Assembly: GCA_013003535.1 (NCBI GenBank)
Contig: JABDIY010000062.1
Coordinates: 1-35,287, forward strand
Direction of reading: 5' to 3'
Length of the DNA stretch: 35,287 bases
Origin: Acidimicrobiales bacterium
Lineage (GTDB): Bacteria > Actinomycetota > Acidimicrobiia > Acidimicrobiales > SZUA-35
A program made the translations under genes and the position numbers. Of the stretch, positions 1 through 35,287 are shown one piece after another. The notes beneath the pieces were generated by a model. The model saw only the letters and a program-made list of their open reading frames with translations. It was not told where the DNA came from and searched no databases. The stretch's first letter is position 1, and every line of letters begins with the position of its first letter.

Positions 1-54
1 CTTTGACCCCCAACGCCACACCTACCGACTCCGAAAACAACCCACCCGATAGTG

Positions 55-122
55 TGAGGGAAGTCCCGCGACATACCCGCCGGACCACACCCCAAAAAGC
101 CTGAGGGAAGTCCCGCGACATA
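55..122. repeat. Perfect 21-bp direct repeat pair
   Basis: A 21-bp sequence beginning TGAGGGAAGTCCC is present at 55-75 and again, without mismatch, at 102-122. The copies start 47 bp apart. Each contains a small GGGA-AG-TCCC inverted repeat. The region is non-coding, upstream of the PrsW-type gene. It could be a dispersed chromosomal repeat or a pair of protein-binding sites; one window cannot separate these. Confidence 0.85.
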
Positions 123-127
123 ACACT

Positions 128-182
128 GGCGCCAGCGCAACTCTGGGCTGCCAGTTGGCACCAGTGCAACTGTGAGCTGCCA
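128..182. repeat. Imperfect tandem repeat, 26-nt unit, 29-nt period
   Basis: Positions 128-153 and 157-182 match at 22 of 26 bases (core GCAACT.TG.GCTGCCA). The 10-bp palindrome CTGGCGCCAG lies at 126-135. The repeat ends about 12 bp before the GTG start of the next gene, so it occupies that gene's promoter or leader region. No clear promoter hexamers were found here. Confidence 0.7.
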
Positions 183-193
183 CGGCTAGCACG

Positions 194-1399
194 GTGACCA
201 GCCTCGCCTACCCTGAGGGGGTGGAACCCACCCCGCCCGGGCCGCCTGGTCGAACGCTCCCTCCCCTGCCCGATCTGCCCGCACCGCCGGCTGTGCCCAA
301 CACTCCGCCCGGTTGGTACAGCGATCCGTGGGGCATGGCCGAGTGGCGCTGGTGGGATGGCTGGGCCTGGACCGGGCACGTTTCGATCAATCCTGAGAGG
401 AAGCCCAAGCTGCCCGGATGGCTTTCGTGGCCGGTGGTCGTGGGCCTGCTCTTCGCCGTCCCACTTACCGCCTTTATTGCATTCGGCGACCCCCTGGCGG
501 TTGTTCTGGCGTTCATTCCAATGATTATCGTGGGACCGGTCCTCTTCTGGCTGGACCGGGTGGAGCCCGAGCCGCTCCAATCCCGCATTCATGCCTTCTT
601 GTGGGGAGGGACGATCTCGGGGGTCGTGGCTGGAACGATCAACAGCATCGTGTACGCCGCTTCGAGCGAAACCGTGGCCGCGGTGTTTTCGGCACCGCTC
701 ACAGAAGAGAGCATGAAGACGCTGGGCATCATCTGGGCGCTACGCCGCAAGGAGATCGACGGCGTAATGGACGGCGTGGTGTACGCCGGATGGGTGGCGC
801 TCGGCTTCGCCGTTGTCGAGAACTTTCTCTATTTCTCCGATGCCGCCAGCCAGGATGTGCTGGTCCAGACCGTCATCGTGCGCGGCTTCATGACGCCCTT
901 TGCACACCCGCTTTTTACTGCGTGGTCCGGACTGGCGATCGGTTGGGCGGTAGCTCGGCGAACGTCTGTGGCGGTAGCACTTACCTGGGGGCTTCCCTTG
1001 GCAATCTTCAGCCATGGGGCATGGAACGGCGCACTCAGTGTTGCGGAAGAGAACGAAAACGTCCTCCTCGTTGCCATTCCCGGCTTTGTTCTTCTGTTCT
1101 TGAGCGCGGGCATCGCCGTTGCCATGATCCGAAAGCGGGAGCAGGGACACTTCTTGCGGCTCGTGCCGATGCTGGCCAACAGATACGGCCTCACCGCTCA
1201 GGAGATCGCGATATTCGGTCAGTGGAGGACCATGCTCAGCACTCGTAAACGCCTCCCCAAAAACCAACGGAAGAGCTTCGATCAGGTTCACGGCAACTTG
1301 GCCCGGCTGGCCGCCCTCCACAACCGACCCGGTGATCTGGACTCTGCGGCCGAGGCTGTGCTCGTGAGCCGGCTTCGTCGAGCTCGTGCCGGTGAATAA
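194..1399 (+). CDS. PrsW-family intramembrane metalloprotease with N-terminal DUF2510 domain
   Basis: The 401-residue protein starts with a proline-rich segment and a tryptophan-rich DUF2510-type motif (PPGWYSDPWG...WRWWDG, about residues 37-58). A multi-helix membrane domain follows. PrsW-family signatures are visible: EESMK (about 170), VENFLYF (about 207), a conserved His in AHPLFTAW (about 237) and FSHGAWNG (about 274). In the family these Glu and His residues form the metal site of an intramembrane protease that cleaves anti-sigma factors; a substrate here is not evident. The C-terminal about 90 residues are soluble and basic. The start is GTG at 194, with no convincing Shine-Dalgarno. 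The next gene follows after 11 bp, so the two are probably co-transcribed. Confidence 0.88.
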   Translation: MTSLAYPEGVEPTPPGPPGRTLPPLPDLPAPPAVPNTPPGWYSDPWGMAEWRWWDGWAWTGHVSINPERKPKLPGWLSWPVVVGLLFAVPLTAFIAFGDPLAVVLAFIPMIIVGPVLFWLDRVEPEPLQSRIHAFLWGGTISGVVAGTINSIVYAASSETVAAVFSAPLTEESMKTLGIIWALRRKEIDGVMDGVVYAGWVALGFAVVENFLYFSDAASQDVLVQTVIVRGFMTPFAHPLFTAWSGLAIGWAVARRTSVAVALTWGLPLAIFSHGAWNGALSVAEENENVLLVAIPGFVLLFLSAGIAVAMIRKREQGHFLRLVPMLANRYGLTAQEIAIFGQWRTMLSTRKRLPKNQRKSFDQVHGNLARLAALHNRPGDLDSAAEAVLVSRLRRARAGE

Positions 1400-1410
1400 G
1401 GATCGAGCCG

Positions 1411-2010
1411 ATGCCCCAGCTCGCCAACCTTTTCCTGGCTGATGAAGCTGCCCCGTGGCGACAAGCCGGCTTCACCGTGGTCGCCGATGCCGTTTGGCTT
1501 GGTCCTGTGGGGATCATCCTGGGCAACAAAAGCACCCGGAGGGCCTGGGCCTTCCACGGCATCGGGGCGGGCGAACTCGACGGCTTGGAAACGCGCCCGG
1601 CCGTGCACGGCATCGCAGCGATAGATCACCCCAACGGTGCAACCGGAGTCGACCATGTGGTCATCGCCTCCAAAGATCTTGAGCGGACAACCACAGCCCT
1701 GGCCGAGGTGGATATCCACCTTCGGCGAACGCGAAACCTGACAGATGGGGTCACCCAACAACGCTTCTTCTGGGCGGGTGAGACCATTCTGGAGTTGATT
1801 GGGCCCCGCACCGCCGAAATCGACCCGGGGCCTCTGAGCCTGTGGGGTCTGGCATTGGTCGTGGACGACATCGAACGCGCTGTCACGCTCCTCGGCGAAC
1901 GCTGTACTTCGCCCAAGGCCGCCGTTCAGCCGGGACGAATGATTTGTGCGATCCGGACTCAAGAGCTTGGGATCTCCCTACCAATCGCCCTCATGACACC
2001 CCATCGCTGA
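1411..2010 (+). CDS. VOC-superfamily (glyoxalase-like) protein
   Basis: This is a 199-residue soluble protein. The central part reads GVDHVVIASKDLERTTTAL (about residues 78-96), the usual first strand and helix of a vicinal-oxygen-chelate (VOC) module. It is followed by FFWAGETILELIGP and WGLALVVDDIERAVTLLG, which look like the last strand of one beta-alpha-beta-beta-beta module and the start of a second. The reaction cannot be predicted from sequence. The start ATG at 1411 has AAGGA about 8 bp upstream, inside the 11-bp gap after the PrsW-type gene, so this is likely the second gene of a two-gene operon. Confidence 0.75.
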   Translation: MPQLANLFLADEAAPWRQAGFTVVADAVWLGPVGIILGNKSTRRAWAFHGIGAGELDGLETRPAVHGIAAIDHPNGATGVDHVVIASKDLERTTTALAEVDIHLRRTRNLTDGVTQQRFFWAGETILELIGPRTAEIDPGPLSLWGLALVVDDIERAVTLLGERCTSPKAAVQPGRMICAIRTQELGISLPIALMTPHR

Positions 2011-2024
2011 CGCGGTCCGGACCG

Positions 2025-2030
2025 TAGAAT
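2025..2030 (+). promoter_or_regulatory. Candidate -10 element for a leaderless SDR transcript
   Basis: TAGAAT lies six bases before the ATG at 2037. That places the expected transcription start on the A of the start codon. No Shine-Dalgarno sequence is present in the 26-bp gap after the VOC gene. This TANNNT-ATG spacing is typical of leaderless actinobacterial mRNAs. No good -35 box is visible. Confidence 0.45.
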
Positions 2031-2036
2031 CAAGCG

Positions 2037-2828
2037 ATGGACCCCACGGCTGCTCCCCCGCACAACTATGCCACCTACCCATCGCTTCATGATCGGTCCG
2101 TGCTTGTCACCGGCGGTGCAGACGGTGTTGGTGCCGGCATCGTGGAAGAATTCGTGCGGCAAGGAAGTCGGGTCGCCTTTTTGGACGTCAATACTGAGAA
2201 GGCGACCCAAACAATCGATCGTTGTGCTGCGCTAAATCCGTCCTTCGTCCCTCGGTTCTATGAGGTGGACCTCACCGATATCCCGGCAACCCAGGCCGTG
2301 GTGGCAAAGGTGATTGCCGACCTCGATGGGATCCAGGTTCTCGTCAACAACGCCGCCAGCGATGATCGTCACACGTGGGAGGAAATCACGCCGGAGTACT
2401 GGGACGATCGGCTGAACGTCAACCTGCGCCACTACTTTTTCGTCATCCAAGCGGTAGCACCGCAGATGATCGCTGCCAGTCAAGGCTCGATCGTCAATAT
2501 CGGCTCGTCCAGTTTCATGATGCAAGAAGACTTCTTCCCGGGATATGCAATTGCGAAGTCCGGCGTGTCGGGAATCACGCGCACCATGGCCCGAACGTTC
2601 GGCCCCTTGGGTGTGCGAATGAACACCGTGCTTCCCGGCTGGGTAGCGACGGAAAAACAGCTGACCAAATGGTGGACTCCAGAAGGGGAGGAAGGAACGC
2701 TAAGGGATCAGGCGATCAAGCGTCGTATCTACCCCGCCGAGTTCGCTCAAATGGTGCTCTTCCTCGCCGCCGACGACGGTGGTGCCTGTACGGCTCAAGA
2801 GTTCCTAGTGGACGGGGGACGTTTCTAG
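2037..2828 (+). CDS. Short-chain dehydrogenase/reductase (SDR)
   Basis: The protein has 263 residues, the normal size for classical SDRs. It has the Rossmann glycine motif VTGGADGVGAG (about residues 24-34), NNAA (about 104), a catalytic Ser in NIGSSSF (about 158), YAIAKSG giving the YxxxK pair (about 170-174), and the family ending LVDGGRF. It should carry out NAD(P)-dependent oxidation or reduction of an alcohol/ketone; the substrate is unknown. The 3' end overlaps the convergent luciferase-like gene by 24 bp, so neither gene has its own terminator there. Confidence 0.92.
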   Translation: MDPTAAPPHNYATYPSLHDRSVLVTGGADGVGAGIVEEFVRQGSRVAFLDVNTEKATQTIDRCAALNPSFVPRFYEVDLTDIPATQAVVAKVIADLDGIQVLVNNAASDDRHTWEEITPEYWDDRLNVNLRHYFFVIQAVAPQMIAASQGSIVNIGSSSFMMQEDFFPGYAIAKSGVSGITRTMARTFGPLGVRMNTVLPGWVATEKQLTKWWTPEGEEGTLRDQAIKRRIYPAEFAQMVLFLAADDGGACTAQEFLVDGGRF

Positions 2829-3830
2829 CGGTGTGAGCGAAAATGCGATCGCCAGCTCTTCCAACGTTCCAATACGGTCCGCAACGTCATAGGCCACCGG
2901 GTACAGCATCAGCTCCGACGCTTCGGTCTGAGCGGCCAGGTGGGTTAGGCCGTCGGCAACCACATCGGCGGTGCCGGCGAGGCCAGCGGTGAGCGCCGCA
3001 GAGTCAGTAGGAAATGCCGGGTGATTCAGTGCGTCGTCGGGCGGCAATAGCGGGTGTAGTTCACCGCGTCGGAGGCCGGCCCGCCGGAGACGGCTCGGTG
3101 CGGCCAACCAGTCGGCTTTCTCTTGGCTGGGCCCCACCACCGTGGTAGCCGTGACGATGAGATATGGCTCGTCCAGGACCCTCGAGGGTTGGAAGAACTC
3201 GCGATACACCTCGGCGGCAATCAAGGTGCCCCCCATTTCGAAATGATGGGCAAAAGCAAAAGGCAGACCCAGGAGGCCGGCCAGTTGAGCGCTGAAACCA
3301 CTTGACCCCAGTAACATCACCGCCGGCGATGAGGCCGCTGCCGGGGTCGCTATGAGGCCAGTGGGTGGGGAGTGTTCGGCTCGGTGATCGCCCAGCATGC
3401 TCATTACGTGGAGGACGTCGCGCGGGAATCGCTCGTCTTCGTCGCCGTCCATGTTCCGGCGCAAGGCTGCCGCAGTCCCCCGGTCGGTTCCTGGAGCGCG
3501 GCCAAGACCGAGGTCGATCCGCCCAGGATAGAGCGCTTCGAGCATGGCGAATTGTTCAGCGATGACGAACGGGGAGTGGTTGGGGAGCATCACGCCCCCG
3601 GAGCCCACGCGTATCCGTTGGGTTCGAGCCCCGACGTGGCTGATCAGAACCGCCGGGCTGGTGCTTGCGACCGTAGGCATGTTGTGGTGTTCCGCCACCC
3701 AGAACCGGGTGTAGCCCAGCCGGTCGGCCGCGAGGGCCAGGGTTGCGGTTTCTTCCAAAGCATCATGGGAGGAAGCGTCGTGGCGAACCATGGCCAAGTC
3801 AAGAACGGAGAGAGCGGTTGATCTGGTCAT
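2805..3830 (-). CDS. LLM-class flavin-dependent oxidoreductase (MsnO8-like)
   Basis: This 341-residue protein has the bacterial-luciferase TIM-barrel signatures: ALAADRLGYTRFWVAEHHNMP (about residues 31-51), IRVGSGGVMLPNHSP and LYPGRIDLGLGRAPGTD (about 105-121). These are typical of the single-subunit FMNH2 or F420-linked luciferase-like monooxygenases annotated as MsnO8 family. The substrate is unknown. The ATG at 3830 is preceded by GGGAAG at suitable spacing. The gene is separated from the upstream repeat-protein gene by a 132-bp gap holding a terminator-like hairpin, so it is probably transcribed separately. Confidence 0.9.
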   Translation of the reverse strand: MTRSTALSVLDLAMVRHDASSHDALEETATLALAADRLGYTRFWVAEHHNMPTVASTSPAVLISHVGARTQRIRVGSGGVMLPNHSPFVIAEQFAMLEALYPGRIDLGLGRAPGTDRGTAAALRRNMDGDEDERFPRDVLHVMSMLGDHRAEHSPPTGLIATPAAASSPAVMLLGSSGFSAQLAGLLGLPFAFAHHFEMGGTLIAAEVYREFFQPSRVLDEPYLIVTATTVVGPSQEKADWLAAPSRLRRAGLRRGELHPLLPPDDALNHPAFPTDSAALTAGLAGTADVVADGLTHLAAQTEASELMLYPVAYDVADRIGTLEELAIAFSLTPLETSPVH

Positions 3831-3886
3831 AGGCTTCCCAAGCTACAGAGATTGGTTCGTCGGATGACCGTGCAGCGAACATCATG

Positions 3887-3937
3887 AAAACTGCCAGAGA
3901 CAAACCAAGGTGGCGACACCCTGATTTGCTCTGACAG
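3887..3937 (-). terminator. Probable intrinsic terminator of the repeat-protein gene
   Basis: On the minus strand, just downstream of the repeat-protein stop codon, CTGTCAGAGCAAA (3937-3925) can pair with TTTGTCTCTGGCAG (3904-3891), allowing one mismatch and one bulge. TTTT follows at 3890-3887. A stem plus T-run at this place fits a rho-independent terminator and would separate this gene from the luciferase-like gene. The 20-nt loop is long. Confidence 0.5.
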
Positions 3938-3962
3938 TCCTAGTGGTTAGCTATCCAAATTG

Positions 3963-6860
3963 CTAGCGACGCCTGTTGCGACGGCGCTTGTCGTCGTCGT
4001 CGTCATCATCATCATCATCATCGTCATCGTCATCGTCATCGTCATCATCATCGTCATCGTCGTCGTCATCGTCGTCGCGGCCGTTGTTGGCTTTCTTGGC
4101 TTTCTTGGCTTTGTCGGGTTTGACTTCGGTGACTTTGGTGACTGTGTTGTTTCGCAGGACAGGATCTGGCGTCGCTGAGCTGACTACGGCGGTGTTCTCA
4201 ACATTGTCAGTTCGATCGCTGTCGATCCGGACGACCAACTTGATCGGAGTGGACGTTTCGTCATCTCCAAGTTCAGCGCTCAGATTACAGGTCACTCTGG
4301 TGACTCGGGCATTGGTCCGGCAGACCCATCCGTCACCTGATGCGCTCAGGAACGTCGTCCCCTCGGGCAGCGTGTCGACTACTCTCACCCGTTCAGCAGG
4401 GTGCGGCCCTCTGTTGTCAACCTTGATGTTGTAGGTCAGTTTGTTGCCGGCCTTCATCTTCTGCGCACCATTCTTGCGAATTCTCAGGTCCGCGCTGTGC
4501 ACGACGTCAACCGAAACCCGATTTGACCGGGCCTGGGCAAGTGCCGTGCCGTCGAAGTTCTGACCATTGACCGTCGCTCGGTTACGAATGGGGTCTGCCT
4601 CGTTGTTCCGATGAGCCGGCACCGTATAGGCGCAGGTGTAGGTCCAGATTTCCCGAGTGTTCAACAAATCATTCTGGTTCCCACCCGTCTTCACCGGATC
4701 ACTGAGTGGACCGCACTGGTTGTCCCTCACCACAATGTTCCTGGCCGGTGCCCGGTCAGCACTGGCATAGGTCACAACCAACGTGTAATTGATCGTGTCC
4801 CCATGCCTCACCGACGTCTTGTCAGCACTCTTCACAATGCTGAGCGTCCCCCGATCATGCACAACATCAACCGACGCCGTCGCCGTAGCCGGTGTGAGGG
4901 GTGCGCCATCAAAGTTCTGGCCGCTAACGGTGGCAGTGTTCACAAGCGGGTTTGTCTCGAGGTTGGTGTGGCGTGGCACCGAATAGGCGCAGGTGTAGGT
5001 CCAGATTTCCCGAGTGTTCAACAAGTCATTCTGGTTCCCACCCGTCTTCGCTGGATCGGTCAACTCGCCACAAAGACTGTCGGTCACCACAATGTTCCTG
5101 GCTGGTGCCCGGTCAGCACTGGCATAGGTCACAACCAACGTGTAATTGATCGTGTCCCCATGACTCGCCGACGTCTTGTCAGCACTCTTCACAATGCTGA
5201 GGGTTCCCACATCATGCACAAAGCCCACGGAGACCGGGTTCGACCGGGCCTCGGCAAGTGCCGTGCCGTCGAAGTTCTGGCCGCTAACGGTGGCAGTGTT
5301 CACAATCGGGTCTTCAACGTTCCGGTGTCCCGGAGCTACGTAGGTACAGGTGTAGGTCCAGGTCTCCCGGGCGTTCAAGAAATCATTAGTGTTTCCACCC
5401 GTTTTGACCGGTCCAGTAATCCCGCTGCACCGGTTGTCCGTTACCGAGATGTTTTTGGCTGGCGCACGGTCGGCGCCTGGTGTGTAGGTGACTGCTAGTT
5501 CGTAGGTGATTGTTCCGCCATGCGCCACAATCGTCTTGTCAGCACTCTTCACAATGCTGAGAGTCCCCACATCATGCACTATGTCAATAGACACACTTGC
5601 TGTGGCCGGTGCCAGAGCCGTACCGTCAAAGCTCTGGCCGATAACGGTGGCAGTGTTCACAAGCGGATCCGCCTCGTTGTTCCGATGAGCCGGCACCGTA
5701 TAGGCGCAGGTGTAGGTCCAGATTTCCCGATTGTTGAGCAGATTGTTGGTGTTCCCCTCGGTCTTGACCGGATCGGTCAACTCACCGCAAAGACTGTCCC
5801 TCACCACAATGTTCCTGGCTGGCGCACCGTCACTGCTGAGGTGAGTCACCACCACCGTGTAATTGATCGTGTCCCCATGCCGCACCGACGCCCGATCCGC
5901 ACTCTTCACAATGCTGAGCGTCCCCACATCATGCACAACATCAACCGATGCCGTCGCCGTAGCCGGTGTGAGGGGTATCCGCTCATAGTTCTGACCACTC
6001 ACCGTCGCCGTGTTGACGATCGGATCATCCTCGTTGTTCCGATGAGCCGGCACCACATGCGTGCACGTGTACACCCACGTCTCCGACCCAGCCAAGCGGT
6101 TGTTGTCATTTCCCGGAGCATCAGGCTGACGAATCAAATCAGTGCACTGGTTATCGGTGACCTCCACGTTCCGGGCCGCAGCACCATCAGCGCCCGGCTC
6201 ATAGGTCACGTTCAACGTGTAAGTAACCGTGTCTCCATGATCGGCCGCCGTCACATCAGCAGTCTTGGTGATACGAAGCGTCCCCGAATAATGATTCACA
6301 TCAACATCAACTGAGTTCGACAGTGCTCGTGCCAAGGGCAGTTCGTTGTTTCCTTGTACGCCAATAACCTCAGCCTGATTGCTGATCGGGTCCGGCTCGT
6401 TATTCCGATGAGCCGGCACCACATAGCTACAGGTGTACACCCACGTCTCTCCGGGGTTGAGCCGGTCGTTGGTGTTGCCGTCGTTCTTGACTGGCCCACT
6501 GATCGGCGAGGAGCAACCGACATCCTGGACCACAATCTTCTGCGCCCAAGAAAACGGCCGAATGCTGCTGGGAATGAACTGCACCATCATCGTGTAGGTA
6601 ATCGTGTCCCCATGATCCGCCGACGCCTTATCAGCAGACTTCACAATGCTGAGCGTCCCCACATGGTTATTTGCGGAAACCGGCTGGGCTGCGAACAGAG
6701 AAACCAGCCCAAAAATCATAGAAAGAACAACAAAAGCAATTCCTGCACGCGATCGTCGTTTCGGCAGAGTGCGTTGCTCAACCGACTGAGCTTCGAGTCG
6801 GTAACCAACCCTGGTGGCGCGGGCCGCCTTGTCTACGAGCGCGCTAAGGACATTCTTCAT
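3963..6860 (-). CDS. Secreted DUF11/DUF7507-like repeat protein with poly-aspartate tail
   Basis: The 965-residue protein has a long basic N-region, a hydrophobic segment (about 41-58) and a likely signal peptidase site near VSA-NN (about 63). Six repeats of 119-125 residues start at G68, 193, 313, 432, 552 and 671. Each has GTLSIVKSAD, HGDTxxYT, a conserved Cys pair (...C... and WxYTC) and a VNTATVxGQ end, as in DUF7507/DUF11 Ig-like surface modules. A distinct DUF11 module (about 789-908, ending VENTAVVSS...PDPVLRNNT) follows. A Lys/Ala linker leads to 29 consecutive Asp (929-957) and KRRRNRRR. There is no LPXTG motif or C-terminal membrane anchor. The role is inferred to be a cell-surface or matrix protein; an acidic tail of this kind could bind divalent cations. 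GGAGG lies 9 bp before the ATG. Confidence 0.9.
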   Translation of the reverse strand: MKNVLSALVDKAARATRVGYRLEAQSVEQRTLPKRRSRAGIAFVVLSMIFGLVSLFAAQPVSANNHVGTLSIVKSADKASADHGDTITYTMMVQFIPSSIRPFSWAQKIVVQDVGCSSPISGPVKNDGNTNDRLNPGETWVYTCSYVVPAHRNNEPDPISNQAEVIGVQGNNELPLARALSNSVDVDVNHYSGTLRITKTADVTAADHGDTVTYTLNVTYEPGADGAAARNVEVTDNQCTDLIRQPDAPGNDNNRLAGSETWVYTCTHVVPAHRNNEDDPIVNTATVSGQNYERIPLTPATATASVDVVHDVGTLSIVKSADRASVRHGDTINYTVVVTHLSSDGAPARNIVVRDSLCGELTDPVKTEGNTNNLLNNREIWTYTCAYTVPAHRNNEADPLVNTATVIGQSFDGTALAPATASVSIDIVHDVGTLSIVKSADKTIVAHGGTITYELAVTYTPGADRAPAKNISVTDNRCSGITGPVKTGGNTNDFLNARETWTYTCTYVAPGHRNVEDPIVNTATVSGQNFDGTALAEARSNPVSVGFVHDVGTLSIVKSADKTSASHGDTINYTLVVTYASADRAPARNIVVTDSLCGELTDPAKTGGNQNDLLNTREIWTYTCAYSVPRHTNLETNPLVNTATVSGQNFDGAPLTPATATASVDVVHDRGTLSIVKSADKTSVRHGDTINYTLVVTYASADRAPARNIVVRDNQCGPLSDPVKTGGNQNDLLNTREIWTYTCAYTVPAHRNNEADPIRNRATVNGQNFDGTALAQARSNRVSVDVVHSADLRIRKNGAQKMKAGNKLTYNIKVDNRGPHPAERVRVVDTLPEGTTFLSASGDGWVCRTNARVTRVTCNLSAELGDDETSTPIKLVVRIDSDRTDNVENTAVVSSATPDPVLRNNTVTKVTEVKPDKAKKAKKANNGRDDDDDDDDDDDDDDDDDDDDDDDDDDDDDKRRRNRRR
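3990..4076 (-). repeat. GAY trinucleotide microsatellite encoding 29 Asp
   Basis: Twenty-nine in-frame aspartate codons lie in an unbroken run, a mix of 15 GAC and 14 GAT. Stretches of pure GAC (five) and pure GAT (six) lie at the C-terminal end, with alternating GAC/GAT elsewhere. Such a tract is prone to in-frame slippage, which would change tail length without a frameshift. On the opposite strand the same DNA reads as a meaningless poly-Ser or poly-Val/Ile ORF. Confidence 0.95.
4500..6680 (-). repeat. Six intragenic repeats of about 357-375 bp
   Basis: The repeat units of the DUF11-like gene start (5' ends on the minus strand) near 6659, 6284, 5924, 5567, 5207 and 4850. The last two are almost identical over long stretches. 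For example, 4742-4803 and 5101-5162 differ at one base, and 4624-4684 and 4983-5044 differ at only one or two. This points to recent duplication or gene conversion. The first two units are the most diverged. Confidence 0.85.
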
Positions 6861-7020
6861 TTGTGGGTTCCTCCAGTTGGCGATTGGCCGAAATCTCGAG
6901 AGATTTCAGCGATGGCCGCTCCCTGCTGCCAATCGCACCCTACGTAGTGTTACCGATGCCACACCATGGGTGTATCCACCCATGGAAGGCAGATCTACCT
7001 AGAGCTCTGACCTGCGAAAA
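6861..7020 (-). promoter_or_regulatory. Foldable 5' leader of the repeat-protein mRNA
   Basis: If transcription starts near 7020, the leader is about 160 nt. On the + strand, GCGATTGGC (6880-6888) is perfectly complementary to GCCAATCGC (6928-6936), a 9-bp stem. Inside it lie a perfect 8-bp hairpin GAAATCTC-GA-GAGATTTC (6890-6907) and a 4-bp hairpin AGCG-ATGGC-CGCT (6908-6920), together a possible three-way junction. Further upstream is a perfect 9-bp hairpin CCATGGGTG-TATC-CACCCATGG (6964-6985). The closing stem ends only 5 nt from the Shine-Dalgarno GGAGG (6870-6874), which suggests control of translation. I do not recognise a known riboswitch class. Confidence 0.5.
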
Positions 7021-7027
7021 CGCCCGA

Positions 7028-7055
7028 ATATTACGGTTTCCCCAACCGCAGTCAA
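7028..7055 (-). promoter_or_regulatory. Strong sigma-70-like promoter for the repeat-protein gene
   Basis: The minus strand reads TTGACT (7055-7050), a 16-bp spacer and TAATAT (7033-7028), close to the housekeeping consensus. The spacer contains the inverted repeat CGGTT-N5-AACCG (7034-7048), a possible operator where bound protein would block polymerase. The predicted start is near 7020, about 160 nt upstream of the ATG. Confidence 0.65.
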
Positions 7056-7475
7056 GTCACCGCGCTCCACGTTCAAACCGGTCACCCTGAATGCCAACAT
7101 GGCCACCCGAAGACAGTTCCGCGCAGCCGTGAGCGAACACACGTTTATTGCATTTGGATGACTTCACGAATGGTGCGTGCTCTGGGGTTTTCACTCTTCA
7201 CATCGTGTAATCGTCGTGCTAAAGAGATCTCTTCCTATCTTCCCGCGGCAGAATCCTGCGGGTGACGGTCGGAGTGCAACTGCCGTGTTGACACGGTGTC
7301 GCGGCCGACCGGGCTTCGGGACGAGGTACCCGCCGCTGGGAACTTCATCCGTATGCCAGCAGATCTACGCCGCGTAGATCGTTGCTCACCCGCAGGAAAC
7401 TTTGTGGGGTACTAGCGGCGCACCTCGCAAGAACTGGTCATAGTGGGAATTTTATTGGGAGTGAACAGAGTTGGG
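7056..7475. other. Divergent intergenic region with several palindromes
   Basis: I see no gene here. Perfect inverted repeats are AAGAGATCTCTT (7222-7233), CCGTGT-TG-ACACGG (7283-7296) and GATCTACGC-C-GCGTAGATC (7362-7380). The 10-mer GCAGATCTAC occurs at 7359-7368 and again at 6989-6998 in the repeat-protein leader, so the two divergent genes share a sequence that might be a regulator half-site. The number of palindromes fits a regulatory region serving both directions. Confidence 0.5.
7362..7380. promoter_or_regulatory. Perfect 19-bp palindrome upstream of the LuxR-type gene
   Basis: GATCTACGC-C-GCGTAGATC has two perfect 9-bp arms and a one-base centre. This is the size expected for a dimeric helix-turn-helix operator. 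It lies about 140 bp upstream of the regulator's ATG. The binding protein is unknown; the adjacent LuxR-type regulator is the obvious candidate. Confidence 0.6.
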
Positions 7476-7515
7476 TATACGTCAAATGACGTATATTTGG
7501 CTGGCGAAGTAGTCT
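7476..7515 (+). promoter_or_regulatory. Palindromic operator overlapping the LuxR-gene promoter
   Basis: TATACGTCA-AA-TGACGTATA (7476-7495) is a perfect 20-bp inverted repeat. Its right arm contains ATGACG (7486-7491), a plausible -35 box. TAGTCT (7510-7515) would be the -10 box, 18 bp downstream, and the predicted start falls on the A of the ATG at 7522. This makes the mRNA leaderless, consistent with the missing Shine-Dalgarno. A protein bound to the palindrome would directly affect promoter use. Confidence 0.6.
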
Positions 7516-7521
7516 TAACCT

Positions 7522-9489
7522 ATGGAGGGAGACGCATTAACCACTGATGGTCTTTCTCAGTGTGCTTTCGACCCTCTTGCTCTCCAGGCTGCTTTCGGCA
7601 CCACCGATGTCCCCACCTGGCTGACTGATCGGCTGCAGTCCGCTTTCGACAGGCTCGACACGTCGGCCATCGATCTGCGGGCCGGTGCCGCCACAATCGA
7701 CCTTAGGCAGAGTCCGGAATGGAACAACAATGTTCGGCTTCTCGTCCGAGCCCTCTTCGTTCTCCGTCATGGGCCGTCGAGCACCACAGGGGGCAGACTT
7801 CTAGAATTGATTGCTCGCCGCCTCGCCGCCGAGGGCCACGAACAACTGAGCGTCGCCGCCGCACATCTGTTCACCAACTATTGGCGGGCTGAAGCCGAAC
7901 CTCAAAGAGCGCAGGGGTTGCTCACTGACCTACTGGCCGCCATGACGTCCGAGACAGCGGCGGCCCACGCCATCCGTCAGGAACTCGTGTTGCTTCGCGG
8001 CACCACACTGCTCGAAGCCGGCTCCTTCGCCGAAGCAGAAAAATTCCTGCTTCACGAAGTGGCTCACCCTGACCCGTTTCAGTCTCTCCGGGACGAAGCA
8101 ACGCTGCTGGCGCTACGCAGCAAGGCGTCTCGCAAGATGGGCGATAGCGAACGGGCCCAGCTGCTTCTTGCAGACGCCGAGTCGCTGGTTTCAGAAAGCT
8201 CCGATGATGTGAGTCTGCTTCGGAGCGTCACCATCGAACATGCTCTGGCGGACACCAACGCCGAACTCCTTCGATTATTGGCATCTCGGGCAAGCCCTGA
8301 AATCCAAGATCCGCCCGAGGTAGAACTACTCGCCGCCACCGGTGAAGCCTTCGTCCTCTTGAGCGAGCGGAGGTTTCTCGAAGCCGATCAGCGTTTCGCC
8401 ACCATTTACCTCCAAGCCCGAAGGCAACATCTATGGCGACCCGCCGTGCGAGCTCTGACCGCTCGGGGTGTGGCCCGATGCAGCGATCGAGGTGTTGATC
8501 CAACCGCGCTGCAGTATTTGGCGCAGGCGGTTTTGTTGGCAGAGGACCGAACTGCGCTCGACCAGTTCAGCTTCGCCTTGGCCTCGTTGGGAATCGCCCA
8601 GCTGGAGGCAGGGTTGCTCAACGAGGCCCGCCAGACCCGGGATCGGTTGGAGAGCCAAAACCTTCAGGGGACCGATCGCTTCGATGCGGACCAGTTCGGG
8701 GCCGAATTGTCGTTGGCTCTGGGTGATTTGGAGGCGGTGCAGAACTACCTGCTCGCGGCCGATGAGGTAGCCGAGAGCCTCGCCACCTCCCAGGACACCG
8801 GTCAGCAGTGCCGCCTCTGGGCGGAGTACTACCGCCGCTCCGGCGATATCGATCAGGCCGTCTCTTATAGCCGGCGGGCTCTCCAGTGGCTAACAGGCTC
8901 CGCCAACGAATCCATGTGGCGAAGTGCGGCGCTGGAGGCCGCTCGATCATTCACCGCCGGTGGGGTGCCACTTCCCGAGGGAGCTGTGAACCCCAACCCC
9001 GGCGATCATCCGGCCGGTCTCGCCTTTGGCGCCCTCATTGACGCCGAGCTGAGCGGCGAAGCCGAGGACTTCCTCCAGGCGGCGCACTACATGACGAGGG
9101 CGCATCACCACTATGAAGCTTTGCGGGCAAAGCTCGGCGCCCTCAAGGCGTCGGCCAAAGTTCCGGGATTAGAAGCGGAAATCTCCATCACAGCCCGCTC
9201 CATGGGGGCCCGGTGGATCACCGAAGAAGTACTTGATTGGGCCAGCGGCACACTGGAGAACACCAACCTGCCGGCGCCACTGCCGATCACCATGCGCGAA
9301 GCTCAGGTGCTCGCCGGCTTGGCTCGCGGTCTTGGTAACAAAGCCGTAGCCGCCGAACTGTTCATCAGCGATCGCACGGTTTCCACCCACGTCTCCAACC
9401 TGATCAGGAAGCTGAAGGTGGCCAATCGGGCGCAGGCAGTGGCGTGGTGGACCTCCGAAGGCTCCGATCGCTATCCGCTGGCCAACTAG
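7522..9489 (+). CDS. LuxR-family transcriptional regulator with TPR-like N-terminal region
   Basis: The 655-residue protein ends in a clear LuxR-type (GerE) helix-turn-helix: ITMREAQVLAGLARGLGNKAVAAELFISDRTVSTHVSNLIRKLKVANRAQAV (about residues 592-643). The preceding 580 residues are rich in Ala/Leu/Glu helices (for example LRDEATLLALRSKASRKMGDSERAQLLLADA), resembling the TPR-like region of large LuxR/MalT-type regulators. No Walker A motif is present, so it lacks the STAND ATPase that such proteins often carry. The signal sensed is unknown. It is divergent from the repeat-protein gene across a palindrome-rich region and may control itself and that gene (inference). The start ATG fits a leaderless transcript. 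Confidence 0.85.
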   Translation: MEGDALTTDGLSQCAFDPLALQAAFGTTDVPTWLTDRLQSAFDRLDTSAIDLRAGAATIDLRQSPEWNNNVRLLVRALFVLRHGPSSTTGGRLLELIARRLAAEGHEQLSVAAAHLFTNYWRAEAEPQRAQGLLTDLLAAMTSETAAAHAIRQELVLLRGTTLLEAGSFAEAEKFLLHEVAHPDPFQSLRDEATLLALRSKASRKMGDSERAQLLLADAESLVSESSDDVSLLRSVTIEHALADTNAELLRLLASRASPEIQDPPEVELLAATGEAFVLLSERRFLEADQRFATIYLQARRQHLWRPAVRALTARGVARCSDRGVDPTALQYLAQAVLLAEDRTALDQFSFALASLGIAQLEAGLLNEARQTRDRLESQNLQGTDRFDADQFGAELSLALGDLEAVQNYLLAADEVAESLATSQDTGQQCRLWAEYYRRSGDIDQAVSYSRRALQWLTGSANESMWRSAALEAARSFTAGGVPLPEGAVNPNPGDHPAGLAFGALIDAELSGEAEDFLQAAHYMTRAHHHYEALRAKLGALKASAKVPGLEAEISITARSMGARWITEEVLDWASGTLENTNLPAPLPITMREAQVLAGLARGLGNKAVAAELFISDRTVSTHVSNLIRKLKVANRAQAVAWWTSEGSDRYPLAN

Positions 9490-9551
9490 GAAGGTCGCCA
9501 CGCGATTGGGCAAATTGCCGACGCTCGTGGCTGAGCCAATAGTCTCAGCAG

Positions 9552-10625
9552 ATGACACGCGTGGTAGAAGTTCGTCGATCCAGTTTGGGGAAGACGCAGA
9601 TCGTGACAGCGCCGACGGTGGATCTGGCCCACGGGCAGGTCCGATTGAAGATCAACGCGTTCGGGCTTACCGCAAACAACATCACGTACGCTGTTTTCGG
9701 TGACGCCATGCAGTATTGGAACTTCTTTCCAGCTGCAAGCGGATCGACTTGGGGGGTAGTCCCGATGTGGGGGTTCGCCGACGTATCGGAATCCAGGGTG
9801 GAAGGGGTCGCCGTTGGCGAGCGGTTCTACGGCTATCTCCCGATGGCCGAAGATCTCAATGTCACACCAGCCCGCATCGGCTCTCGTGGATTTGTGGACA
9901 GCAGCCCCCACCGTTCCAGTCTTCCAAGCGCCTACAACTTCTGCGTTCGCTGCTCCAGCGACTCCCGATATAGCGCCGATGGCGAAGACGTACAGATGCT
10001 GCTCCAACCGCTGTTCACAACGTCGTTCCTCATCGATGATTTCCTGGCAGACAACGACTTCTTCGGCGCCACGAGGGTCATTGCCACCAGTGCCTCTTCC
10101 AAGACAGCATTCGGCACAGCTCACCTTGTTCAACGGCGTAGTTCGGTGAAGGTGACGGGACTCACTTCGCCTGCGAACACCGAGTTCACCGAATCACTGG
10201 GATCGTATGACGAGGTGCTTGCCTACGATGCCCTGCGGGGGATGGCCCAGGAAGCCTCAGTTCTGTTGGACTTCGCCGGCAACGCCAACGTTGTTCGGGC
10301 GGTCCATGAACACCTTGGCGATTCGCTGAAACATTCCATCGCGATCGGCGGCACCCATTGGGATGCCGACCGTCCCGCCGGTCAACACCCCGGACCACGG
10401 CAGGAGTTCTTCTTCGCCCCCACCCAAGTGGAAAAGCGCACAGCCGATTGGGGCGGGGCCGAGTTGCAACTGCGAATCAACGATCGGTGGGCCGAGTTCG
10501 TGCCATTGGCTGCAGCCTCACTTGACGTGCGGGTCCACCACGGGATCGAAGCAGCAGAAACCGTTTACCACAACGTTCTGGCCGGCACGACGCCGGGCGG
10601 TATCGCCAATGTGATTCGCCTATAG
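9552..10625 (+). CDS. DUF2855 family protein (quinone-oxidoreductase-like)
   Basis: This 357-residue protein matches my recollection of DUF2855 proteins. Its N-terminal part (VRLKINAFGLTANNITYAVFGDAMQYWNFFPA, about residues 31-62) resembles the GroES-like fold of medium-chain dehydrogenases. It continues with YGYLPMAEDLNV and a Rossmann-like VIATSASSKTAFGTAHLV (about 176-193). Some members are annotated as involved in fatty-acid or quinone metabolism, but no reaction is established to my knowledge. It lies 62 bp after the LuxR-type gene in the same direction. Its TAG stop overlaps the opposing oleD stop within the palindrome CTATAG (10620-10625), so the genes converge with no spacer. Confidence 0.75.
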   Translation: MTRVVEVRRSSLGKTQIVTAPTVDLAHGQVRLKINAFGLTANNITYAVFGDAMQYWNFFPAASGSTWGVVPMWGFADVSESRVEGVAVGERFYGYLPMAEDLNVTPARIGSRGFVDSSPHRSSLPSAYNFCVRCSSDSRYSADGEDVQMLLQPLFTTSFLIDDFLADNDFFGATRVIATSASSKTAFGTAHLVQRRSSVKVTGLTSPANTEFTESLGSYDEVLAYDALRGMAQEASVLLDFAGNANVVRAVHEHLGDSLKHSIAIGGTHWDADRPAGQHPGPRQEFFFAPTQVEKRTADWGGAELQLRINDRWAEFVPLAAASLDVRVHHGIEAAETVYHNVLAGTTPGGIANVIRL

Positions 10626-11588
10626 CGAACCCACCGCAAGGGCCGTCAGCCCCTCATCAATGGAGATCCTTGGCTGCCACCGAAGTACCTGCCGGGTTCG
10701 TCGTTGATCGAACCAATGGGCGGTCCCCAGCTGCTCGGCCGTGAAGACGGTCATTGGGGGCTCACCACCGAGATCGAAGCGAGACCAAGCCCGTTCGGCT
10801 CCCCAGCCCAACCCCTTGGCGATCCACACGGGAATCCGCAGGCTCGGTGGCTCCAGGCCGTGTGCCGCCAGTATGCCGTCGATCAGTTCCCCGATCGGCC
10901 GCGGTTCTCCGTTGGTGACCACGAGCGGCTCCCCCGCTGCTTCGACCGTGTGGTCGAGAGCGGCCACGACGGCCTCAACTGCGTTTGTGATGTAGGTGGA
11001 GTCGACCAACGCAGTGCCCGAGCCGACATAGGCCAGCCGTCCCTGTCGTGACCGCTCGACGATCCGGCCGACGAGCTGGGTATCGCCAGGTCCCCACACC
11101 AGGTGCGGCCGTAACACGGCAACGGCGAAATGGGAGGAGTTGGCGGCTAGTGCATCCAGTTCGGCAATTGCTTTGGTTGTGGAGTAGTGCCCCCGGGTGG
11201 CGGATGGATCGGCCCGGCCGGCCGGAGCGCCGACCAACGACTGTCCCGCATGGGCAACCGACGGCGACGAGATGTGAACGAAGCGACGGACGCCAGCCGC
11301 TTGTGCAGCTGCCAAAACGGTCCGCGTCCCTTCCACGTTGACCTCGATGAACTCCTGAACAGGACCCGTGATCCCCACCTTGGCAGCCAAGTGAACCACG
11401 GCGTCGCAACGATCGGCGGCCCGCCGCACAAGGTCGAGCTGGGCAACGGAGCCGAGGTACTCCTCAACAGCGGACGGCCAGGTGCCTGCGGTTCTCTGCA
11501 ACGTCACCACGGCATCGTCTCGCGCCACCAGTTTGGCTACAACGCCGCGTCCCATCATGCTGCTCGCCCCCGTGACCAGAACCCTCAC
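10620..11588 (-). CDS. oleD: OleD-like NAD(P)-dependent 2-alkyl-3-ketoalkanoate reductase
   Basis: The 322-residue protein belongs to the extended SDR/3-beta-HSD type. It has VTGASSMMGRGV (residues 4-15), VVHLAAKVG (about 65-73), HISSPSVA and the catalytic YSTTK (about 134-138). In the ole pathway OleD reduces the beta-keto acid made by OleA to a beta-hydroxy acid. Assignment to OleD rather than a generic epimerase rests on position. Its GTG start overlaps the oleBC TGA by four bases (GTGA), indicating translational coupling as the last gene of oleA-oleBC-oleD. It is convergent with the DUF2855 gene. Confidence 0.88.
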   Translation of the reverse strand: MRVLVTGASSMMGRGVVAKLVARDDAVVTLQRTAGTWPSAVEEYLGSVAQLDLVRRAADRCDAVVHLAAKVGITGPVQEFIEVNVEGTRTVLAAAQAAGVRRFVHISSPSVAHAGQSLVGAPAGRADPSATRGHYSTTKAIAELDALAANSSHFAVAVLRPHLVWGPGDTQLVGRIVERSRQGRLAYVGSGTALVDSTYITNAVEAVVAALDHTVEAAGEPLVVTNGEPRPIGELIDGILAAHGLEPPSLRIPVWIAKGLGWGAERAWSRFDLGGEPPMTVFTAEQLGTAHWFDQRRTRQVLRWQPRISIDEGLTALAVGSL

Positions 11589-14125
11589 AATCGGACCCGG
11601 GTCTTTCCCGCCAAGACCTTGCCGGCCCAGACGCCAACTCGCGAACGATCCACCTTGGAATTGTGCCGCTTGTCTACCGGTAAGTCCGTGACCGTCAGAA
11701 CGGCAGCGGGTTCTGCCAAAGACGCTTCCCGCAGCGCGGTACGGACGACCTTGGTGAGTTCGGTTGCCGCTCGTGAAGTGCGGCTTCGTTCAGTCAATTC
11801 CAGCACCACAACCACCACTTGAACGTCGGCGGGACCCACACCTACAGCCGCCGCCCGCTCGACCCCCGGAACCTGTTCAACAACGTGTTCAATGGGAATC
11901 GGGGTGACCGGACCATCGGCGGTGGAAATCACGTGGTGCATTCGACCGGTGATCCATAAGTACCCCTCCCGGTCGACCCAACCCGTGTCCCCGGTGCGGT
12001 GCCAGCCGTCGGCTGTCCGGGTTTGCTGCTCGGTCCACCACAGCCGCTGGTACGCCTGCTTTTGATGGGCTGCCCGAACCAGCACCTCGCCTTGAGCTTC
12101 GCCGGCCGAATAACCAGTCTGCGCTTTGAACGGGTCGATCCGCACGTCGACCCCCGCCAGGGGCCTCCCGACACATGCACCGGGACCGGGACCTCGACCC
12201 ACCCGTTCTGCCAGTGAGATGTCCGCCACCGGTAAAACCTCCGTCATCCCGTACGGCGAATGAACGGCTGCTCCGAGGCAAAGCGTTGCGACAGAGGAAA
12301 GTAGCTCCTGAGCGATTGGGGCGCCGGCGCTCATGACCAACCGAAGCCGTTCCAGCGCCCTTTTCTGCGTGCCCGTGAGTGAATCTGCAGTTGCAACTAC
12401 GTTCTTCAATGCACTTGGTGAAGCGAAAACAATCGTGGCATCGATCTGACCGGCGGCATCAGCCAGGGCTGAGGCGGTGAGCGAGCCCGGCTTCGTGACG
12501 TCCATCTGGGGCACCACAGAGCCGAGCCCCATGGCCGGTCCGTAGAGTGCGAACGGCGCAAAGGCGGCGACGAGCCGGTCGGACGGGGTGATTTGGTAGA
12601 GCTCGGCGATGATGTCCCGCTGGGCCGCCAATTGAGATCGCCGATAGCGGACCCCTTTGGACGGGCCGGTGGAGCCGGACGTGAAAAGGATGGCGGCCAG
12701 CGGGTCTTCATCTTCGACGGCGAGCGGACCGCCTTCGCCTGTCAATTCGACCTCGCGGAGGGAAAGCGACACACCGAGCGCGCTCCGCAATCGGGAGTCC
12801 ATTTCTCCGGCGACGATGCGCTTGCCGTTCCAACCCAGTGCTTTCGAGGCCACCATGGCAGGGGGGATCCCGATGAGCCAGTGCGGATCGGCAGCCCGGG
12901 CCGCCCGATGCATGTTCCGTACACCCAACCCGCTGTCTATCAGAACCGCGGCCGTCCCGATCTGCCAACACGCATACACGACCGCGGTCAGGTCTATGCC
13001 TGGCGGAATCATGGTGGCAATACGGTCACCGGGCCGGATGCCGGCGATCACCAACCCTCTCGCAATTCGGTAAACCCGATCCAGGAAGTCCCGGCCAGCG
13101 ATGGACTTCCAGGCGCCGTCAGACCATTCTGTGACCAAAGGTCCTGACGAACTCAGGTCCGGGACAAGTGTGGCCACCGACGGTGCAATCGGCGCTTTTT
13201 CGGGACGGTCCTGGAGGGACTCGATCCAAGCCCAGACAGCCTCGGCTACCGGGGCGTCTTCGCTTACGAAGTGACTGGCCGAGGTGAATCGATGAACATC
13301 CGCATGGGGCAGACGCTCCTCGAGATCCCGCAGATAGAGCTCGTTGAAAACGGGGTCCTTTGTCCCCCAGAGAAGCAGTGCGGGGACGTGAGCGAGTTCG
13401 GGCATTCGGGCTTCTACTTGTTGAAGAGCAGCGAACGAAACATGGTCTGGTTCGAGAGGAATATCTTCCACGAAGTCTCGAATTCCGGCTCGCCGGGCCG
13501 GCGTCAGGTACGGGGCAAGAAAGGCGTGACGAACCTCGCTCGGCGGCTCTGGACTGGACAACCGAAGGCCACCCCGGATGAAGGCCGGGGTCCGCTGGGT
13601 CATCGCTCCGAGCAGCCCCGGCGTACGGATGACGGTGATCAAACGCGGCGCGGCGGCGTTCGGTGGTTGGTGGACCGAAGTATTGGTGAGAATGACCCCG
13701 GCCAGCTGCGATACGTGTGATTGGGCCCACCCTAGTGAGATGGGACCGCCCCAGTCGTGGGCCAATGTGACCACCGGGGTGTCAATTGCCAGAACATCGG
13801 TCAGGGCGTCCAGGTCGCCGATCCGCTCGGTCAGGATTCGGGGTCGGTCGATTCGGTCCGACCAACCCATGTTCACCTGATCGAGTGCAACGACTCGTAC
13901 CCCGGGGCGGGCCTGAGCTATGACATTGCGCCAGAGGTAACTCCAGGACGGATTGCCGTGAACACACAGCAGAGTGAGTTCCGCTGGTCCGATGCAATGA
14001 TCGAGGACATGCAGGGTGATGGTTTCGGAGCCGTCGCCAGTCTGATCACCAGCCGGGATCTTGACCAACCGTGACCAGGTGGGGTCATACCCAGGGAAGG
14101 TCTCCGGAGGAAGCTGGGCTTTCAC
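11585..14125 (-). CDS. oleBC: OleBC fusion: beta-lactone decarboxylase plus beta-lactone synthetase
   Basis: With the preferred GTG start at 14125 the protein has 846 residues. Residues 1-305 are an alpha/beta hydrolase of haloalkane-dehalogenase type: LCVHGNPSWSYLW, nucleophile elbow LAHDWGG (D124, Asp instead of Ser), D257 in GTKDP and H285 in ASHFVSED. This matches OleB, which removes CO2 from beta-lactones to give cis-olefins. Residues about 325-846 are an AMP-ligase-like domain: FTSGSTGPSKG, YGMTEVLP, TGDTGWVDREGYLWITGR and a Lys near DKRHNSK, matching OleC. Fused OleBC is known in some actinobacteria such as Micrococcus. The GTG overlaps the oleA stop as GTGA; an upstream in-frame start at 14176 would overlap oleA by 55 bp and is less likely. 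Confidence 0.92.
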   Translation of the reverse strand: MKAQLPPETFPGYDPTWSRLVKIPAGDQTGDGSETITLHVLDHCIGPAELTLLCVHGNPSWSYLWRNVIAQARPGVRVVALDQVNMGWSDRIDRPRILTERIGDLDALTDVLAIDTPVVTLAHDWGGPISLGWAQSHVSQLAGVILTNTSVHQPPNAAAPRLITVIRTPGLLGAMTQRTPAFIRGGLRLSSPEPPSEVRHAFLAPYLTPARRAGIRDFVEDIPLEPDHVSFAALQQVEARMPELAHVPALLLWGTKDPVFNELYLRDLEERLPHADVHRFTSASHFVSEDAPVAEAVWAWIESLQDRPEKAPIAPSVATLVPDLSSSGPLVTEWSDGAWKSIAGRDFLDRVYRIARGLVIAGIRPGDRIATMIPPGIDLTAVVYACWQIGTAAVLIDSGLGVRNMHRAARAADPHWLIGIPPAMVASKALGWNGKRIVAGEMDSRLRSALGVSLSLREVELTGEGGPLAVEDEDPLAAILFTSGSTGPSKGVRYRRSQLAAQRDIIAELYQITPSDRLVAAFAPFALYGPAMGLGSVVPQMDVTKPGSLTASALADAAGQIDATIVFASPSALKNVVATADSLTGTQKRALERLRLVMSAGAPIAQELLSSVATLCLGAAVHSPYGMTEVLPVADISLAERVGRGPGPGACVGRPLAGVDVRIDPFKAQTGYSAGEAQGEVLVRAAHQKQAYQRLWWTEQQTRTADGWHRTGDTGWVDREGYLWITGRMHHVISTADGPVTPIPIEHVVEQVPGVERAAAVGVGPADVQVVVVVLELTERSRTSRAATELTKVVRTALREASLAEPAAVLTVTDLPVDKRHNSKVDRSRVGVWAGKVLAGKTRVRL

Positions 14126-15141
14126 CAGTGGATTTCGAGCACGCCCGTATTGAGCCCTGATCCGATGCCCATGCACAGAACCCGATCACCGGTTCGGAGC
14201 GAATGAGCGGTGTGGGCGAGTGTGAACGGAATGGCCGCCGGGCCGATGTTCCCATACAAGGGAAAGGTCAGCGGACAGCGGTCGCTGTCGATATTCAACA
14301 CGTCGAGCACCGCACTTGTGTGGACCCGAGAGACTTGGTGCAATATGTAGCGGTCCATGTCTTCCCAGTCGAGAAAGTCCGATTGGTCCCAGGAGAGCTT
14401 GACAAGACTGCAACCAGCATCGAGCAGAGCTCGGGCGTCGGTACGCATGTGCTCCAACGAGCCAACGCAGAGTTCATGATGAGAACTGTCGGCTCGGAAG
14501 TAGCCCTTCACCAGTCGGTGACTGCCATCGTTGCTGCTGGAGCGGCCCAGCACCATAGCGGCGGCGCCGGAGCCCAACGTGAGGCTGGCGAAGTTCTCGG
14601 CGAAGTCGTCTCGGTGCATTCCGGATTCGTTGAGGTCGTTGATCGTGTTGTTGTAAATCTCACGCGTACCTTCACCGTCGACGATGAGCGCATATTCGAT
14701 CTGTCCACTGTCGATCATGAGCCCGGCGAGATGCATGCCATTGACGAATCCCAGGCATGCGTTTCCAACGTCGTAGTTCAGACAATGGGACGAGAGTCCC
14801 AAGAGGTGATGCACCGTGACGGCGGTGGAGGGCTCCAGCCGAGCTTTACAGACCGAGGAGTCGACGATGAGCCCGATTCGCGACGGGTCGATTCCGGCCT
14901 CGTCGATGGCTCGACGCCCCGCCGCAGCGGATGCCTCGGCAAAACTGAAGCCGGGCTCCCACTGCCGACGCTCGGCAACACCGGCAAGGCGTTCCAAAAG
15001 GCCGGCGGGGTTGCCCGTCCGCTCATAAAAGGGAGCCAGGCGCTCGTCGACCTCTTCAGAGGTGACCACCTCTGGAGCTTCGATCCGGCTGAGCGAAATC
15101 ACACCCACATCGTTGAAGGTGAAGTGGGCGTTCTGGTTCAT
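14122..15141 (-). CDS. oleA: OleA-like thiolase: head-to-head acyl-CoA condensing enzyme
   Basis: From ATG at 15141 the protein has 339 residues, the usual OleA length. The upstream in-frame start at 15297 is rejected because AAAGG lies at proper distance before 15141 and the extra 52 residues do not look like a thiolase. Catalytic residues are C129 (VGNACLGF), E103 (ARLEPSTAV), H268 (YILHQVS) and N298 (LYGNIGPAAIPF). The E-to-C spacing of 26 and the H-to-N spacing of 30 equal those of Xanthomonas OleA (E117/C143, H285/N315). The Glu is the residue that separates OleA from FabH. OleA joins two fatty acyl-CoAs to a 2-alkyl-3-keto acid. It is the first gene of the cluster. Confidence 0.92.
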   Translation of the reverse strand: MNQNAHFTFNDVGVISLSRIEAPEVVTSEEVDERLAPFYERTGNPAGLLERLAGVAERRQWEPGFSFAEASAAAGRRAIDEAGIDPSRIGLIVDSSVCKARLEPSTAVTVHHLLGLSSHCLNYDVGNACLGFVNGMHLAGLMIDSGQIEYALIVDGEGTREIYNNTINDLNESGMHRDDFAENFASLTLGSGAAAMVLGRSSSNDGSHRLVKGYFRADSSHHELCVGSLEHMRTDARALLDAGCSLVKLSWDQSDFLDWEDMDRYILHQVSRVHTSAVLDVLNIDSDRCPLTFPLYGNIGPAAIPFTLAHTAHSLRTGDRVLCMGIGSGLNTGVLEIHW

Positions 15142-15287
15142 CGCGCGGCCTTTCGAGCAGACATTGTCCGCCAGTGTTGCAGATGCTGGGTCAATTGAGG
15201 CACACAAACGAAAAGGAGGTTCGCGGGGTTCGCTCCCGCCAGCGACGATGTTCCCAGGGCCGCACAACGAACAGCTGCCACACTGGA
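15142..15287. promoter_or_regulatory. Divergent promoter region between oleA and the M15 lipoprotein gene
   Basis: About 146 bp separate the two divergent starts and must hold both promoters. On the oleA strand TTGACC (near 15194-15189) could be a -35 box, but no -10 box sits at standard spacing. The Shine-Dalgarno for oleA (AAAGG) is near 15150. No clear operator palindrome was seen. Confidence 0.3.
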
Positions 15288-16214
15288 GTGGTGCCAAGTC
15301 ACCATGGGTTTCGCCGCTACTGGCCTGGCGTGATGGCGGTTGTCATAGGTTTGACGGCCTGCTCCTCAGGCGACTTGGCGCTCGGAGCGACCCGATCATC
15401 AGTTGCGGGCACAGAAACGATTACTGCCGCTGACCCGAGGAACGTGATCGTGGACGAAGTTACGCAGAGTGCTACCGATGGTTTAACCAACCCAGCCGAA
15501 CCTGTTCCGGAAATCGTGATCGCCGGTGGGGTGGCCCGCCGAGATCTCCAACTTGACGAAACGGGTTCGGTGATCGTGCAGCTCACTCCTCTACCGTTGC
15601 GAACCAGGGCGCTGGCCACAAACGACACGTTGCCGGCACCGCCAAGTTTCTCGTTCCGATCTTCCATCACAGAATTGGCTGGCGATCCACTGGAGCGGTC
15701 CACCTGGACCGAAGATTGCCCCGTTGGAATTGACGAACTTCGCTATGTCACCGTTTCGTTTGTTGGCTTCGACGGCTTGGCTCATACCGGCGAAATGATC
15801 GTGCATGCCGATCACGCCCAGGCGATGGTCTCGGTATTTCAGACGCTGTTCGAGGCCCGCTACCCCATCGAGGAGATGCGGATCGTCGAAGCGGTCGACC
15901 TTCTCCCCCCATCGGATGGCGACGTGAACAACACCACGGCGTTCGTGTGCCGCCGGGTTACTGGCACCACCACATTCTCCCAGCATGCGTATGGCCTCGC
16001 AGTAGACATCAATCCCTTCCAGAACCCCTACGTGCGCCGGACCAGCGTGATCCCGCCGTTGGCGATGGCCTATGCCGACCGCTCCTGGGAACGGCCGGGA
16101 ATGATTGCGGAGAGCGACTTGGTGGTAACCGCTTTCGACGCCATCGGTTGGGAATGGGGTGGTCATTGGAACACCCTCAAGGACTACCAGCATTTCAGCC
16201 GAAACGGTCGCTGA
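15288..16214 (+). CDS. M15-type (VanY/extensin-like) peptidase, probable lipoprotein
   Basis: The C-terminal domain has the M15 zinc motif SQHAYGLAVDINPFQNPYV (SxHxxGxAxD) and the ending WEWGGHWNTLKDYQHF, which supplies the last metal ligand. This family includes D,D-carboxypeptidases and other peptidoglycan peptidases acting outside the membrane. With the GTG start at 15288, the N-terminus has a short basic stretch (HHGFRRYW), a hydrophobic run and a lipobox LTAC at C25, indicating a lipid-anchored protein. The start is uncertain: an upstream ATG (15174) adds a non-signal extension, and ATG at 15333 leaves only nine residues before the Cys. It is divergent from oleA and upstream of sbcD in the same direction. 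Confidence 0.8.
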   Translation: MVPSHHGFRRYWPGVMAVVIGLTACSSGDLALGATRSSVAGTETITAADPRNVIVDEVTQSATDGLTNPAEPVPEIVIAGGVARRDLQLDETGSVIVQLTPLPLRTRALATNDTLPAPPSFSFRSSITELAGDPLERSTWTEDCPVGIDELRYVTVSFVGFDGLAHTGEMIVHADHAQAMVSVFQTLFEARYPIEEMRIVEAVDLLPPSDGDVNNTTAFVCRRVTGTTTFSQHAYGLAVDINPFQNPYVRRTSVIPPLAMAYADRSWERPGMIAESDLVVTAFDAIGWEWGGHWNTLKDYQHFSRNGR

Positions 16215-16319
16215 AGATAATCCTCAAGACGAACGTTTTCCCTGGTTAAGGCGGCGTGGGTAGCGGAAATCACCGGGACCATCCCCGCCACTGTCACACC
16301 CCCTGGTCATGCTGGTTGT

Positions 16320-17591
16320 ATGAAGATCCTTCACACATCTGACTGGCACCTCGGTCGGTCGTTTGGAACCTATGGCCTACTGCCAGACCAAGAAGCGTTC
16401 CTTCAGTGGCTGATCACCACGGCCGAGCAGAACGATGTGGAGCTCGTCGCTATCGCCGGCGACATCTATGACCGGTCCAACCCTCCCGCCGAGGCCATCC
16501 GAGCGTTCAACTCGGTGGTGGTCTCGCTCAATGCAGCCGGAATAGAGGTGGCGGCGATCGCCGGCAATCATGACAGCGCCGAGCGGGTTGCCATTTACTC
16601 CGCATTCACCCAGGCCAGGGGGCTACTCCTGCGCGGCGGCTATCCCACGGCCCAGGCCACTTCAGACTCCGGTCCCGTCGGTAGACAACGCCACGATCTT
16701 GTTGCTATCCGAGATTTCAGCGACGGCCCCTTGGCTATCGCGGCCATTCCATTTCTCGACCCGCGGCTGATTCCCACAGACTTCACATTACTGGACCCCG
16801 ACGACGGGCCGTTCACCCACAATCAGGTGGTAACCGCCTGCGCCAAGGCGGCCGCAGCCGAGGTTCCTGAGGGAATGCGCTCGCTGGCGATGGCTCACGG
16901 CTTCGTGGCCGGAGGCAAAGGCAGCGATTCCGAGAAGAGTTTGATCGCCACGGTGGGCGGGACCGATCACATCGGAGCAAGCTGTTTCGAGCCGTTCAGC
17001 TATACCGCCCTCGGGCACCTTCACCGCCCTCAGACCGTGCGCAAAACCGAGACGATTCGCTACTCGGGTACGCCACTCCCCTATTCCTTCAGTGAGACCG
17101 GACCGAAGTCCGTCGTGCTCATAGACATGGACGCAAAGGGTGAGTGCTCGGTCTCCTTGATCGAGGTTCCCTGCGGCAAGGGTGTTCGGACGATTCGGGC
17201 GTCCTTCGCCGAGGTCAGCGGTATGAGTGCGGACGCAGAACATCTCGTGAGGGTTGAACTCACCGACCACGCACCAATTCGAGAAGCCAAGCGACGGCTC
17301 CTCCCGTTGTTTCCTCACCTGGTCGAATTGTCACTCGTCAACCTCAACCCCCCCATGTCCCCCCACCACCGTCAGGGTCAAGGCGCCCCTTCCCTCGCCC
17401 AGCAGGTCCAAGATTTCTTGGAAGTCGCAACCGGGGCAGAGGCCGCGATCGACGACTTCGATCTGATCACAGAGGCCTTTGGCGAGGTCGGTCTCGAAAC
17501 CCACGATGCATCGCTGGTCCGCGAGGCGATTTCGGAGCGGACCCACAACGGTTCCACGGGCACTGAGGAATCGGGCACCGAGGCAGCCTGA
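16320..17591 (+). CDS. sbcD: SbcD nuclease subunit
   Basis: The 423-residue protein is the phosphoesterase partner of SbcC (Mre11 homologue). Metal-binding motifs are in the correct order: HTSDWHLG (residues 5-12), AGDIYDR (about 46-52), GNHDSAER (about 81-88), MAHGFVAG (about 195) and YTALGHLHRPQ (about 227-237). The complex uses Mn2+ to cut hairpins and blocked DNA ends during repair. Its TGA stop shares one base with the sbcC ATG (TGATG at 17589-17593), so the genes are translationally coupled. There is no Shine-Dalgarno before the ATG. Confidence 0.96.
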   Translation: MKILHTSDWHLGRSFGTYGLLPDQEAFLQWLITTAEQNDVELVAIAGDIYDRSNPPAEAIRAFNSVVVSLNAAGIEVAAIAGNHDSAERVAIYSAFTQARGLLLRGGYPTAQATSDSGPVGRQRHDLVAIRDFSDGPLAIAAIPFLDPRLIPTDFTLLDPDDGPFTHNQVVTACAKAAAAEVPEGMRSLAMAHGFVAGGKGSDSEKSLIATVGGTDHIGASCFEPFSYTALGHLHRPQTVRKTETIRYSGTPLPYSFSETGPKSVVLIDMDAKGECSVSLIEVPCGKGVRTIRASFAEVSGMSADAEHLVRVELTDHAPIREAKRRLLPLFPHLVELSLVNLNPPMSPHHRQGQGAPSLAQQVQDFLEVATGAEAAIDDFDLITEAFGEVGLETHDASLVREAISERTHNGSTGTEESGTEAA

Positions 17592-20500
17592 TGCGGTTCG
17601 AACTCCTCACCATCTCTGGTTTCGGGCCATACGCGGAACCTCAGACCATCGATTTCACCAAACTCGCGCGCCAGGGTCTGTTCAGCGTGAGCGGTGTGAC
17701 CGGCGCGGGCAAGACCAGCATTTTCGATGCACTTACATACGCGTTGTATGGTGAACTCCCTGGCACCCGCGAAACCGCCGGAGTCCGGTCCGACCACGTA
17801 GGACCAACCGATCCCACCCGGGTCGAACTTGTCTTCGCCGCTGCCAACGATCGCTGGAGGGTTGTGCGGTCCCCGGAGTACATGCGAGCCAAGATTCGCT
17901 CAACTGGCCTCACCAAAGAACCCGCCAAGGTGGCGCTCTATCGGTGGGTCGGTGAGTCCTGGGAGCCTCACGAAGGATCCACACGAGAGGTCAACCCCAA
18001 GCTGAAGGAACTGGCGGGCCTCGATCGGGGACAGTTCGAACGGGTCGGCCTCCTCCCTCAGGGAGAGTTCCGCAAACTCCTGCATGCCCCGTCCAGCAAA
18101 CGCCGCGAACTTTTTCGCTCGCTCTTTGGCACCAGCGCGATCAATGCGGCGGTCTCTTCGCTCAAGGTCAGGGCCGCCGAGGCCCGCAATCTCGCCGCTA
18201 CCGCACAAACGGTCCGCACGGTCCGAATCGAGGCCGCCGCTTCGCTCACCAGCCAGCTTCGTGCCATCGCCGTAGACCATTCCCCTGGCCAACTGTCCAT
18301 CTTGCCAACGCCACAATCACCCCAGTTGGACAACCAGGCTGCGGATCCGGTCCGGGATCTCCAGAGCGCAGCCGATGAGGTGGAACTGGCGATTATACCT
18401 TTACTCCAGCAAGCGGAGGAATCGGCTACCAGCGAGGCGGCGGCGGCCGCCAATGCCCTCCAGAAGGCCCTCGATCAGACCGAACAGATTCGTCGGCGAG
18501 CATCCTTGGTTGCAGCGAAAGCGCGGTTGGAACAAAACCGGCCTCAGGCAGAGGCGGCGGCCGTCCAGGTGGAGCGGGCTCAGCGGGCACAACCGGTTGT
18601 GGCCAGCCACCGGCGGTTCACCGCCGACCAGAATCGACTGGCGAGCGCGCAAGTCGCCAGCGCCAACGCAGCCGTCGAACTCGCCGATGCCTTCGCCGCT
18701 GCGAGACTCCGGTCACCAGAGAGAAGCACCGTACGTGATCTCCAGTCGATCGTTGAAGAACAAATCCACACGTTCGAAACCCTTGCCGAACACCAGAGGA
18801 ACAAGACCGAACTGAGTAAGCGGGCGGCGGCGATCGCTGGCCAGTTGGCCGGTCTCGAGGCGAAAGCTGCTTCGTTGGCCGAGCAAGAGGAGGAACAGAG
18901 AGCCCAGGCCCACGTGCTCACCGTTCGCCACGGCGAAGCGCGCGAAGCCACCACACTCCTGCCAAGCCAACGCGCCGTTGTCGCCGACTCCGCCCGTTCC
19001 GTTGAGGCGGCGCTGAACCGAGACGCTGCGGTCCGGACCGAAACAGCGCTCGCTGCGGAATTGGTAACAGCAGAGGAAGCGCTCACCGATGCAGAGGAGG
19101 AGCGAACCAGCCTCGCTCAGTCGCTTCTGGAGGCGCGCCAGATCGCCGCACTTCTCTCGGAACGAACTACTGCCGTCGCCGGCGCCGAGCGCACTTTCAG
19201 AGCAGTAGCTGAGCAAGACGCCGTTCGGGCAGAGCTCGATCATGCCGCCGCCGAATTATCCTCAGCCACCAACGCCCAAGCGGCAATTACCGAACGATTC
19301 ACCGCAGAGGTCGCTCCTCGACTCGCCCGGGCGCTGATTCCTGGCGAACCGTGCACCGTTTGTGGGGCCACCGAACACCCCAATCCCGCCCTACCGGCGG
19401 GTGACGGAACCCTCAGTGTCAGTGACCAAATGGTCACCGCAGCCCAAGAACGAACCTCCGCGGCACTCATCACCGTCAGTGCATTGCAGGAGCGGCTTTC
19501 GATACTTTCCGAAGCGGTTGGCCACACAAGACTCCAGGAGGCCAGCACCCTGCTCGACGACGCGGAAACCGCGCTGGTAGAAGCAACCGATGCCGTGGAG
19601 TCGGTTGCCACTCGGGAGCGGGCGCTAGAAGATCTGGATGCGGCCATCACGCTACTCAAAGGCCGTATCACTGAACTTCGCAGTCTTGAAGATGAGCAGA
19701 AGACCATACGCATCGCAGCACTCTCCCAGCTCGGGTCGGAGGAAACCGCCGATGTGCACGATCTCCAGACCCAACTAAGGGAGGCAACCGCCGTAGTTGC
19801 GCAGTTCGAGGAGTTGGCAGGGGCAACGGCTTCTCTGGACGCATCGCTGCAGGAGCTAGCCGCCGCCCGTGAGGAGGTCCACGCCCAGTTCCTCGCGACC
19901 ACCACACAAGTGGCCGCCGATCAATCCGTAATCGGCGAGCTCGCAAACCAGATTGCGGATTGCGAAACTCTCCTAGCCCCCGCTGGAGACCGCAATCCGG
20001 TTGAAGTGCTGGCGAACACCATCGCCGCCAAGAACTGTCTTTTGGTTGTCGAGGAAACAGGAGAAGTTCTACGCAGCGCCGAGGAGATCTCGGCTCGCAG
20101 CGCCGAAGTTCTTGCAGCTGATTTGGAGGCCTCTGGGTTTCCCACCCTCGATGAGGCCCGCAGCGCGGAGTTGCCCCAAGATCAGCTTGCCGTTCTTGGC
20201 GAGCTGGTGAAGGCTTTCACCAGTCAATGGGCCCAGTGTGAAGCCGACCTGGCCGCCCTGGCCAAGTTGAACCTTCCGGATCATGAACCCGACCTCCAGA
20301 TTCTCACCAACCAGTCCGAGATCGCAGGAGCGGAGGCAACTGCAGCCACGGCACGACGTGCCACAGTACAACAGTCGCTACAGGAGGCGCGGCGTATGAT
20401 CATCGAGCTCGTCAACGATGGCGCTGAACTGTCCACAGCTCTTGCCGAGGCAGATCGACGCGAACGAATTGCCAACCTCTGCGATGCTAAGGGTGCATCG

Positions 20501-20992
20501 AAGATCGGCCTCGAGGGCTTCATTCTCCGGAGTTATCTCCACCAGGTGGTTAACCAGGCCAACATCCGCCTCCGCTCTCTTAGCAGCGGTCGCTATCAAC
20601 TGGTCTTGGAAGACGAGGCGATCGACGGGCGCGGCGAGTGGGGATTGGATCTCACCATCTCCGATTCGCACACGGGTGAGAAACGGGGCGTGAAATCGCT
20701 ATCGGGCGGAGAGACCTTCTACACGTCGTTGGCATTGGCTCTTGGCCTCAGCGATGTACTCAGCAGCAACGGAGCCACGGCGGTCAGTTCGGTCTTCATC
20801 GACGAGGGGTTCGGATCTCTCGATCAAGACGTGATCGATCTCACTGTCGACGTACTCTCCCAGCTTCGGAACGACGGCGTCACGGTTGGGGTGATCACTC
20901 ATGTAGAGGCCGTGCGGGATGCCCTTCCCACCGGACTTACCGTCGAGAAGCTCCCCAACGGTGCTTCCCGGGTGGTCCAGCACGCCTCGTAG
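17591..20992 (+). CDS. sbcC: SbcC ATPase subunit of the SbcCD nuclease
   Basis: This is a 1133-residue SMC/Rad50-like ATPase. Walker A is GVTGAGKTS (residues 35-43). Long Ala/Glu-rich coiled coils flank the zinc hook EPCTVCGATEHP (C588, C591). The C-terminal lobe carries the signature KSLSGGETFYTSLALALG (about 1034) and Walker B VFIDEGFGSLD (D1071/E1072). It binds SbcD and couples ATP hydrolysis to DNA end processing. The length and motif layout are normal. The next gene on the opposite strand ends 11 bp away, so the pair converges with almost no spacer. Confidence 0.96.
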   Translation: MRFELLTISGFGPYAEPQTIDFTKLARQGLFSVSGVTGAGKTSIFDALTYALYGELPGTRETAGVRSDHVGPTDPTRVELVFAAANDRWRVVRSPEYMRAKIRSTGLTKEPAKVALYRWVGESWEPHEGSTREVNPKLKELAGLDRGQFERVGLLPQGEFRKLLHAPSSKRRELFRSLFGTSAINAAVSSLKVRAAEARNLAATAQTVRTVRIEAAASLTSQLRAIAVDHSPGQLSILPTPQSPQLDNQAADPVRDLQSAADEVELAIIPLLQQAEESATSEAAAAANALQKALDQTEQIRRRASLVAAKARLEQNRPQAEAAAVQVERAQRAQPVVASHRRFTADQNRLASAQVASANAAVELADAFAAARLRSPERSTVRDLQSIVEEQIHTFETLAEHQRNKTELSKRAAAIAGQLAGLEAKAASLAEQEEEQRAQAHVLTVRHGEAREATTLLPSQRAVVADSARSVEAALNRDAAVRTETALAAELVTAEEALTDAEEERTSLAQSLLEARQIAALLSERTTAVAGAERTFRAVAEQDAVRAELDHAAAELSSATNAQAAITERFTAEVAPRLARALIPGEPCTVCGATEHPNPALPAGDGTLSVSDQMVTAAQERTSAALITVSALQERLSILSEAVGHTRLQEASTLLDDAETALVEATDAVESVATRERALEDLDAAITLLKGRITELRSLEDEQKTIRIAALSQLGSEETADVHDLQTQLREATAVVAQFEELAGATASLDASLQELAAAREEVHAQFLATTTQVAADQSVIGELANQIADCETLLAPAGDRNPVEVLANTIAAKNCLLVVEETGEVLRSAEEISARSAEVLAADLEASGFPTLDEARSAELPQDQLAVLGELVKAFTSQWAQCEADLAALAKLNLPDHEPDLQILTNQSEIAGAEATAATARRATVQQSLQEARRMIIELVNDGAELSTALAEADRRERIANLCDAKGASKIGLEGFILRSYLHQVVNQANIRLRSLSSGRYQLVLEDEAIDGRGEWGLDLTISDSHTGEKRGVKSLSGGETFYTSLALALGLSDVLSSNGATAVSSVFIDEGFGSLDQDVIDLTVDVLSQLRNDGVTVGVITHVEAVRDALPTGLTVEKLPNGASRVVQHAS

Positions 20993-21003
20993 ACTTGTGT
21001 GAG

Positions 21004-21429
21004 CTAGCTGTCCAGAAAATCTGATGGCATCGAGCGCATCGAACGAATGATCATGCCCAGTCCGGCGGCGAAGCCGAACAACATAATGAGGAACGTCGAC
21101 AGCTTCAGGTCGAACCAGAACCGCAGGCTGCTGAGAATTTCCACGAGCAAAACGGCCACGCCGACGCCGAACAGGGCCCACGGCCATGGCTTCTTAGCGT
21201 CGACGAACAACCAGACGATCGAGATGAACAACGGCAGGAAGATCACTCCCGCCGATCCACGCGACCCTCCACCGAACCCTCGGCTGATCACTCCGTAGCC
21301 ACCGGAGACAACACTCACAGAGTCCACAAAAAACCATGCGGAGACAGCGGCGAGAGCAACGCCGGCCAGGAATGTACCGAAGCCGCCACTTGTACCGCCG
21401 ACCTTGATGTCGTTTCCGGGTGTCTCCAT
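21004..21429 (-). CDS. Small membrane protein of unknown function
   Basis: The 141-residue protein starts METPGNDIKVGGTSGGFGTFLAG. It contains three hydrophobic segments at about 19-45 (one helix with a Gly-rich tail), 62-98 (broken by DAKKPWPWA) and 109-126. The Gly-rich loop GGYGVISRGFGGGSRGSAG is distinctive. I recognise no family with a known role, although similar short proteins exist in other bacteria. It is convergent with sbcC and stands alone on its strand. Confidence 0.75.
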   Translation of the reverse strand: METPGNDIKVGGTSGGFGTFLAGVALAAVSAWFFVDSVSVVSGGYGVISRGFGGGSRGSAGVIFLPLFISIVWLFVDAKKPWPWALFGVGVAVLLVEILSSLRFWFDLKLSTFLIMLFGFAAGLGMIIRSMRSMPSDFLDS

Positions 21430-21548
21430 TGTCGCCTATCGGCAGTTCCGCACGATCTTGGAGCGTGTGCGGCCCAAGACGGACGCGATCGAATCACGCC
21501 GAAGCCACGGTGCTCTCAGCCGGTAGACAACCGCTTGCAGCGAGTTCT

Positions 21549-21872
21549 TTATTCTCCAGGCGCCCGGTAGGCCGGTGACTTCTTCGTTGCGTCGTCCACC
21601 TCGGCCGCAGTCAGAAGCACTGTGGTTCTGTAGGAGGACAGTCCTCCCCCGGCTCCAACTGTCATGGCGATCGCAGCTGCGGCAGCGTTGTCAGGAAGGT
21701 CAACGATGGCAACCACGTCGTGCTCGCCCATGGTGAAGTAGAAAGACTCCAAGGAGCCACCAACACTCTTTGCCAACGCCTCCACCGCAGCAACTCGGGA
21801 AGAGCCACCCTCGGCAAGCACACCGTTTATCCCTTGGGTCGAGTAGCTGGCATCAATCATATATTTTGGCAT
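21549..21872 (-). CDS. GYD-domain protein
   Basis: This 107-residue protein begins PKYMIDASYSTQGINGVLAEGGSSR and has GGSLESFYFTMGEHDVVAIVDLPDN (about 38-62), the pattern of GYD-domain proteins. These are small ferredoxin-like-fold proteins named after a Gly-Tyr-Asp motif; here that position reads GEHD. No biochemical role is established to my knowledge. The ATG at 21872 is preceded by GAGGGGGAACA, a strong ribosome-binding site. The 119-bp gap to the membrane-protein gene on the same strand holds no gene. Confidence 0.82.
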   Translation of the reverse strand: MPKYMIDASYSTQGINGVLAEGGSSRVAAVEALAKSVGGSLESFYFTMGEHDVVAIVDLPDNAAAAAIAMTVGAGGGLSSYRTTVLLTAAEVDDATKKSPAYRAPGE

Positions 21873-21990
21873 TGTTCCCCCTCAATCGATCTGAAAGAAG
21901 CTCGTTCAGACCTTCACCGTCCTCCTCCTCGTCCCTCCTGTCAAGTGGACCGCTCCAGATTGGAGATCCCTGTGACCACTGGGTCACGGT

Positions 21991-22410
21991 CTAGGGCACA
22001 GCGAGACGTCGAATACCGATGACCTTCAAGGCCGCGACGACGCCAACAACTACCGCCCCTCCGGCAAGGAGCCAACGGCCAACTGCACTGGTTTCACCAA
22101 GCAGTCCCGACACGATTGCCAGCGATGCCAGCACCCACGCCAGGTCGATATCCGCACTTGCTCTGGCAGCGAGCGAGGCGAACTCACCGCGCCGCACAAT
22201 CATGTGGACCAGAAGTGAGTTCACGGCAAGACCCAGGCCGATGCTCACCACCACCCACGTCGGCCACTCAAGTACGTCGGCGATGGCCACCCCTGCAACG
22301 ACGAGGGCCAGTGCGCTCATTGTTGAGAGCGCACGATCAGCTACGAATACACGCTCGGCCAGTGAGGCTGTCCTGGCGGGCTGTTCGACAGCGATGATGT
22401 TCGTTGACAT
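21991..22410 (-). CDS. Four-helix membrane protein divergent from a MmyB-type regulator
   Basis: From ATG at 22410 (AAAGGA 8 bp upstream) the protein has 139 residues. A longer reading to 22476 would run into the operator palindrome and is unlikely. After a short polar start (MSTNIIAVEQPARTASLAERVFVADRALS) there are about four hydrophobic helices (about 30-47, 51-68, 87-103, 112-128). I recognise no family. It is transcribed away from the MmyB-type gene with a shared 116-bp promoter region, so it is probably that regulator's target. In many actinobacteria this position is held by a short-chain dehydrogenase. Confidence 0.75.
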   Translation of the reverse strand: MSTNIIAVEQPARTASLAERVFVADRALSTMSALALVVAGVAIADVLEWPTWVVVSIGLGLAVNSLLVHMIVRRGEFASLAARASADIDLAWVLASLAIVSGLLGETSAVGRWLLAGGAVVVGVVAALKVIGIRRLAVP

Positions 22411-22443
22411 TGCAATTCCTTTCTCTGCCGGCAGGTCCGACTC

Positions 22444-22465
22444 CACCAGCATCAATCCGCTGGTG
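22444..22465. promoter_or_regulatory. Inverted repeat CACCAGC-N8-GCTGGTG
   Basis: Perfect 7-bp arms with an 8-bp spacer lie in the divergent region between the membrane-protein gene and the MmyB-type gene, 11 bp from the stronger palindrome at 22476. It may be a second operator or overlap the membrane-protein promoter. Confidence 0.4.
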
Positions 22466-22475
22466 ATGCAAGACA

Positions 22476-22492
22476 ATTACCTCTCAGGTAAT
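22476..22492. promoter_or_regulatory. MmyB-type operator palindrome ATTACC-TCTCA-GGTAAT
   Basis: Perfect 6-bp arms around a 5-bp centre lie midway between two divergent starts (22410 and 22527). The core ACCTCTCAGGT resembles, from memory, the motif found between MmyB-like regulators and the genes they face. It is therefore the likely autoregulatory site. Confidence 0.65.
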
Positions 22493-22526
22493 GGCGGTGC
22501 TTCTTGGAGGCAGCAACAATCGATAG

Positions 22527-23315
22527 ATGTCGCCCGTTCTTACCGATTTCGGATCGTCGCTTCGCCGGTGGCGAACCTCCCGACGATTCAGCCAGCTTCA
22601 GCTGGCTGTTGAAGCTGACGTGTCGAGCCGGCACGTCAGCTTTCTGGAGACGGGCCGCGCCCGCCCCAGCCGCGAAATGATCGTGCACCTTTCGACAGTT
22701 CTCGAAATACCGCTACGGGACCGAAATCAACTACTGCAATCAGCCGGTTTCGCTCCCGTCTATTCCCACCGGGACATCACCGCCCCGGAGATGGAGTCAA
22801 TCCGACGCGTGCTCCGCACCATCCTCGATGCGAATGAACCAAATCCGGCCGCCGTCGTTGACCGGAAGGGTGATTTGATTGATGCCAATGCTGCTGCACT
22901 CCACTTGCTCGGTTCCGTCGTTGAGCCCAACAGCCCAGCACTCTTGCCGATGATCAACTTCAACCGGATCACACTTCACCCCGAAGGCATCCGCAAGCGC
23001 ACGACGAACTGGGAAGAGCTCGGCGCCACGGTTCTTCAACGTCTTGAGCAAGAGCAACGGCATCGCCAAGCCGACACAGAACTGCAGTCAATTCTCGATG
23101 AAGTCCTGAACTATGAAGGTGTAGCCGCGCTCAGGCATCAGGCATTGCCCAGCTCTGGCGCCGGGCTCGTCATCCCTCTGCGAATCACAACACTGGACGG
23201 CCAACATCGCTCCTTTATCTCTACGATTGCGACGATCGGGGCCCCTCACGATGTCACCGTCGACGAACTCAGGCTCGAAACGTTCTACGAAACCGAAGAG
23301 GCCGTCAATGCCTAA
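22527..23315 (+). CDS. XRE-family regulator with MmyB-like ligand-binding domain
   Basis: The 262-residue protein has an N-terminal helix-turn-helix (LTDFGSSLRRWRTSRRFSQLQLAVEADVSSRHVSFLETGRARPSREMI, about 5-51). A MmyB-like domain follows with the typical start NPAAVVDRKGDLIDANAAALHLLG (about 105-128), a PAS-like fold that in a family member's crystal structure holds a fatty-acid-like ligand. Such regulators usually repress a divergent gene. Here the divergent gene encodes a small membrane protein, with a perfect palindrome between them. Only a weak GGAGG about 17 bp upstream of ATG is seen. The gene converges with the EF-G2 gene (41 bp apart). Confidence 0.9.
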   Translation: MSPVLTDFGSSLRRWRTSRRFSQLQLAVEADVSSRHVSFLETGRARPSREMIVHLSTVLEIPLRDRNQLLQSAGFAPVYSHRDITAPEMESIRRVLRTILDANEPNPAAVVDRKGDLIDANAAALHLLGSVVEPNSPALLPMINFNRITLHPEGIRKRTTNWEELGATVLQRLEQEQRHRQADTELQSILDEVLNYEGVAALRHQALPSSGAGLVIPLRITTLDGQHRSFISTIATIGAPHDVTVDELRLETFYETEEAVNA

Positions 23316-23356
23316 GTCTTTCGCGGAGAATCGACCGATCCAATCGTTTGCCCTGT

Positions 23357-25390
23357 TCAGACAACTCTGGCCACGAGAGACTGGGGCAACACCTGGTAAC
23401 CGTCGTGGGAACGGGTGAATTGGCCCGCCCCTCCTGTCATCGAACGGAGATCGATGGCATAGTTTCCGATCTCGGCAGTAGGGACCAGGGCCCGGACCTC
23501 GGCGAAACCGACCCCGCCTATTGGACCGGTCCCCAACACCCTGGCACGACGAGAACTCAGATCACCCAACACGTCGCCCTGCAAAGATGCAGGCACCTGT
23601 ACCGTCAACTCACTGACCGGCTCGAGTACCTCGGTACCTACCTGACCTACCGCTGATCGCAATGCCTTGGCGCCGGCGAGCCTGAACGCCATTTCCGACG
23701 AGTCAACCGGATGATGTTGGCCGTCCAGGCACACGGCACGAACATCGACCACCGGAAATCCATGCACCCCAGCGTCGACGAGTGCGGCCTCGATGCCGGC
23801 GCCGACGGCAGGAATGAGATTACGGGGGATGGCACCTCCCGTCACCCGGCTCTCGAATTCGAAGCCAGCGCCCCTGTCAAGAGGTTCAAAGGCCACGGTC
23901 GCCACCGCAAACTGCCCGTGACCACCACTCTGCTTCCTGTGGCGGGCCGAGATCTCGACCGAACCCTTCAGCGTCTCCAGGTAGGCAACTTTCACATCTT
24001 CGGTCTCCAGCTCGATCCCGAGACGAGCCAAGCGAGCCAGCGCCACCCGCAAGTGGGTCTCGCCGCCGCCCGACAGCACCGTCTGATGGGTCGACTGCTC
24101 GAAGGTCACGGTCAGGCTTGGATCTTCAGTGACCAGGCGGGCGAGGCCGCTGGCCAACCGGTCCTCGTTCGCGGGCGTAGCGGCCCGCACGGCGATGCCG
24201 TACACGGCCGCGGGCACTTCCGGGCTGGGCACTACGACCGGGGACCCCTCAACGGCGAGAGTGTCGCCGGTGCGAGTATCGACCAGCTTGGCAACCGCAG
24301 CGATCGCACCAGCTATGATCTGGTGGGTATGGCGCTGGTCGGCGCCCTGGAAGGACAGGAGTTGGCGGAGCCGTTCACTCCCCCTGGTGCGGGTGTTGAC
24401 CAAAACATCTTCAGCGCGAATCGTGCCAGAGATCACCTTCAGGTATGAGACCGTTCCGAGGAACTGGTCGATGCGGGTCTTGAACACGTAGGCGAGGCTG
24501 TCCCCATCGGGATCCACGGCGACTTCGACAGGTACTTCCCCTGCGTATACGGTAACGGGACCGAGCTCGGTGGGGGCCGGACCAACGTGGCAAATGAAGT
24601 CGAGCAGGTGGTCCACGCCGATAGGGGTCGTGGCCGAGCCGCACAGCACAGGAAACACCTTTCCAGCGTCAACTGCGTCGTGGAGGAGTTGTTCCAGCTG
24701 TTCGGTCGTTGGGGCGTGGCCGTCGAGATACTGCTCCAGGATGTCGTCATCGCCCTCCACGACCTCCTCGACCAAGTGGGCGTGCCCAGTCCGCTCGGCG
24801 TCCTCCAGCGCCTCCGGGACCGTCACAGCCACTGCTCGCCCGGAGTCGTACACGAACGCGTCATCGGTAAGCAGGTCTGTGATCCCGTGGAAGCTCGAAC
24901 CTTGCCCGATCGGCAGTTCGACCGGTTCAGTGTGGGAACCAAAAGCAGCCCGGACACTGGCCAGCGTCGCATCGAACGACGCGTGGGCGCGGTCGAGTCC
25001 GTTGATGAAGATCATGCGGGGCCGGGTGTCCTTCGCGGCATAGCGCCACAGCACCAGATCTTGAGTTTGCACACCCGATACGGCGTCGATCACGAAGACC
25101 GTGAGCTCGGCAACTTGCATCGCTTGAAGGGCCTCGGCGAGGAAATCGGCATAACCGGGAGTATCGAGGATCGTCATGTCGTGCCCGGCCCAGTGGAACG
25201 ACACGGCGGTCAGCGACAGGCTCTGATGGCGCTCACGCTCCTCGGGTTCGGTGTCGCCAACAGTACTGCCGTCGGCGACACTTCCCGGGCGACCCAGCAC
25301 GCCGGCGCGGTACAGCATGGCCTCCACCAGGCTGGTTTTGCCATTTCCCTGCTGGCCAACGAGAGCAACATTCCTGATCAAGTTCCCCAC
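23357..25390 (-). CDS. fusA2: EF-G2: elongation factor G-like paralogue with altered GTPase motifs
   Basis: The GTG at 25390 is preferred: AAGGAGG stands 8 bp upstream, and the ATG at 25408 overlaps that site. The resulting 677-residue protein has the EF-G domain order, with G1 GQQGNGKTS (12-20). The other motifs deviate: switch I reads RHQSL instead of RGITI, G3 is DTPGYADF (Y80 replaces the catalytic His) and G4 is NGLD (G131 replaces Lys). C-terminal EF-G features (GSVEISARHRKQSGGHGQFA; VPASLQGDVLGDLSSRRARV) are intact. The Mycobacterium EF-G2 group is reported to bind guanine nucleotides without ribosome-dependent GTPase activity. It is thus probably a ribosome-binding factor rather than the main translocase. 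Confidence 0.9.
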   Translation of the reverse strand: MGNLIRNVALVGQQGNGKTSLVEAMLYRAGVLGRPGSVADGSTVGDTEPEERERHQSLSLTAVSFHWAGHDMTILDTPGYADFLAEALQAMQVAELTVFVIDAVSGVQTQDLVLWRYAAKDTRPRMIFINGLDRAHASFDATLASVRAAFGSHTEPVELPIGQGSSFHGITDLLTDDAFVYDSGRAVAVTVPEALEDAERTGHAHLVEEVVEGDDDILEQYLDGHAPTTEQLEQLLHDAVDAGKVFPVLCGSATTPIGVDHLLDFICHVGPAPTELGPVTVYAGEVPVEVAVDPDGDSLAYVFKTRIDQFLGTVSYLKVISGTIRAEDVLVNTRTRGSERLRQLLSFQGADQRHTHQIIAGAIAAVAKLVDTRTGDTLAVEGSPVVVPSPEVPAAVYGIAVRAATPANEDRLASGLARLVTEDPSLTVTFEQSTHQTVLSGGGETHLRVALARLARLGIELETEDVKVAYLETLKGSVEISARHRKQSGGHGQFAVATVAFEPLDRGAGFEFESRVTGGAIPRNLIPAVGAGIEAALVDAGVHGFPVVDVRAVCLDGQHHPVDSSEMAFRLAGAKALRSAVGQVGTEVLEPVSELTVQVPASLQGDVLGDLSSRRARVLGTGPIGGVGFAEVRALVPTAEIGNYAIDLRSMTGGAGQFTRSHDGYQVLPQSLVARVV

Positions 25391-25535
25391 GCCTAACGCC
25401 TCCTTCATCTAGGTCTGTGCCGACACTAGGCCCGCCGACGACCTGCATCCAGCTGAGGGACTACCAGACAAAGGAATCGGGACATTCCAGGCCGCTACAA
25501 CCTCCGGACGCAGGGGCGCCAACTAGGCTTCGGGC

Positions 25536-26294
25536 ATGGGTTCGGTACTGGCGTTCGCAAATCAGAAGGGCGGCGTGGCCAAGACCACGACGGTCCAGTC
25601 TCTCGGAGACGCGCTTGTCGAACGGGGCCACCGCGTTTTGCTGATAGACCTTGATCCGCAGGCGTGTCTCACGTATGCGGTTGGTATCGACGCCGACAAC
25701 GTCGGCGCCAGCCTCCACGACGTGTTCGTGGGCCGCGCCAAAGCCGAAGAGGTCCTGATCGAGCTCAACGAAAGCCTGTCCATCCTCAGCTCTTCGATCG
25801 ACTTGGCCGGAGCCGAAGTGCACCTCCTCACCAAGACCGGACGGGAGTTCGTTTTGGCCCGGGCGCTGAAACGGCTGGTCAAGAACTATAACTACGTGCT
25901 GCTGGACTGTGGACCGTCGCTGGGGATCCTCACGATCAATGGTCTCACCGCTGCCACCCACGTGGCCATCCCCTTCCAGGGGGAAACCCTCAGCCACCGT
26001 GGCGTCGGACAGCTGCTGGAGACGGTGCGCGACGTACGGGCCTACACCAATGAGGATCTCCAGGTTCTGGGTGGGATCGCAACGATGTTCGACGGCCGCA
26101 CGCGGCTGGCCCAACAGGTTCTTCTCGACGTCGCCGAAGTCCATGGTATCGAAGTGCTTCCGCCCCCGATCCCCAAATCAGTCCGTGTCGCCGAAGCCCC
26201 GGGCCGGGGTCGGTCGGTTCTGGCTCATGCCAGCAGCTCCAAGCCCGCCGATGCGTATCGAGAACTCGCCGCCACGATCGAGGCTCGTACATGA
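25536..26294 (+). CDS. ParA/Soj-family ATPase
   Basis: The 252-residue protein has the deviant Walker A KGGVAKTTT (residues 11-19) with the signature Lys, then LLIDLDPQACLTYAVG (about 35-50) and YVLLDCGPSLGILTINGL (about 115-132). These are hallmarks of ParA/MinD ATPases that dimerise on ATP and position DNA or protein cargo. No parB or parS is nearby, so it is an orphan. It overlaps the next gene by four bases (ATGA), suggesting a two-gene operon. A role in the main chromosome's segregation is not shown by this context. Confidence 0.9.
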   Translation: MGSVLAFANQKGGVAKTTTVQSLGDALVERGHRVLLIDLDPQACLTYAVGIDADNVGASLHDVFVGRAKAEEVLIELNESLSILSSSIDLAGAEVHLLTKTGREFVLARALKRLVKNYNYVLLDCGPSLGILTINGLTAATHVAIPFQGETLSHRGVGQLLETVRDVRAYTNEDLQVLGGIATMFDGRTRLAQQVLLDVAEVHGIEVLPPPIPKSVRVAEAPGRGRSVLAHASSSKPADAYRELAATIEART

Positions 26295-26635
26295 CGAGCG
26301 GTTCCTCAAACCGCGATCCGCTGGGTAAGCAGGCGCTTTTTTCTCCCCCGATCCCCGCAAAACCTGCCGAGAATCGCCGGCCACGCCAAGACCCTCGAGG
26401 CCAGCGAACCCGTGATGGTGTCAAGGCGTTGTACTCGCTTGACACCGAACCCCGATTTGGCACGGTGATGGTCGAATGCTCTGAATGTCTCGAACACACC
26501 AGGATCTCGGTCTTGGATGCCGGGGCCCGAATCTGGGGATTCTCGCTGTGGATCCCGCTCAAACGGTTCAGTCGGTGGCTGAGCTGTCCGGCTTGTCATC
26601 GCAGAACCTGGTGCCGTATTCGATGGACCGGCTGA
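26291..26635 (+). CDS. Small zinc-ribbon-like protein coupled to the ParA ATPase
   Basis: The 114-residue protein has a Pro/Arg-rich, probably disordered N-terminal half (to about residue 45). Then comes a compact segment with two Cys pairs, VECSECLEH (about 61-69) and LSCPACHRRTWC (about 97-108), consistent with one zinc ribbon. I recognise no named family. The ATG overlaps the ParA stop (ATGA), so synthesis of both is coupled, and the protein may be its partner or DNA adaptor (inference). Confidence 0.75.
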   Translation: MTSGSSNRDPLGKQALFSPPIPAKPAENRRPRQDPRGQRTRDGVKALYSLDTEPRFGTVMVECSECLEHTRISVLDAGARIWGFSLWIPLKRFSRWLSCPACHRRTWCRIRWTG

Positions 26636-26688
26636 GTTCCCGTCGTCGCTGAGAGGGCGTTGTGGCTTGGTAGGACAGCAACGATGTG

Positions 26689-26707
26689 TTGTGGTTTGGA
26701 ACCACAA
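26689..26707. promoter_or_regulatory. Inverted repeat TTGTGGTT-TGG-AACCACAA
   Basis: Perfect 8-bp arms with a 3-nt loop lie 25 bp before the META lipoprotein start and about 50 bp after the zinc-ribbon stop. No T-run follows, so an operator is as likely as a terminator. Confidence 0.45.
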
Positions 26708-26732
26708 TGGGGGATGACATCGTCAAAGAACT

Positions 26733-27500
26733 ATGAAGCGAATCCTTATTCTCGTTGGCACGTTTGCAATCTTGACCTCGGCATGTGGTTCCGACGCTGT
26801 GTCCGTGGGGTCAGGGTCCAGCGACTTCGTAGGTGAATGGCAACTCCAAGGCGGCACGCTGGACGGCAAGACCTTTCCGCTGGTGGACGGTTGGCGGGTC
26901 ACGTTTCAGTTGGAAGAAGACGGCCGGTTTGGCGGCCGGGCGGCATGCAACGGATACGGCGGCACCTACGAGTTGGACGGCTCGGCGATCAGCTTCGGCG
27001 AATGGTCGATCACCGAGATGGGCTGCGAGCCGGCAGTGATGGCCTCGGAGCAGGCGTTCATCACCGTCTTGCAGCGGACCCCGGAGCTCGAACGCGCCGG
27101 CGACGAGTTGCGAATGAGAGGCGACGGAACGGACCTGTCCTTCTCGCTCATCCCGCCGCTACCGGTTGCAGAACTCATCGGCACCACCTGGCTGCTCGAC
27201 ACCATCTTTCAGGGCGCTGCCGCCAGCTCCACATTGGGCGAGGCCGAGCTCCGCTTCGACGCCGACGGCACCTTTACCGGCTCGACCGGCTGCCGCACGC
27301 TCACTGGCACCTATCAACTGAATGGTGACGAGATTGCGATCACCCAGATGGCAGCCGATGGCGAGTGCCCTCCTGAACTCCAACGGCAGGACAATACGAT
27401 GATCAGCGTGATCGAGTCACCGAGAGTCGAGATCTATGAGAACCGGCTCAGCCTGTGGACCGCCGGCGACGAAGGCCTCGGCTTTCGCGCAGTCAGCTGA
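26733..27500 (+). CDS. Lipoprotein with two META (HslJ-like) domains
   Basis: The 255-residue protein has a signal peptide MKRILILVGTFAILTSAC with lipobox LTSAC (lipidated C18). Two META-type modules follow: FVGEWQLQGGTLDG...GGRAACNGYGGTYELDGSAISF (about 30-95) and LIGTTWLLDTIF...LRFDADGTFTGSTGCRTLTGTYQLNGDEIAI (about 146-205). Each has the GxxGCNxxxGxY-like core. META proteins such as HslJ are envelope proteins of unclear function. It should sit on the outer face of the membrane. It stands alone, with its own likely promoter behind a palindrome. Confidence 0.88.
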   Translation: MKRILILVGTFAILTSACGSDAVSVGSGSSDFVGEWQLQGGTLDGKTFPLVDGWRVTFQLEEDGRFGGRAACNGYGGTYELDGSAISFGEWSITEMGCEPAVMASEQAFITVLQRTPELERAGDELRMRGDGTDLSFSLIPPLPVAELIGTTWLLDTIFQGAAASSTLGEAELRFDADGTFTGSTGCRTLTGTYQLNGDEIAITQMAADGECPPELQRQDNTMISVIESPRVEIYENRLSLWTAGDEGLGFRAVS

Positions 27501-27533
27501 CCACTCGTCGTGCTGACGAACGTGCCGAATCAT

Positions 27534-27549
27534 GCTCACTGGAGTGAGC
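27534..27549. promoter_or_regulatory. Palindrome GCTCACT-GG-AGTGAGC upstream of the aldolase gene
   Basis: This perfect 16-bp palindrome is 33 bp after the META gene stop and 94 bp before the aldolase ATG. It may be a regulator site for the aldolase or a weak hairpin terminator without a T-run. Confidence 0.35.
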
Positions 27550-27642
27550 CAGGCACAGCGCACCCATGTACCCAATTCCGCTTCGGCGCTGGGAGATGCT
27601 ATTGAAGGTAGTGGAACCCAAAAAACCGCAGGGAGAACGAAG

Positions 27643-28527
27643 ATGAATCAAGAACAGTTGTCCAAGATCAGTGGGGGGAACGGTTTCGTCGCTGCCCTCG
27701 ATCAGAGTGGGGGCAGTACCCCAAAGGCGCTTCGCCTTTACGGAGTTACCGAAGAGAGTTACAGCAACGAAGACGAGATGTTTGATGCGATTCACACAAT
27801 GCGATCTCGCATCATCACCAGCCCCGCCTTCACTGGCGACCGCATCATCGGAGCCATCCTGTTCGAGCAGACGATGGACCGCCGTATCGATGGCCGAGAT
27901 ACCGGCGAGTACCTGTGGAGCGTGAAGAACGTGGTCCCTTTCCTGAAAGTCGACAAGGGTCTCGCCGACGAGGCCGACGGTGCGCAGGTGATGAAACCGA
28001 TCGCGGGGCTCGACGACCTGCTCAGCCGTGCTGTGGAGAAGGGCATGTTCGGTACGAAGATGCGTTCGGTGATCAAGCTCGCCAACCCAGCCGGTGTCGA
28101 CGCGGTGGTCGATCAGCAATTCGAGATCGGTCACCAGATACTGGCCGCTGGTCTCGTCCCGATTATCGAGCCAGAAATCGATATTCATAGTCCGGAGAAG
28201 GCGGAGGCGGAAGGCCTCCTGCGAGACGCCATTCTGCGCCACGCTGACCAGCTCGGCGAACAGCAAGTCATGTTGAAACTGACGCTGCCCGATGAAGCGA
28301 ACTTCTACTCCTCGCTGATTCAGCACCCCAATATCTTGAAGGTCGTCGCCCTCTCCGGTGGCTACGCCCGTGACGACGCCAACCAACGATTGGCGCAGAA
28401 TCACGGCATGGTCGCCAGCTTCTCTCGCGCCCTTACCGAAGGACTGTCCGCCCAGCAGACGGACGATGAGTTCAACAGCATGCTGGACCAATCGATCCAA
28501 AGCATTTACGACGCCTCGATCACCTGA
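27643..28527 (+). CDS. fda: Class I fructose-bisphosphate aldolase (Fda type)
   Basis: The start is ATG at 27643 with GGGAG about 8 bp upstream; the longer frame from 27532 adds 37 residues without homology. The 294-residue protein closely resembles staphylococcal Fda along its length: GFVAALDQSGGSTPKAL, YSNEDEMF, AILFEQTMDR, VPFLKVDKGL, GTKMRS, LVPIIEPE and ALSGGYARDDAN. K212 in VMLKLT is at the position of the Schiff-base Lys known for this type. It cleaves fructose-1,6-bisphosphate to dihydroxyacetone phosphate and glyceraldehyde-3-phosphate without a metal. It is convergent with the flavoprotein gene (24 bp). Confidence 0.95.
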   Translation: MNQEQLSKISGGNGFVAALDQSGGSTPKALRLYGVTEESYSNEDEMFDAIHTMRSRIITSPAFTGDRIIGAILFEQTMDRRIDGRDTGEYLWSVKNVVPFLKVDKGLADEADGAQVMKPIAGLDDLLSRAVEKGMFGTKMRSVIKLANPAGVDAVVDQQFEIGHQILAAGLVPIIEPEIDIHSPEKAEAEGLLRDAILRHADQLGEQQVMLKLTLPDEANFYSSLIQHPNILKVVALSGGYARDDANQRLAQNHGMVASFSRALTEGLSAQQTDDEFNSMLDQSIQSIYDASIT

Positions 28528-28551
28528 GGAATGGGGGAAGCGACGGCGGCC

Positions 28552-29508
28552 TTACCATCGTTCGAACCGACCGTTGAGCGTATTGGTCAGTTTCACCACG
28601 TCTTGTGCACATCCCCACGACAACAGGAAACCGGCTCCAGCGTGCCCGTAGTTGTGAACGACGGCGCGTCCGTCGGCGAGCTCGTCTCGTTCTACCCGTA
28701 CGCTCGGACGGCCCGGGCGTAACCCTACGCGCACATCGAGCACATCGAGTTGGGCCACTCGCCCATCTAGCTGACCGCTATCAGTAAGGATTCGCTGCGT
28801 GATTACAGGGTCGGGTTCCAGGTCGGTGCAGCCAATCTGGCGCGTCCCTCCGAGAATGACTTCTTCGGAACGTGGATACACATAGGCGGCGCGCTCAGCG
28901 TCGGAATGGTCGGTTACGCCATCACGAATTCCGGGATTCGTGACGGCCACCACCTGACCCCGGATCGGATGAACGGTCGGGTCGTCAGCCAGGTCGGCGG
29001 CACCCAGACCCGAGCAGTTGAGGACGATGTCGCCCTCTACGTCAACCAAGCGGTCAACCTCGCCTACGGTGATCGTTCCCCCGAGTTTGGCCAGCAAAGT
29101 GGTGAGCCACCGCAAATAGACCGGCGGCTCGATCCCGAACCCATCGATTTCGAAACCACCGGCGTAGGGCGCAGGGACTGCATCAGAACCAAGTCGACGA
29201 ACATACGGAGTGGTCTCCCACCACGAGCGGGAGGGGACACAGCGGTCCAGCTCCCGCTGGCGCATCGGCACTACACCGCTCGCCGGATCCTCCGAAAGGG
29301 AGGCGAACCGAGTTCGGGTTGCCAGGGCCCAGCGCCGGGTCGACTCGTGTGGTTCCAACATCGTTGCGGTCCAGACGGCGGCCGCCACCATCGACACGGT
29401 GGAATCGTAGAGCTCGCGGGCCACCACGTGGGCATCCCACCCGGCCTCGCGCATCGCCACCGCCGTCGTCAACCCCGAAACTCCTCCGCCAACAATCGTT
29501 GCTCGCAT
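28552..29508 (-). CDS. D-amino-acid-oxidase-like FAD-dependent oxidoreductase
   Basis: From ATG at 29508 the protein has 318 residues and opens directly with the FAD dinucleotide-binding motif ATIVGGGVSGLTTAVAMREAGWDAHVVAR. An in-frame start at 29562 would add 18 residues before this strand. Further DAO features are the NCSGLGAADLADD segment, VHPIRGQVVAV, EVILGGTRQIG, VGLRPGRPSVRVERD and the ending VVHNYGHAGAGFLLSWGCAQDVVKL. The family oxidises D-amino acids to 2-oxo acids with H2O2 release; substrate preference is not readable. There is no good Shine-Dalgarno, but TACCCT lies 8 bp upstream, so the message may be leaderless. Confidence 0.9.
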   Translation of the reverse strand: MRATIVGGGVSGLTTAVAMREAGWDAHVVARELYDSTVSMVAAAVWTATMLEPHESTRRWALATRTRFASLSEDPASGVVPMRQRELDRCVPSRSWWETTPYVRRLGSDAVPAPYAGGFEIDGFGIEPPVYLRWLTTLLAKLGGTITVGEVDRLVDVEGDIVLNCSGLGAADLADDPTVHPIRGQVVAVTNPGIRDGVTDHSDAERAAYVYPRSEEVILGGTRQIGCTDLEPDPVITQRILTDSGQLDGRVAQLDVLDVRVGLRPGRPSVRVERDELADGRAVVHNYGHAGAGFLLSWGCAQDVVKLTNTLNGRFERW

Positions 29509-29633
29509 GTGCAACGAGGGTAGACAACGGATCTGTTCCGTCCTGGCAGCCGTTGGCGTCATCGTGCACCAAAACGGTGGCGTCGGTGGCGGGTGCCGGA
29601 CAGACGACGGCTCCGAATGAGAGCTTGCCTCAA

Positions 29634-29930
29634 TCAGGCAACGGTTCGCCGGATCGCCAGCAAACCCTTCGCGCCGGTCGCCGCGGTCTGCTCGGAATGG
29701 GGAGTTCCGGCAGGGACGTCACACACATCTCCCGGACCGAGCACCATCTCGTGGTCTGTCATCGCCATCACGAGCATGCCCTTGATGATGAGCACTCGAG
29801 CGTCAAATGGATGAGTGTGAAAACCGGGCCGATCGTTCGGCTGATACACCTTGTCGGCCGGCGCGTCGTAACCATCGGCCACGCAGAAATCGTGAAAATC
29901 GTCGGGATCGATGGGGCGAGTATCCGCCAT
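29634..29930 (-). CDS. Single-domain cupin protein
   Basis: This is a small (98-residue) cupin. Motif 1 is PGFHTHPFDARVLIIKG, with both metal-binding His but Arg where the usual Glu ligand stands. Motif 2 is LGPGDVCDVPAGTPHSEQ with the third His. The missing Glu suggests altered or absent metal chemistry; the function is unknown. The ATG at 29930 is chosen; a TTG at 29948 in the same frame would add six residues, and no Shine-Dalgarno decides between them. It lies between the alpha/beta hydrolase and the flavoprotein on the same strand. Confidence 0.78.
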   Translation of the reverse strand: MADTRPIDPDDFHDFCVADGYDAPADKVYQPNDRPGFHTHPFDARVLIIKGMLVMAMTDHEMVLGPGDVCDVPAGTPHSEQTAATGAKGLLAIRRTVA

Positions 29931-30115
29931 TTGGCGCACGATTTGCAAGGCTCGCGGCGCAATAGGTCAGTACGGCACGAACGGCAGCGGGCGTACAGCC
30001 GCTCTTGGCTTTCTCGGATTCATCGTCCTCCTCGTCTGGCCGGCACGCACTCGCTTCACGCAACACAACATCTTGCATCACGAGAGCTGACCTAGCGAGG
30101 ACAGTCCCGCCATGA

Positions 30116-30991
30116 TCATTGGTGCTGCTGGCTAGTGAACCCGAGTACTGCGTTTGTGAAGCCGTTCGGGTCCATGCTGTGGGCCAGGTGCGTTTGGTTG
30201 GCAAGTGTCACTGCCTCTGCACCCAGCACAATCGTTGAGAGCTGTTGGGCCGTCGGGTAGGCCGGCGAATCGCTTCGCTCACCCCTGAGCATGAGGGTTG
30301 GCACTCCGGTGATCGGAAGATCGTCCCATGTGCATTGTTGGAGAGTACGGAGTTCCCGACTTGCACTCCGCACACCTTCCCGAAGCATCTTGCGAACAGG
30401 TGGAACCGCCATAGCGATGCCGATCTCTTCATCGCTCACACCGGCCAGATCATGTGCGAGCAGTCGGATCGCATCATCTGGTCGTCCCTCTGCCACCGCG
30501 TCTTCGAGGGCAGCGACCACGTCATCGGGGATCTGGTCCCCATTCATCGGCGGTTCGTACAACACCAGCGACGCCAAGTCGGCCCCGGCGAGCGCCGTCT
30601 TCATTGCCACGACCGCGCCGAAAGAGTGTGCCACCACGTGAACCGGCTGGTCGTAGGTCCCCAGAACAGCCTGGAGGTCCTCTACTTCGCGGTCCAAGGC
30701 ATAGGCCGTCGCGTCGGAGCTTCCGCCGCGGCCCCTGCGGTCGTAGACGGTGACCTCGTGATGATCAGCCAAGGCCAACTCCACCAGGGAGAAGGTGTTC
30801 ATCCCGTCGAGGGTGCCATGGACGAGAACCATCGGTGAACCGGACCCGCTGCGCCGGAGCGAGAGCACAGTTCCATCGGCAGATGTCACGGAGCCGTTGC
30901 CACCTTTGCTCCCCAGCGCCAACGATCGCAGAAGTCTCCGTTTGCTCGGCGCGTCGCGAAACAGTCTCAGGAAATGGCTACCTATTCCCAT
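30116..30991 (-). CDS. Alpha/beta hydrolase
   Basis: The 291-residue protein shows the alpha/beta hydrolase fold: MVLVHGTLDGMNTF (oxyanion region, about 54-67), VTVYDRRGRGGSS, and nucleophile elbow VVAHSFGAVVA (Ser about 123). The catalytic His is probably in LANQTHLAHSMDPNGF near the end. The first 40 residues are basic (SHFLRLFRDAPSKRRLLRSL). Esterase, lipase or C-C hydrolase activity cannot be told apart. AGGAG lies 8 bp before the ATG. The 185-bp gap to the downstream cupin and the 159-bp gap to the upstream gene suggest separate transcription. Confidence 0.9.
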   Translation of the reverse strand: MGIGSHFLRLFRDAPSKRRLLRSLALGSKGGNGSVTSADGTVLSLRRSGSGSPMVLVHGTLDGMNTFSLVELALADHHEVTVYDRRGRGGSSDATAYALDREVEDLQAVLGTYDQPVHVVAHSFGAVVAMKTALAGADLASLVLYEPPMNGDQIPDDVVAALEDAVAEGRPDDAIRLLAHDLAGVSDEEIGIAMAVPPVRKMLREGVRSASRELRTLQQCTWDDLPITGVPTLMLRGERSDSPAYPTAQQLSTIVLGAEAVTLANQTHLAHSMDPNGFTNAVLGFTSQQHQ

Positions 30992-31150
30992 GAGCTGAGT
31001 CTCCTACCGACGGCAAAACCCGTCAACCATCCGAGCACCGAAACCTCTGATCAGATGAGGACAGTTCCCACCAAGGCCCGTTCTCCCTGGCTCGAGCGTC
31101 CGTCTGAATCGCCGTTGACCGATGCTCGGAAATCTCTGGGGCTGGTTGAG

Positions 31151-31936
31151 TCAGAAGGGTACTTGCTGAGTGAGAAGGCCATCGCTGGTTCCACGGCCGG
31201 AGAGAATCCGGCAGAACTCGAGCGCTTCGATTTCGATTCTTTCGGCGTCGCCGCCGGCCACCCGGAACCTGCCACCTGCCGGGCCGACCAACGTCAGGTC
31301 GAACGGGCGGTCGTGGCGTCGAGCCCACTCACCAACGATGTCCTGAACGATCCGCACGGCGTGTTGGCCGGTCAGATCGGGGCTGCCGCCAATTGCCCTG
31401 GCGAGGTCGATGCGGTGCATGAAGATGTCGCGGGTCAGGATCGTGTCGACCAGGTATCCGAGCGTCCACGTTTCGACGATCGAGCCGAGATCAACAGGGA
31501 TCTTGACCAACCGGCGCATCGGCCCTGGGATGCGCTTCCTTCCTTTCGCGGCCAGACTGACAAGAGACCGGGTCTTGGCGATGAGTTCAACCGCAGAGAG
31601 ATCGGCGGTTCGCTCGATCTGAAGTGCGGTCATGATCTGGACCTCATTCTCACCAGTCGCCTTGTGCCGCTTGCCGATCTCGCGCTGCTGACTGAGCTGC
31701 TCCCTGATCGATGCTGCGGCTTGCATCGCGCCGAGGACGTGCCCGGCCATATCGCGCACCGTCCACAGCTCACAGTCGGTCGGTCGGTCCCAGTCGGCCG
31801 GCTTGAGCTCAGCTACCGCAACAGCCCAACGGCGATACTCCTCCTCAGCCAGGCCCGGGGCCTCACGTTTGCTGATGGGATCGATCGCTGCCGCGTCAAT
31901 GGTGGTTGTGGTCGAGTGCGTATTTGTGTTTGTCAT
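31151..31936 (-). CDS. Maleylpyruvate-isomerase-family (DinB-like, mycothiol-dependent type) protein
   Basis: From ATG at 31936 the protein has 261 residues. A longer frame to 32080 lies inside the tetR gene and is rejected because the ATG forms an ATGA overlap with the tetR stop. The segment YRRWAVAVAELKPADWDRPTDCELWTVRDMAGHVLGAMQAA (about 37-77) is the four-helix N-terminal pattern of this family, with the metal-binding His in MAGHV. RDIFMHRIDLARAIG (about 169-183) supplies further conserved residues. Members use mycothiol or act as uncharacterised thiol transferases. Coupling to the TetR gene suggests regulation by a substrate or stress signal. Confidence 0.82.
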   Translation of the reverse strand: MTNTNTHSTTTTIDAAAIDPISKREAPGLAEEEYRRWAVAVAELKPADWDRPTDCELWTVRDMAGHVLGAMQAAASIREQLSQQREIGKRHKATGENEVQIMTALQIERTADLSAVELIAKTRSLVSLAAKGRKRIPGPMRRLVKIPVDLGSIVETWTLGYLVDTILTRDIFMHRIDLARAIGGSPDLTGQHAVRIVQDIVGEWARRHDRPFDLTLVGPAGGRFRVAGGDAERIEIEALEFCRILSGRGTSDGLLTQQVPF

Positions 31937-32556
31937 GGTGCATCTCCGGTTTGGGTCGGCAGGGCGCCGACGTGGTCGAGAAACATGTCGACGCTTTCGT
32001 CGAGCAGCCGAGCCCAGCGGTCGCCGGTGGGGTCGTTCGAGATTTGCTGGGAGGTCAAGCCCGTCAGCAGCGCCGTCCACAGGTCAAGGGCGGCAGGGTC
32101 GGTCACGCCGGCATCAAGCAGCACCCGGCCGGCGTCGGCCAACCGAGCCTGGGCAAGCGAATAACTCTCCGGCGACGGTTCAAAACCAGGGACCGAGCGC
32201 TGGAACATCAGCTGATACCGAACCGGGGAGGCCAGACAAAACTCGAACCAGAGGCGGACGCCGGCCTTGAGGCTTTCACGAGTGACGGGCCGCTTTTCGG
32301 ACACATCGGCCATGTGCTCAGCCAGTTGCTCTTGTCCCTGCCGGAACATTGCGTCGTAGATGGCGTGCTTGCTGTCGAAATAGGAGTACAGGCTTGGCGC
32401 TCGCATCCCCACTCGCTTGGCCAACTGACGAAGCGACAGCGACGCGATGCCCTCCGTGCGAGCCAACTCCCACGCAGCGTCAAGTATCTCAGCAATGGTC
32501 TCCCGCCGCCGGCGATCCCTCGGCGTGGTGGTGCTTGTCGAAACGGATGTGGTCAT
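31933..32556 (-). CDS. TetR-family transcriptional regulator
   Basis: The 207-residue protein has an N-terminal TetR helix-turn-helix: RRETIAEILDAAWELARTEGIASLSLRQLAKRVGMRAPSLYSYFDSKHAIYDAMF (about 17-71). A helical ligand domain follows with ALLTGLTSQQISNDPTGDRWARLLDESVDMFLDHV, typical of the TetR_C_13/WHG-like group. It is the first gene of a two-gene operon, overlapping the isomerase-like gene by ATGA. A nested perfect palindrome lies 3 bp upstream of its ATG, so it almost certainly represses itself and its partner; the ligand is unknown. Confidence 0.93.
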   Translation of the reverse strand: MTTSVSTSTTTPRDRRRRETIAEILDAAWELARTEGIASLSLRQLAKRVGMRAPSLYSYFDSKHAIYDAMFRQGQEQLAEHMADVSEKRPVTRESLKAGVRLWFEFCLASPVRYQLMFQRSVPGFEPSPESYSLAQARLADAGRVLLDAGVTDPAALDLWTALLTGLTSQQISNDPTGDRWARLLDESVDMFLDHVGALPTQTGDAP

Positions 32557-32558
32557 GA

Positions 32559-32596
32559 GTTCCTAACGATGTTAGGAACTTAGAACATCGTTAGGA
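32559..32596. promoter_or_regulatory. Nested TetR operator
   Basis: GTTCCTAAC-GAT-GTTAGGAAC (32559-32579) is a perfect 9-bp-arm palindrome. The segment TCCTAACGATGTT (32561-32573) is also perfectly inverted at 32584-32596 with a 10-bp spacer. This gives three copies of the CTAAC/GTTAG half-site within 38 bp. The site adjoins the tetR start, so binding would block transcription of the operon. Confidence 0.8.
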
Positions 32597-32848
32597 GTAT
32601 CGTCAAGCGAGAATCGATTCTTCCTCAGAGGTCCATCCCAAACGAGCCTGATCGATGCGAACTACAAGGTCGGCTTCTCGTTCTTGAAAGCGGCTTCTGA
32701 GATCGGCAGGCGGGCCGAATGCGACTTCCAAAGGAGAAATGTTTCCGCTGCGTCTAGGGTAGAAAAACCAAGCACAGTTATCTGTGTGAGGCGAGCGTGA
32801 GTAGCGTTCGCCGTGTGTCCCCGACCGGAATCAAAGAGGCCATAATCC
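32597..32848. other. Divergent promoter region of tetR and the Rv2629-like gene
   Basis: This 252-bp stretch contains no convincing gene. The small inverted repeat CACAG-TTAT-CTGTG lies at 32773-32786. AAAGAGG just before 32849 is the ribosome-binding site of the downstream gene. Promoter boxes are not clear. Confidence 0.4.
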
Positions 32849-33994
32849 ATGACAACCACAGCGTTTCCCATCCACGTTTCGCCAGCCCAGCCGGGCGGCC
32901 CAGACCTCGTCGCCGAGATCTTCACACAACCCGGCCCGTGTGCGTCGATCTACATTCCGGCCGAGTCAGACCGCACCGGCGCAATCGAGCGTCACTCGTT
33001 GCACGCTTCGAACGCCGGCCGCTCCATCGTGGATCACGGATGGTCCCAGCAAGCTGCCGAGAATGTTCGTTCAGCTTTGGTGGGGCTGGGACCCCACGGC
33101 GGGGCAACGAGCGTGGTGATCGCGTCGCCTGAACGAGTCCTTCTCACTGGCCACCTCGCCGATCCGTACAAGGCTCGGGTGACCGTGGAGGAGCTGCCCG
33201 ACCTGGCCCCCGTGCTGGACTCGGCCTCTCGAACGATCCCCCATGTGGTGGTGCTGGCTGACCGCAGTGGCGCCGACGTGTTCAGCGTGAGTGCGCCGGG
33301 GGCTTCGGCGACCACAACGGTCCACGGCGACACCGAGTACATCCATCGTGGTCATCCGGGCGGATGGTCTCAACGACGGTTTCAGCAGCGGGCCGAAAAC
33401 ACCTGGGAGCACAATGCCAGCGAGGTAGCCGACGAGGTGCGTGACGCCGTGAAGGAAATCGGTGCCCAACTCATCGTTGCGGCGGGCGACGTTCGGGCCA
33501 TCGGCTTCCTTCGTCATGCCCTGGGAAGCACCGCCGATCTCCTGGTTGAAGTGGAAGGATCGCGGCACACCGATGCCGATGTCATTGCACCCCGGGTGAC
33601 CGACGTGGTTGCCTCGGCCGTAGCCGAACGCCGGGCCAAACGGTTGGCGCATCTCCGAGACGCGATCGCCGGCGGGCTCGGGTCTTCCTCCACCCAGGAT
33701 GTGCTACGGGCGCTGCGCCGGGGTGCGGTGGACACGTTATACATCGCCCCGGTTCCTCCCGGGGAGAATACCGCATTCTTCAGCCGAACAGATCCGATGC
33801 TTGTCGCACTGAAAGCGTCGGAGCTGCACGACTTGGCCCCAGCCGACTCCGTTGGATCAGGGTCGTTCATTTCTGCAGCGTTGCGCTCGGCCCTGGCCCA
33901 GCGGTCGCACATCGAGATGGTGCCGAATGCGGCCGTGCTAGGTGAGAATCACTGCGCCGCGACGTTCCGGTTCGACATCAACACCGACACCTGA
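32849..33994 (+). CDS. Rv2629/Balon-like eRF1-family (baeRF) ribosome-associated protein
   Basis: The 381-residue protein resembles mycobacterial Rv2629 (about 374 residues). It has an N-terminal domain with PCASIYIPAESDRTG, a middle VVVLADRSGADVFSV segment, and the diagnostic HPGGWSQRRFQQRAENTWEHNASEVADEV (about 168-196). There the GGWSQ loop takes the place of the eRF1 GGQ. The ending is VVASAVAERRAKRLAHLRDAIAGGLGSSSTQDVLRALRRGAVDTLYIA, the eRF1 domain 3-like part. This family includes Balon, a ribosome hibernation factor that occupies the A site. A role in ribosome protection during stress is inferred from that homology. AAAGAGG stands about 9 bp before the ATG. Confidence 0.85.
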   Translation: MTTTAFPIHVSPAQPGGPDLVAEIFTQPGPCASIYIPAESDRTGAIERHSLHASNAGRSIVDHGWSQQAAENVRSALVGLGPHGGATSVVIASPERVLLTGHLADPYKARVTVEELPDLAPVLDSASRTIPHVVVLADRSGADVFSVSAPGASATTTVHGDTEYIHRGHPGGWSQRRFQQRAENTWEHNASEVADEVRDAVKEIGAQLIVAAGDVRAIGFLRHALGSTADLLVEVEGSRHTDADVIAPRVTDVVASAVAERRAKRLAHLRDAIAGGLGSSSTQDVLRALRRGAVDTLYIAPVPPGENTAFFSRTDPMLVALKASELHDLAPADSVGSGSFISAALRSALAQRSHIEMVPNAAVLGENHCAATFRFDINTDT

Positions 33995-34090
33995 TCAGAC
34001 GCTCCCCAATGGTTCGGTAGCCTTGCGTTCCGACCCGCCGATGGGTAGGTTCTCGCCAGCACCAAGCTCCGCACGAGAGACGAGACCACA

Positions 34091-35287
34091 ATGGTTGAGA
34101 CCCTGCCCTCCGCAACCATTCACCGCATGCGGCACTACCGCAAAAACCGGTTGCTCCAGATGATGCAGGAACTCGACGTTCCGACTCTTCTCATCTACGA
34201 CCCCGTCAACATTCGCTACGCCACCGACAGCCGGAACGTGCAGGTGTATGCCCTGAATCACGACTGCCGGTACCTCTTCATGGCCGCGGACGGCACGACC
34301 GAGCTCTTCGACTGGGTTGCGGGTCACGACGCATACCACGGTCACCTCGACACGATCGACATGGTGCACACTGCCCGCCCCGTGGGTTACATGAGCGACG
34401 GCGAAGAGAACTTTGACAACGCGCTGGCGCTCTGGGCTGATGAGATCACCGCCCTGGTGCGGCGCACGTCGCCCGACGACCTGCGCATTGGCATCGACCG
34501 CCTCACGCCGTTCCAGGCCACCGCTCTGGAAGCCCGAGGCGTGAGCGTCATCAACGGTCAGGCCCCGATCTACCGAGCCCGGGCGGTGAAGGGCCCTGAG
34601 GAGGTCGAAGCCCAGCGTCTGTCGGCCAAGGCCTGCCACGACGGCTTCCAGCGAATGTTCGCTGTCACCCAGCCCGGCGTCACCGAATCGGACATCTGGG
34701 CCCACCTGCACGCCGCCAACATCGAGTGGGAGGGAGAGTGGATCAACGCCCGCTATCTCCTCTCCGGCGAGAAAACGAACCCGTGGGCCCAGGAGACCGG
34801 CCTGCGGATCATCCGACCTGGTGACCTCATCGGATGCGACTCTGACCTGATCGGCCCGTACGGCTACGCCCACGACATCTCCCGCACGTGGATTGCCGAT
34901 GGCAAGCCCGACGACCGGCAGCGTCGCCTCTACGCCGCCTCGTTCGAACACGTACATCGCAACATGGAACTGCTGAAGCCCGGCGTCACCTTCATGGAGC
35001 TCACCGAGAAGGGCTTCACTTACTCGCCCGAACTCGCAGAACAGAACTTCACGACGATCTTCCACGGTCTCGGGCTCGAGAACGAGTGGCCGATCATCAA
35101 ATCGCCCGACAAACGCGACATCCCCGGTGCGTACGGCGGCGGCTACGACGGCGTGATCGAAGCCGGCATGACCCTGTGTATCGAGAGCTACGCCGGCGAG
35201 GTCGGCGGCCCGGACGGCGTGAAGCTCGAAGAGATGGTGCTGATCACCGCCGATGGCTGGGAGCAGCTGTCGACGTACCCGCTCGAC
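34091..35287 (+). CDS. M24-family metalloenzyme resembling DMSP lyase DddP (3' end beyond window)
   Basis: The frame is open from ATG at 34091 to the window end (399 codons). An N-terminal creatinase-like domain (to about residue 170) is followed by the pita-bread domain. Metal-site residues are D250 and D252 (GCDSDLIGPYG), D262 (AHDISRTW), H325 (FHGLGLENEWP), E365 (MTLCIES) and E380 (KLEEMVL). The D250/D252/D262 pattern and the E365-E380 gap of 15 match, from memory, DddP (D295/D297/D307, E406/E421). Wording around them (SDLIGPYG, MELLKPGV, LENEWPI) is also DddP-like. DddP's catalytic Asp six residues after the His is Asn here (N331). DMSP lyase or a peptidase/hydrolase relative are both possible. 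Confidence 0.8.
   Translation, partial: MVETLPSATIHRMRHYRKNRLLQMMQELDVPTLLIYDPVNIRYATDSRNVQVYALNHDCRYLFMAADGTTELFDWVAGHDAYHGHLDTIDMVHTARPVGYMSDGEENFDNALALWADEITALVRRTSPDDLRIGIDRLTPFQATALEARGVSVINGQAPIYRARAVKGPEEVEAQRLSAKACHDGFQRMFAVTQPGVTESDIWAHLHAANIEWEGEWINARYLLSGEKTNPWAQETGLRIIRPGDLIGCDSDLIGPYGYAHDISRTWIADGKPDDRQRRLYAASFEHVHRNMELLKPGVTFMELTEKGFTYSPELAEQNFTTIFHGLGLENEWPIIKSPDKRDIPGAYGGGYDGVIEAGMTLCIESYAGEVGGPDGVKLEEMVLITADGWEQLSTYPLD

Follow-up and report, generated by a model that had tools for sequence, protein, structure and literature searches.

Introduction

DUF11 (PF01345) and DUF7507 (PF24346), two Pfam families that have been renamed CLIPPER and CLIPPER_2, are stalk domains of fibrillar adhesins (PMC12617251). 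Both kinds of domain have a Lys–Asn isopeptide bond within the molecule, along with a catalytic Asp (PMC12617251). In a survey of fibrillar adhesins, nearly half had no known anchor, and further anchor motifs were suggested to await recognition (PMC8286594). For tethering of a protein by a poly-Asp tail through a basic patch, a precedent is the EMRE–MICU1 pair (PMC4892889). No bacterial report of such a tail was found in the literature with the terms used.

The window analyzed here, a stretch of 35,287 nucleotides, is an entire contig of a 4.0-Mb, 221-contig draft genome of an uncultured Acidimicrobiales bacterium. It encodes a secreted, rod-like surface protein with a stalk body of a known and ordinary kind and a tail that represents an uncommon variant of the C-terminus.

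A secreted stalk of seven Ig-like domains

The stalk gene occupies positions 3963–6860 of the minus strand and is translated into a 965-residue CLIPPER-repeat protein with a TAG stop codon. In Pfam, where family membership was judged by the gathering score, the protein matches DUF11 with an E value of 2e-46 (157 bits, cut-off 24.6) and DUF7507 with an E value of 3e-36 (124 bits, cut-off 27). A manual repeat count gives six DUF7507-type repeats and one DUF11-type domain. The architecture originally described, with a signal peptide, six Cys-containing DUF7507-like repeats, one DUF11 domain, and a Lys/Ala linker, is confirmed. From the N-terminus, and all on the minus strand, the DUF7507-type (CLIPPER_2) repeats comprise residues 68–192 (6285–6659; K74-D113-N161, Cys116/Cys144), 193–312 (5925–6284; K199-D236-N283, Cys239/Cys266), 313–431 (5568–5924; K319-D355-N402, Cys358/Cys385), 432–551 (5208–5567; K438-D475-N521, Cys478/Cys505), 552–670 (4851–5207; K558-D594-N641, Cys597/Cys624), and 671–790 (4491–4850; K677-D713-N760, Cys716/Cys743). 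They are followed by the DUF11-type (CLIPPER) domain at residues 791–912 (4125–4490; K796-D829-N889, Cys847/Cys858).

The DUF7507-type repeats share 51–76% identity with repeat 5. All seven domains contain the Lys-Asp-Asn isopeptide residues and two Cys residues, with spacings of 33–39 from Lys to Asp and 83–93 from Lys to Asn (40/80 and 33/91 in the reference domains). Based on these residues, each domain is predicted to be stiffened by a Lys–Asn isopeptide bond and a disulfide bond. The model of repeat 5 (mean pLDDT of 90) is a predicted Ig-like β-sandwich, for which the best Foldseek match is a solved CLIPPER domain (9ifr, E value of 2.5e-4; VIA-align Z of 8.7 over 102 residues, rmsd of 2.8). 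Several other Ig-like folds score an equal or higher Z than 9ifr in VIA-align; thus, the Ig-like fold class is secure, and assignment to the family is based on sequence. The combination of CLIPPER families, Lys-Asp-Asn residues, Cys pairs, and an Ig-like fold identifies a stalk of the fibrillar-adhesin type, with the stalk repeats carried on a secreted protein. No head-domain family scored above threshold in Pfam or NCBIfam, and the repeats begin a few residues past the signal peptide. Among 397 genomes of the order, no close homologue of the stalk protein was detected at an E value of 1e-30 except for one 25% identical stretch, and the plasmid records searched contained DUF11 proteins only about 25% identical to it.

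At the N-terminus, residues 1–64 (6669–6860, minus strand) have the features of a signal peptide: a basic n-region (KRRSR), a hydrophobic core, and the cleavage motif VSA|NN. The single hydrophobic segment of the protein lies at about residues 37–57 and is followed by PVSA|NN. As a small correction to the first reading of this sequence, the n-region that precedes the core is unusually long, at about 38 residues. The same segment (an n-region of ~38 residues, then FVVLSxxFGLVSLFxxQ) recurs in a solute-binding-type protein that has no other relation to the stalk protein, is encoded in the same genome and in a congener (loci L030, 272–2122, and L011, 25–1689, minus strand), and carries an ATA|Q site. 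No match to this long segment was present among the NCBIfam signal models.

Just past the stop codon, at approximately 3886–3942 of the minus strand, a strong hairpin is followed by UUUU (region z-score of −3.7). This probable terminator indicates that the stalk gene probably ends its own transcript. On the plus strand, a divergent gene at 7522–9489, separated from the stalk gene by a 660-bp gap, encodes a 655-residue LuxR-type regulator that may control the stalk gene.

An acidic tract and a basic cap at the C-terminus

The last domain is followed on the minus strand by a basic Lys/Ala linker, VKPDKAKKAKKANNGR (residues 913–928; 4077–4124), an uninterrupted tract of 29 Asp residues (residues 929–957; 3990–4076), and the basic cap KRRRNRRR (residues 958–965; 3966–3989), in agreement with the tract and cap originally described. 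The protein was also said to lack an LPXTG motif and a membrane anchor, and this holds: the C-terminus has no sortase signal (an LPXTG or LAXTG motif, a membrane helix, and a basic end), and no hydrophobic segment follows residue 64 anywhere in the 965-residue sequence. Relative to CLIPPER and CLIPPER_2 stalks, the protein is therefore alike in its Pfam match, Lys-Asp-Asn spacing, Cys pairs, and predicted Ig-like sandwich. In contrast to them, it is a stalk protein without a recognized head or anchor and has a basic linker, 29 Asp residues, and a basic cap instead.

The Asp tract, which is far longer than expected by chance given the Asp frequency elsewhere in the protein, measures 87 bp (14 GAT and 15 GAC codons); as the genome is a draft, the exact length may differ from this by multiples of 3 or 6. 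An assembly or sequencing error would be conceivable in a fragmented draft of 221 contigs, where repeats can be mis-sized. However, the mixed codons are unlike a pure repeat, the reading frame stays open to either side, and tails of this kind are present in independent genomes, which together make such an artefact exceedingly improbable. The sole match from a PDB sequence search, the acidic tract of nucleophosmin, was rejected as a match of composition only.

The third bases of the tract show a two-codon periodicity (p = 0.018), as do those of a poly-Asp tract in the congener G003 (p = 0.006); several measures were tried and these p values are uncorrected. This periodicity suggests slippage of a hexanucleotide unit. 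A shared DNA origin of the tails was considered and rejected: among ten pairs tested, these two tracts resemble each other in their third bases at a borderline level (p = 0.044), for which similar slippage accounts. Nor does stress on translation from acidic runs (intrinsic ribosome destabilization, EttA) explain the tail, since the EttA effect, as described, depends on acidic residues among the first 30 amino acids and the run here is at residues 929–957. Within the stalk tract, nine third-base blocks occur without any amino-acid change; the purity of Asp runs is shaped by how the runs were found and is therefore not clean evidence of selection.

Similar ends on unrelated secreted proteins

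The same type of tail, at the same C-terminal position, is present on choice-of-anchor-B proteins (TIGR04312) of the genus, although these have an unrelated body, 19 or 27 Asp residues, and a different cap. In the congener G004, the protein (E value of 5e-102) ends in D19-RKKKRRGNRSQRVS, and in G003 it ends in D27-HHHRSGHH. Both choice-of-anchor-B genes of the genus carry the tail, and both were located by a family search rather than by the tail itself. A C-terminal poly-Asp tract with a short His/Arg cap is also found on ExeM/NucH nucleases (NF033681), which differ from the stalk protein in having an unrelated body and a His-rich cap: those of the Acidimicrobiales OFTM81 and OFTM89 end in D14-HHRHRR and D26-HHRRR. 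Over 810 aligned residues, the two nucleases share 92% identity, and 149 of 745 identical residues are encoded by different codons. The tail thus persisted while the length of the tract changed by 12 Asp residues. An acidic tract with a basic or His/Arg end thus recurs on three unrelated secreted families in Acidimicrobiales. The cap sequence varies between the tailed proteins, and a basic cap is missing from some poly-Asp ends. Five genus genomes were scanned for basic residues that follow an acidic run; among the hits examined, one clear C-terminal poly-Asp protein was present in each of the source genome, G003, and G004, and none was present in G001 or G002.

At the position of the tail, all three families show variation in the style of choice-of-anchor proteins. 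DUF11 proteins carry either poly-Asp or, in G003, LAFTG or LPVTG followed by a membrane helix. ExeM proteins carry poly-Asp, a short tail, or LPATG, the last followed in one relative by a helix and RRR. Choice-of-anchor-B relatives without poly-Asp mostly have short Lys/Gly/Arg-rich ends (GKGKGKGNRS, VSKKKMR, RTSKGKGHQK), and one, in G023, is extended at the C-terminus by a longer and different sequence. These short basic ends show that a basic end is the wider feature and suggest that, in this family, the Asp block has been inserted ahead of it, on the C-terminal side of the folded domain. Sortases are encoded in all five genus genomes, with two in the source genome.

On a broader scale, runs of at least 10 Asp residues were found in 5 of 30 Acidimicrobiales genomes and in 7 of 366 other sampled Actinomycetota (Fisher p = 0.001), a count that includes non-C-terminal tracts as well as some C-terminal tracts without a basic cap. 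In a scan of genome contigs for 12 Asp residues plus polar or basic residues, 13 of 48 tracts lie 25 residues or less from the C-terminus, compared with 4.1 expected for a uniform distribution; as a match required the tract to be followed by four polar or basic residues, the frequency of a basic cap is not deducible from this ratio.

Discussion

We tentatively propose, with a confidence somewhat short of even, that this protein combines a stalk of the fibrillar-adhesin type with a disordered, charge-patterned tail that slippage has expanded and that retains the protein non-covalently in the envelope or matrix. The secreted stalk of seven Ig-like CLIPPER domains, each with a predicted isopeptide bond and disulfide bond, would be held at the cell surface or in the extracellular matrix by a presumably disordered linker, Asp block, and cap, located where relatives have a sortase signal. 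The basic ends of the tail would attach to anionic polymers of the envelope. The Asp block may bind divalent cations or patches of basic residues, among them the basic ends of neighboring copies. Slippage of 3- and 6-base units would lengthen or shorten this block. The tail of EMRE and the KKKKR patch of MICU1 similarly pair a C-terminal Asp run with a complementary polybasic stretch (PMC4892889); EMRE, in contrast, is a eukaryotic mitochondrial membrane protein with 5–7 Asp residues, and acid and base are on separate proteins, making the comparison an analogy only. The original interpretation of the tail is supported in part: attachment or charge pairing fits its recurrence on two other families in related bacteria, and cation or mineral binding would be a further candidate role. 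The length of the tract, however, is not conserved, and the original condition for refutation, homologues lacking the tail, applies in part, as the choice-of-anchor-B relatives outside the genus have no poly-Asp.

As a substitute for sortase signals on secreted families that are unrelated to each other, the tail is a concrete candidate for the anchors that the survey of fibrillar adhesins suggested are still to be recognized. If it binds metals or matrix, changes in length by slippage would provide a simple means of tuning surface attachment. The broader proposal, that an acidic block with a basic cap is an unrecognized, sortase-independent module for surface or matrix retention, gained repeatedly by unrelated secreted proteins of Acidimicrobiales and other bacteria and tuned in strength by repeat-length slippage, we regard as rather unlikely.

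Several observations run against retention. Each tailed genus genome shows only one such acidic/basic C-terminal tail, the cap is unconserved and sometimes absent, the two sortases of the source genome would have offered a covalent route, and the stalk protein has no close homologue in which conservation of the tail could be followed. The main rival is that the poly-Asp tract represents a low-complexity expansion that is tolerated: slippage of 3 or 6 bases would have lengthened a short acidic stretch within a disordered C-terminal tail, with little or no function. The two-codon periodicity in two tracts, the tract lengths of 14 and 26 Asp residues in the 92% identical orthologous nucleases, the relatives outside the genus that lack poly-Asp, and the many unrelated contexts of long Asp runs, commoner in Acidimicrobiales, are all consistent with such growth. 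Against this reading stand the recurrence of the tract on three unrelated secreted families, at the very end of the protein and just ahead of a basic or His/Arg terminus, the bias of the D12-type tracts toward C-termini, and the unchanged Asp across nine third-base blocks, a point weakened by ascertainment. Tolerated expansion is, in our judgment, quite possible if on balance doubtful, and the present data do not separate it firmly from retention.

Two further explanations concern how the protein would be anchored. Since the stalk protein has neither a head domain nor a C-terminal anchor, and its hydrophobic core is preceded by a basic n-region of unusual length, an uncleaved signal peptide could act as an N-terminal membrane anchor, with the stalk pointing outward and the charged tail as a distal adhesive tip. 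This arrangement is improbable given the good VSA|NN cleavage site and the ATA|Q site that accompanies the same N-terminal segment in the solute-binding-type protein. Alternatively, the tail could be a dedicated sorting signal that is recognized and processed by an unknown enzyme, in the manner of sortases, exosortases, and rhombosortases. Although the tail replaces known anchors at an equivalent position in the DUF11 and ExeM families and occurs on a choice-of-anchor family, it has no conserved motif, no membrane helix, and a variable cap. A dedicated sorting signal is normally carried by many proteins in a genome. With about one tailed protein among the scan hits examined in each of G000 (the source genome), G003, and G004, and none in G001 and G002, a genome-wide sorting tag was rejected as the main reading, and a dedicated sorting machine is very unlikely.

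Asp runs were also observed in other settings. The source genome encodes a second poly-Asp run, D11, which forms an internal linker followed by EEAQDRR in a 1136-residue secreted protein (L029, 4536–7943; G000:C90:97201). Small zinc-ribbon-like proteins with CPKCRGVWLDRGELEK-type motifs, from several genera, one of them a Chloroflexi bin (L016, L036, L041, and L097), contain D8–13 and then Arg-rich stretches near the C-terminus. In cyanobacterial proteins (L062, L064, L078, L079, and L096), 14–29 Asp residues precede a conserved end containing NCNQGIGNG..EGCDPGNSRPHGGSNDEGGRTPG. Finally, OFTM89 has two adjacent secreted genes with Asp-rich tracts (L148, 7348–9034; G419:C1), one of which has a D/H-rich end.
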